A stretch of DNA of 64,000 bases, taken from assembly GCA_006384855.1 (NCBI GenBank), contig VCJN01003322.1, forward strand, positions 1-64,000, given 5' to 3'. The first letter of the stretch is position 1. The number at the start of each line of letters is the position of its first letter. Under the pieces are notes generated by a model. That model saw only the letters and a program-made list of their open reading frames with translations, was not told where the DNA came from and searched no databases. Source of the DNA: Tetraselmis striata (lineage: Eukaryota > Chlorophyta > Chlorodendrophyceae > Chlorodendrales > Chlorodendraceae). The translations under genes and the position numbers were made by a program. Below, piece by piece: positions 1-64,000 of this stretch.

Positions 1-194
1 CGGACGACTGGCCGGCGGCGGCCGGATGGCCGGTACCCGTACCTGTACAGGTAGTCAGCAGGTAAGCGGCGGTTTACCCAAGGAGGCACGATTTGCCAAA
101 GACTGTCAGCTCGCTTACATTTGAGGCTAAGACGAGAACCACATGCTTGGCCTGGGTGTCTCCTAGCGCAGAAAGATGGCTGAGGGTGGGTGGA

Positions 195-369
195 TGCGCG
201 AGCCGGTTGAGGCGAGCGCAAAGCAGAGAGTGCCGGTGCCCGAGGGTGGATCCCTCAGGTCGTGGTGCTGGCGCGGGCCGGCAGGCCTTAGTCCGTGCGT
301 CGACCGCGGGGTCGTGCGCAGTACAACACTGCTAAGTACTGTAAACCTTTAGATGACTACAACTGAACC
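195..369 (-). repeat. SDR element 1, A2 repeat
   Basis: Direct repeat of about 170 bp matching 1423-1590 with one inserted G and a few substitutions. On the minus strand it lies immediately after B1 (396-371). Confidence 0.85.
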
Positions 370-473
370 ATTTACCCAAGGAGGCACGATTTGCCAGAGA
401 AGCAAGCCAAAGGCTTGCACAGGTAGGGAAGTGTAGCAGCCGGGCGGGGACGAGCTAGCAGCATAACCGCAGC

Positions 474-920
474 CTAGCAGCTCGCTGCCGAGGCCGCGCC
501 TTTGCGCAAGCTGCGCGATGCCCACGTGACATTGGGGGGCGGCTGGGCGCCCGCCGCCAGGCAGGCGTCCCGTAGCCAGTCAGTGGGAGTGGCTAAAAAG
601 GACCAAGCGGCGGAAGGCTCCAGCGGGGAGACGCTCCAAAACTTGGTCGGCAGGCCGGCGCCGGAGAGAGGGCGGCAAGAAGGTGGGGCTCGGCCGCCAT
701 CGGCACCGTCCAGGGCGCTCCAGAGCCCGGGCGCGGGCGCCGTGCGCGGGACGGGCGGCCCGGGTATTGTACACTGCACTGCAGTGACGGCCATACCGCC
801 AAGGATTGGCCGCAGGCCTGAGAGAAGGCATAACACCCAAGATACAGGTACTTGTCGTACGCTGTCAGACCCCGCTGCTCCGCGAGGCCGCGGGCGGCGG
901 TATCGTCGGTCAGAATCCAC
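474..920 (-). pseudogene. Tyrosine recombinase C-terminal fragment of SDR element 1
   Basis: The last third of this minus-strand frame reads like the C-terminal catalytic part of a tyrosine recombinase. It has an FWSVSP...DWL stretch followed by RSLRKGAASAA, the H/R-x-L-R-x-G box with the second catalytic arginine. The same two stretches (FWAVTP...DWL and HSLRKGAAFAA) occur in the recombinase of SDR element 3 near 34.4-34.6 kb. The core-binding domain and the first arginine box are absent. The upstream part of the frame is GC-rich and unsupported. Confidence 0.55.
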
Positions 921-1391
921 AAGCGAGGCTCGTCGCCGTCGCGTGGGGGTGGCTCCAGACCGGAAGGGGGGACTTGGCCGAAGTAGGCGAAGTCGACGTA
1001 CTCGAGCTCGGTGTCGAGTGCGTCCAACTCAGCAGGAAGGGGCTCTTGCGCTCCTTGCTCACCACCCTCGGGCGCACACGCGCCCGCGGGAATGGCTGGC
1101 TGGGTGCCTTTGGGATGGAAGCGGTTGCACGGGAAGGGCTAGTCGAGCGAGTAAGGCGGCCGTAGCCGCCTCGAACTGCTCGGCCAGCCGCGTCGCTAGC
1201 GTTTCCGCGTGGGCCGTCAGGCGTTTTTCCCACTCCGCGACGGATGCCGCTGTGGCGCCGCCCGGGGCGTCGTCGATTAGGGCGTCTTCCCGTACAGGGC
1301 GAGGGGGCATCCTGCTGTCGCGGGGTGGGGAAGGTGTAGCGTCTCGGGAGGCTGAGGCTCGCGTCCGAGTCGGCATAGAGTAAGCTGACAC
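593..1391 (-). pseudogene. Gag-like ORF remains of SDR element 1
   Basis: Two minus-strand frames (1391-1059 and 1027-593) look like halves of one broken protein. The first starts just inside the A1 repeat and holds an Ala/Glu/Leu-rich helical segment (VAEWEKRLTAHAETLATRL). The second is acidic at its start (LDTELEYVDFAYFG) and has a conserved-looking YDKYLYLGCYAF stretch that can be laid against EEEYLWMSCFGAH in the gag-like protein of SDR element 3. I infer a gag-like role from position only. The rest of the second frame, toward 593, overlaps the recombinase frame and is probably not coding. Confidence 0.4.
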
Positions 1392-1422
1392 TCTGCTCGA
1401 CTGCTAGAGTCGAGACTGCTAG

Positions 1423-1590
1423 TGCGCGAGCCGGTTGAGGCGAGCGCAAAGCAGAGAGTGCCGGTGCCCGAGGGTGGATCCCTCAGGTCGTGGTGCTGGT
1501 GCGGGCCGGCAGGCCTTAGTCCGTGCGTCGACCGCGGGGGTCGTGCGCAGTACAACACTGCTAAGTACTGTAAACCTCTAGATGACTGCA
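1423..1590 (-). repeat. SDR element 1, A1 repeat
   Basis: Second copy of the repeat at 195-369, offset about 1228 bp. It marks the 5' end of the element on the minus strand. Confidence 0.85.
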
Positions 1591-1894
1591 TCTGACCATA
1601 TGACCGCCGCGACGGCGGTTCTTTTGGCCTACGCGGAATTATCACGGAATCTATAACGGATATATTTCTGATAAATCTAATAAGCTTTGCGAAACCGTTC
1701 CGAAGGTCGGCGACAGACATACTCACACAGACTCGTAATTGATATGGCAGGATTTGGGAGCGCGAGGTTGGTGCGTTCCACAGCAGACCTCAGCCAAGTG
1801 CTTTTCAAAACCACCCTGGCTGAGAGTGTGACCGCCCTCGCGAGTATTTCTGCAACGCTGGCGTGTCTTATATCTTCCGTGTCGCCGATACGGG

Positions 1895-4800
1895 TTGCAC
1901 GCAACAATGACGAGCCATACCGTCCGTCACGGGCTGGCATCCGCGACAGGCTGCCCGCCTGCTAGCGTACGTGCTCAACGGCGCCTTTCGTCAGCTGCAT
2001 CATCATCGCCAAATTTGCCGTCACTATCAACCCTCTGGTATACCCTAATTTGTCCCAGGGGCTCTGTTGGTCGTGATTTCGGGAGCAGCGGCACACGAAT
2101 TCGTCAAGCGTTGCAGATCAACGCAGCGACGTCATCAGCAGCAGGTACTGCTGCTGCCCTCAGAACAGCAGCTCAGCCACTACCGCTTCCTGTTACAAAC
2201 CTCGCGCTGCGTCGTCTCGCCGTTTCCCTTCTGCTCCTCCTTGCCACGGACGCGGACGCCACCCCGCCGACACCACCACCAGCGTCGGGAAATCCATCAC
2301 CGCAGCAGCAGCAGTGCCGAGCGGACTTGGACGGCGCGATGGACGTCAGCGCTTTCATCAGCCGCATTAACGCGGAGTACGAAGAGGTAGGTAACAGGGG
2401 TGGGGTTTTTTCCAGGCGGGGGCCATGTATCGCGCCGATCGTTTTCAACGGCGATCTAGCGCGCCACGGCATAGGAGCGTCGTTCGACGGCAGGAAGCGC
2501 CCGCGGGAGCTGCGCCTGTTCCTTATCGGCGATTTGTATCAGCGGCCGCGCTATTCATGCTTAGCCCGTCGCGTTTCGGCGCTACCTGCGCTCTGAAAGC
2601 TACTATCCGTGCCCGTGCTTGCTGAGGCAGCCGCGTGGCTCGACGCGGCGCTCCCAAAACGTTCAGTGCTTCGCCAGGCCGCACTTATAAAACACTCTGC
2701 GACGCTATTGCGCAATAATCCTGTCGGTGGCGGCGCGACTACGTGTGTCCGAGTGCTACGGCCACCTGGACAGGGAGGCATGTGTTTGCCAGGCTCCGCG
2801 GTTGTTGAGGCGTCGTCTGCCGTGGCTAGCGCCTGTTGGCCCTGACTTGGCTCTGCCGGCGCCTGGCAGAAACACCTGGCGTATGAGAAGAACTTTTGGT
2901 CGACAAAGATGGGGCTCAAGGGGGCCAGCTCAGAAGCGCTGACGAGTACCAAGTCAGCGTACGACGCGTTCCTGGCGGACGCCGAGAACCTCAAGGCCGT
3001 GAAGGAGCACTTGAAGGCGGAGGGGTGCGGGCATGCTGGGAGCCCATCCCTTACTTGACACGGAGAAGGGATAACAGGGAGGAGAGGCGGCCCGGGGGGG
3101 GGGGGGGGGGGGGGGGGGGGGTTCAGCGACCGGCATGTCTTTGTGGTGCTGGGCCGATAGCTTCGTTTTCCGGTAGCTCAGCACTTGACGGGCACTGCGC
3201 CCCGGCCAGCCTGACCCCGCAGCAGGAGAAGGTGCTGAAGATAATGGAGAAGACGTTCGCCAGCTACATGATTGAGGACCCAAAGGCATCCGCCCTCAAG
3301 GACAAGCTCAACTCCATCGAGGTGCGTGTTCACCCCGTTTGCAGAAATCGCCTGCTCATCTGCTGCCATCTCCGGGGCTCACGCGCCGCCGGGTTGGTTT
3401 CACGGCGCTCAGGCGGAGCTGGCCCAGGCGCGCAACACCATGAACCTCGGCTACACTGACCCGGCCACCAAAGAGTTTGTCAAGGCCTCGTCGGTGCAGC
3501 TCAGGAACACGATGCGGACGGCAGACGTGGAGGAGCAGAGGCGCGCTTGCTATGAGGTGGACAGCGAGCCCCCTAGCTTAGCCCAGGACACTGCGAACAC
3601 ACTTCGCCCCCCCCCCCCCCCCCCCCCCCCCTCCCCCCACACCGCAGCACCGCACATGTGAAGCGCATGGCGTGCTCGGTCTATCATCGCCTGAGCGGGC
3701 GTGCTTGGCTCGCAGGGGATGCGCGGCATTGGCCCCTTTGTGGCGGAGCGCTTTGTTGAGATCGTGAAGATCCGCAACCAGGTGGCTCGCGCCCTGGGGT
3801 ACGAGGACTACTACGACTACAAGGTCACCACCACGGAGGGCTTTGGCAAGGGGCGCCTGTTTGAGATCCTGGGCGGCCTGGAGGAGCAGACACGCCCGCT
3901 CATGGAGGCGGCGCGGAAGGAGCTCGCCACGCAGAAGGGCGAGGCGGCGCTGTGCCCTTGGAACATGGGGTACTTCCTCACCGGCGACATCGAGAAGGAG
4001 ATGGTGGGGCGGGCCCTCGCCTGCCTGCGCCTCTCTGCCGGCTAACCCACCAAACCGACGCAAAGCCGCTTCAACGGCGATGCGGGGCGTTAACGCGGGA
4101 TGCACCTGCCCCCATTTTGCAGGACCCCTACTTCCCATTTGAGGATGCGGTGGATGTCTGGGCGCGGAGCTTTGCCGCCCTGGGCATCAACTACATGTAG
4201 GCGCCACCCGCGCCACCTGCCACTTGGCCTGAATGCAGATGCGGTATCGACTGCTTGGGGTGTTTCCCTACACCACGGCAAGCCCTAATGACGCTTTCCC
4301 CCCACCTCCAGGGGCGGCACGATGCAGATGGACCTGTGCGACCGTGATGGGAAGTACTCCAATGGTGAGCAGCGACCCCTTTCTCCCCCAGCGGCATCGC
4401 TCATCCGAGCCCCCTGGGGCACATTGAATGAATGGGGCGTCGCTCAGCTGACCCCGTGCCGCCCGCCCGCCACGCCCCAGGCTTCTGCCACTGGCCGCAG
4501 CCCGCATGGAGAAAGTCCGACGGCTCGTGGGTGCCATCCACCGCCCAGTTGACCTCCCTGGCCACGCCCAACCAGATCGGGTCCGGCAAGACCGCGCTGG
4601 TCACACTCATGCACGAAGGTGCGCGCCCCAGCTTATCCCCGGCAACTGCACAGTGCAGTGCACAAACCCGTGCCCCTTGCGTATCTTTCACCGCATGTAT
4701 GAGGCGGTGTTACATACACGGGTGCCGACGCGGTAATAGGAACAGTGCGAATAAGAACCCGCCTAAGGTTAAATCCAGACGAAACTATAGCGGAATTAAA

Positions 4801-6450
4801 GTCGAATTTAGCTTGTATTGCATGCATGCCCAGTTTGAGCGTTATAATAAGGTTTCTTACAGGTACATTGGCACCCGTACTTATGGACACCTATCTTTTT
4901 CTTAGACTTGTTGACCCCCCCCCCCCCCCCCCCCCCGCTCCGCCCTCCTTCCCCTTCCTAATTAACGCCGACCGAGTTCATTTTTTGCATCTTGCTCCTG
5001 CTCCAGTTACATCTGCAGTGAAGCCTGCCTCTCAATGTACCTTTGAGCCCCCCCTCCCAACCGTGCCTCCAGCTGAGCCCCCTTGTCAACACAACACTTG
5101 GTCGCAGGCGGACACGCCGCTCACTTTGCCAACATCGATCAAGCCAGCCCCTTCTTCTCCCAGGAGCGTGCCCCGACCAGCGTGGCGTACGCAGAGGTGG
5201 GCGATGCTGCTGCACCAGCCCCCCGGCCCGCCCTGAAACTGCTTCTGGGGCATCCATTGCCTCCATGACGCCATTGCTGTTTCGCACCAAGTGGGGGAGG
5301 GGGGGGGGGGGGGGGGCAGCTCTATTGTGCCACCTCTACAGAGTTGCTTTTGAAGTCGATTCATCCGCTGCGGGTGGCAGCGCCGCTGATCGCTCTCCGC
5401 TTCGGCGCCCGACATTTGCAGAACCAAAGCATGTTCCTGGACTCCCTGGTGGGTGACGCGGACTGGCTGGCCAAGTACGCGAAAGAACCGGGAGGGGACA
5501 TCCCTCCCGTGGGATCTCATTGAGAAGAAGCTCAAAGCGACGCACCCGTACGCGGTGTTTCGCCCTGCGCGGCATGATCACCATCCCTTTCTTCGAGAAG
5601 GCGCTGTATGAGCTGCGCGAGGATGAGGTGACGGCAGAGAACATCCTGGCGCTCGCAGACCGCATTGACACAGAGATCAACGGCGGCCCCATCGCGCGCC
5701 CCATCATGAGCGTGCCGCACATCCTGGCGGACGAGTCCTCTGCGTACTACCACGGCTACGTCCTGGCCGAGATGAGCGTCCACCAGACCCGGAAGCACTT
5801 TCTCACTAAGGTGTCGCCGCTCATGCGGGCCTCCTCAGCATCCAGGGGCTATCGTCAACCCCTGCATGATGTGCCATTCGGTGCTGTGGCGTCCCCTTCG
5901 CACCCTACCGCTTGTTGGTGTGGCTGAGCGTTGCCTGCCGCTCTGCTTGCAGTACGGCTACCTGACGGACAACCCGCAGATCGGGAAGGAGCTCACGGAG
6001 GCCTACTGGCGGCCGGGGAACGGGGAGTGCTTCCTCGACCTGGTCCAGAACCTCACGGGGGAGCCTCTGACCGCGGACGCCTGGGTGCAGGAGCTTCAGC
6101 AGCCCATCGACGCGCTGGTGCGCACAGCCCTACTCCCGCACCACCGTCGGAGATCATCGTCTGCTGTTGGGTACCCACTTCCATGTGAACTAATCGCGTC
6201 ATGTCTAAGTGATGCGTTGCCCCCCCGCTCCCTTGAATTTCCTGTGTTTAAGCTCAAGGAGGAGAAGGAGAAGTACGATGGCGCCCTCGAGAAGGGTCCG
6301 GCCATCGCTGCCGGCTCAGAGGTCGACATGGGCATGGTCGTGCGCATGGTGCACGGAGACGAGGTGATCAGCGACTCGTCCACCGAGGCATCCTTTGCTG
6401 CCGCATCCAGCAAGTTCAAGAGGTGGGTGAGGAGCACCTATTACGCTTGA
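1895..6450 (+). CDS. M3-family zinc metallopeptidase (oligopeptidase)
   Basis: Exons: 1895-2386, 2870-3024, 3210-3321, 3413-3556, 3716-4003, 4123-4196, 4312-4364, 4481-4618, 5108-5196, 5422-5810, 5953-6117, 6253-6450. All borders are GT-AG and phases close, giving about 764 aa. The zinc motif HEGGHAAHF (HExxH) is split across the 489-bp intron at 4619-5107. Family-like stretches include FWSTKMGLKG near the start, ALGYEDYYDYKV, and YWRPGN near the end. M3 enzymes cleave short peptides, with two His and a downstream Glu binding zinc. A hydrophobic stretch (RRLAVSLLLLLATDADA) before the conserved start looks like a signal peptide, but no Met lies just before it. The start at 1895 is therefore uncertain: an upstream exon, or ATG 2341, is possible. 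Exon 10 is one base too long at two places (about 5487-5490 and 5559-5562). Four introns carry G or C runs of 18-28 bases. Confidence 0.85.
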
Positions 6451-8815
6451 AGCGGCGAGCCGCACCCCGCTCTGGCTTTGTGTGCAGTGGCATCTGGCGC
6501 CAGCTACTGAAGACAGTAATGCTCCGCCGATGCTGCCCATGGTCAGCCAACGCTTTCCTGTGCAGCGGCGCAATGGCTGTCTCATGGTGGCCGCCCAGCC
6601 CCTCTGCTGCGTCAAAACGCACGTCGCTTGTAAGCGTGCTTTTCTATCCCTTAGCGCTGCGCCCCACCTGGTGACTCTAGATTACCTACCCGACCCACGC
6701 TGCATCTATTTTGATTGCGCCGCATCGATCCTCACGCTGATTTTGGCACTACCCACGTAGCATTCAGTGGGGCCGATAATGCCACACAGAGACGGGTGGC
6801 AAGGAATACCGGGTCTGGGCAGTGCGCAACGCGGCAGGCTGCGAGACTGGGGAGTGGGGAAACAGCACTGGAGCAGCTGGTGAAGTGGTATGGCCGGGGT
6901 TGCGGCTGGGCCGGCATATGCCCAGGGCGCCACAGGCGGCGAATGGGAACAGTGAAACAGAGTGGAAGGATCGATTGGTCCTCACAGGGGGCACGGACGA
7001 TGCAACGAGCAGATTGAAGCTGCTCGCCGGCTGCTGTTGTCACAAGTATCGTCACTGGTGCCATTCCTGTCTCAGGGGGAAAACAACAAATGGCAATCAT
7101 AACCCGCCGCACGCCGTTCCGTGTATACTGTGGTAGTCCGTCGCCCCACACAGGTACTCGGGTTATATACTGGCTTATTATTTCCCGGCGGCGGTAGTAG
7201 CAGCAGCTGGAGCCAAAAGAGGCCAGCAGGATGGTCGTTGCGATGGGCGCAGGCTACCGCCCGCGGCACTGCTGTCGTATTTTTTACATTATTTGCGCCG
7301 AGGCCCTATTGACCGACTTTTGGTTTATTCGGAGCTATTGCCACAGGTGCTGCATCAAGGCGTCTTATATAGCGGCGCTACTGTCAACAGCACATTTTTC
7401 AACAGAAGTGGGCGATGACTGTTATAAGTTGTCATTATTGTAATTGTTATCTATCTTGCTACCGCTTCATTTATTGTTGATTTGGAGCTAGCGTGGGTAG
7501 CGTTACAGGTGACATGGCATATATTCGCTTTTAATGGTGTGTGTATATCCGCTGCCATGCTTACATGCGCATATAATTAAACAACATAGACAGCACTGCA
7601 CGGCCATACCAATCTGAGTGTGCCCGTTTTTCCTGCATAATCAGCAAGTGCACCATTATTGGCAGTCATGCATACCGCGCAGTATGTAGTTACTGTAATC
7701 ACTGCTGCTGGCATTTACCAGGTGCTGCTGGTCTCTGCGTACTGAAATGTTTTTTCTTCTATACTTCCATTTATGTATTTCTATAGCAGGTATCGGGGGT
7801 TTGAGCTCCACGAACCAGTCGCTAACTGACCAGCCGACGACCAGATAGCAGCTGGCAATAGTGGATGATTTCTTTGCAGCATCTCTACGACTACAGCCAT
7901 CCGTTTAAGCGATAAAGCAAAACACGAGGGCAGTCAGCGAGACTCGCCTGAGCAGCTGTGCGGCCTTGCGGCTGATGATTCTGCTCGACGGCAGCAGACT
8001 TTACAGCGGCAATATTTCCGCGCCCGTTGCTCTGCCTGCGGATATGTGGACGTCATTACTAGTCTCACAGCTGTATATTTCCCATGAGTGTTGTCATATG
8101 AATGAAATTATGTGAGCTCTGACTGGTGCAAGGCGTGGACCGTGCTGCTGTTTGTGATTTCTTACTTCTGTAATACTTACTGTGTTATATATGCTGGAGC
8201 TTTTATCGTACACTAATATGTACTATGGCGACCGGAAGTTTACTTATATGTATAATGTCATGTTGTTGTGGAAGACGTCGATACATTTATTATTTTCATG
8301 ATGCGTGTGGTAGTGGGTAGGTGTCTTCAACATGGCTTACAGCTATCCTACTGCACACAGATATCCACCAACAATATAATTCCTGCAACATATATCCGTG
8401 ATGGAAACAATAGTTTTCTGTCACCTGCCATAGCGGCCTGGCCCAGGCGCCAGGTCAGTTTCAACCCTGCGCCGCTGCTGCTACAACTCTGTCCATGCGC
8501 CTGTGTTGTTCCTACTCTCATGATGGCTATTCACTGCTGCTGGTACCAGTACATAGCAATGAATATAAATCGATGGAAATCGGCACAATTGGTACGTATT
8601 TACATATTTGCATACATGCATATAAATTGGTATACATACATACATACATACATATATGTAATGCGCACAGTAGCAATTCCATACCCCCCTCTCCCCGCAC
8701 ACTCCTTGCTCCTCAAATAAACTTGCACATGCATTCCGCATGCAGGCACACCCGCTCGCACATTTAGTTCATATTTAAAACCCGACAAACAGCTCCGCGC
8801 CAAAGTCTCATCAGT
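6451..8815. other. Gene-free interval
   Basis: No frame here shows a recognisable domain or a convincing exon chain. From about 7300 the DNA becomes AT-richer, with short TA/CATA repeats (near 8600-8660) typical of intergenic sequence. An alternative last exon of the peptidase could begin after the AG at 6486, but the stop at 6450 is simpler. Confidence 0.5.
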
Positions 8816-10061
8816 CTACCGGCGGTAATGGTAATGTCCTCGTGCCAGTCGGAGGAAAGAGGAGGGTTTGGCGCTGCCACCCTCCTCCGCCCAGCCAGCG
8901 GCTGCCAGCATGTCATCCAGAAACTGTCCGTCACGAAGAATACTGGTGTGCTCCTTGCCAGGGTACTCCCGGGCCGTGTACGCGCCCGCCCAGGCGTCCT
9001 CCACCGCGGACAGGGAGCGCCAGCTGAGCGTGCCGTCGCCATCGGCGTTTTCCGCCACCTTCGGCTGCTTTTTGAAGTCCGCGCTCGACCAGGTGTGCTG
9101 CACGGGGGTGTCCAGCCCGGTGCCGTAGAAGTGCGTAAAGGGAACGCCCGGTGGTGCCAGGGCGCCTGCGGTCAGGGCGCGCACGCGCTCGTACTGGCCG
9201 CGCCCCTCCGGGAAGCCGATGTCCGCGAAAAAGGCGCCCAGCTGCGCGGCGGTGTAGTTTCGCGCCGGCGTGGTTGCCAGAACCGCGTCGCCGAACACCT
9301 CGGGCACAGGCAGCAGCCAGAAGTTTGCCTCGCTGGATCGCTGCTCGCCGCGGATGGCGGCCGGCGAGACGGCCGATACGCCCAGGTTGTCCCCGTTTGC
9401 GTACAGCCGCAGCAGGCGCGCGCTGCCGCCGAAGGCGCAGCTGACCCCCAGCCACTGCGCCACGTGGGCCGCCTTCCACGCGGGCGGCATCGCCGCCAGG
9501 AAGCGGCTGGTCACGAGGCAGCCCATGGAGTGGCTGAGCAGCGCCGCGGGTGTGCCGCCGTTTGCCGACACGGTATCCTCCACCAGCGCCCGCAGCGCCG
9601 CGTGGTACTCGGCGCCCGGGATGCGGCGGAAGTCGTACGGCGCCGCGCGAACGGACTCGCCGCGCACCGCGCCCGCGCCTACCAGCGCCTCCACCACCTC
9701 GCCGAACATGACGCTGTCGCCGGTACGCACCACAGGGTCCAAATACTCCACGCTGCTGGTGTCGCCCCAGCCCACAACACGCACCTCAACACCGGGCGCG
9801 TCGCTGTAGGACGAGGAGTTCGTCGTGCCGGGCGCCCCCGGGTTGTACACTTGCCGCATGTTGTCGGCCCAACAGTCCACCTGCCCCGGCAGCAGCTGCT
9901 TCACGTCCAGCCATAGCCGGAACCAGCCCGAATCCTTGGAGCACCTGGGCCGCAGCACACAGGGATTCGATCAGGCAACGACAAAGGGATTCAGGCACGG
10001 CAATGTCGCGGCTTTGCGCAACGACATCTCATCCGCGGGCTCGCTAGCCAGAATCCTTGAG

Positions 10062-10098
<37 letters not shown>

Positions 10099-10187
10099 TC
10101 AGCAGTGCTTGCGTTTAGAGGCGAGGCCCACTGGAGTATGGCCCGGGCGCAGCGGTTGGCGACCATAGAGACACAGAACACGACCCC

Positions 10188-10220
<33 letters not shown>

Positions 10221-10586
10221 CTGCGATCCCTGGGCTCAGCTAGACAGAATTCAGACGGGAACAAGTAGGAAGTCATATATCTGAACGTGTAAAAAGATGC
10301 GGTGTAATTACGACCGGATGACACAGCGAGCGGGAAACCGCGCCGCGCCTCACCACCAATGCTTGACCTTGGGCTTGCCCAGCAGGCGAGCCTCGAGCTG
10401 ACAGCCGCCGTCGCCAGGGATGATGATCACCGGGCTTGGAGCAGCCGCCCACGCCGCCGCGCTGGTAGCTAGCAGCAGCGCGATCAGCAAACGCGCCGCC
10501 GGCACTTGACGTATCAGTGCGGCTGCTGGCGGCGCCATCACGCCGCGCGAACGGGAGATACTGCGCCGCTTCCGAGTGCTGCCCAC
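8816..10586 (-). CDS. LCAT-family acyltransferase / phospholipase (lecithin:cholesterol acyltransferase-like)
   Basis: Two exons, 10586-10354 and 9944-8816, give 453 aa, close to the usual family size. An N-terminal hydrophobic segment (LLIALLLATSAAAWA) predicts secretion or lumenal location; ATG 10538 would give a cleaner signal peptide than ATG 10586. Family marks appear in order: PVIIIPGDGGCQLEA (oxyanion loop), WFRLWLDV, VDCWADNM, SSVEYLDP, the serine nucleophile in SHSMGC, the acid in ADGDGTLSW, and the histidine in GKEHTSIL. LCAT/PSAT/PLA2G15 proteins move or release an acyl chain from phospholipid; which acceptor is used here cannot be told. The single 409-bp intron holds a 31-base G run (10065-10095) and a 30-base C run (10189-10218) about 90 bp apart, which could pair. 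Confidence 0.9.
10065..10095 (+). repeat. Poly-G tract (31) in the LCAT-like intron
   Basis: Uninterrupted G run on the plus strand. A 30-base C run follows at 10189-10218 in the same intron, so the two could form a long G:C hairpin. Confidence 0.95.
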
Positions 10587-11997
10587 CGCCGGTTGTGAGT
10601 GGGAGGGAGAGCGACGCCCAGCGCGACGCCGAGGGCACTGGACGACAAGGTCAGGAGACTGCCACTTTTCGCTTGCGGGAGATTCAGGTTTGCAGCTGAG
10701 ATGACAGCAGTGTTGGCGGCAGCAAATGACGCGAAGGTAAGGAGTGGTAAGTAGCAGCCGAAGATACGAGCGCGCGGAAATGAGCGCGGTTCACCCGATG
10801 CCTGCATCACCGTAGTTATGAACTTTTTGGTTACAGGGAGAGCGTCCGGAGAATGCACCGTAGTTCGTGGGCCTCGCGAGCTGCCCCGCCCCCCACCGCG
10901 CCTGCTGTGCGTTAACCGCCTTTTTTTCCCCGCCCCCGGGACAGGACTGGCAGTGAAACCCTTGCAGCGTCTCTACGACCGCCGTTTAGCAGGCAGCAAT
11001 CCAGCTACGGGAAGCCCAAGGTAGACGACGCTCCGTTATAGTCATCAAGCAAATAATTGCCGAAGCATTCCGCAAGACTAATTAGAGGGCAGTGATTGAA
11101 TTTCCAACACTGTTGGATCGCCGTCTAAAACACTGCCATCAAAATACCCGGCACTGACCACAAAAGGTCCGCCCTACCCGTTTGGGCGTCGGCCCATTCG
11201 AGTAATGCGAGTTGGGGCAAGCCCCAACCCGCGGAGCAAAGCATTTCAGGAGTGCGATACATGTGCAACAAAGAAGGCAAGGAGGGAGGGAGGGCCCGAC
11301 TCCATATAGATTGCTGGGAAAATATCCCATTCCCAGTAAAATCCAGGGCGCCGTGAAGGGAGGGGGGGGATCCCGCCAAAAGTAAAGGCAGTTAGCGACT
11401 TGGTCCTCAGGTGTTGACACTATAACCTGACTACTAATAAAATCCCTGAACTCGCGAGCTGCTCCGCCCCCCACCGCGCCTGCTGTGCTGTTTTTTTTTC
11501 CCGTCTCCGGGACAGACTGGCACCAGCGAAAGACTGTTTCAAAGGTAGGTAGGTAGGCAGGGAAGATTAGCCGAAAGTACGCAGGCTTATTTACACTCAA
11601 GGGCGGGGTTCTTGCGGCAAAGAGCCACATAAGAGGCAGTGCGGGCCACAGCAGGCAAGTTGTGCGGGCAAGAGGCCAGCACAAAACTAAGAGAGTGGTC
11701 CAGTCAAGCGGACGATGATGGTTTTATTAGATTGATGGGTACGGGGGTGACCGCTGTTTTCGCCGCAGGCGGCACGCAAAGTGCTGTACATCGGCTTCTT
11801 TGGGCTGAAGCACCAGGACTGCCCGGGGTCGATCAATACTAATTGGCGTGGCACCAAGATCGCGGGCACTTGGTGTCGACACCCGCATACCCTAGGTGCA
11901 GGGAGGGGAAAAAGGAAACCCCAAGAACATAGCTCTAAACATTACAAAGGGAGGGAGGCAGGTGAGGGAAGATTAGCCACCTCGCTCTTCAGGACCT

Positions 11998-12028
<31 letters not shown>

Positions 12029-12285
12029 CGGGGGGACTCGGCCGGCGTCTGCGCGCCTGCGCGCCACTGTGTCACCTGATGGAATACGAGTAAAGAACGG
12101 ATGGCGGATTGTACACCGTAAAACACTTCATGACATGTGCCAGCATGTCATGAACACTGTTGAAATAAACAGTTACACGTTTGCGCGCACCGCTATCACC
12201 TTTACGAACTGTTCAAACAAGCCAATTACCCAGAAGCTCCATGGAACCGGAAGCTTTTCTTTCAAAACAATCCCACATGGAACCG
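10587..12285. other. Intergenic interval with a duplicated 70-78 bp segment and a poly-G tract
   Basis: I see no supported gene. A segment at 10875-10952 (starting cgcgagctgccccgcc, ending in a CCGGGACAG motif) recurs at 11453-11522 in the same orientation with small indels. An uninterrupted 31-base G run lies at 11998-12028. The minus-strand frame 11684-11139 has no recognisable domain. Confidence 0.5.
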
Positions 12286-14613
12286 CTACCGCTGCTTCAC
12301 GTTTGCCCCGTCCATGTTGCCCATGAATATCATAGTATTTGTGAAGTCTTCCAGCAGAGGGTTGTAGCCGCTCATGGTGGAGGTGGCCTTCCAGTCAGCG
12401 TATGTGTACATAAAGTCCGCGACGTTGTGGTATTCTGACGCCACAGCGCCGCTGCTTGCTGGTGCAGAGCCGTCGCTTGAGGCCGCCGCCATGGTGTACA
12501 GCCTGGAGAGCGCCTCAAAGTCGGTCGGGAAGAAGATGTCTGCAGAGCCTTTGGGGACAAGGTAGGTGGCGTGATCGATGGTGCTCCCTGGCGCAGCACC
12601 CCATCGCATGAACTCAGAGGTCGGGAACGGGCTGGTTGTCGCAGTGTTGGTGGCGCAATTGGTGCACATGCGGGCAGCCGGCGCTAAGCCTGATGAAGGA
12701 GGATACCTCCTTGGGTGTTTGACACGAGCGGTGCATTCCTGCCGGCGATCTGCACATCCGGAAGCTCCGAGAAGTCTGCGGCCAGCAGCCGGTGATTCGG
12801 CCGCACGCGGTGCAGAGTTTCGAAGAGCTCCAGCGTCCTGGTCGGCAGGAAGAGGATCTCCGCAGCGGAGGCTGATGGGGACAGCCACCGCGCAAGCCAT
12901 CCGCCGCCCCGCTCCGCCCCCTGCCAAGGCGCAAGCACCCTTGAGTCATCGCCGGGCAGAGACTGCTACATGGAGCAATGCAGCCTCACCGCGCGTGCGT
13001 TGGACTCACCTGGCTGCTTTCGCTAATATCAAAGGCCGACATGCATCGCTGGATGAGGTTGTCCTGCAAGGGGAGAAGCACCTCTTCCATGTCTCCAGAG
13101 GCGCAGCCTTTGTAGTGGCGAACATGTGTCTCGTACCACTCCCCGTCCCTGCGGACAACCCTGGTTGAGAGGATTGGCGGGTACGTGTCAGCGGCTGCGG
13201 CAGTGGTTGCGGGGCATCATCTAATCATGGGGATGTGCGACGGAGTGACCCCGTGCTGCTGCCAGGGCGGCACCTGTCATGGGCCATGTTGTCCATGACC
13301 TCGAGCGCCAGCACATAGCAAGGGCCGTCGTCCAGCTCCCATCCCGCTGCATCCGCTGCGTCGCGCCGCTGCACCGCAAAGCGCTCGTGGTGCCCCCCTT
13401 CCTCGCAGACCTGGCGGCAAGGGGGCGACATGGGGAGTCGTGCCCTGCAGGAGGCCGTGCTCACGCATCCGCTGGCCAATGCGCCTGCCCTACTTTGCAC
13501 CGATCAAGTGGGTTGCCATCATGAGCTGCCGGGATGATGAAATGGAGAACAAAGGGCAACACTTTCGGCGGAAAGGGGGAAGGGCACAAACCTGCTGGTG
13601 CTGCGCCGCCGCCAAGGATTCGCTGATCTCTACGGTGATGTAATGCATGTCCTGGTACACCGCCGGCGCATTCTCTCGCGTGTAGTCCAGCACGTTCCGC
13701 GCGACCGTCCCCGTCCCTGCCCCGAGCTCGTACACCACAAACGGAGCGCGCGGCCCTGGCGGTGCGTGGTCCAGGTGGTTCGTAAGCATGCACTGCGCCA
13801 GCGCGTTGCCATAGTGCGGGCGGAATATCTCTGATGGTGTCAGCCATGCGACCTGAGGAAGGCAAGGCAGTACCTTGTCAGGCTCTCAGTGCAGCGCCGG
13901 TTCACGAAGGCTAGCATCAGCACTGTCTGATGGAGGTAGTTGTGGTGGAGGGACTAGGAGCGGCAGGTTTGTGCTTGGCTGATTCACACCGCGCACGCTC
14001 GTCAGCCCCCACCTGCAGTCGCGTGTATGCCCTGGAGAGGGTATAGTTGTACCCGTCCTGGCCCAGCAGGCTGTTGAACGCCATCGGCGCTGTCAGCCGA
14101 CCAACTGGCACGTCGCGATTTGCAAAGTAGCCGTACTTCAGATGATACAGCGACTCGTGTATGAAGTTGCGCAGGAGTGTCAGACCGGCGCCACGCTCGC
14201 CCGCGGCATGCGTGGCTTCCCGGGCCGGCACGCGTACGTTCCACACCTGCCAAGCCAAAGGCGCGGCTGCCAGCAGCGCCGGAAGCCCGCGTGGAACGGA
14301 GCCGGCGAGGAGCATGTCGGTTCCGCTGCGAAAGGGCACAAGCGCCGGGAGTCTCCACGCGTGGGGCAAGCACTTTTCACGTGAAGATTGAAACCATGAA
14401 CAGTTGCCGCTCTAGAGCGGGTGAGGTTGCACAGCTCGCCCACCCCGTCGGGACTCGGGAGCAGGAAGCCACCACATTCCGGTTGTTTTCGATGATCGCT
14501 TCTGCCTCCTCAAGGCGCACGTACGGAAACGATGCTGCTCCGTCCCTCGCCCGACCCGGGGCGGCCGGGCCGGGGTCCCCCTTGACCGCTATCGCAGCCA
14601 CCGGAAGTCGCAC
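12286..14613 (-). CDS. SAM-dependent methyltransferase of the NDUFAF7/MidA (DUF185) family, plant-like
   Basis: Minus-strand exons: 14613-14476, then one ending at 14013 (start 14246 or 14195, both in phase), 13852-13592, 13410-13274, 13160-13010, 12857-12707, 12587-12286. Phases close, for about 440 aa. Motif I reads VYELGAGTGTVARNVLDY, followed by ITVEIS (acidic motif II). Further conserved stretches are WLTPSEIFRPHYG, LEVMDNMAHDRVV, LAADFSELPDV, ADIFFPTDFEAL and GYNPLLEDFTNT. The same order occurs in plant DUF185 proteins. NDUFAF7/MidA members act in mitochondria, where the human enzyme methylates an arginine of complex I subunit NDUFS2. A mitochondrial site here is inference; no clear transit peptide was identified. 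First-exon choice is the least certain part. Confidence 0.85.
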
Positions 14614-16874
14614 TCCACACAGCTAAACCAGCGCAAGAAAACGCGACATCTGATCCCTGCGACATGCATCATCCATCATATTAAAACTACCTGTATCGAT
14701 GTGCTGCCGCCAAAAGATTTTTTAAAATATGGCAGCATCACACCCATAGAAAGTAGAAATTAACGATCGTCGCGACGACGGCACAAGACGAAGGCGTTAT
14801 GGTTAGATTACGAAAGAATCAAGAAGACTGCATGGCCGCTGATGATGAGTCGCTATACCCTAACACCCTATACCCTAATATCCAGTGTTGCAAGACTGTA
14901 CGAGTGTACGAGTGCCCGTAAAGCGATGTGTACATCGAGATGGTGACAACCTGGCAATGGCTAAATTGCGGTCGACATTCATTTAAAGTTATTTGCGTCC
15001 AATTTGTCAATTTTACGAGCGTATTATACGGAACATATACCACGAATATATTTACCGTGGTGCACCCGCCGATGCACCGCCCAGCATATTGCGCTGTCCT
15101 ACCGGATTGCGTATAGTAGCAGGTAGAGGAGCGACCTTTCTAATTGTCCATTTTTTTGGTGATTTCCTGATATCGCCTTCTGCCGCTAGCTCATGTAAGT
15201 ATGTAAAGCAGCAGGAGTTACCGGTACGGGTACCTGTACCTTGCATCACAAAAATTTCAAGAAAAATACCTTGTATCACCTAAATATGTTCCTACGGAGC
15301 TAAGCTGCACAATGTCTGTAATAAATAAACTCTGCTGCGTCACGTGATATCACCGGCTTATAAGCGCCATCTACACACGCCAGAGGCGGTCGGTCTATTT
15401 ATATTTAGTATAGACCTCGAGCACTCATGACGAGTATAGTGGGACCGGTATTAATGATCGCCGGTGGTAGTCGCTACGGTGCATACCTACAAGCAGGGTA
15501 CAGGTACGCGTACAAGTACCCTGGCCACTGTACCCGGATGTACAAATACGGGCCACTAATGATCGCGCGCGCGATGATGTCGAATACAGCGGAATACTCG
15601 TAATGAAGCGCGCCTGCTCGGGACGAGATACAGTCGTAGTGGTGCCGCGCGAGGAAATGGATGATGGTCCCCATTGATAACCGCAAAAATCCAGAAAGCC
15701 TTACGAAACACACAGCACAACGACCTGCGATTGGCGCGGCGGTTGGTATACGGCGCGTGCTACGATGTTCGGGAGTTAAATACAGTATTGTCATTCGGCC
15801 GGATTGCGGCAGGAGCAGTTATGGGCCTGCTGCGCTGCGCTAAAGCGACCGATCATACCCCATCGTCGTCGTCGTCGGTTCCCCGCTTGCGGTCTCAGGC
15901 CAGCAGGGTACGAGGAGTATTATCAGGGGTAAAACAGGCAAGGCACCCCTTACCCCTGGTATTGTGATGAAACTCGTTATTTTGTGTCTTTAAAATCGAT
16001 CGACTCCAGGCCAGATCCCCAGCGTCACTTATTTTCTATCGACCTGTCGTGATCATACCTCACCCCAACCTGGACAAGCCCTCTCACCCTTACTTTCTTC
16101 GACGCCAAGGTATTATCAATCCCAGCCCCATCTTTTCCAACCTTTGTCGCGCACGCGCCTCGACTCTCGGTGCGGCATCGGTGGCGCACGCCCCATGTAT
16201 ACTACATTAGTACCAGCAGTAGTCGCTACTGGCGGTGGACTGAACACATCAAATCCCCCCCCCCCCCCCCCCCCGTGCGTCGGTCCGACAAGCAACTGTC
16301 GGCCCGTCTCCCTGGTTAACCCACCTCCCCCCCCTCCCCACCCTCCCCCTCCATTTTCCCTCCATATGGTCATATAGTAGCTGCGACTCGCGCGCACCCA
16401 GCCACACCGACGCCCTCCCCTCTGTGCTTGGGAGCACACCGGATCGCCAGCTGATTTGGCGGCCATGCAATTCCGTAGAAGCTTTTTCATACCCGTAGCG
16501 CTGCGCGGGTGGGGGGGGGGGGGGGGGGGGGGGGGTTCGTGTATGGCTCTGACCCTCGGTGCCCCCATGGCCCCCGTTGCCCCCTGCGACAGGCTAAACA
16601 CATCCGCTCCGCGCCTTGTGAGATGAGTGCCACTTCCCTGGCCAGGTGCGGCAAGTTCTCGCTGGCTTGAACCGCAGATCACCGGCCCTCGGCGACTGTC
16701 GCCGTCGCTGACCCTCCGCCCTCGCCACACTCCCCCTCAAACCCTCCCTCCAGCTCGGTCGGCGCGCGCGCAGGTTTCCTGTCCTCCACGTCCCGTGCAC
16801 ACCCCACCGCCGCGCGGACGGTTCTGCCTCGTCACTTCACGAGGACACCCTCCTCGCAGCGCCGCGCCATCACG
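14614..16874. other. Intergenic interval
   Basis: No supported gene. Contents are AT-rich stretches (14640-15460), two clusters of GTAC-rich sequence (around 15220 and 15500-15545), a 20-base C run at 16255-16274 and a 25-base G run at 16511-16535. The long frames at 16116-17003 run through these homopolymers and are not credible proteins. Confidence 0.5.
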
Positions 16875-19109
16875 ATGGCCAACCGCGTGCTGAACTCGGC
16901 GGTGGCTGTTGAGGTGCCCTCCCCCCCCCCCCCCCCCCCCCCCCGGTTCCCTCACCCTTGCCCACTTCACGCCTCCTCGGCAGCTGCTTTCCCATCTATC
17001 CATCTATAGGCTCTCATCGTCGATGCCGTACGTCCCTGGCCACAGGCTCCTACTGTGCTGTTCGACTTTGACGGCACACTTGGCGACACAGAGACGCCTG
17101 CCATGGAGGTGCGGGCCAAACAGGACCCCCCCACCCCCATTCCCACCTACAGTCCCCATCCTTCACTGCCATACCGTCCTGAAAACAGATGGCGTTGTAG
17201 CATACCTGCCCTTGACCTCGACCTCGCCTTGCCCCTCATGCAGGTGGCCTTCTGGGAGCTGGCGCCCTACTTCCCCGGCGTCAAGGTAGAGGACCTGTCG
17301 GAGGCGTACATGAGCGAGTTCATCCGTGAAAACGCTGGAAAGGCTTTTGAATTCATGGTCGACAAGGTGCCACCCGCGCTACAAAAACCCGTCCACCTCC
17401 CTGCGCTGGCGCTGCGCCTGTCGATGTGCGGTGGCTGATGTGAGGAAGGCGGCGCCTAACAGCTCGGAATGTCCTGCCACAGTGCAACGAGTCGCGCGCA
17501 GAGGCTGGCCTGCCGCCGCTGGAGGAGGTGCGTGCCGCCAAGACGGAGGACGCCACGGTGCTGGAGTTCGTCGACAAGTAAGGCCGCACCCTGCCTGCCC
17601 TCCCTCATGATACGTCTCCGCCTGCTAGCTGCGACTAGGCCAGGGGCTGGCAGGGGAAGAGGGAGGGGGGGGGGGGGGGGGGGGGGGCGCTGACCTGCGT
17701 GTGGCTGCCACCCCCCACCAGGGCCCGCACCCGCTTCGGCCTGGAGACCTTCGCCATGATGCGCAACGGTGGCACCGAGCCCGAGGACTTCCTCATCCAG
17801 CAGAAGGATGATACCGTGCTGGCGCTGAAGACGATTGCGGAGAGCTGCCCCGGCGTCAAGGTGCCCCCCCCCCCCCCCCCCCCCTCCCATCCACTTCTCT
17901 CTCCCCTCTGAGACCCTGTCCTGCCCTGACCCTTCCCTATCCTACCACCCTGGCTGCGTTATGTCTAAGCGCTCCGAGTGGAGTGACTGAAGCGGTGGCT
18001 GGCGGCGCTGGCTGGGCTGTCGCAGGAAACGTTGAAGGGGCTGACTGACATGGGCCTCAAGTTTGCGATCGCCACCACCAGCGGCAAGCCACGCGTCCCC
18101 GTCTCCGTCATCGCGGCCGGCCTGGACCCCTGGTTCAGCCCAGAGAAGATCCACAGCGGCGAGAGCGACTTTGACCCCCCGCGCTTCAAGCCCGACCCCT
18201 CCGTGTACCTGCTGGCCGCGGAGTCGGAGGTGCTGCGTGTCCCTCCCACCCAACAGGGTTATGCATCCCATTGGAGTTGCAAACTATGCAATCTCTCGAC
18301 AGCCTGCGATACTGACCATGATACATATTGTGTTATGGCGTGTCAAGTGTGGGTAAATGGTGTGGCTGTGGGGTACACAAGTTGGGTGCAGTGGGCGCTT
18401 CAGCACATGGGTGGGTATGTGAATCATTGGTGTGATTTTGTCATATGTCATTGCGTGCACATTATCCGACCTTGAACAACCCAAATCCAATGTGTTTTTG
18501 TCGCCTACATCTTGCCACCCACTTCGGCTTCGGCAGCAGCCCTGGACGCGACAGTAGCTGCTCCTCTACTTTCTAGAGGCTGCATGGGAAGTAGGTCTGC
18601 CGGTGTGCACTCACCCCCTCGTCGCTCCTGCCTGCAGGGCTAACTCGTGATGTGCTGCTGCAGGGATCCGACATTGCAAACTGCGTGGCTGTGGAGGACT
18701 CGGCCTCGGGTGAGACTATGCTGCGCACTGATGCCTCCCTCAACATGAATGCTCCACCCGCCATGGCATCTCGATGTTTATTGCCCATGGGTGCATGAAC
18801 ATCTTCTAACAACTGCGTTGCTGTGGCTCTGTAGGCGTCGGCTCGGCAGCCAACTCCGGCATCGGTATGATCGTGGGCTATGTGGGCGCCAGCCACATCA
18901 GCGATGCTGTGGTGGTGGAGCACGCCAAGATGCTGATGGCGGGCGAGAAGGCGGACAGCGGCATCGGCGCGGATATCGTCATCAGCGACTTTACCGACTT
19001 GCTGCCGCTTGTCTCTTACTTTGCCGAGGCGGAGGACCGGACGCGCCCCATCAAGATCCCCGACAGCGTGGTGGCCTCCCTGAAGGGCAAGGTGTACATG
19101 CGCGAGTAG
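16875..19109 (+). CDS. HAD-like hydrolase (phosphatase / beta-phosphoglucomutase-like fold)
   Basis: Eight exons: 16875-16913, 17010-17108, 17244-17366, 17483-17577, 17722-17860, 18026-18229, 18664-18709, 18835-19109. All are GT-AG and phases close, giving 339 aa. HAD motifs appear in order: motif I FDFDGTLGDTE (nucleophile and general-acid Asp), motif II AIATTSGK, the motif III lysine in FKPDP, and motif IV VEDSASG. The cap domain between motifs I and II is helical, as in the DxDGTLxDTE (phosphoglucomutase/phosphoglycolate phosphatase) subgroup. Substrate cannot be told. The last exon adds about 70 residues after the core (ADIVISDFTDLLPLVSYF). C or G runs of 21-24 bases sit in introns 1, 4 and 5 (16921-16944, 17665-17687, 17864-17884). 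Confidence 0.88.
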
Positions 19110-19201
19110 GGCGGCGCGTAGCTGCAGCCACAGCCAGTCCCAGTAGGGGAGTACCCGTGGCAGGCGTATGTTGAAAGCCCCTGCATCTTTTAACCATACT
19201 G

Positions 19202-19414
19202 TCAGATAGTGTAAATCCGGGCGCCGTGGATTGCTCTTCCCGACGCCATGCCTGCCGCCAACAGTGATGGACGTGGCGCCGTGATAGACTCGTCCCAACT
19301 ACCCAGGGCCTGCAGCTCCCCCACACGCGCCCGCAGCTCCGCCAGCTCCTTACGCGCCTCCCGCCAGCGCCGCGCTTCCGCCTCACTGCGTGCGCCCGCC
19401 TTGCAGCTGGTCTT
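19202..19414 (-). CDS. Possible terminal exon with a coiled coil, gene unknown
   Basis: A minus-strand frame follows a plausible acceptor (ccgctatag) at 19415 and runs 70 residues to a stop. It has a strongly helical, charged heptad-like stretch (EARRWREARKELAELRARV). The exon that should precede it (around 19450-19500) does not join in a matching phase in the ways I tried. It could be the last exon of a minus-strand gene or chance in GC-rich DNA. Confidence 0.25.
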   Translation of the reverse strand, partial: KTSCKAGARSEAEARRWREARKELAELRARVGELQALGSWDESITAPRPSLLAAGMASGRAIHGARIYTI

Positions 19415-20217
19415 CTATAGCGGAGGGTGCTGCGCCGCGCCGCGCCCGCGTCCACCAGCGCCGTATCTCGCTCTGCTGCTGGTAGGACTGCAGCCCCGAC
19501 TCTACTGCCTTGTTACGCGCCGCCTGGTGACGGGGCGTGGGATTTGGGGGGACGGGATTTGGGGGGCAATAAGCACAATGCCTGGCTCAGCCAGGCTCAG
19601 CCAGGCTGCGTTGCTGCTGTTCCCCTCTTGGGACAGGGCTAGCATCGCTGCAGCATTGTTTAGTGCATCATGGGAGGATGCGATATGGATTTGGGGAGGG
19701 TGGGTGAGACTGGAGCATAACTGGGAGCAGTGTGTGTGTTGTGGTTGTATATGTATATACTGTTGAGCAGTGTGTTGTATATGTATATATATACATACAG
19801 CAGCCCACAAACGTCACTGCCTGTTTTAATGGGTATGATTTGGGTTTGGTCGCTTCTAGTCGGTAAACCCACGCATAGTCTAGCTGTTGCAGCCATTGCG
19901 AGGATAACCATGAAAGAGCGTGCACATGGTGTGCTAGGGCCAATGCGACGTCGCGCGTGGTTATGCGGCACTACCAGTGTAACAAGTGCTGCACGGCCGG
20001 GCTGTGAACGGTTTGAGCGCACGACACGCCGAAATTTGGACACAAAGAACCGTGTTTTTCTCCCATGGTCGCCGAGATACATGTGTTGTCCACCTTCCCC
20101 GTGCCGCGTGCCGCGTGGTTTGGAGTCTATGGTCAGCTAGCGGGCTGCATGCGACATTCACAACCTGGCTGTTCGCCCTGCAAGAAGCAGTAATATTGCA
20201 ATCGCGTTTTAATTCAG

Positions 20218-20330
20218 AACATTTCGGCGTTATATCAGATTGGGCTGAGTATTAATGCGATGGAAAGTCCGTTACCTGAGCTTTTCAACGCACTAGTTTT
20301 CAGCCCAATCTGATAAAACGCTGAAGTGTT
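20218..20330. repeat. Foldback: 31-bp inverted repeat with a 51-bp loop
   Basis: Arms 20218-20248 and 20300-20330 are inverted complements with 28 of 31 positions matching (core cagattgggctga / tcagcccaatctg). It could be a small foldback transposon relic or a structured RNA; no coding frame crosses it. Confidence 0.8.
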
Positions 20331-21209
20331 ATGGTCTGTCACAGTTACCTCCCTGTTCTGGTTTCCCAGCCAGCCCACTCACTGTGGGTGGGGGCGCATG
20401 ATGGGGGCGTGTAATGTGCCCTTCCACGCAAGCTCTCAGGCGCGAGGACCCCTTCGATAGGTCTCCACGTCGCGCGGACCCGGTCATTATTTTAGCTTTT
20501 CCCCTTGGATGATGGGTGACATGTGTGACAACATGCGCGCAGACCTGTGCAGCAGTTGGGACATTGTTGTCGAGGGGGGCAGCCCGCGCTTAGCCTACGG
20601 TGCGGGCGGTATAAGCATGCAACTATGGAATCGAAGGCACTTTACATGTGCTTCTTTCACCCAGGGAGGCGCAGCCAACGGCGCTTATCTTGCAGCTTGT
20701 AGAATTGTGGGATGATTGGCCCCATCACGACGACAGCATCGCTGGCACACTCTCATGGAAATGCCATACATTGCATCGGTAGCGTGCACGGATTGGGCTC
20801 AATCTCGGTCGTCTTATAGCGCATGCATACGTCCACCCATCAGCGGCAGCGCGTGGGCATATACGAAGGATGGTAGCTACAGTACGCCGCCAACAAGTTG
20901 CCCCCTGTTAATCGCCCGTTTTTTCTGTGGTTTCAGCCATGTGCCAAGCAATGCCATTGCCGAAGAACAATTCTAAAAGTGCGATAGCCGGGAGAAGCGG
21001 CTGCCTCCTTGGTGTAGGAGGCTTTCATACACTGGATTACAAGGCTCCATGGCCCCGTGGCCCCATGGCTTGGGCACCGAGGCGAGGATACGCGCGGATA
21101 TCTATGTGCAAAGACTTATGTGGACTGGTGTATGTGATGTGTCCACATGTATATATCCACATGCTCATGTTTACTGTAGATGTGTATACATATACATATA
21201 TACATATAC

Positions 21210-21211
<2 letters not shown>

Positions 21212-21305
<94 letters not shown>
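21212..21305 (+). repeat. (TG)n microsatellite, about 47 units
   Basis: Uninterrupted TG dinucleotides, preceded by a TATACATA-type stretch (21181-21211). All frames through it are open, which explains the long frames here; none is a gene. Confidence 0.98.
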
Positions 21306-21306
<1 letters not shown>

Positions 21307-21534
21307 GTATACAAACGTATATGCATACATATCAGGATACCCGTACATCAGTTCCTCTTGCTCCTCATCAGAGAGAGAGGGAGAAGCGACTACATGGAGC
21401 TGCAGATGGTTGGAGGTCTCATCCCAGTTGGGCAAGCAGCTGAGCCTTTTCTCGTACCGATTCATACGAATACCTGTACTGCGAGTGCTGCGGCACGGTC
21501 GTCATCATATATGCTACCGCTCTAGAGGCAGAAG

Positions 21535-21850
21535 GAGGTATCGTATGCAGCACCCGGCATGCTCTGCAGGGCCACACTGAGTGGATGAACTCGATGGCAT
21601 CGGCGCCTGACGGCCGCTTTCTGGCATCCGGATCTGAGGATGGTGCCGATATGATGGATGGCACCTCGGTCATGCGGCACTGTGCGCGTGTGGAGTGTGG
21701 GCAAGGACGGCGCATTGGCGGACAACGCGGCGCATATCCTGCAGGGCCACACTGATTTCATGCTGTCAGGGGCATGGGCGCCTCAACGGACTGTCCCTGG
21801 CCTCCGGATCTAGCAAAGTCTCTATTCATATTTGGGGCCTCCTTAGAGTG
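21535..21850 (+). pseudogene. WD40-repeat relic
   Basis: Two WD40-like blades remain: LQGHTEWMNSMASAPDGRFL...SGSEDG and, after a one-base shift near 21690, VWSVGKDGA...LQGHTDFM. The GH...D...W spacing is typical of WD40 propellers. Stops and frame changes break it and no flanking exons were found, so this looks like a fragment of a decayed gene. Confidence 0.6.
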
Positions 21851-21860
21851 GAGGACATGT

Positions 21861-24537
21861 AGCAGGCGCTAAAGCAGCAGCGGGATCACACCTGAAACGT
21901 TTTGGCATAAGAGGCACCGACACACGCCGGGTACCTGCCAATTTGTTCTCCTTCAAGCCTCCCTACCTTGGAACCTTGCCTCCGCCTCTCGCACTGCTAC
22001 CAGCCCCGGCCCACTGCCTCTCCTCACCACCCCCTTGCCCGTCCTCCAGGCCTGGCTTCGCCATTGCGAGTGCGGCCTCCTTTGCATCAGCGCAGCCTGC
22101 GGGTTTGATGGAGGGGACTGTGCCGCTTTTACTGTAAGGGCCCGGTGCATCGACGATGAGCGGTGTTGCCAGTATCATTTGAATGTCATTCTAATGCACT
22201 CATGCACGCCTGTTTGTGAGACTCGCAGGCGAGGCACTATCCAGACAATGCGACGGGGCTGTGGCGGTATGTTCATGTGGGTCAGCCCAGGAGCCGCATT
22301 GCTCCGGGGACCTAGGCCCACAAGCCCTGGGCTGCCCAATACCACAATCCTTTTAACCCTGTCCTCGTTCGCGGCTTTTCTCCGTCTTCGCGCACTGTTC
22401 ATCTTTAAGCTCCAGGCGGCCGCTGGTTGTTTGGTCCGCTAGATGCAACTTCGACCCGTTGCTCGGGTAAGCGTCTAGCTAGGGCGGCGCCATGTTGCCG
22501 CCCATTCCCGTCAGTGGGGTGGCGCATGCAGACTGAGGCAGCCACGGCGTCCCGCCCTGCCCTGTGCCTCGTACAGGGGCCTCCGCCAACGAGGGGGGTG
22601 CCGTCTCTGGCCTTGTAGGAGTGGTGCTTGTGGCTAGTGGTGATGCACTTGGTGTGTGGACGACGGTCTGTCAGCGCGCAGCGCGTCCTGGGACTATCTT
22701 TTACTGGCATGTCCCACGCGGGCGGCTGGTGGCGAGCTTCCTGCAGGTACGGTTGCACGCGGTTCCCGCCCAGGCAGTGACCATCCAAGTTGAGCTGTTG
22801 TTGGCCTTCAGGGGGCTGCATGCTATGGGCTGCGACCGCCGATCCTATCATGCAGCCGGACCGAAAGACAGCTGGCCTGGTTCACCCAGGAATTAAGCTG
22901 GAACAAATTTCTAACGTCTAATTTGAGCTTTGGGGGGGGGGGGGGGGGGGGGGGAGGTCGCGCTCCGCGAGGTGCCGGCGGGCATCCAAGGTGCCACTGC
23001 GGATGCACAATGAGAAGTGGGCTTGTCGGCTGGCGCCGCATGCTAGCCTGTGCTTTGTATTACATGTCTGTGGCGTGGAGGGATTGCCGGCTGCCTTCGG
23101 CAAGCGATCAGCGGATGCGCAAGGTTTTATGCAATCACGCGAGACTGGACCTCTTAGTGTTGTGCTGGCCTCCCGCCCGCACAACCCGCCCGCCCTCCAG
23201 CTTTTGTGGCTCTTTGTACCCCGCCCTTTCCGTGTAAGTAAGCCTGCGCACTTTTCGGATAATCCTCCCTGGCAACCTCTCTTGGTGTGGGCCCTGTTGA
23301 AGTAGGCATGATGCCCTGTTTGGAAGTAGTATCGCCGGCTGTACAATTTGAAACTTGTCACAACTTTGGTCCTGGCAGTCCTCCACCTGCACAGGCCAGA
23401 TGCGTTACGGCCCGGGTGCGTGAACCGCATAGGCTCGGCCGTGGCCCGTAGCATGCAACCCATTGAGAGCCAGGGCGCTCCGATAGCTTGGGTGTGCCGC
23501 GCTCTATTCGTGGCTAGTGCAGCGACGCTCATGCTAGTGCGATTCTCATTCTCATGGCTGCCGGCGCATGGCCCAGGGGCAACACGAGAAACTGCTGGAA
23601 GACTGCTTTCACACGCCGCGCGGCGATTCATTGCCGGGCGCACTTGCTTGTTTGCTGGGCAGAGAGCGGGTGTGGAGCAGCCGCCCACATGGCGGCAGAC
23701 CGACTCATTGGCCATTGTGGCTGACGGACTTGCGGACACGACCGGAATGAATCACCGTGGCCCGCGGTCATGCTTCTCGCGCCAGCGCACGGACGGCGGC
23801 GTTGAAGTCTTCTTTCCAGTGCCTTTCAGAGAGCTTGGGTGCGATTGCCTCCTGCGCATGGACCGGCGGCACAGAAAGGACAACGTTGAGCGAGAACGGG
23901 GGGGGGGGGGGGGGGGGCACAGGGGTTACAAATATCCAATATTGAAGAGAAGCTGTGAGGACTTGGAATGCACCAAGGTCCATACATAACACCCCGAAAT
24001 CGAACGACTGAAAACAAGGTGAACGCCGCCGCCGCGAGTGACCGTCATCGGTAGGTATAGGCTAGCCCGCAACTTCTCCGGGCTCCGATACCATGCAACC
24101 TAAACCACCAGCACCGCAGCTCTGACAGCAGTCGACGGCACCAACCGTCGTCACTCAGCTTTCAAACGATCCAGCCTAGCTAGGTTCCTCACCGAGACAC
24201 CACTCTGAATGGCTCAGACCCAACGGAACAGCAACGTCATCAATACAATTTCCAATAAGGTTCAAAGACGGTGTGCTCGAATCGGCGATGAGGCCACCGC
24301 AAACCTAAAAATATACACACAGCACACTCTCGCGCGCTCGTAGGCGGACGGACATGTGTGTCTGAGTGTCTGCCTATCGATATCTGTGTATGTATCTATG
24401 TGGCCTTCACGGGACAACATGCCAAGGGCCTAGTTGAACCTATGCGGACTGATGAAGTTGAGCCATTAGAGGTTCAGCCTGAAGTGCTGCGGGGGTTAGA
24501 TTTTTAGGGTTTTAGACCCTATAATCCTAAAATCCTA
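21861..24537. other. Gene-free interval
   Basis: No domain or exon chain recognised on either strand. It contains a 23-base G run (22932-22954) and a 20-base G run (23898-23917). The long minus-strand frame 23739-22918 is compositionally odd (Arg/Ser/Ala rich), ends inside a C-run translation, and is probably chance. Confidence 0.45.
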
Positions 24538-27500
24538 CTACATGTGAGGTGGTGTGTGGGGGGGGGGGGGGGGGGGGGAGGCAACCTGCGGATGCGTGTG
24601 CACCACCAGGGGGTCAGAGCGGACATCATCGAAGAAGGGGTCGTCCAGCAGCTCCTGCGCTGTCGGCACGCCGCGCAGGTCCCAGCTCAGCAGGCGCTTG
24701 GCGAAGTTCATCACCTCTGGCGCCACGCGAGGGAAGAGCTCCTCCATGGAGCGCACGCTGCCCGGCGGCGGCGCGCCCTGCTGCAGGACCGCGTGCACCT
24801 CCTCCGGGAACTGACGCGACAACGCCGACCACAGGCAATGGAATGGGCAATCCGGAGCAGAACACTCAGGGCAATGAGACATGAGCCTCGGGTTGCGGAC
24901 AGACACAAGCTTTTGCAGCCAATGCGGCCAGATCGGTTTCAGAAGACTACCGCCGAGGGGGAAGGAGAGGAGGAGGAGGGGGGAGGGGGGGGGGGGGGGT
25001 ATTTACGGGTCCTCCGGAGGACGCTAGACCGGCGCTGCTTATGTAGCACACGATTACAAGACCTAGCTTGGAGTAGTGTACAGGTACCGGGACACTGATA
25101 ATAACCTCTAAGAGCATAACTTCTTACAAGCCTCAAATAGGGCTTGCTAGAAACCTCTAAGAGCATGCCGTATCGTTCCGCTATAGTTTGGCCCTCAACT
25201 AATCCTTACAGAATTTTCCGTCTATAGAACTCTGGCAGGCAGCGCAGGCTCTCACTTGCATTGTTCTTCATACCGCGCCGGCAGCCGTACCACAATAATA
25301 TCAACGACTACCGCATACCGTAGAATTGAATGCGGTTTGCAAGGCCAAAACCTACTGAAGTATTTGGCGCCTTCACGTCGGAGCATTCGTGATGCATTCG
25401 AGCTACATTCCGACCTTGTCATCTGTTTAAGAGTTCTTACCTCTTCGCAGGGGGGTTCAAAAACAATATTTATCCGCCGACCAATTGCGTTTGTGTGGTA
25501 ATCACTACGCGGTATGCTGGTATCTCTGTCACGAATGATGAAAGACGGATGCCTGATACGCGTGGCGGGCGTCGGAGGCGATGTCTTCGAGACCCGGGGA
25601 GGTATTTCCAACGTTAATACGCCTACATATCCACCAGTGAAAGATATCACAGGCCCCTCCACGTATGGCGTTTGCTGAATACAAACAGCTAGTAATATAA
25701 CCATAGTGTACTGGCTCGCAATATAGTTATAGCAACATAGCTATAGTATATTGGCTCGCAATATAACTGTAGCAACATGACTATAACTATATAACTTTAT
25801 AGTGCGTTGGCTCGCAATATAGATATAGCAAAAAAACTATGGCAATGTAATTAGCATAATAATAGTACATAATCAATGTGGCTGCCTGGGAGCTGGCAAT
25901 ATATCCCCCCCCCCCCCCGGGAATGCCGTGACGCCCTTTGGCCACCTACAGCTCCATGTCAGGTTTCTCTATAGATGCGTATAATTAGTACAACTATTAT
26001 ACTATAATTACTGTTCGTGTTTAATGGGAGAGCTTCATTGGCATAACATGTTAGCACCCCTTCTGCAGGGGAAGGACAGATGGCAGGGGAAGGGGAAGGG
26101 GAAGGCGGGGGGGGGGGGGGTCGTCACCCATTCCGCCACTTCCGCCGGCGGCGGGCCGTACTCCCGCTGCCACGCCCAAACCGCATCACCGAGCGTCATG
26201 TAGCGGGGGAAGGCCAGCACCGTTGCGTCGGAGGCCATCTCCAGCAGCACTAGCCCCGCATGCCAGATGTCAGCTGCGGTCATGTACCCAACATCATCCA
26301 CCAGCCGGCGTGACATTGGTATGCTGGGGCGGTAGTGCTGCTTATACTTGTGTGCGATGGGGTCCTGTGCAAAAGGCGCACACGGAAAAGAGAGGGGGGG
26401 GCGGGGGGCATGACTTTTTGGCGGAGTGCCGCCGTTGGACTGTGACTGCTGTCCCATTTTGTTTCACACGAGGCTCCAAAACCAAAACAGGTAAAATATA
26501 TGATGGTTTTGGAGCCTCATGGGGCATGATCCGCGTGCCACGAAGACATATAAGCAGTAGAAGATATGTAAGTGGCATAATATATTCCCACCGTGCTGGA
26601 TGGTTTCGGAGCACTGTCGGTGGTTTCCGTACAAATACAAAATTGGCAAGCACACATGGGGCCAGCTTCCGGTGTGCATGTAGGGTTTGTTTCGTCGCAG
26701 GCCCAGAACGCCCGCCGCAGCAGAAGCATCAGCAGCACAGGCGGTGCTTGGGCTTGCCTTGATTGGCTTGGACATGCCAAAGTCGGCCAGACGCGTGGTG
26801 CAGTCGGCGCGCATGAGCACGTTGTTCATCTTCACGTCCCCGTGGACATAGCCGGCTGCGCAAATGGCAGAGGGGGGGGTGGGGCATCAGCGGCGGCGCT
26901 GGCGGGGGGCGGAGCGGGCAGACACCCGGGAGTAGGTTGTTGCCTACAACACATGGGCGATGACTCGGCAATGAGTCCGCGGCCGCTTCTGGGTGCGGGC
27001 CAGTGCACCTGCGTGGATGTCACGTAGCCCCGCCAGCACCTGAAACGCCACGAGCTTGTGCCGCCGCAACCCCCAACGGCTCGCAGCGCGCCTCACCTGG
27101 CGCCAAGGAGGGGGGGGGGGGGGGGGGGGGGTGAGGGGAAGTACTACCTGGCCGCCTGCCGCGGCAAAGCCATGCAGTCCCACCATGCTGGCGTGGAGCC
27201 CCCCCCCCCCCCCCCCCCCCCAAACACCCCGCCACCCCTCTCCGCCTTGTGCATTCAGGCCGATACCTGCCGCAGGTCCGCATCCATCCGCTCCATCACC
27301 ACAAACGCCGACGTATCGCTTGCTGGTATAAGCACACCCCGAAGATGGACCACTGCTGCGCCTGCAAGGCGGTGAAAAGTATGTTCACCCCCCGCCCCCG
27401 GCCAGTCGATGCACACCGGTGTACAGGTGGAGGCAGGCGCAGGAGGATCTGACCGCTCACCCAGTCGGGTCAGCCGCCTGTGGATCATCAGCTCCCGTAG

Positions 27501-28353
27501 CAGACGCTCCGCTTGAAACCGGTCGACGGCTGGATTCATTCGCTGCGCGCACCAGCGACACCGTCGCTTTGCATGGACAGAGTGTAGTGCTCGGAGGGAC
27601 GCGGAGGGGGGGGATGCAAGGGCAGATGTGTGGGTGGGTGGGTGCGGATTATGGGGGCATGCAAGCAGCTCTCTACCCACCTTGATCACGACAGCCTCCC
27701 CAGTCTGCAGGTCCACCGCGGCAGCCACACCTACGGACATCTGGCCTCTGCCCACCTGCAGCCAACCACCGCCCACACGGCCATGCACTCACGCGGGGGC
27801 CAGCGCGCCCGACGTGCAACTGCGGCTCGTCACCGTCGAGCATTGCGCGCCGAGAGTTGAGACGATGGCGCGCGCCCTTACCATGTGGCTAACGTTGTAT
27901 CTTGCGAGATCCTGCACGCTGACATCCACTCCGGAGAAGAACTGGGCGGTGGTGGTGATATCTTGGCGCTTTTGCTGCGCAGGCCCGGGATTTCGGGGGG
28001 GGGGGAGGAGGGCGTCGTCAACGAGGCGCCACCCCTGCTTTCCGACAAAGCCCCCCCTGTCTCCCGCCCGAGGAGGCACGACGGCAACATACCACGAGCC
28101 ACAGCCGCACCTCATTGCCACGGTCCCTGACTAGCTCGCACCGTGCCTCGACGACGTCGTGCCGACCCTGGGCCAACCGATGGCTGCGCCGCCGCCGTTG
28201 AGGCACCGGCAGCGAGGCGGCCGTCCTCTCAGCGCCACCCGGCACGGCGCAGAACGCCGCTAGCAGACACAGCGAGGCTAGGCTGATTGAGAGGCAGGCC
28301 ATCGGGCGCAACCTGCTCCAAAGCATTGATAGCACTGCAGATGCTAGGAGCAC
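24538..28353 (-). CDS. Serine/threonine protein kinase with an N-terminal hydrophobic signal
   Basis: Kinase-domain exons on minus: 27755-27681, 27542-27461, 27361-27267, 27096-27009, 26855-26758, 26364-26128, 24810-24538. Phases close. Subdomains are visible: glycine loop VGRGQMSVG, lysine in VVIK, helix C in RFQAERLLREL, hinge VVMERMDADL, catalytic loop HGDVKMNN (HRD with Gly for Arg), DFGMSK, TAADIWHAGLVLLEM (subdomain IX) and the subdomain XI arginine in WDLRGVPTAQELL. All key catalytic residues are kept. ATG 28353 or 28302 opens a hydrophobic segment (ACLSISLASLCLLAAFC), suggesting a membrane or secretory location. The link from this segment to the kinase (27793-28300) is unresolved. Intron 26757-26365 has a GC donor (AAG|GCAAGC). 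The stop at 24538 follows a Pro run from a 21-base homopolymer, so the true end may differ. Confidence 0.75.
25703..25830. repeat. AT-rich tandem repeat, about three irregular units
   Basis: The block tggctcgcaatata recurs at 25712, 25752 and 25808, each followed by variants of tagttatagcaacat. It lies in the 1.3-kb intron of the kinase gene. Confidence 0.8.
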
Positions 28354-28828
28354 AGGCGTATGGTGCCCAGTGCGTGTCCCAATGCTGTCGTTTTTCTTAT
28401 GGCGACTAGCTACTGCAGGTGTAGTACCGGTACCGGTTGCGCGAGCTTACTTGCGGGGTCATCGTGTGATGAGTACGTATAAAAGGATTACTTCCCGTGC
28501 ATTCCCCGGACGTTTTCCCTGTAAAAACCAAAAATCAGTCGTGTAGTTACAGGCGTGTACCGTTCATATACACCTGCCCACGAAGTCTTACCTCCCTTGT
28601 CAAGCATCAATTGTACGTTGGCCCATTATGAGCCCTCACCTTCGTTTCCGGCCGCGCCCTTCCATGTGTCATACGTGAACACGACATCATGCGCGTGGGG
28701 GGAGCCCTAAGTGGCGTTTGTTGGGCTCTCGTTGCAAAAGCCATACGTGTGCGTGTCATTGTTCAGGGTTAGTAATAAATTTGATAACCCATTGTCACGA
28801 GGGCACGAATTTTTATATCGCACGTATA
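28354..28828. other. Short intergenic interval before SDR element 2
   Basis: No gene seen. It separates the kinase start (minus) from SDR element 2 (plus) and presumably holds the kinase promoter, though no motif stands out. A GTAC-rich run (gtaccggtaccgg) lies near 28423. Confidence 0.4.
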
Positions 28829-29036
28829 TGATCTAAACGTGTTTATGGGGTTTCCTAACGGACTATAGCTGTCCTAGTGCGACCCGTACGGTCTGTAGTG
28901 GTTTGAAGCCGTTACCATCGGGGTTTGGTACGGGCTACCCCATCGCCCGCGAGCCCCGCGCTCCCGGCCGGGGAGCTACTTAGGACAGCCACCAGCAGCT
29001 CGTCTGCCATCTTCCAGCTCGCTGCCTTCGGCAGCG
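28829..29036 (+). repeat. SDR element 2, A1 repeat
   Basis: 208-bp direct repeat, nearly identical to 30924-31131 (offset 2095). It starts tgatctaaac. Confidence 0.92.
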
Positions 29037-29804
29037 GCTTCGCGTACTTGTGCGCGCGAGGGTCACTGAGGCTGAACAAGTCCGCACCGAGGTTCATCCA
29101 CCCGGTAGTGAGTCGTCGTGCCGCGAAAATGCGTTACAACATCAGGCAGCGACAGACAGCCCCTCGGTAGTGTGGTTTTCCCTACTCGTGCGCCCGAGGT
29201 CGTTTTCCGTTTTTGCCCTGGCTTTGCAGCTGGGACGTTTTCGGATGGCGATGCGCACGGCAAGGAATTGGAGCTGGGGGGTCCCCGTTGAGGGGGTTTA
29301 AACCTCAACACCCGAAGTCGAGTCGCAATACAGGCCTTCGGGGCTCCCGCAGTGGAGCGCCCTCTCGCAGTAGTCAACTCTTGAGGTTTAGGTGAGGTGG
29401 ACGCGCTCGGCACCATGGCCGCTGCTCGTCACGGTTGTCAACGACGACAACTACGCCCACCGCAACAAATCGGCGCGGACGGAGGAGGACGTCCGTGTCG
29501 TCGGAGCGACCACTTGTTGTCCCGCAAGACACTGCAACCCAGTCCCCGTGTCCTCGCAGCAGGGCGCCGTGGCATCAACGGTCGTTACATGCTGTGGTTT
29601 TCCGGAACTACTCGCGTAATTGGCCTGTTACATGGGTGGCGCCGCTCACGCGCCGGTGTTTTGAGAGGGCTCGTTGCCCTCGCCCCAATGAAGCTTCAGC
29701 AACGTTTGCTGTGGTCGCAGTGGGAGGCGTTTGTGCGGCCCGTGCCGATGCGTCTCCGACGTCTCCTACTCCAACGTCGTCGTCACAAGGACCACGACAA
29801 CCTG

Positions 29805-30190
29805 CAGCTGCCCGCTGGGGGGCAGCTCTACCACCTGGCGTACCTGGCGTCTCGTGGTGTACGTAACTACCCTTGGCCAACTCTGGGTTTGGGACTTCGG
29901 CGGCCGTCGCTGGTGCAGTAGCAGCGGCCGCCTCGTCGTCACCCTCGCCCCGACATCATTGGCATCGTTACGGGCCGGCATAGGCTACAAGGGCCTCTAC
30001 GCCGGCCAACCCGCTTCCAACGTCACGGCAACGCATCTGTGACAACACGAGCTGCCCGCCGGGGGACAGCTCCGCCACCTAACGCGACTTGTGCGTTTCG
30101 TGGCATCATCCTAAGCCTACGCTTTGTGGGTTGGTCAGCAGCCGTCGTTGGTGCAGCAACGGCGGTCGGCTCACCGCTCTCCGCAAAGAA
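29805..30190 (+). repeat. Internal tandem duplication in SDR element 2 (period about 240 bp)
   Basis: The stretch from about 29805 (ctgcccgctggggggcagctc, PAGGQL in one frame) to 29950 recurs diverged from about 30043 (agctgcccgccgggggacag) to 30190. Both end in ccgtcg(c/t)tggtgcag. This gives a repeated module of unknown function inside the element body. Confidence 0.6.
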
Positions 30191-30923
30191 AGACCCACGG
30201 CGACAGCTAACCGAGTCGGCGGGTCTTCTGCGACGTCGCCGACAACCGACCCCGACACACCTGAACCGGTACGGCACAACCACACAGGGTTCCACATTTC
30301 CGCGCCCTCAGCGTTGTGCGTTTCACCCGCCGCTCTTCGCGCAAGGGGGCGAAACGACCACCGCTGGTGATGACAGCAGCAGTACATCGCTGTCATCGCG
30401 AGTTGTTGCGTGTCTACCCCTCGTAACGGGCATCGCCAGTACAGGTACAGGGTACGAGTTATCATCGCGTCGGGTACAGTGCACCAGTACTTCACCTGAC
30501 TGTACTCGGCGCGCTCGCGCGCTCGTGCGCGCAGCTGTACTCGTCCTACTCGTGCCTGTGCCGCTGCTTTGCTGGGCGCTCGTCGCCAACTTGGGCTTTG
30601 CTACCCCTGCTGCTTCTACTGGCCTGCAGTTCCGGCTCGTGCCGCACGCCACCATGGCGCGCAACCAATGCTATAGGGCGCCGTCGGGAGACGGCGCCTT
30701 AATTCCGCGACACGTCCGGCCTATGTCATGCCGGCGTAAACATCTCCCGCCCGCGTCTGATGCGCCTGCGCCTCGATCGAGGTCCTCTTGGCGCGAGACC
30801 CCTCTACAACTCAAGACATCTTCCGCCTTCGTCTGGTCGGCACGCCTGCCGACTGCCCACGCTCGCAGTCGTAAACGAACCGCGTGTAAACTGGCAAAAC
30901 CAGACTCGAATGCATGATTGAAA

Positions 30924-31131
30924 TGATCTAAACGTGTTTATGGGGTTTCCTAACGGACTATAGTTGTCCTAGTGCGACCCGTACGGTCTGTAGTGGTTTG
31001 AAGCCGTTACCATCGGGGTTTGGTACGGGCCACCCCATCGCCCGCGAGCCCTGCGCTCCCGGCCGGGGAGCTACTTAGGACAGCCACCAGCAGCTCGTCT
31101 GCCATCTTCCAGCTCGCTGCCTTCGGCAGCG
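30924..31131 (+). repeat. SDR element 2, A2 repeat
   Basis: Second A copy, joined directly to B1 at its left. Few substitutions relative to A1, so the copy is fairly young despite the decayed body. Confidence 0.92.
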
Positions 31132-31284
31132 CCCTCCCGTTTTCCGCCTCCGCCCTGCGGGCTCCTCCTCCGACATTCCCTCCCCTTTCGCTGAACCTTC
31201 CTAGCCATTAAATGGCGCTTTTCCGTGTAACACAGCCTCAGCACCCTTTTTGGCAAAACCAGACTCGAATGCATGATTGAAATG

Positions 31285-31954
31285 CGTTTTACCAGTACGG
31301 ATGCATGCCAAGAGTTAGCTCTACCATCGTAGAGCACATTCATAAAGGCGCGGTCTCCCCACCGGCGGCATGCAAGCAAGTGAGCAGTTCCCGCAAAACG
31401 GCGAATATTGCGATAAACGCTTGCTCCAAAGCAAGCCCGCCTACGGCTGTTGTCCGCATTCAATGCGCCCTTGGTAGAGCCAAGCTTCAGCCCATACTGC
31501 GCAGGGGTGCAGCCCCCGAGTCAGCGGGTGGGTCCATATGGTCACCTGCTAGGGAATCGTCCAGGGTATGTGGTAGGGCTGGCCATCAATACGCTCCCAT
31601 ATTATGCTATTGGGCTGCGCCTAGCGGGCCCCTAAGCGGGGAAAGGGGCGAGTACATCGCCTTTTTATCGGGATGCGGGTCGCGCGGTAAGCCACTGTAC
31701 TAAGGTTTGTATGAGAACCTAAAAATATTTGCATCGGGGCCCCCAACCCCTCGGTTATATTTCCACCGAGGGGCACGGCAGGGTTCGAACCTGCGCAGAG
31801 CGGAATCACGAGCGTAACATGCAGCCCCCCCCCCCCCCTCCCCCGCCACCTATCACATCTCAAGCCGTTGATGAGTGTTCTAAATTGATTATATCGTAGC
31901 AATGCGCCACTGTACCACTCGGCGGTCGGCGCCGCCGGTGCTGACGTGGCGATA
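31285..31954. other. Spacer between SDR elements 2 and 3
   Basis: No gene seen. On the minus strand it holds a tRNA-like B box (ggttcgaacc, 31790-31800) and, about 130 bases upstream, an A-box-like stretch (gagtggtacagtggcgc, near 31905-31922), separated by a 14-base homopolymer. This could be a tRNA-derived SINE or a decayed tRNA gene; I could not fold a tRNA. Confidence 0.35.
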
Positions 31955-32256
31955 TAATCCAAACTAGTTTATGCGGTTTCCTCCCTTGACATGCCTAACC
32001 GCTTTTCAGCTACAAGTGTTGCTCAGTGGTACGGGAACTAGGCACCTGTCTTTGCGCCCTTTTTGGGGCGCAGCACGACTAGAGATAAAAGCAGCCATAA
32101 AGCTGAGCCTGCCATCTTCCAGTTTTCGCTGCGTTACACTCAGCGATGTTAAAATTGTCTCGTCACATGTTGCGAGCAAGGTCACCCAGTTGTTCAAGAC
32201 CACACCCGGCTCACCACCCGTGTGTGATATTCTCATCCGCACGTCCGTGCGTTACC

Positions 32257-33122
32257 ATGCCAGATGGAGAAGAACCCGTCGTTGAGCTGACGCTCGAATC
32301 GCTATACGCAGACGTGAAGGCCCAGTCTAAATTGTTGCGCGAGCTTGCAACATCGTTGGCCCAATTGACGGCTCGTGACCGCGTTGTTGACGGAGATGGG
32401 GCACATGGCTCCGGTTCCGGGCAGCGCATCTCGGGACAGCCGACAGGCAGCGGGGGAGCCGCACAGCGCCCAAATTTGCTAGAGCTAGCCCATAGCGGCC
32501 GTGTCGGAGCAAAATCCGTGAGTGACGAGGATGACTACCTCGCGGTGCCAAAGCTACTGCATCGAGCAGAGTTTGGTTACGAGGCCGTTCGACCGGTCAG
32601 TCGAGTGCCTGGACCATGAGCGCCGACCTAACGAACGCGTACCTCAAGCAGGATGACCGGCGTCTGCCGGCCGAGGAGGAGTATCTATGGATGTCGTGTT
32701 TCGGCGCCCACATGACCGCACTTTTCGTAGCTCTCGACGAGCTGCTGCCCTACGTCCCTGCTGCAAGTCAGGACTTCACCCCCTACCTCGCGAGAGCTCG
32801 GAACCACGCCGAAGCCATCGACAAGGCGTTTCGCTTTCGTTTGGCCTTCCTACGGAGGTTTAATGAGGTCAAGCGCGTGCACGGTGACCAAGGTGTTCTG
32901 GACGTGCTGCGAGCCCAGCACTTATTTCAGCCTGCTTCTGAGCATTTGGGTTCCGCGAGTTTTGGGGACCTCATGAGGGACTACGAGCGTCGCGTCTTTG
33001 AGGCGACAGTTGCCAGCAACGCAAAAGCAACCGCTACTGCTCGGCTAGCGGCAGCGGTTGCAGGACGTGACCGTGGACGAGGACGTGGTGGTGGACTCGG
33101 GCGTGGCCGCGAACGAAGGTGA
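32257..33122 (+). CDS. Gag-like protein of SDR element 3, in two overlapping ORFs
   Basis: ORF a (32257-32619, about 120 aa) is acidic with a helical stretch (LYADVKAQSKLLRELATSLA). ORF b (32616-33122, 168 aa) has an EEEYLWMSCFGAH core, helical middle and a C-terminal Arg/Gly tail (GRDRGRGRGGGLGRGRERR) like RNA-binding RGG tails of gag proteins. The stop of a and the ATG of b overlap as ATGA at 32616-32619. They could be joined by stop-start reinitiation or a shift, or a single-base lesion may have split one gene. The gag role is inferred from position and the basic tail. Confidence 0.5.
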
Positions 33123-33709
33123 GCACGAGTGACGGTGTGGGGCGCCTTTCGTCGGAGCTGCTGGAGCTTTGCGAGGCCACCCTTCGGTGACCGCCGCAAA
33201 GCGCGCCCTAGCAGCTCAACGACGGGATGAGCGCCATGTGTTAGGACCTGAACCCCCCCCCCCTACCTTACAGACTTCATTTAGACCTTCCTCGGTGCGG
33301 CGCTTTTTACGTCTTCATCCGAGTGCGGCTCAACCATCCGCACACCTGCACACGGCGGTTCAACCAACCGCCTCCCGTACCATCTCATCACTGCGTCCGT
33401 CGGCGCGCTGTCACACTGCGTGTTACAACTGGTTCGCAACGACCAAGCGGGGTGCGCCCTCTTACCTGAACCTAGCCCCGCAAAGCCGTACTGATGCTAC
33501 TGGAAACCCGTCCAGCAACTGCCGGCCAACCGCCGGGAACCTATTTAATCGTTGATGCCGAGTACTTTGGTAACAATAGTCGCCCCCTTGTACCTCTGTC
33601 GGTAAAACGACGCACTTACGTAACTGACGAGCCCGAAGTTGTCGCTCCCTGGCCTGCTTCACTGCGCTCTGACTGCATGATGCTTTCGACTCGGACGAGT
33701 TAGGGTAGC

Positions 33710-34700
33710 GGACGCTCGACCTGCTCTCCAGCTCCCTCACCGCTAAGACACTCAAGAGTTACGCTGGCAGACTGTCTCAGTTTGCGGAGTTCTGCCACGA
33801 CTCCGAGAACATCAGCCCGCTGGAGGCGACCACTGCTGCTGTCGTCCGGTACGTTGCATGGATTGGTAAGCGAGGGCACATTGGGGCTAAGTCGCTGCAG
33901 CCCTACTACATGTCTGCGATAAACAGTCACGTTCTTCAAGCTGCACAACCTCGATCCAATCGCCAAGGACAACTTGCACCTTACTGCAGCTAGGCGTGGG
34001 CTGATGCTGCGGCAGCGCCGTCTGGAAGCCGCCCCTTTGCGAGTCCCTCTGCCTGATTATGTAGCTTACAACTTCGTCGAGAGGGCCGAGTAAATTGTGT
34101 CTGCTCCCACCACAGAGTACCAGTACAACTTCCGAGCCCTCGTAGCCTCGGTTGTCAACTTCATGTTCTTTGCCATGGGACTTACTGGCGTTTCCCGCCG
34201 AGTGCGGGATGTGCATGTCGACGATTACAGCATTACCCTGCAGGTGTACCGCGAGAAAGGTCGCGCTGGCCGACGGGGTCCCGACGACCTGCGCGTGCTT
34301 CTCCTTCCGGTGTCAAAACACCCCCGGGTTGCGCGTCTCCTACACCACTTCATCGACGACGTACATTATGCCCCCTTGGTTTCTGTTGCCTTGGCTGAGA
34401 CAAACTTCTGGGCGGTCACCCCAAGCGAGCAGTCGAAAGCTTGGACCGCCGCTACAATGTCGGACTGGCTGTCTACATACAACCGTTCGTCTTGTCGGTG
34501 CTGCCCCTCCCGCCGGCACTTTCTGGACCTCGCACAGCCTTCGCAAGGGGGCAGCGTTTGCCGCTAACGCTTACGCCACATTTGCTACCAAGGCGGCTGG
34601 GCCACTAACTCCGACGTCGATCTGGACTACATCAACCCCAACGTTATTCCTTCGCCTGGCGTGTGGTTCTTCTTTGGCCACATCGCGCCCCTCCACCACT
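33710..34700 (+). pseudogene. Tyrosine recombinase of SDR element 3, broken
   Basis: A core-binding (SAM-like) domain is clear from about 33710 (LTAKTLKSYAGRLSQFAEF...ATTAAVVRYVAWIG). After a frame change near 33930 the protein continues (LHLTAARRGLMLRQRR...), meets a stop at about 34090, and runs into the catalytic domain (MGLTGVSRRVRDVHVDDYSI, YREKGR). After another frame change near 34510 comes HSLRKGAAFAA, the box with the second catalytic arginine. Two frame changes and one stop mean it is not functional as it stands. Tyrosine recombinases integrate the circular DNA copy of such elements. Confidence 0.7.
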
Positions 34701-35567
34701 TCCAAGTCCAACATGAATCCGCAGCGGTGGCCTTCCCGGTGCCTCCTTCATGACCTGGCGCTGCCCCTTCTCCGTCAATCCACCGCTCTCTCCGCTCGCT
34801 CATGACTGGCAAAACCAGACTCAACTTGAAATGATCTAAACTGGTCTATGGGGTTTCCTCCCTTGACCTAACCGCTTTTCAGCTACCAGTGCTGCTCAGT
34901 GGTACGGGAACTAGGCACCTGTCGTTGCGCCCTTTTTGGGTGCAGCACGAGTAGACATAAAAGCAGCCATAACAGTTGCGCCTCCCATCTTCCAGTTTTC
35001 GTTGCGTTACACGCAGCACCCTCCCTGACTCCGTTTTCCCTCCGCGCTTTTCACTTTACCTTCCTGCCAATTTCGGCTCTTGATCGTGTAAAATAGCCTG
35101 CGCGACCTTTTTGGCGAAATCCGACTCAACTTGAAATGGACAGATACGTACAGGTCGAGACTTGCGAGGGGGACTGTAAATTCGACCCTATCTATTATTA
35201 TTTCTGCCCACAGCTGTATAGTAGCAGCCGTGTACGTGGCTTTGCTACAGTGGTTTTGTTTCTTTTATTAGCATTCCGAATAAATAAGCGACTCTCACTA
35301 TAAAAGGGATGTGATGATACCTAACCTTGAAATATAAATACTTCATTAAGAGTTGGTAATTATTTCTGCATGATGTTATGATGTATGATGTTACGCTGTA
35401 CTAGACCGAAGTTGATGAAGATTGGATATTATTTTTTGATCACGAATCGTCCCCGAATTCGCCCGGATCAAAATCCTCGTCTGCCGGTGTCCGCCCGCCG
35501 CGAAGCTGCCAACCCCAAAACTCGCTGTGAAGCCCCAAATCCTCAGATGCGGCGGACACGGAGCGCG

Positions 35568-35604
35568 GCGGCCGCAGGACTTGGGGCCCAAATCCTGCGG
35601 CCGC
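35568..35604. repeat. Palindrome, 17-bp arms with 3-bp loop
   Basis: gcggccgcaggacttgg, GGC, then ccaaatcctgcggccgc: arms match 16 of 17. It is very GC-rich and could extrude a hairpin. Confidence 0.85.
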
Positions 35605-35871
35605 CGGCCGCATCATTTGGCGCCGCATCATTTCAGGTGTACTCGCCAACCCCACCGGATCGGCTCCCCCACTGCCCCAACCCTGCTACCCTCGCGTCTC
35701 TCTCGCAGTATCTCCCACACTCGGCGGCATGGTCGGCCGACACGCGGTTGTTGCGGTGCGTACTGCTGACATTGCGCGCCAACCCCGCGGTCACAGGGCG
35801 CGTCGCGCGCGTTGACCAGCCGTTTACCGCCCAGCCGCTCCGGTCGGATTATTTAGAAACTCGCCGCCGCC

Positions 35872-36045
35872 ATGGAGCACGCCTCGCTGCCCATCAACGC
35901 ACATGCTCCTCGCCAGAGCTTCGCCAGTCTGCAGGATGCAACTGACGAGCTTGACGCGGAGCTCGAAGACCCAGCGTCCGAGGGCACGCCGGCCAAAGAG
36001 GCTAGTTGCAGCGGTCATGTTGCTTCCCATGGCGGCGGCGACTAG
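35872..36045 (+). CDS. Short acidic ORF of unknown function (57 aa)
   Basis: ATG at 35872 lies in a strong Kozak-type context (gccgccATGG). The product is acidic in the middle (DATDELDAELEDPASEG) with no known motif. That acidic stretch loosely recalls LDTELEYVDF in the gag-like remains of SDR element 1. No exon signals extend it. It may be the start of a decayed element gene or chance. Confidence 0.2.
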   Translation: MEHASLPINAHAPRQSFASLQDATDELDAELEDPASEGTPAKEASCSGHVASHGGGD

Positions 36046-37259
36046 CACGGTGGCGAGCGCGACGTCGTCACTACGACGGCACCAGCTGCAACGGCCAAAA
36101 CTTGTAGGCAGGTAGTTTCGGTTCCGCTACGAGCAGCGCGGAAGCGCTGCGTCGTCTGTGGGGATGGCAGCGGTAAATGACAATGGCGGCGGGCGACCGG
36201 GGGGCACCATGGCGGCGCGGGCGTGCGGGCATGGTTCTGCAACCGCGCGTGCAGTTGCGCGCGTTCCGGTTCCGACAATAATTACCAACTTCAATGCGGT
36301 GGACACACCCGCGTGCCGCAGAATATGGGTCCTGTAAATCTTGCGCCGCTGCAGGATTTACAATATCCTCATCCTCATCGGAAAATGTTTACCAACTTTA
36401 GTCTTAGATGCGACGAGTAGTATCCTTCACGACTGCTACGGGCGATGCTTCCTTGGCTTCGTCCATGCGCTCTGAGTAGGGGGCGGGCAGCATTGCAGTC
36501 TCATGGTTGGTGGCTGGGTTCTCCTTTGGGTTCCCCCGTTGATTATTTGTCATTGGTTCTCTTTATTTTGTGCATGGTAGCAGCAGCATCATATGTATCA
36601 ACATTACAATATATACATATAAAATATATATATGTATATTGCACGATTATTATTTGCGGAATATTGATTTGATAATTCTCCACAAAAGTCTGGCCCTAAA
36701 CATGTATGCATGGGAACGCATCACAACGATATAGGATACAGCCGTAATCACAAAAACTGCATTTCTCGCCCTGAACCTTCGCTTTGCATGACCTTGGTTG
36801 CAGTGAGCCCTTCAAAAAGCTTAAACGCCGCGCTAATGAACCGTTTTATGCTGCAATGTTGTGGCGCACGCCACCATGCATGCAGAGGTCCACCATAAGC
36901 GGAGATCCTGAGTGCGGCAGGCATGACGGCATCACCCCCACCTCCGTGTGGTGGGCTTTGGTAACCTCTAGGATCCGTACCCGGCGAGGTGTTGTAGGGG
37001 GCTGAGCGTGGTGGCCGGTTGTCACGGATCCTCGGATGTCGCGGCGACCGGAGAGCCCTCCGGGGTGCTTTTCCAATGATACTCGCAGTCCCGGTAGCGC
37101 ATGTTGGCGCCGCCGGGCAGCATGCACGCATGGGGGGTGTTGAGAATAAATAATGTACGATCCCGTCCAAGTGTTGGCCTCTCTGAGATGCGCTAACGGG
37201 TGGGGAGGGGAGTTGTACGCACGACTCAGTCGGCCGGGGGCAGCCTACTTGCGAGGGTT

Positions 37260-37745
37260 GTTTGGAAATCAAATCATGTCATATATTGTACCTCGGTGCG
37301 ACCCGCAACCGACCCTGCCAATGTTGTCGGGACTAGGGTAATGACGAGACGGCCGCCGCTGCTGTACCAGCGACGGCCGCTGAGGTTCCAAACCCGGAGT
37401 CGTACATGGGTAGTTACTGTTACCATGTGACGTCAAGCACGAGAGGTGGTAGAGCTGCCCCCCGGTGGGCAGCTGTAGCTTGTCGTGCTTGGTCCTTGTG
37501 ACGACGACGTTGCAGTAGGAGTCGTCGGAGATGCGCTGGAACGAGCCGCGCAGACGCCTCCCACTGCGACCACAACAAACTTTCATGCGGCACGGTTGGG
37601 GCGAGGGCGACGAGCCCTCTCATAACACATGCGCATACGAAACGGCATCCCCGTAGCGGACCAATTCCAAGGATACTTTCAAAAACCACAACGTGTAACA
37701 TCCGCCGATGCCACGACGCCCTGGTGTGAGGACACGCGGACCGGA
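37260..37745 (-). mobile_element. Fragment related to the body of SDR element 2
   Basis: The reverse complement of about 37260-37640 matches 29660-30000 closely, including the stretches cgacgtcgtcgtcacaagga-like and ggggggcagctctaccacct. Repeats A and B were not seen here. The fragment abuts the truncated transposon copy that starts near 37746. Confidence 0.7.
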
Positions 37746-40700
37746 TTAAAGTGTCTGTCATCAACGGGACGAAATAGGTACGTCATCAGTGGGACGAAAT
37801 CGTTTAGGGGATTGTCAATCTAATTGTTTGTGCAGAACCTTCGCAAATGCTTCGAGAGCTGGCATGCGCATCAGGATGCATATCGACGGGCTTTTTGGGA
37901 CTCACAGTCGCGCACGCAAGAAGTCTGAACAACTCCAACTTGAACTGGAGAAGATCGGCATCAAAGACAATATGAGCAATGAGTTCGCAAATTTGATCGA
38001 CCTCTGCTCGCGCCCCTCCGGTAAGTTGCCGTCATTGTAGAATTTGGGTTTTCTAGTTGCTCCTTTTCTGGTTTTGACTCAGTTGTTTTGCGTAGTGCCT
38101 TCGAGCCACTTGGGTTGCTTTCTAAGGCCTACCGGCTTGTGAAGCTTGGGGTACGAGGATGGAAGCCAGAGGTAAGCTCCAAGAGTTGGCCGCACACTAC
38201 GAGCGGGAAGTCTATAGACTCAGGCATCTCAATCACGATAGACCACTTTCTCCGAAGGAGCTCGGCGCAGTTTATGAAACCATTCGGAAGGCTATCCATG
38301 CAATTCTCGATGACGAGAAGTACGGCTTCGGCAATGACCGAGCTAACTTCCGAGTCGCCGACATGAATGTAAGTTGCGACCCACCATGTTCATTACCCCC
38401 CCCCCCCCCCCATCCAATAATATCATTCCTATCTGATTCTCGAAGCCGTGTTGCGACCCAAGATGCCGGCTTTGGCCCCAAGGCACCATGGCTTGAGGAG
38501 TCGTCTCTTTCAAAGCAGAGCGACGGCGCGGATCTTCCTATGGGGCGGATGTACTTGGTGGTTGGCTTGGTCTTCCAAGGCGAATACTTTGCGACCCCGA
38601 ACCTCTCCCACTTGGTACAAGACGTCAAGGATGCCGGCGACGATGACCCCATGGTTGTTACTCACACCAACTCGGAATGGCTGGCGAAGATTGAGACTTG
38701 GAGGTTTCGCGATCTCATGCGTCGGGCGAGCATCAAGCTCATGAATGCCATTGACACGCCCAAGGGCATGCAGTCAATCAATTGCTGACGCCGGACGAAC
38801 CTGCCGGGAAGTGGGGGAAATACCTCTCGGACCACATCATCGATTATGATGTGTTAGCTATTGTGTCCGATGAGCAAGCGGCCGCTCGCCTTGACGCACT
38901 CACCAGGTTACGAGCCAAGGTTGATGACCTCGGCCCAATTGGCTTCCCCCAAAAGTTCCAAGACTTGTTCAAAGGTTCTCATCGCTCCGGTCCTTTGATG
39001 TTCTTGCATACCCCTCCTGCCAGATCGGGGGGGCATGAAATCCGCCGACTGCCTCATCCCAGTACCGGTTCGAGAGCACATCGCGGCCACCAACACCAAC
39101 ATCAAGACTGAGGCGTACCGCATCAAGAATTAGATGCCGGACTTGGTGATCTCCTTCTTCACACACTTTGCGCTTCTCGCATGTGCTCCCGAGCTTCTCG
39201 CGATTTCCGCTCCAAGTTTTTTCTGAGGAGCTGTGGATATCGATAAAGGTAGTATAATATCGATCCCACAAATGATTTCTGAAATTTTTCATTGTGTGAG
39301 CTAATAACCCGAATCGGTTTTTAAAAACCTCGGGCCGAGGGAATCCCGGTGATGCCCAAAGGCGAAGAAGACATCTTATGCTAAAGATGACGCAGTCTAC
39401 CTCAACATGGAGCGTTTGCAAGACTTGCATCGTGGAAGGCGACTTCAAGGCTCCCGCGACAACAAAATCGTCGCGGAAGCCATGTCGGACCTTGGTGCCT
39501 CCAAGGCCACATTGTTCATTGCCGACGCGCTTTTCGGAGCTAACTCGCACACTACATGGGACTCGTAGGATGATACGTGGGGCACGGACGACTTCAACGA
39601 CGTTTTTACTTTCGCCAGGCAACATACCCCCCCCCCCCCCCCAAACCGTGGTGCTTAGATGGCTGTGCTTTCATTTACCTTATTTCCGATATTCCCCGCG
39701 CATGCAGTTGACTAGTATGACTGGATCTTCTGACGTCTACACCGCTCTCGATGGGCGCCATTTCTTCATTCACCTCTCGGACTAGCAGCTTGGATCCACA
39801 ATCACAGCCGTTCAAAAACAAGCGAAGGACCTTGTCTATCACGTCTTGACTTGGGCCGCCAAAGATTGCGGGATGAGGATGGGCAGTTCTCTGCGTCACT
39901 ACGTTGAGTATTCCCTCTACGCCAGGAAGCCCCCGCCCAGGTGAGCATCGAAGCCGGCAACACTTGTCCCGAGGATCCCCGAAGGTGAGATTTGATTCGT
40001 GGAAGGTAGCCGGCTTGTTTTAAGCATCACTGAGCCGGTTTTGCCTTTCCGGTTCTCCACGTCTATCATGCTCGGCCACTTCAAAGACACCGCTAAGCTG
40101 AAGGACGAGAACAGACAGACCGTGAACAAGTACCAAAAGCATGTCGCGCTCTTTTCCAAGCACTTGAAGATGGCGGCAACAGACGGGACAACCATCGTCG
40201 ACGTCACAGCCGGAACCGGGACTCACAACCGCGGTGCGTGAGGGTGCAACTCGGGCGAATGACATAAAAATGCGAGAGAACATAAAAATAACGCCTCACG
40301 CGGTTTGCCACGCCTTCAAGTCGCTGCGGCCTTTTGTGTGTAGTGGGACTGGATGCATCCTAGTTCCCACACATGAAGTTGAAGACGGTCTTCATCGACA
40401 ACCAAAAGACGCGAATCGCTTGTATGGAATCCAGGTTGAAGTCATGGTTCAAAGAGAAGCCATGGGACAAGACTCAGAGACTGCGTTCAGATGACTTCGA
40501 GAACTGGCCGGGTTTACCCCCGCCAATGACCGTTGCAAAGGAGGGGGACGAGCGTGCAGCGGCGGAGAAGAGGAGACTCGAGGCGGCAGAGCGCCGTGGG
40601 GATTATGTGGTCGATATGTACACTTTTCCTCAAATTAGCCGCTCATATGTGTTGTCCCATCTTTGACGCAGTTTCAGCCTCCGACGGTACACTATAATTG

Positions 40701-40974
40701 TAGCCATCACGTTTCCCTCGCCCTTATGTTTTGTCCCAGCTTCGACGGAGTTTCAGCCCTCAACGGCACAAACTGGTTGTAACCATCACTTTTCCTTCGC
40801 TCTTTCGATTTGTTCCCGCCGGCCTGCCTGGACGATATTCTTTTCCCGACTTGGCACACATGAGCCAACTTGCATTCAGGTCAGGTATCAATCCCACTGC
40901 TGACCCCAAATCCTAATTTAGATCTAACCACAGTGCACCGCGTGCCTCTGTGCAAAATAAGTTGCTTTATTGTT
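37746..40974 (+). mobile_element. Truncated, decayed second copy of the 12.5-kb transposon, inverted
   Basis: This segment is the mirror image of 40979 to about 44270 in the intact copy. It starts with remains of the 24-bp array in reverse orientation (gtcatcagtgggacgaaa, 37776-37800), runs through the last seven exons of the methyltransferase-like gene, and ends in a diverged terminal inverted repeat (40948-40974). Only ACAT (40975-40978) separates it from the intact copy. Confidence 0.85.
37836..40666 (+). pseudogene. Decayed copy of the transposon methyltransferase-like gene (exons 9-15)
   Basis: Same exon order as 44102-41318 in the intact copy, on the opposite strand. It is disabled by a frameshift near 38780, stops at about 39133 (KN-stop-MPDLV), 39567 (DS-stop) and 39783 (LSD-stop-QL), and a frame change at the motif-I site (AGTGT then HNRG). 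Two introns have gained C runs (38396-38411, 39627-39642) absent from the intact copy. Confidence 0.85.
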
Positions 40975-40978
40975 ACAT

Positions 40979-41005
40979 AACAGTAATGTAACCTATTTTG
41001 CCCCG
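40979..41005 (+). repeat. Left terminal inverted repeat
   Basis: 27 bp beginning AACAGTAATG; pairs with 53436-53462 at 25 of 27 positions. Preceded by ACAT. Confidence 0.85.
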
Positions 41006-41317
41006 AGGCACGCGGTGCATTGTGGTTAGGTCTAAATTAGGGTTTGGGGGCAGCAGTGGGATTGCAAGCTAATATGAATGCCGGTTGGTTCATTTTGTGC
41101 CAAGTCGGGGAAACCAATTCCGTCCAAGCAGGGACAAATCAAAAGAGTGAAGGAAACGGGATGGTTACACCTTTGCCATCGGGGGCTGAAACTCTGTCCA
41201 AACTGGGACAAAAAAGAGCGGGGGCCGTGATGGCTACAAGTAGTTTGTGCCGTCCGGGGCTGAAACTCTGTCAAAGCCGGGACAAAACATATGAGCGGCT
41301 AATTTTGCGGAATTGTA

Positions 41318-44300
41318 CTACATATCATCATCTTCGATCACATAATCCCCTCGGCGCTCTGCCGCCTCTTGCCTCTTCTTCGCTGCCGCAAGACGCTCTG
41401 AGAACTCCTCTGACACGGTCATTGGATGGGGTAGACCCGGCCACTTCTCGAAGTCACTTGGACGCAGTTGTTGAGTCTCGTCCCATGGCTTCTCTTTGAA
41501 CCATGAGGTCATCCTGGACTTCATCCCAGCGATTTGCGTCTTCTGGTTGTCAATGAGGATAATCTTCAAGTTCCTGTGTGTGAACGAGTAGGTATGATCC
41601 ATATGGTCCCACCACACGGAAAAGGCCGCAGCGACCTAGAAAAGGCGTGGCAAACCGCACATGGCGTTAGTTTTTTTATGCTGATCCATTAAGACACTCA
41701 CCCGGGTCGCACCCCTCACGCACCGCGGTTGTCCCGGTTCCGGCTGTGACGTCGACGATTGTTGTCCCGTCTGTTGCCGCCATCTTAAGGTGCTTGGCGA
41801 AGAGAGCGATAGGCTTTTGGTACTTGTTCACCGTCTGTCTGTTCTCGTCCTTCAATTTCGAACTGTCTTTGAAGTGACCCAATATGATGGATGTAGAGAA
41901 TCTGGAAAGGCACAACCGGCTTAGCGAGTAGAATATACAAGCCGGCTATTTTCCACGGATCAAATCTCACCTTCGGGGATCATCGAAACGGATGTTGTCA
42001 GCTATGATGCTTGGCGGGGGCTTCCTGACGTAGAGGTAGTACTCAGCGTCGTGACGCAGAGAGCTGCCCATCTTCATCCCGCAATCCTTGGCCCAAGTCA
42101 GGACGTGATAGATGAGGTCCTCAGCTTGTTTTTGAACGGCTGTGATTGCGGATCCAAGTTGCTGGTCCGAGAGGTGAATGAAGAAATGGCACCCATCGAG
42201 AGCAGTGTGGACGTCAGAAGATCCAGTCAGGATATTCAACTGCCTGCGCGGGGGTAAATCGGGAATGAGATAAATGAAAGCACAGTCATCTAGTACGCAC
42301 CGGGGTTGTGGGGGTTGTCTTGCCTGGCGAAAGCAAACACGTCGTTGAAGTCGTCCGTACCCCACGCAGCATCCTTCGAGTCCCATGTGTGCGAACCAGC
42401 TCCGAAAAGCGCGTCGGCAATGAAGACTGTTGCCTTTTTGGCACGAACTGCCGACATGGCGTCCGCGACGAATTGTTTTGTCGCGGGAGCCTTGAAGTTC
42501 CCCTCCACAATGCAAGTCTTGCAAAGCTCCGTGTTCAACCACACCTTGTCATCCTTGTCGACCCCTTCTCCCTTGGGCATCACCGGAAGTTCCTCGGCCT
42601 GTGTGTGTTAGAAAACAGATTCGGGTTAATAGCTCACAACGAAAATTCAGAAGAGCATTTGTGGTTGCACAAGATCTTAGTTACCTTCATCGATATCCAC
42701 AGCTCATTAGAAACATTCGGAGCGGAAGCCGCGATAAGCTCCGGCGCACATGCCAGAAGAGCAAACTCTGTGAAGAAGGAGATGACTAAGTCCGGCATCT
42801 GATTCTTGATGCGATACGCCTCACTCCTGATGGTGGTGTTGGTGGCCGCGATATGCTCTCGAACCGGTAGTGGTGTGAGACAATCGGCGGATTTCATGTC
42901 CCCCCATCTGGCAGGAGGGGTCAGCAAGACCATCAACGGACCGGAGCGATGAGCACCTTTGAACAAATCCTGGAACTTTCTGGGGAAGCCTGTTGGGCCG
43001 AGGTCATCAACATTGGCTCGGAACTTGGTGATGGCGTCAAGGCGAGCGGCCGCTTGCTCATCCGACACTTTGTCTTGCACATCCCAATCGATGATGTGGT
43101 CCGAGAGATATTTCCCCCAATTCCTGGCCGGTTCGTCCGGCGTCAGCAGTTGGATTGTCTCCCTGCCCTTGGCCGTGTCAATGACATTCATGAGCTTGAT
43201 GCTTGCTCGACGCAAGAGATCGCGAAACCTCCAGGTCTCAATCATCGCGAGCCACTCCGCGTTGGTGTGCGTAACAGCCATGGGGCCATTGTCGCCGGCA
43301 TGCTTTATGTCATCCACCAGCTCGTAGAGGCAAGGGGTCACACTGTGCTCGCCTTGGATGAGCAGTCCAACCACCAGGTACATCTGGCCCACAGGGAGAT
43401 CCGCGCTGTCGCTCTGCTTGGCAAGAGACGGCTCGTCTAGCCAGGGCGCATGGGGTCCAAAGCCGACATCCTGGGTCGAAAAACAAACTTCAGTACGGAG
43501 AAAGGAATGATAGTATTCCATGTGATAAAGACACTGGGGTCGGTCACAACTTACCTCCATGAGTGCGACTCGGAAGTGAGCTCTGTCTTTGCCGAAGCCG
43601 TACTTCTTATTATCGAGGATTGCATTGATAGGCTTCCGAATTGCTTCGTAAACCTTGCTCACTTCCTTCTGGGTGAGTTGCCTGCCGGAATTGAGGCGCT
43701 TGACTCGTTTGAGTTCTTGCTCGTAGTACACCAATAGGTCTCCGAGTTTGGTTGTGGCTTCGTCCCTTCCTCGAACCCCGAGGTCCACATGCCGGTAGGC
43801 TTCAGAAATCTGCTCAAGGGGCTCAAAAACACTGCGCAAATCATTTGTCAGAATCTAGCAGCATTAACAACACGATAAATTTTCATCATGTACGCAGCTC
43901 ACCGTTGTGGGCGCGAGCAGAGGTCAATCAAATTTGAGAACTCGCTGCTCTTCTCATCTTTGATGCCGATCTTCTCAAGTTCAACTTGAAGAACTTCAGA
44001 CTTCTTGAACTCCTTCACTACCCTGATTTGCGGAAGTGCCCTAAAGCCGGGGCGATTTGCATCCTGTTCTGCATACCAGCTCTCGAAACATCTGCGAAGG
44101 TTCTGCAGAAACAATTGCACCGATTTCAAAATTCCTAACGCTTGTACCTCGATGACAAACCGTTTCGTCCCGCTGATGACAGAACATTTCGTCCCGCTGA
44201 TGACAGAATGGTTCGTCCCACTGATGAGACCGTTTCGTCCCACTGATGACAGAACGTTTCGTCCCACTGATGACAGACCGTTTCGTCCCGCTGATCACAA

Positions 44301-47300
44301 ACCGTTTCGTCCCACTGATGACAGACCGTTTCATCCCACTGATGACAAACCCTTTCGTCCCACTGATGGCAAACCGTTTCGTCCCACTGATGACAGAACG
44401 TTTCGTCCCGCTGATGACCAACCGTTTCGTCCCGCTGATGACAAACCGTTTCGTCCCGCTGATGACAGAACGTTTCGTCCCACTGATGACAGACCGTTTC
44501 GTCCCACTGATGACAAACCGTTTCGTCCCGCTGATGACGAACCGTTTCGTCCCACTGTGACATATTTTTAACCCGCTAACGACAGAACGACTTTTGTCAC
44601 ACTTTACGCCTATTTGCTGCCACGGTTAGCTAAATAGTAATTTGGGAGAATGGGTCACTCACCAGGAGTTTGTGCATCGACGTGTCTCCCACGACGGTGT
44701 GACCCGCCTCGTTGAGCTTCATAGACATGTAGCGGCAGACTTCCGGCGAGAGGCCGATGTACATCTTAGTCGACGTGAGGTGGATGCCTTTGTTGGCGTT
44801 GTAGATTTCCGGGTAGTTTTCTTTCACCATGCGCTTCGCCTCCCGTCTGTGGCTGCCGTCGATGTTGGCTTGACGCGCGGCGTGGTAGCGAAGAAACTCG
44901 ACGATGACGTCGATCTCTGGCTTGTAGGAATTGGAATCCGCCAACCTCGGGTTCTCCCCGCCTTCGTGTGCTGCGACTAGCTCCTTGAAGTTGGCCATGG
45001 TCTGAGCGAGGGGCTCGTAATCCTCGGATAAAAACTCATGTTTAGGGACTACTGGAAAGGACACCGAGAAATTCTCGGCGGACAGGGAAGGATTTCTCTG
45101 AATAACAAATGCAAGAAATGGATGTCAGTAAGTTGCATTGTGTATTGATTTATATGTAACTACACATATCTGATCCGGATAGGTACAACAGGTCGCGATA
45201 GGCTTTTACCTTGTAGCTTTGCGCCACCATATTGCAGTCTTGCAGCTTTGGGGAACGGAATTCAAATTCCGGCGGCGGAGCGACGAACTTATCGGATATG
45301 AAGCTGAAAATGTAAGGCAGCCCCGTATCCTTGTTGACCACGAGGTTGACTCTGTCGGCGTATAACGTGTTGATGTCGCCACCGTGAGATGTCTTCACCT
45401 CTGGATCAGCAATCTCGACTCTGAGGTGGCCGTAAGAGATCCAGTCGACGGCACCGGTGTTGTGGAAGCCATTCAAGGCCGGCGGGACGGCCAACGTGTT
45501 GACGTATGGAAGCGCGTTCTTAAAATCCTTGTCAATGTTGGCCAAGTCATCGATGTCAATCTGACCCGACGCGAAACCTGTCAGCGCCTGCGCCAGCACA
45601 TTGCGCTCGACCAAAGTCCATGCGTAGTAAGACTGGAACCGCGGTTGGAAGGAGAGTGGCGGCTGGATCGCGTGGAGTAGCAACCTCTCAAAGCTGACAT
45701 CGATCCTGAACTCCTTGTGCACTGTCAAGCGATAAGGTTCAAGAGATATCTGCGGTAACAAGCACAAGAATATTAATACTTATTGAAACACGACATTGAC
45801 ACGAATTCAGACATCATATAAGCTTTACTCACCTCGTAGTTTCCGGCCGAGTCCAGCTCGACGTCCTTGATCTTTCCGATACACGCGAGAAGTGGCCCCT
45901 TCGGATCATCGAAAAAGTCCTTGCCAGTCAGCAGGCTCGCCTTGTGCAATTCGATGTACAAATAGATCTCGACCTCAGCACTTGCGTTCTTGAACCAGTG
46001 GATAGTCCAGCTCCTTGAGGTAAAGTCGCTGTAGGAGTCATCTTCTTGGGACCCGTCCCTCTCGTCAAAGAAGTCGTCGTAAGAGGCGACCGTCATCAGC
46101 TTTGTCTTCCTCTCGGGTCCGGGAGTGCCGGTGATGTCGAGAGCTTGCTTACGCTTCTCCGCCGCCCGTTGCCTCTGTTCTTCCTCTGTGCCGAAGACCT
46201 CTTCATCCGTGCACATACTGAGGAATTCAGGAACCCTTCTCGGAGCCTCGGCAACAGGGGCTCGAGAACAAGAGGCTCCAGAACCAGACGCTTGCCCGGT
46301 AGTCGGCGCTGGAGTCTCGAGCTCGGCCTCTGGCTCCGGGTCAAGCCGAGTGGGCTCGGGCTCCGGCTCGGGCTCCGGCTCGGGCTCCATCTGAGCGGGC
46401 TCAGTTTCAGGCTCATGCCGAGGCTCTGGCTCGGGCTCATTGTGCTCTGTTTCAGGCTCCGGCTCCGGCTCCGGCTCCGGCTCAGTGTGCTCTATTTCAG
46501 GCTCAGGCTCTGTTTCCGGTACTTGAGGCGGGCCTTTAGACAAAGAAGAGCCTTGATTCGGGGAACCTGTAAAGAATGAGTAGAGAGTACTCAACACACC
46601 TGCGGTGGGCGTCACGATTAACTACTGAACGGTATCGCCATACACCATCAAAGCCAAGCGTAATTTTTCTTACCTGGGGATCCCGATTTACCAGCTGCTT
46701 CCGACGCGGTTGCCTGCGCCAATTTACGACCTGTTGGAACGTCAGATAACTCATTGACGAGAAAGTAATCGAAGGGAGTGAGAAGGCAGGGATTGATACT
46801 TTCAGTCACAATTACCTGGAGTCACAATCGTCTCTGAAACCTTCTCTTTTCCCTTGGATTCCTTTGAAGCTTGAGTCGCTACTGGCTCATGTGCACGTCC
46901 TTTCGAACCTGTCAACACACATGATTTTAAACAATGTCAATGTGACACAGTGCACTCACAAAGGCAGGGATTGATACTTTCAGTCACAATTACCTGGAGT
47001 CACAATTGTCTCTGAAACCTTTTCTTTCCCCTTGGATTCCTTTGAAGCTTTAGTCGCTACTGGCACTTGTGCGCGTCCTTTCGAACCTGTCAACACACAT
47101 GATTTCAAACAATGTCAATATGACACAGTGCACACACAAAAATCATGTGATTGGAGAGGCAAGGACCTGATTGATAGTAAGCTTGCATGAGCTTTTCGTA
47201 ATCCATTAGCCTTCGCGCTGTCTGCATTTGAGCATCTGAGAGGACCTGACCGCTCTTGATTCGGTCCCTCAAAAGCAAGGCGGCCGATCTTTCTCCTTGC

Positions 47301-48762
47301 GAGTGCGTGCCGTAAGCCGTCACCCTACCTCCTAAAAGGCTCGGTTTCCAGGGGTTACCTGATGCCTCAGCGCCGGCTCTAGCTGCAGAAGCTGAGGCTG
47401 CACGGCTCTTCTTCGCCGCCGGCTGCTCTGGCACAGAAGATGACGCCTTGTGTTTTCTCCCTACTAGCGCTCCGAGCGCATCGAATTCTTTTGCTTTCTC
47501 GGTAGGTTTTGATGTCCGCTTGGACCTTCGGCCTACAAATATCATACCCTGTCAGATCGTTTCGTCCCGCTGATGACAGACCGTTTCGTCCCACTGATGA
47601 CAGAACGTTTCGTCCCACTGATGACAAACCCTTTCGTCCCGCTGATGACAAACCGTTTCGTCCCACTGATGACAAACCGTTTCGTCCCGCTGATGACAAA
47701 CCGTTTCGTCCCACTGATGACAAACCGTTTCGTCCCGCTGATGACAAACCGTTTCGTCCCACTGATGAAAAACCGTTTCGTCCCACTGATGACAAACCGT
47801 TTCGTCCCACTGATGACAAACCCTTTTGTCCCACTGATGACAAACCGTTTCGTCCCACTGATGACAAAGCGTTTCGTCCCGCTGATGACAAACCGTTTTG
47901 TCCCACTGATGACAAACCGTTTCGTCCCGCTGATGACAAACCGTTTCGTCCCACTGATGACAAACCGTTTCGTCCCACTGATGACAGAACGTTTCGTCCC
48001 GCTGATGACAAACCGTTTCGTCCCACTGATGACAAACCGTTTCGTCCCACTGATGACAAACCGTTTCGTCCCACTGATGACAAAACTATTTTCAATACAT
48101 TATGTACTGCGGTTTAATAATGTAATGTCTTTAAGTACTGCGCTTCACACTAATATTAAACCAATCCTTACGGCGGAGTACAGGCAGAGGTTCCCCCTGG
48201 CCGCTCTTCAACCCCACCCGCTCCCACCACCAATTAGCATCCTTACTGCTTGCCGCAGCTGCCTCGACGGGACGTAATACTACCCTGCAGGACCCTGATG
48301 CCGCTCGTCTCGTTTGGGTTTCTATTCCCACTCGTCTGCCTACACCTCGAGCGGTCCTAGATTACACCGCTTCTACAGGGAACCCTAACCGAACTCGCTA
48401 GATCTGGCCGCATCACGCGTCGAGCAGGCAGGCGGCTACTGTACGCTGCCACTCGTCTGCCTACACCTCGAGTGGTCCTAGATTACACCGCTTCTACAGT
48501 GAACCCTAACCGAACTCGCTAGATCTGGCCGCATCACGCGTCGAGCAGGCAGGCGGCTACTGTACGCTGCCACTCGTCTGCCTACACCTCGAGTGGTCCT
48601 AGATTACACCGCTTCTACAGTGAACCCTAACCGAACTCGCTAGATCTGGCCGTATCACGCGTCGAGCAGGCAGGCAGCTACTGCACGCGCGCGCAACTCA
48701 CCTGGGGTGGCGTCGTCCTTGTCTTCCTTGTCCTTGGCAGGCTCGTTCTTCTTCGGCGCCAT
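41318..48762 (-). CDS. Transposon-borne large protein with a C-terminal beta-class DNA methyltransferase-like domain
   Basis: Fifteen exons on minus: 48762-48702, 47532-47167, 47086-46994, 46908-46816, 46730-46674, 46566-45833, 45749-45210, 45097-44663, 44102-43903, 43831-43555, 43470-42685, 42598-42301, 42239-41971, 41901-41724, 41635-41318. All junctions are in phase except exon 12/13, which needs one base fewer in the C run near 42311; then 1567 aa. The N terminus is Lys-rich with nuclear-signal-like KKSR, then a Glu-Pro acidic repeat region in exon 6. Exons 12-15 resemble N4/N6 DNA methyltransferases: [10 protein letters not shown] where DPPY (motif IV) is expected, then YQKPIALF...[17 protein letters not shown] (motif I with the usual QKP lead-in). 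Motif IV is altered, so activity is doubtful. Residues 200-1200 are unrecognised. Introns 1 and 8 hold 24-bp arrays. Confidence 0.7.
44155..44570. repeat. 24-bp minisatellite, array 1 (about 17 units)
   Basis: Tandem units with core TTTCGTCCC followed by (a/g)CTGATGACA. It lies wholly in intron 8 of the methyltransferase-like gene. Most frames are open because 24 is a multiple of 3 and the unit has no stop, so the long frames over it are artefacts. Confidence 0.97.
46280..46530 (-). repeat. Glu-Pro coding repeat in exon 6
   Basis: Repeated GAGCCC/GAGCCG-type codons give EPEPEPE runs interspersed with T, H and N over about 80 residues of the methyltransferase-like protein. This is likely a flexible acidic linker. 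Confidence 0.85.
46816..47086 (-). repeat. Tandem exon duplication (exons 3 and 4)
   Basis: Two 93-bp exons (47086-46994, 46908-46816) with their flanking intron borders are nearly identical. Each encodes about 31 residues (GSKGRA...[14 protein letters not shown]). Both are in phase, so the protein carries two Lys/Ser-rich copies. Confidence 0.9.
47555..48087. repeat. 24-bp minisatellite, array 2 (about 22 units)
   Basis: Same unit and orientation as array 1. It lies in intron 1 of the methyltransferase-like gene, ending about 20 bp from the exon 2 acceptor (47533). Units differ mainly by G/A at one site and C/T in the core. Confidence 0.97.
48328..48690. repeat. Three tandem copies of a 121-bp unit
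   Basis: Copies start at 48328, 48449 and 48570 and are nearly identical (unit begins ccactcgtctgcc). The block lies in intron 1 of the methyltransferase-like gene, directly after the first exon's donor, and may be regulatory. Confidence 0.95.
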
Positions 48763-49301
48763 TCTGGCGGTAGGTAGGTTGACGCGGTAGATGAGCGGGT
48801 TTCTTGGTGGGAAGCGGTGAGGGAGAGGTGGAAATGACGTGGTTTCTGTCTGCCGCCGCTCTGACCCCTGCTGGACAAACGGCGCGCGTGCGCACACTAT
48901 AGTGTACCTCGTCGTCGTCATCAGGTTCATGTATTTTGCACCGCGACGAATATACAAGGCTAACTACTGCGACTATATATTACTATTACTGGAAGATAAA
49001 ATATTCCCTACTCGAGAGTCATAACGGTACGAGAGTACAGTGGCGTGGCAATAATATTCCTTCATGGGATGATATATTCCTTGGATTGGATTCGGGTGTA
49101 CTTACTAGTATAGAACTATTTCCGACAAACGAAAGAAGCACGAAATAACACGGTATTTGAGTCATCAATTATTTTGACCAGTACCTGGATATTATGCACC
49201 CCGGTCAACGGCCCGTCCGAGAACGGTCATCGGCCGTCACTCTTCCTCACCACAGATCACAGTCCTTCACCCCCCGCCCCCACCCACTCGCCCCGCGCTG
49301 C
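48763..49301. promoter_or_regulatory. Divergent intergenic region of the transposon
   Basis: The 540 bp between the two opposing start codons must hold both promoters. The segment 48930-49160 is AT-rich, unlike the coding flanks. No TATA box can be fixed with confidence. Confidence 0.5.
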
Positions 49302-52300
49302 ATGGCGGCGGTCGAAAGCATGGCCTCTTCTCCAGGATCCGGCGCGTCGGACACTACAGTTACATTACCGCTGTGTTCGTGCCGCAGCGGGTACTCGTGT
49401 GATTGCGACGCGCGTGCGAGTGATCGTAAGGAGCCTGAGAAAAGGAAGTACACGTGGGGCAAGGGCTGCGATGAGGTCGCCGAAAGCGGTAATGGCAAGG
49501 TCTCGTCTCTGATCAGCAAGCGCACCTCTCGCGATTGTATCCGCCTCATGCTCGCCAAGGAGGCTAGCGAGCAGTCGCCATGCTGTTCGCGCAAGTGCGT
49601 GCACAAGCTATACACACAGTGCGGAGAGGCCCTCGTTGATGCCGTGTTGGACCGTGCGTTGACCGTATACTCTGGCAATCAGAACCGCTCCTTTGACCGG
49701 CTCGCTCAGGTTCTCAGGGGTGGCTACGAGTCGGCATCCGACAAGTTCGATTACATGTTCGATCACGGTGGCTACTTGCGATCTTTCGATCATCGCGGCC
49801 CCATCTACACGTGTGGGCGTGCGTGGGAGGTCTTGCATCAGGTCTCGAAACACAGACGTCTCGTGATCCAGCGGTCGGTGGTGGATAACGAACCCACGTA
49901 CATCAGGCAGCGCAAGCAATACGAGAGCAGACAGACCGGACCGAGGGAGCATGTGCGCATGTTTCTCGAGCACTTCTTCTCGGATGACCTCGGTCACGTC
50001 GAGATCATGCCTTTTCATGACGGAAACAGCGAGACCTTCAAGAAGCACCTACCTCCCTGGATGACCAAGATTTGCGTCTACTACTACTACAAGTCGTGGG
50101 CCGAGGACGACAACGCCATTCTCCGTGGTGAGGCCCATTTTGTCCCACTGATGACATACCGTTTCGTCCCGCTGATGACAAACCGTTTCGTCCCGCTGAT
50201 GACAAACCGTTTTGTCCCGCTGATGACAGACCGTTTTGTCCCACTGATGACAGACCGTTTCGTCCCGCTAATTACATACCCTTTCGTCCCGCTGATGACA
50301 AACTGTTTCGTCCCACTGATGACAAACCGTTTCGTCCCACTGATGACAAACCGTTTCGTCCCGCTGATGACAAACCGTTTCGTCCCGCTGATGACAAACC
50401 GTTTCGTCCCACTGATGACAAACCGTTTTGTCCCGCTGATGACAGACCGTTTTGTCCCGCTGATGACGAACCGTTTCGTCCCACTGATGACAAACCGTTT
50501 TGTCCCGCTGATGACAGACCGTTTCGTCCCGCTATCGCCAGAACGTTTAGTCCCACCGACGCCGGACCGATTTCGTCCCACTGATGACAGAACGTTTCGC
50601 ACCGCTCGTGGCATACCGTTTCGTCCCACCGACCACAAAAGTATTTGTCCCACATAATTAGCCGATATCGTCCCACTGCAGAGAGAACGTCTCGTCCCAC
50701 TGCTGAGAGACGGTTTTGTCCCACTACTGACATACCGTTTCGTCACACTGATGACAGATTGTTTCGCCCTGCTGATTACAGAATTATTCACCCACTACCG
50801 ATATAATTATTTCGACCCACTTTAGACCGAACTTTTCTGTCTCGCATTATGACACCTTATTTGTATACCGACCTATCATGCCCCTGCCCCTTTGTAGAGT
50901 TGGCTGCCGAGAGCGAAGTGAAGCTCGCATCGTTCGACACTTTCCGCCGGACTTGGAAGGAAGACTTCCCGGATGTCACCACGCCGAAGGTGAAGCGATT
51001 CAGCCACTGTCCCATATGCGCGGCGGGCAAAGCACTCAGAGACCAAGCTCGCGAGATTTGCACAAAGGACATGACGCCAGAGGAACGTCAAGTGCACCGT
51101 CAACATCAGCAGCTGGTGAGGCGTCAGGTCAGAGCTGAGCAGAAGGTACACCTCGAGAGAGTGCGCCAGGAACGAAGGGATCTGAACAACGCCGTCTTCC
51201 AGTCGCGCCTTGGCCATGGAAACTTCTTCTTCTTCGAAATTGATAGCATGGACTCCGCGAAGACCCTTCTGCCTCACTGGGTTCGCATCCCCAAGACTGT
51301 GAAGCCCGACATGCTCCTCAAGTACCACCTCACCTGTGTGAAGTACGACGGATACCGCCCGGACGACATCTACTACTACACCAACACCATCCCCCACGAT
51401 TCGTCCACGACGTGCACTCTGATATGGATCACGATCATGAAGGTGAGCTCATTAGCCTCCCGATAGGTTCGCCGTGGTTGTCCGGTAGCCATGGACTGAT
51501 GAAATCTGGTCTGCGATGCAGGAAATTCAACACCGTGGTAGAAAGATTCCGTACATCAGAATCCAGATGGACAACACCGTCAGGGAGAACAAGAATAGGA
51601 ACGTGGCGGCCCTCTGCAATTGGCTTGTGTCTATCGGCATCTGCGACGTCATTCATTTGGTCTTCTTGCCTGTCGGGCACACTCACGAACGGGTTGACCA
51701 GATCTTCAGCCGCATCAGTCTTGCGCTATCTCGCAGCTCCGCCTACACAATCGAGGCCTTTCTTGACTTGGTGGCGAAGGCATTCTCGCCCACTCCGGAG
51801 ATTGCTGAGCTCTCATTCTCCCTCGACTTCTCTGAGTGGTTAAGGCCCCATTTCCAAGACCACATTCAGGACATCAGTAAGCCGCACAAATTCGAGTTCA
51901 CCCGTGACGACGCCGCCGCGTCAGGCGGGTCGTTGCGCACCGCCTTGTGGTCCAACACACCGCTTTCTGAGCCCGTGCAGATCTTGAAGAGCGCGCCAAC
52001 TGGGACGCCCGAGATTCGTGCGGGCCGGCCCCTTTTGTACGCTCTCTGCGACAAAAAGAAGCCCGACGCGGTGAAGGTCCAGAGGTACTTGGATGATTTC
52101 AAGAAGGTCAGGTCGTACATCACGGACCTGGCGGTCCAGTGGCACTTCTCCCCAGTCGAGCGCGAGAGCTGGAAGAATCTGCTCGACGACTTGGATGAGA
52201 TGCAAACTGCTCCTTCGGCAGCTTTCTCCGGGTTCTGGCCGCAACGGAAAGAGGAAGTTGACGATTTCTTGCGCGAGCACGGGCAGACCGCGCCTGCTGA

Positions 52301-53169
52301 GGCACGTCACACGATGGCTACCAACGCAGACCTCAACAATGCCGAAGCCGCTCGCGTTGAAGCCGAGGTTCGTGCTCAAGTGCTTCAAGATGACAGCGCC
52401 TTCCGGGGAGTTCACGCCGGCGCCAAGGAGAGGCTTCATGACAACACATCGCCCAGCGATGCAAAGGGCTCGAACCTCGTTGTCATCGACGTCTCCGATG
52501 TGAGTCCCATTGTTTGTCATTTTTGTCCTTTACGGGACAAAACAATTTGGTTCTTCTACCTTGCTTGTTATTTTGTCCCAGCTGGGACAAAAACGGCGTG
52601 GCGTCTCGCTCGGGACTAACATAGCTCGCGGTCTTGGTCATCGTTAGGTGCATGAGGAAGACAAGTGTCCTGAAACTCTTGGTGATTGGGAGTCGAGATT
52701 CGTCATCGGGCTTGTGAAGTCGCGCGAGACTACCGAAGACACGTTGACCGTGGCCGTATACGAGCCCTTCCATGCCGATGCAAAGGGCAAACCCCTCATG
52801 CCCCTATGGTTGTACGCGCAGACAAAAGGAGGGAAGAAGCCAGTTGACACAAGCTGGGAGAAGTGCCTGACGCTTCCTTGGAAGCTTGTTGAAGCCGTCC
52901 CCCTATCGTACGCGAAGGCCATCCACGACGCGTCGGGAAGTCGAGAGGTGTTCAACGAGGACGGCACCATGGTCAGAAAGAAGTGGTACGGTAAAAGCGT
53001 CCAAGTCGTGAAGACATATGCGCAAACTGGGTGGCAAATCAGCCAGCCACGAAACAACTGCGTCCACGTCATGTCAACCACCCCAGCGCAACGCAAACCC
53101 GGCGGAGTCGTCAAGTTTAACGCAGCCACGAAGAAGGACTTGCTTGAGTTGGGGATGCTCAACGAATAA
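49302..53169 (+). CDS. DUF7869-type transposase-like protein
   Basis: Exons: 49302-50127, 50898-51442, 51522-52499, 52648-53169. GT-AG borders, all in phase, 956 aa. ATG 49302 has a good context (gcATGGcg); 49194 is an in-frame alternative. The N terminus has Cys clusters (LCSCRSGYSCDC, SPCCSRKCVH) and a CPIC pair at about residue 313, likely zinc-binding. An RNase H-like core follows: EIDSMDSAKTLLPHW (about 390), IQMDNTVRENKNR (Asp about 474) and PVGHTHERVDQIFSRIS (about 508-524). This trio is characteristic, from memory, of DUF7869 proteins found in transposons of protists and animals; a cut-and-paste role is inferred. Intron 1 is almost entirely the third 24-bp array. Intron 3 contains a perfect 22-bp palindrome made of TTTTGTCCC and its complement (52571-52592). 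Confidence 0.8.
50137..50790. repeat. 24-bp minisatellite, array 3 (about 16 good units plus a decayed tail)
   Basis: Same unit and strand as arrays 1 and 2. Regular to about 50540, then progressively diverged but still showing CGTCCCAC cores to about 50790. It fills intron 1 of the transposase-like gene, starting 10 bp after the donor. Confidence 0.96.
52571..52592. promoter_or_regulatory. Perfect 22-bp palindrome TTTTGTCCC / GGGACAAAA
   Basis: ttttgtcccag followed by its exact complement. A related imperfect pair lies at 52520-52542. It shares the core of the 24-bp repeats and of sites near both transposon ends, as expected of a transposase-binding site. Confidence 0.5.
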
Positions 53170-53435
53170 ACTATCAGCAACGTCTTGTGGCTAGCTAGCC
53201 GCTGGATGTAATAATCATAATAAATATTGATTTCATTGCCTCATCTTGTCCCGTTTTGGACAAAATGCTCCAAAACCAACATTGGATATGCGTCGCGGCT
53301 GGCCTTCATGCTGTTGAATGCTGCACTGCACCCAAGGTCTACAAACCCAAGCTACATCACCAGTGAGTCTTAAGTACTGATAGTAAACCCGGGAACTAGG
53401 GTATAAACAAACCCTACGGTGCAAAATGAATTCCA

Positions 53436-53462
53436 CGGCGCAAAATAGGTTAAATTACTGTT
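53436..53462 (-). repeat. Right terminal inverted repeat
   Basis: Inverted partner of 40979-41005, followed by ACAT at 53463-53466. A second partial copy of its inner part (TTTTGCACCG on the minus strand) lies just inside. Confidence 0.85.
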
Positions 53463-53469
53463 ACATTCG

Positions 53470-54134
53470 GTTCAGAAACAAATACGATTGTTTCGTCGTA
53501 ATCCGTAGATTATCCGTCTAGTATTGTTGATTTTCATCATTCCGGTAGCGAATACCTAAAAAATTGATCGAATTTTAATAACGTTTGCTGCGGGACTGCT
53601 CATCAACAGCGTGCATGCAACATTTACCTGCTTTGCTCAATATATTATATGTATTGCCCCTTCCCGGTTCCCGCCCGTAGCTCAATATATATTGCCCCAT
53701 CCTGCTGCCCGTGGCACGTAATTTGCGTTCGCCCGACTCTTCATCCCCGTGCAACCAAACCCCTCGGAGTGCATGCATGCAGCGCGAGCGCCGCCAGGTA
53801 CTTGAAAGCAACCAAGTCAAGCAGCCGCAAGTCACTAGCGGCCCAAGAGGCGCCCAGGTCCCGTGCGTCGCCAGTGCATGCCTCACCCGCCGCTCAGACC
53901 GCGTAGCTGCCCTCACCCCCCTCCCACTCTACGGCGCCGTGATTAAGGCTCCGCATCGGTCCTGGGAATATATCAAGAATTGATTGTATTCGGAAACTAA
54001 AGATCAATAATTGATTCTTGATCCGTTGATCCGATCATTACTTGATTTCATTTACTTCGTAAATATCGGTGCACAAGTACACCCCACCCTCTAAATACCA
54101 ATGCATTAGTAAATCCGGTACCTAAATATCGTCG
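53470..54134. other. Gene-free interval right of the transposon
   Basis: AT-rich sequence with no supported gene, including several TATATT and GTAAT stretches. Confidence 0.45.
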
Positions 54135-56520
54135 GTGCTATCGTCGCCCGCATTGCCGTCCGTCGCTGCGTTTCGGGGCGTCGCATCACCCTTGGTTGTT
54201 GCTCCCGCGCCGCCAGAGTTGCTGCTCAGGGCCCCGGGCCGAGGCGGGCGGCGGCGGCAACAAGCCTTGGCGTGGCGCTTCCGCGCATTTGCCGAGAGGC
54301 GCATGATCGAGCTCGTACGCTCATGGGACGACGCCCGCACCGAGGCGCGCCATGCCGGACATGCCCGCCAACGTCGAACGGACGCTTACCTCTTAGCGGC
54401 GCGCGCTGCTCGTAGGCACCGCGGACACCGTGGTGCCGTTGGTGGAGGACGGAGAGCTCTCTCGAGCGGCGGGCCGACTACAGTCGAAGGCAGCACGTGG
54501 CGGCGGGGCCCTCACACATGCGCAACGAGTATCTCCGCTGCTTGGTGAGCGAATACGCCCGCCCCGCGTCAGGGGCTGCGGCGGTCCGCGCCATGTCGGA
54601 GGTCGCCTCAATGTATCTGCAAGGTCGCCTGCCCCGGTGGTTCAACCGGATCTTCGCCTTTGCTAGGCTTGTGGCCCCAGTCAAGAAGCTAGGCGAGGGC
54701 GGGGCCCCGGACGTGTGGCATGTGGCAGTCGGGGAGGCGAAGCGGCGCGCAGCGGAGCGGGCAGTGGTGGACAACGTGAAGGAGGCCTACGTGTCGGTGC
54801 TTGCGCCGTCTCAGCTTGGCGTCGGCATTTCCGCCGGCGACTCTATGCTCATCCACGGCGTCCGCCTCATCGCCGAGAAGCTTGGCCCACGCGCCGGCAT
54901 CGTCCACACCGACCTTCGCAACACTTGCAACGAGGCGTGGCGCCGCACTATCATTCAACGCCATATCAATTGATCTCCTCAACACCATGTCATCCCCGCG
55001 CTTCTTGCCTCCCTCTCCACGGATTCGTTTCTGCTCGTGGACGATCGGTCCGCCCCTCTGCCGTCGGAGGACGGCGTGCAACAGGGAGTGCCGCTTGCCA
55101 CGACTTGCTTTTGCGTCGCAATTCACCCCGAGGTGCGGCAGTGCGACATCACGTTCGAGGTCAGAGACGAGGCCGCGCGCTTCAAGGCCGACGATGGATG
55201 TTTGGTGGGCCTCCCTTGGCCGCCGGCCCTTCACGCCTTCCGCACGTCCATCAAGGCGTCCGTGGGGCTTGAGGTGCGCTTCGACAAGATGCACGCGTGC
55301 AACGCGGATATAGAGGCCGCGCGGCGTGAGGCTCCGGCCGACATCGAGTGGCCCGAGCTGAAAGGCCACCACGGCATCCCTGTCCTCAACATGCCGCTCG
55401 GATCGCATATGTGCATGCCTACATGCGCGGCAAGGCGGAGGAGCTACGAGAGGAGGTGGACGCCAACATGGGCAAACTCCTATCGCCAAGCCCAACCGTC
55501 GGTACACCCACTCCCTGCACCACCACGCATGCGCCCTGCTCAAGTATTGCCAGCAACACAGGGCGGGGTATTGGCTCTGCAACTGCCCCCCGTCCGAGAT
55601 TGAGGCCTTCGCGGAGGCGGTGGATGCCACCGTCCTCGCGGCGGCCGAGCGGGTGCTAGGGGTCTCTTTTGATCCCTCCATGTCCGGCACCGACACCAAT
55701 CCGGTGGTCACTGACTTCCCGGCGGAGGTTCTTGCACGACACGGACCCTATGGCAGCAGAGGCGGCTACTTTGAGCGAGGATGCAGTGGCCATGGCGCGC
55801 AGCAGGCTTCACTTCCCCACTCGTCGGTTGAAGGGCGCTGGCATCCACCGCATGGCTACCGTCCATCATGATACCGCCTTTCTAAGTTGCATGAATGACA
55901 TCCTCCCGAGGTTCCTCACTAGGACCTCCGACAATAACACCCCCACCCTTGGTTTCTTTGACCCACAGCTTGAGTCCGTACTTGGCCGAGGCGGCTTCAA
56001 CGCAACTTCTTCCGCCGGCCGGTATGACCACTACCTCAACGATGCTCGATCGTGGGTCGGCCAACTACGGCGCGGCGGTGCGCGAAGCGTGGGGCCGCCT
56101 CCATGCGGCTAATGCTAGCTATCTCAGCGACGCGGATGCCCGCATGATGGAGCGGGAAGCGGAGGTTGCGTTGGGCTCGCAAAAGGAGCTCGCGGCATTT
56201 CTAGACCAAGCCAACAACTCTCGTCAAAATGAGGTGTGCGCTCTCCCTGTCACGTGCATGGAACGGATCTCGTTCAACCATCAGGTCGATGCGGAATCGG
56301 GCATGTTGACGGTGGCCATCCCCACCGTGCGGATGGGCATGACTCCGCGTGAGATGCGGAAGGTTGCTGCCTTGTACTTCTTTCTGCCGAGCCCATGCAT
56401 GGCCCCGGTGGTTGGGAGCGAGGCCATTCTCCCCTCGAGAGAGCACAACCCCGTCACTGTGGACCTCTATGGCGACGCGCTCATTAACCTCCCGACACTG
56501 GGAGACGCTCACTGACGTGT
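54135..56520 (+). pseudogene. Decayed reverse transcriptase of a non-LTR-type retroelement
   Basis: Frames on plus must be pieced together across several shifts. From about 54430 comes LVEDGELSRAAGRL, then (54497-54973) HMRNEYLRCL, VWHVAVGEAKRRAAERAV, LGVGISAGDSMLIHGVRLIA and IVHTDLRNTCNEAWRR (the RT A-motif region, Asp in HTDLRN). After a shift near 54975 come GVQQGVPL (B motif) and FKADDGCLVG (C motif, ADD) near 55187. Downstream 55600-56500 encodes more broken protein (for example ALLKYC, VVTDFPAEVL). No endonuclease or terminal repeats were seen. The RT makes DNA from RNA in such elements; this copy is dead. Confidence 0.65.
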
Positions 56521-57381
56521 ACATCACGACGCTATCGTAGACGCCTTCCGCAATCATTGTGATGTTCACGACATGGGTAGGGTGTCGCTGCACGCTGGGA
56601 GGTGGATGACTTGTTCCAGCAGGCAGTACCTCTCGGCAATTACACCGTACCCAAGGATAAATTCAAAGACCAGGTGCCGGACGCAAAGTTCTCCCTCCCG
56701 GCGTTCAACGTCGTGACTGGGAGCTATGATTTCCGGAGCTTGAAGTCCACGTTGCTAGAGTCCACGACTATGCGGTACGGGGTGAAGTACACTGCCAACG
56801 GTGCCCCGGGCCACGGCTGTGACCGGATCGGTTTGAGCGCTCCCTGTTGGGCGACATACAATAGGGGTTGGCACTTGGCAGTGCGTGATGTGGCGTGGCA
56901 CAACACGAAGCCGGGGCGGCAGAAGGGCTCTCTTCCAGACATACCCTAGATATGTCGGAGTACACGGGAATGGTCTTCGGCACTTTGGGTGGGGTGAGCA
57001 AGGGGGTGCGCCGCACTGTGCGCGGTGTCGCATGCCTGGCCGCGGATCGGGGTGCCCTCTCATCGCGGGGCACTCGGTGCACCACCCGGGCTCTCCATGA
57101 GGCCTTACTCGCAAGATTTCCTCGGGATCCTGAGCTTGGTGGCGGCTCGAGAGCGTGCTCGCTGCCTCGTGACACGGCGCAGATTTGTCCGCCATTCCGT
57201 TGTCGAAGTTGCACAGCACGTCCGGGGATCACGCTCCGTCGCTCCCACACATGTGCACGCTTGGCCCGGACTCTGAACCGTGCGCGCATCACATCCATCT
57301 CGCCTCGTGCGGGATGCGGGCCGCTTTTAGGCGGCTTGCTGTCTTGATCTCATATTTTTGTACTGCTTTTAGCGGTGGATT
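56521..57381. other. Interval after the RT remains, possible element tail
   Basis: A plus frame at 56602-56949 (115 aa) and others are open but show no known domain. They may be the eroded 3' part of the retroelement. No poly-A tail was seen. Confidence 0.3.
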
Positions 57382-57493
57382 TGTTACTGGTGTGAAATAC
57401 AAAAAGGCCGGTAATAAATCTACCGCCAGGTACCCGTACGAGTAGCATTAGGTGGATTTCTTATTGCCCTTTTTGTAATTCACGCCAGTAGCG
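57382..57493. repeat. Foldback: 43-bp imperfect inverted repeat with a 26-bp loop
   Basis: Arms 57382-57424 and 57451-57493 are inverted complements with some mismatches (shared cores ctttttgta / tacaaaaag and ggt/gat...acc). The loop contains aggtacccgtacgag. It resembles a MITE-like foldback upstream of PHS1. Confidence 0.75.
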
Positions 57494-57883
57494 CGATAGC
57501 GACTAGGGGGTTTGTTTGCAATGATAGCGCCGCCAGGTCCCGCCGATCGAATCGTCGCTGGCGACGACCCAGCGCAAAAGAAATGGCGCGCCGCCTCCCA
57601 GCTACCATCACCCATGGGCTATGCCAGACCTACGACTGCAGTTGGCGCACGAGGTCAAGTGCTGGGGCGGCTTCGGCCGATGTCCCGGGGCGAACTTTAC
57701 TTTACTTTACTTTTACCATCACCCATACCCCATACCTGGACTGACGCAATACTGACGACAGCCAGCTTACCTCCGCACTAAAAGCGCGAAACAGTCCATC
57801 GCGCCCGCCGGTACGGCTCTCAGCGATCCGCACACAACCAAGCCCTGTCATCCACTCCCGCCCCTCTCTTCGCGGAGGGCGCG

Positions 57884-60800
57884 ATGCCGTCCCCGATAGC
57901 ATCCGACTACAGCAGCGGTATGCTCGGCGTGCTGGGCCGGCTGTGCCTAGCTTCGTGCGCCGGCGGGCCGCCGGCCGAGGAGGACGACGAGGTGATAGTG
58001 TCCGTGGAGGACAGTGGGAGCAGTAGGCCGGAGGTGCCCTGCCCCACTGGCGAGACGCCTATGCTGCTGCTCCTGAGGCGCATGCTCAGCGGCGGCGGCT
58101 CGGAGTGTGACAGTGGCAGTAGCGGCTGCGGCGGCGACGCTGAGCCGTCCAACGATGCAGGCAGCCGACTCGTCCCGTTCTCGTCGGACGGCGACGTGGA
58201 GGAGATTGCCGACCTGGCGCGCGTGCTGCTGGAGGGTCATGCCAGAGATGTGGGGGTCGTCGGGGGCGAAGGAGGGTGGCGAGCTGGAGAGCCTGGCCGC
58301 TAGCCAACGCCGGCAAGGCCCCTCCCGGATGTCCTCCGTCGCGCCCTCCGCGCTGAGCTCCCCCGGCCCACCCCCCGCCGCCCGCCTGGCAGCCGCAGCG
58401 CCCGCGGAGCTACCCCTGCACTGCTCGATTGGCCAGTCCGGGCTTGACTGGACGCGCCTCGTGGCGGCGTTGGAGTCGGAGACGCTGGGAGGCTGCGAAG
58501 ATGTGGGCGCATGCTTAGTGGAGGTCAACTCGGGCGGCAAGGTATTTTTCGCGCTGCTGTCGTCCCGACAAAGCGGCCACAACGAGGAGGTGGTCGCGGT
58601 GAAGTTCGGACCCGACCGCCTCGCTACGCAGAGCGAGTTCCTCGGCTACGAACTCGCGTGCCAGCTCGGTGTGGGCACACCCCCCTGCGCGCTGCTGCGT
58701 CGCGGGCAGGCGGAGTGGACCGCTATGGCGGCGGCGGCGGCGGCGCTGGGCGGCGACGGAGAGCCTCTCGCGGGGTGGCTCGGCTCGGCGCGCGCTGCGC
58801 TGGTGGTCGGCTTTGTCCCCGGCAGCGCGCTGTCGGGCTGCGCCGCCGCGTGGGCGCCGGGTGGGCCGGCGGAGGCGACCGCGGAGGCGCTGGGCGGCGT
58901 GCTGCTTTTAGACCTGGTGCTCGGTAACTCGGACCGCCTCGCGCTGCCGGCTCTCAGCTGGCGCGGAAACGACGCCAACCTTCGCTACGGCCCACCCATG
59001 CCACCGTCCGCAGTGAGTCCGCCCCACCCCCCTTTCTCATACCCTCACCGCCCTGAAGCCGCTAGCCAGCAACTGACTGTGCCCCCCCCCCCCCCCCCCC
59101 CCTGTCACCTGTAGCTTCCACAGCTTCTGTAGAGGAAGCGGTTTGCAGCCGTAGTTTTACTGGTAGTTTCATGTTATTTATGATAAACGGTTCTGGAGTC
59201 TCCATATAATTTTGGGCGGGATGCTCGAGAGCTGTTACGAGTACTACAGTGATCAGGACAGTGGCGCTGATAAAGTTGTGGGAAGATGATAAACTGAATA
59301 CTACTGGAATGATGGAGAGGGTAATCTGCTGTATGGTTTCGGAGCATTTTGGACTGGGGCGCTGTCTCTATTGCATCTCGGGTGGCTTTCGTTGAGCGTT
59401 TCGATACCTGTCAGACTGTCTGCTAGTGGAGCTCAACATGGGCGGGTACTGGGGGAGATATGGTTTCGGAGCATTCCCACATGCAGTATGACATTCGCCC
59501 AATATCACGCTTGGCAAACGAAGATGCGGAGGACGTTTGCGAAAAGGGGGGGGGGGGGTAAAGGGGCTGATTCTCACAGGCTGATGCTGCGTAGCGGGTC
59601 AACCCGTGGGATGGTCCCCAAGCGTGTCACCTCCGCATGGCTGAGCTTGGGGGTCTATGCTGTTGTCCCCCGCCCCCTTTGGTCTTGGCTTGACTCAGGT
59701 GGCGGCCATCGACCACACGCTGCCCCGGCGGCCGCCCCCCGGGGTGGGCTGCACCCCTGACGCCTGCAGAGAGCTGGCGGCCGCACTGGCGAGCGACCCG
59801 CAGCGTGCGCAGGACGTCCTGTCGGGCGCGGTTAACCGCTGGGACGGCGCGCCGGGGGCGCTGGCGGGCGAGGGCGGCGCGCTGCTGGGCGCCGCGTTCG
59901 CACGCGGCTTCAATGGCGCGCTGCAGGCGTGCGGGCCGCTGGAGGAGGGGCTGGAGCTGCTGCGGGAGGGGCTGGAGGATGCGGTGGGCGGCTTCTTTGT
60001 GGAGGTGGGGCTGGCGGGCTCCAAGGCGGAGGCGCTGCCCAACACGGTGAAGCTGCGCAAGGCGCAGCGGCAGGTGCGACTGGAGGCAGCGTCGCTGATC
60101 CCCCCCCCCCCCTCCCCCCCCCCCCCCCCCCCCCCCAACCCCCTTCACCATGGGGAAGGTGTGCGAGCCGCACTTGCTGCATGGGACCGTGGGGGCTCCC
60201 CAATTTTCAAAGTGAGGGATTATTAGGGTTTCAGCATTCTTTTGGGGTTTCGCATTATTCAGGATTCTCAATTTGTGGTTCTCGGGTCGGTGGTCTGTCA
60301 CCACTGCACCGAGTGTCCACCGCCAAATCCCCCCAGCATTGAAGCTGGCCAGGCTCTGAAACCATGCGACCTGGGAGTTAATATACACTGCCCCAAAACC
60401 ATATGGTGGACACACCGTGGGTGTGCAGGATATGGGCTCGCAGCTGCGCACTGGATTTGATGCTTTGAGAGGAGGGGGGGGGGGGGGGGGTTTGAGACGC
60501 TACATTGGTCTACATTTCCATGTTTCTGCACCTGTAGCTAAAACCTGCCATTTGAAAGTGCTTCGGGCGGGCTACTGTGCAGGCCAAGCTGGACGACGCG
60601 TTCTGGGAGAGCTTCTCCGCCGCGGAGGGGAGCCTCAGGACTAGGCTGGCGGAGCTGCGCGCGGCGGTGGCGGAGTGGCTCGCGGCCAGCCGCGCGGCGG
60701 CGCCGCTCTCCACCGGCTTCCTGGACAGCAGCGTGGGGCCGCTGGTGCAGGCGTATGAGCTCAAGGTGCGCGTGGAGCACGTGCTGGCGCGGCTGATGGC

Positions 60801-62023
60801 GATGACGGCGCTGCCCGCGCCCGCGCCCGCGCCGCCCTCCACCGCGCCTGTCCCCGTGGCGCCGGGGTTGTGCATCGGCGGGGTGCTCGTCGCGGGCTCG
60901 CTGCCGGACCTGCGCGCCGCGGGCGTCACGCACGTGCTGAACGCCGCGGGCGCGCAAGTGGAGGACTACTTCCCCGACGATTTCACCTACCTGCGCATTG
61001 ACCTGGACGACACCCCCGAGGCGGCGACGGCAATGGCGGGTTCGTTACCCCGCCCCCCGCCCCCCCCCCCCCCCCCAGCCGAATAGAACTGCTACCAGTC
61101 GGCCATTCAGTCAGTCAGTCAGTCATTAAACTTCTCGCATCAAGGCTGTACTATCTATTTTATGGTTGCACTGCGGCCGGACAGTGTGCCATCCATAGTT
61201 AGCCTTTCTTGGACCATGGGGGACTGCCCAGTGTGGGTTGGGTGTGCCAGCCTCTACGCGGCAGCGAGCGCGCGGAGGTTGTTGTGTGTCCCGATGTCCG
61301 GCGCAGTCCATACCCGGAACTTAGCCGAGCCCGGAGTCGAGGTGCCGATAGCAGGGGTCGGCGGGGGTCCTCGCCAAGCCGGACGCGAAATCGCGCCTCC
61401 CTGTGGCTCCTCAAACTCGAACCCATGCCTTAGCGCCTTCCGAGCAGGTTTTCCAATACATACCTGCAGGTAACTCGGCAACGCCCGGTAGCTGTAAGAT
61501 GTAATGGTCCCACACGGGGTCGAGGGGGGAGGGGTGTACAGTGTAACTGTCTGGGAGCATTGCCAGGTGCGCTGTTGGCGCTAACCACCAACGACCCCCT
61601 CCCCCGCTCCTTTCCACGACCAAAGGTTGTTTCGAGGCGAGCAGCAACTTCATCGATGCCGCGCTCAGCAGCGGCGGCACAGTGCTAGTGCACTGCTTCG
61701 AGGGGCGCAGCCGCTCCGCCACGCTGCTGCTCGCCTTTCTGATGGCGCGCCGCGGTGCCACGCTGAAGGACGCTCTCGCCGCCGTGCGCGCCGCGCACCC
61801 GCCCGCGCGCCCCAACCCTGGCTTTTTCGCGCAGTTGCGCGAGCTGGACGTAGCTCTGCACGGCCGAGCCTCCTTGCGCCCGGTCACCCGCCCGGCGCAG
61901 CCGCAGGCAAAGGTCTGCCCGGTCTGCGCCAAGCAGGTCGGCATCTCCATGTCCTCACTCACGGCGCACCTCAAGCGCCACCACCCTGAGGCTTGGCGCG
62001 AGCGACAGGCCGCGAAGAAGTAG
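57884..62023 (+). CDS. PHS1: PHS1-like protein: actin-fragmin-kinase-like tubulin kinase fused to a dual-specificity phosphatase
   Basis: Exons: 57884-59012, 59699-60073, 60583-61039, 61626-62023, about 785 aa. Phases close if exon 1 is one base too long, between about 58226 and 58300 where the frame switches. The N part holds an AFK-like kinase (VVAVKFGPDRLATQSEFLGYELA; LVLGNSDRLALPALSWRGND; DHTLPRRPPPG). The C part is a phosphatase with the general acid in IDLDDTPE and the active site HCFEGRSRSATLL (Cys about 677). The protein ends with a CPVC...LTAHLKRHH zinc-finger-like tail, as in Arabidopsis PHS1. In plants the kinase phosphorylates alpha-tubulin and depolymerises microtubules under osmotic stress, while the phosphatase holds it in check. 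The same role here is inference. Introns contain C/G runs (59082-59102, 60114-60136, 60474-60490). Confidence 0.88.
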
Positions 62024-63645
62024 GACCACTCCAGCTTGTCGCGGTAGCCGTTCCGCATGACACTGACATCGACGGGATTACGTATGTAAATAATTATCAT
62101 CGTCCGCAACTGATCCACCAGCCGGTAAAATATGTAAATAATTTAATTTTCCAGCCGTAACAAGAGTAAACAACCGCGGCGTGGGCCCCCGCCGGCAAGT
62201 GCGCCGGAAAGCTTTGATGATGGAATTGCTGGAATATTTTTCTTACATCAGTGCCTTAACATATGCGCACTAAAAGCAGTACCAAAAATAACTGTGAAAG
62301 GTTGCCAGCAAAAGATAGATATTGGACTTGCTTTCTTACTCGTACATCGACATGTATGGAATCGTAAGTTGCAAAAGCGATGCTGCCTATCAAGATGTTG
62401 GGTCACTCAGCTATCCAGGTGACCTCTGCTGCGGCATTGCAACGAGCCAAGACCTAGCAACTTGCCATCGCCGTGAGGGCATTGATCAGCCCGCGCGATG
62501 AAGGTGGGTGCTCTGAGAGTCTGAGATAGACTACTCGCCGAGCGCGCAATTAGTGCTTCTACCTCTCAGTCGCTCAACTGTCGTTTCAAAAACCCTACAA
62601 GTCGTTCTTCTACAAAGATCGTCGGACTCGGAGATGACGGACCGTTCATGCTACTTTTCCTTTTGACTATAGCCAACCTTTAAAAAAAAACGACAACCAG
62701 CCTAAAAAAATAACCTGTTTCACCCGAAATAACAACCAGCCGTCTTTCAAAGTTGATGTGTCGTTCACCTCTTATCACTTGCCGTCTTGCCAGCCGCACT
62801 TAGCTGAGCACCCTCGTCCACTACCTTTTGCGCGGTTTTTGGCTACTCGTTGGCCACCCGTAGCTTGGCAATTACCGTTCTGGAGGCCTTAATAACTAAT
62901 ATACGGCACAACTATGTCTCGCTCGGCTTTTAAACTTGCTGTGAGAAAACTCGACGTCCAATCAACGTCTTGAGTCATCATGTTTTGTGTGTCAACAAGC
63001 CATACCACCAATAACACAAACCCCAACTTACATGAGACTCGTAGTCGTGTTTCCACTCATCAACGGCAACCGGTGCGGGGCGGGGGCTATCCGGCTATGT
63101 TATCAGCACCCCGAATAAGCAACACCACAAGTACTGCGGCGTCACTCCTCCATCATGGCGGGCGGACAGGTGCCGTCATCGGCTTGTGAACTTTGAACCT
63201 TGGCGGCCAACGCGGGGTGACAATAATCCCGAGGCGGGAACTTGTGGCGCTCGTCTGGTAACGATGGCGAGCACTACGGGCATGATCCCCTCGCAGTAGT
63301 AAGAAGAGCAAAATGTGAACTCGGAGTAGTAAAAAAGCTAGAGGTTAGAACCTCTTGCCCCCTACCATGCCATGCCGCTCCCTGCGGAACACGCGGCAAG
63401 CGCACCATTGCCTTCCTCAATGCCCGTTCAGCCGGCCCAGTGACATTGAAAACTTGACAGCATCATCGGCATCTCTGTCAGCACATGCATTGGTGATGTG
63501 ACAATTGACATGGACATGTGCCTCAGTCGGCCATGGGAATCACGCCGGCATTGCTCCGTGTGGCTAGGGGCTGTCCCATGCAATATCAACTAGTCCGCGC
63601 CGATGTGGTCTTGGAGCGGCGACTGCTCCGACTTAGCCGTGTAGT
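62024..63645. other. Gene-free interval
   Basis: No supported gene. A plus-strand stretch near 63390-63470 (RTIAFLNARSAG) faintly recalls the start of a LINE endonuclease but is not followed by other motifs. Confidence 0.4.
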
Positions 63646-64000
63646 GTAACAATCGAGGCGACATTCGTCTCAAAAGAATAACCCTTTTCACATGGCAGCA
63701 ATATACGGTACATACACCCGTAGTCTCAGGTAAACATCGCATCAATATTAGTACACATGGTACTGGTACTAACTTTTAGTAGATCGTACTCGTATAATTG
63801 TCACACTAACCCCCCCTCCCCCCCCCCCCCCCCCCCCCCCCCCCGCTAGACATCAATTCTCGAGAACAGTGGGGATCAAATCGGTGACTTCTAGGCCCAT
63901 GGATCGAAACTCATGCTCCGAAACCAGGGTAACAATTGATGCGACATTCGTCTCAAAAGAATAACTCTTGCCACATGGTTGCATTATACAGTACGTACAC
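63646..64000. repeat. Direct repeat of about 72 bp flanking a 27-base C run
   Basis: 63646-63718 and 63929-64000 share gcgacattcgtctcaaaag and following sequence with about 10 differences, in the same orientation, offset 283 bp. The C run is at 63818-63844. The second copy is cut by the window edge. Confidence 0.85.

Follow-up and report, generated by a model that had tools for sequence, protein, structure and literature searches.

The giant DNA transposon Sola1-1_Ec32 of Ectocarpus, 21.5 kb in length, is described as carrying on the strand opposite to its transposase a gene for a protein of 1104 amino acids with a ParB-like and an N4/N6 DNA methyltransferase domain (PMC12477816; Genome Biol 2025;26:320), and according to the same source accessory proteins of this kind were found in algal transposons by Iyer et al. 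2011 and Petroll et al. 2025. Sola transposons are reported to generate 4-bp target duplications (PMC10741241). Outside eukaryotic transposons, ParB-like and adenine-methylase-like parts occur together in bacterial and phage fusion proteins such as Bce_0392 of Bacillus cereus, whose ParB part is reported to nick DNA (PMC5512222), and KolobokP and the TET/JBP-bearing fungal transposons offer further described cases of a second, non-transposase gene (PMC9587614, PMC12730594).

Within the window, the 64,000 nucleotides of Tetraselmis striata contig VCJN01003322.1 that were analyzed, positions 40979–53462 comprise a complete and recently mobile DNA transposon of 12,484 bp, with inverted ends and two divergent spliced genes. 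Like Sola1-1_Ec32, it carries a ParB-like/methyltransferase-like gene opposite its transposase gene and shows the 4-bp duplications of Sola elements, and it is probably Sola-1-like, a likeness drawn from the published description rather than from transposase sequence. In contrast to the Ectocarpus element it is 12.5 kb rather than 21.5 kb long and its partner protein is predicted at 1561 rather than 1104 residues; by the published description, an altered methyltransferase motif IV reading DALF and minisatellite arrays in the introns may also set it apart. Unlike the bacterial and phage fusions as described, the partner is eukaryotic and spliced, its motif IV is altered and its kinship to ParB consists of a short motif, whereas KolobokP and the TET/JBP fungal transposons belong to other superfamilies and carry other accessory genes. 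The first-pass annotation knew of no described family with this pair, but that the pair is undescribed is not supported, as parallels are in print; pairings of this kind have already been published for other algae.

Features of the Tetraselmis striata element (window coordinates)
Feature	Position	Strand	Detail
Left target site duplication	40975–40978		ACAT
Left terminal inverted repeat	40979–41005	+	27 bp; starts AACAGTAATG
Left subterminal repeats	41131–41286	+	GGGACAAA at 41131, 41205 and 41279; 74-bp spacing
Partner gene (predicted)	41318–48762	-	1561 aa; 15 exons; stop in the last
Partner exons 1–5	48762–48702, 47532–47167, 47086–46994, 46908–46816, 46730–46674	-	
Partner exons 6–10	46566–45833, 45749–45210, 45097–44663, 44102–43903, 43831–43555	-	
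Partner exons 11–15	43470–42685, 42598–42324, 42243–41971, 41901–41724, 41635–41318	-	Stop included
Exon 14, motif I	41724–41901	-	SAM-binding motif
Exon 12, motif IV place	42324–42598	-	IADALFGAG, then GC-AG intron
Minisatellite, partner intron 8	44151–44562	-	24-bp unit; 16 GGGACRAA, all on the - strand
Exon 8, ParB-like motif	44663–45097	-	IDGSHRREA
Minisatellite, partner intron 1	47558–48084	-	24-bp unit; 22 GGGACRAA, all on the - strand
Transposase gene	49302–53169	+	956 aa; exons 49302–50127, 50898–51442, 51522–52499, 52648–53169
Minisatellite, transposase intron 1	50138–50756	-	24-bp unit; 21 GGGACRAA, all on the - strand
DUF7869 domain	51299–51914	+	Residues 410–588, crossing intron 2; PF25273, E 1.1e-43
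Right terminal inverted repeat	53436–53462	-	27 bp; 25/27 identical to the reverse complement of the left
Right target site duplication	53463–53466		ACAT

The 27-bp ends, identical at 25 positions, and the flanking ACAT had been taken as the mark of a complete transposon, and this was borne out by the genome. A 23-base end pattern gave 537 matches at no more than one mismatch, compared with 0 for the reversed control pattern, so the match between the ends is not a chance one. The genome search for copies sharing both genes and these ends that the first-pass annotation proposed did find them, and of the eight copies whose two ends were both inspected, seven are flanked by perfect 4-bp target duplications (ATAG, TGCA, GTAC, GCTC, CGAC, TCAC and ACAT), the exception, C914, having one extra base. 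Among 97 ends there are 19 inward-facing left/right pairs, 14 of them spanning 11.0–12.9 kb, versus no inward pairs of the same type. Two joined flanks match uninterrupted paralogous "empty" sites elsewhere in the genome, and at C48 the element's own flanks align as 1–100 and 97–196, giving a 4-bp overlap. A truncated, diverged relative adjoins the left end of the element (37754–40974).

The transposase gene, with four exons, GT-AG introns throughout and closing phases, was found as first annotated, as were its DUF7869 motifs. The PF25273 match (149.5 bits) lies above the curated cut-off of 26, with QMDN and GHTHERVD inside the domain and IDSMD just upstream of it or at its start. As text patterns, IDxMD is present in 22 and GHTHE..D in 18 of 25 aligned DUF7869 proteins, and the misses are explained by gene models that lack the corresponding stretches in the alignment; xDN occurs in 23 of the 25, some of these being chance matches elsewhere, since the QMDN stretch is missing from several of the gene models concerned. 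Pfam searches of the 25 proteins returned no other transposase family, and no relative turned up when viral contigs were scanned with three of the DUF7869 proteins. In a single gene model of the 25, P0049, Pfam reports a phage-integrase N-terminal domain. The DUF7869 protein, probably RNase H-like, is likely the transposase of the element.

The second gene is divergent and spliced, as first read, although the length of 1567 residues with an apparent one-base exception to the exon phases did not stand. Reading intron 12 as a GC-AG intron, with the end of exon 12 at 42324, closes all 15 exons, removes the exception and gives a predicted protein of 1561 residues. The GC donor is present in all 18 aligned copies, a neighboring base being changed in three, and the start of the exon after intron 12 aligns to the partner protein of a second, diverged family (family B; the family of the present element is family A). 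The JGI gene models splice differently at this intron. A frameshift was rejected in favor of the GC-AG intron, given the GC in 18/18 copies, and this appears to be the best reading of the exception.

Toward its C terminus the partner resembles an N6/N4 DNA methyltransferase, with PF01555 matching residues 1323–1459 (E 2.6e-6; bit score 28, cut-off 26.7) and a PHROGs DNA methyltransferase match at E 1.2e-8. The glycine-rich motif I of the SAM site is retained, and the exon 14 motif TAGTGTTA is found in 17/18 copies. Active N6/N4 DNA methyltransferases typically carry (D/N/S)PP(Y/F/W) or a close variant at motif IV, and the proline at its third place is generally regarded as needed for catalysis. 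At the place where the partner has IADALFGAG, two phage methylases have TDPPYG and CDLPYG; in the alignment, motif IV reads DALF in family A and DSNY in family B, compared with DPPY and DLPY in the two phage relatives, which keep the third-place proline that is absent from both families. DALFG is kept in 17 of 18 family-A copies. Because DALF stands in place of DPPY, the ability to methylate has probably been lost, and on the same ground a DNA-binding, non-methylating fold is favored over a working methylase. PDB sequence searches with both alignments gave nothing credible (one match each, E 0.48 and 2), and tblastn with a 796-residue piece of the family-A partner found no match at E 1 in 50,697 phage records. 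The family-B methyltransferase exon gave weak matches in 364 phage records at E up to 1, the best being 2e-3 among 20 matches listed. Methylase matches on C1597 were set aside, as the locus, judged from its open reading frames, resembles an integrated virus-like element.

Another part of the partner looks ParB-like. The IDGSHRREA of exon 8 aligns to IVGNHRREA in a family-B exon with a score that none of 500 shuffles reached, giving a motif, IxGxHRREA, common to the two families. Pfam and NCBIfam searches of the tested partner exons gave no ParB match, PF02195 had no match near any listed transposase-partner pair, and PHROGs ParB matched the family-B exon weakly (E 0.22) and the family-A exon not at all. 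A formal Pfam ParB assignment was rejected, and the label "ParB-like" is retained on the basis of the shared motif and the published parallel.

The pairing of the two genes is real and recurs in two diverged families, in agreement with the first-pass view of the methyltransferase-like protein as a dedicated partner. A listed DUF7869 match lies within 20 kb of 34 of the 59 listed family-A partner matches, and all 34 pairs are divergent; 18 of the 59 have no listed DUF7869 match on the contig and for 7 the only one listed is more than 20 kb away. All eight same-contig pairs of family B are likewise divergent, six of them 10.0–12.2 kb apart, with the methyltransferase part 30% identical between the families (E 1.5e-18). 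For family B a left end and a target duplication were sought and not found, and a third, hand-sorted DUF7869 group (near P0053; 31 contigs) held none of the 45 non-A PF01555 matches.

The element also carries repeats of fixed orientation. At least two subterminal GGGACAAA sites on the + strand are present in 17/18 copies, and clustered GGGACRAA motifs in the first 9.8 kb of the 18 copies lie on one strand in 1028 of 1028 cases. Family B has different arrays, of 25-bp units called palindromic, one of which follows the ParB-like exon and so matches the arrangement in family A. The intronic arrays may be inert minisatellites.

We consider it reasonably probable that this is a cut-and-paste transposon in which a DUF7869 transposase works with a dedicated, ParB-methylase-derived partner that binds the DNA of the element and has probably lost catalysis. 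The partner would descend from prokaryote or phage ParB-methylase proteins and bind the element through its ParB-like and methyltransferase-like parts, the most likely targets being the family-specific repeat sites, that is, the polar GGGACRAA arrays and the subterminal repeats. Once bound, it could help to bring the ends together or tag them for the transposase, or else shield the element, with a SAM-site motif retained and methyl transfer probably gone, as DALF suggests. That the partner is instead an active N6-adenine or N4-cytosine methyltransferase, marking the DNA of the element for expression or at its ends, seems unlikely to us; the above-threshold PF01555 match and the retained motif I are consistent with it, and PMC12477816 proposes the same for Sola1-1_Ec32 and other algal cases, but the altered motif IV and missing proline of both families argue against it. 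We think it quite unlikely that the partner and the arrays form a plasmid-partition-like module within the transposon, in which a ParB-derived, non-catalytic SAM sensor would load on the 24-bp units of family A or the 25-bp palindromic units of family B and, by spreading or bridging across the 12-kb element, allow its ends to pair only if it is intact; arrays and protein would then co-evolve family by family.

Selection on the partner gene bears on whether it is a captured passenger that merely rides along with no role in mobility. Among recent copies the pooled dN/dS is 0.60, only mildly low, with the ParB-like exon at 0.76 and the last exon at 0.91, and the aligned gene has in-frame stops in 11/18 copies, leaving only 7 without. 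The pooled value and the stops are what a passenger might show. Against the older, diverged neighbor copy, however, dN/dS is 0.42, and the divergent pair has been kept in a second family across the methyltransferase divergence given above, which makes a passenger very doubtful. Hardly to be entertained at all is an origin as two unrelated adjacent elements or an assembly artifact. Although the truncated relative does lie side by side with the left end, the 537 ends, like-sized inward pairs, target duplications and empty sites recur over several contigs, and for 7/14 partner proteins the JGI gene identifier stands directly adjacent to, or one step removed from, that of a listed transposase. The artifact is refuted by the other copies carrying both genes and both ends.

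For the favored reading, of a partner that binds the DNA of the element, the polar, element-specific arrays provide a concrete candidate binding site, and the altered motif IV makes the distinction between a protein that modifies DNA and one that only binds it directly testable. On the reason for which certain algal transposons have a ParB-methyltransferase of bacterial type, this one genome offers two diverged families that retain the pair, together with hundreds of ends, closely similar as well as shortened copies, and paralogous empty sites.

The transposon and its own kind, which we call family A, leave their ends throughout the genome: allowing at most one mismatch, the end pattern gave 282 and 255 matches in the 224-Mb assembly, compared with none for a reversed control. 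With 97 ends parsed of 100 listed, three that fitted neither end type being dropped, the matches listed formed 19 inward pairs of a left-type with a right-type end and no inward pair of the same type, and the spans were 11.0–12.9 kb in 14 pairs, about 7.3 kb in two, and at least 18.6 kb in three. The first-pass annotation had called for a search for further copies with ACAT-like 4-bp target duplications, and such copies are indeed present. In a set of eight copies, including that in the window, for which both end searches hit one contig at plausible spacing, seven have perfect duplications (ACAT, ATAG, TGCA, GTAC, GCTC, CGAC, and TCAC) with no sequence in common, and the copy on contig C914 is flanked by ATGG (left) and AATGG (right). 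A ninth candidate (contig C2865), with ends 23.8 kb apart, was excluded from this set. Of two short copies, that on contig C70 still has a perfect target duplication and therefore either moved while short or shrank once inserted.

Features of the transposon, its neighbor, and related loci (window positions unless a contig or fetched piece is named)
Feature	Coordinates	Length	Remarks
DNA transposon	40979-53462	12,484 bp	27-bp inverted ends agreeing at 25/27; ACAT on either side
Truncated inverted relative	37754-40974		78.6% over first 3.2 kb; indels break frame
Partner exon 6 repeat	46321-46510		Glu/Pro-rich (PEPEPE); length differs among copies (alignment gaps)
Partner intron 1 repeat	48328-48688		121-bp unit, three repeats, in addition to 24-bp array
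Short copy	C70:47941-55284	~7.35 kb	Below length of most copies
Short copy	C200:44625-51992	~7.35 kb	Below length of most copies
ParB-type and strong N6/N4 methylase matches	C1010:88683-100724		11 kb apart; unlinked to families A and B
Family-B 25-bp arrays	L056 (fetched piece of C761) 886-1188 and 3056-3329		Built on GGACGCATGCGTCC

Sites that lack the element were sought with both flanks of a copy joined into 196 bases, using two copies. The joined flanks from contig C2644 aligned over all 196 bases at one place (95% identity), and the remaining 39 scored places (111 candidates) likewise cross the joint. Those from contig C48 aligned over their full length at 21 places with 83–95% identity, the flanks of the element itself aligning as 1–100 and 97–196 with a 4-base overlap that is the target duplication. 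These uninterrupted matches indicate that the element went into repeats still present empty elsewhere. Fetched copies match the window in long blocks that are ∼93–99% identical, and movement is thus fairly recent. The truncated relative beside the left end stops exactly 4 bases (ACAT) short of it, and is either a chance neighbor or the outcome of insertion preferred adjacent to an existing end.

We counted gene pairing among 150 of 548 DUF7869 (transposase) candidates and at least 104 PF01555 (partner-type) matches, hand-sorted into 59 A-type and 45 others. A listed DUF7869 match lies at most 20 kb from 34 of the 59 listed family-A partner matches, and all 34 pairs are divergent; 18 others have no listed DUF7869 match on the contig and seven have one only beyond 20 kb. 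None of the 45 non-A matches has an A-type DUF7869 within 20 kb among the matches listed. A search with P0053, a distant DUF7869 protein 31% identical to family A across half of A's length, revealed a second DUF7869 group, family B, hand-sorted to 27 contigs, the first domain piece standing at ∼47–54% to P0053. Eight of the 45 non-A matches share a contig with a family-B DUF7869 match, again divergently in all eight, at spacings of 10.0–12.2 kb in six cases and of 20.9 and 24.7 kb in the other two. The methyltransferase parts of A and B are 30% identical (E 1.5e-18), and the first bases of the family-B right end (reverse complement AACATTGATTCAAAATAAATG) are like those of family A; a family-B left end was sought and not found. 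Given that the pair recurs divergently in family B, it most likely predates the split of these two very diverged families. The same genome holds a third DUF7869 group near P0053 (contigs C652, C1024, C385, and others), with no methyltransferase-type partner among the matches listed. Two further DNA methylase genes are among the ORFs listed for a fetched piece of contig C1597 (L054), and the ORFs around them look like an integrated DNA-virus-like element.

The transposase is predicted to comprise 956 aa from four exons with GT-AG introns, and its residues 410–588 match DUF7869 (PF25273) with 149.5 bits. Both element proteins align with up to 98–99% identity to JGI gene models labelled Tetstr1, a label taken to denote the chlorophyte alga Tetraselmis striata; beyond these, relatives of the transposase include a protein from a sea cucumber as well as unnamed sequences. 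The IDxMD, xDN, and GHTHE..D motifs are conserved among aligned DUF7869 proteins and fit the RNase H-like core proposed earlier. A sequence search of the transposase against solved structures gave no credible match, and Pfam found just one other recombinase-type domain in 25 DUF7869 members, a single gene model having a phage-integrase N-terminal domain.

The partner is predicted to comprise 1561 aa from fifteen exons. The first-pass annotation had its exon phases closing with one apparent one-base exception; the phases do close, and the exception disappears once intron 12 is read as GC-AG. All 18 aligned copies have the GC donor (three with an altered base nearby), and the exon start that it implies aligns with the family-B protein; the JGI models splice this intron differently. 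Residues 1323–1459 match PF01555 (N6/N4 methylase) with a score of 28 bits, the cut-off being 26.7. Alignment with two phage methylases indicates that motif I is retained and that the DPPY position (motif IV) is DALF, with DALFG in 17 of 18 copies and DSNY at motif IV of family B. The exon 8 motif DGSHRRxA is intact in all 17 copies having this exon, its family-B counterpart carries IVGNHRREASKLV, and the alignment score of the two exons was reached by none of 500 shuffles. We take this motif to resemble that of ParB/sulfiredoxin. Pfam called no ParB-type domain in the exon 8 motif region, and PHROGs gave a ParB-type match for the family-B exon at E 0.22 and none for the family-A exon.

Three introns of the element contain 24-bp minisatellites. 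The element has 66 sites with the motif GGGACRAA, versus two in the 48.2 kb of the window outside the element and its neighbor. The 59 array sites all lie on one strand despite the opposite transcription of the two genes, and this strand also holds all 1028 clustered motifs counted across the first 9.8 kb in each of 18 copies. Seven sites lie outside the arrays; 200 simulated sequences averaged 0.96 such sites and had no more than 3. Three of the seven are near the left end with 74-bp spacing, and near that end 17 of 18 copies carry two or more sites on the opposite strand. Genome-wide, a 70-base array pattern was matched 4447 times and its control not once. The family-B arrays differ, having a 25-bp unit with a perfect palindrome, and, as judged from the sequence itself, one such array sits after the ParB-like exon and ahead of the next open stretch, as in A. 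The single polarity of the family-A arrays across oppositely transcribed genes points to a role at the DNA level and not at the RNA level, and the array sites are candidate binding sites for the partner.

Compared with the diverged, broken neighbor, partner exons 9–15 give dN 0.150 and dS 0.355 (ratio 0.42). Among 18 recent copies and the window the pooled partner dN/dS is 0.60, ranging by part from 0.38 to 0.91 (ParB-like exon, 0.76; methyltransferase exons 12–14, 0.65; last exon, 0.91), and that of transposase exon 1 is 0.36 (16 sequences). The aligned partner gene lacks an in-frame stop in seven of 18 copies, several of which carry indels. There is thus constraint with much decay, the transposase being more constrained than the partner.

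The literature searched, with subscription papers mostly missing, yielded no mention of DUF7869 or of the peptide VGHTHED, and no description of the element's family, its altered motif IV, or its polar intronic arrays. Mariner transposons of giant viruses also harbor methyltransferase genes (PMC3627910), and Sola transposons have a DDD transposase and 4-bp duplications (PMC10741241), the latter shared with the Tetraselmis element. The element is probably Sola-1-like, and it is a variation on an already known type of transposon.
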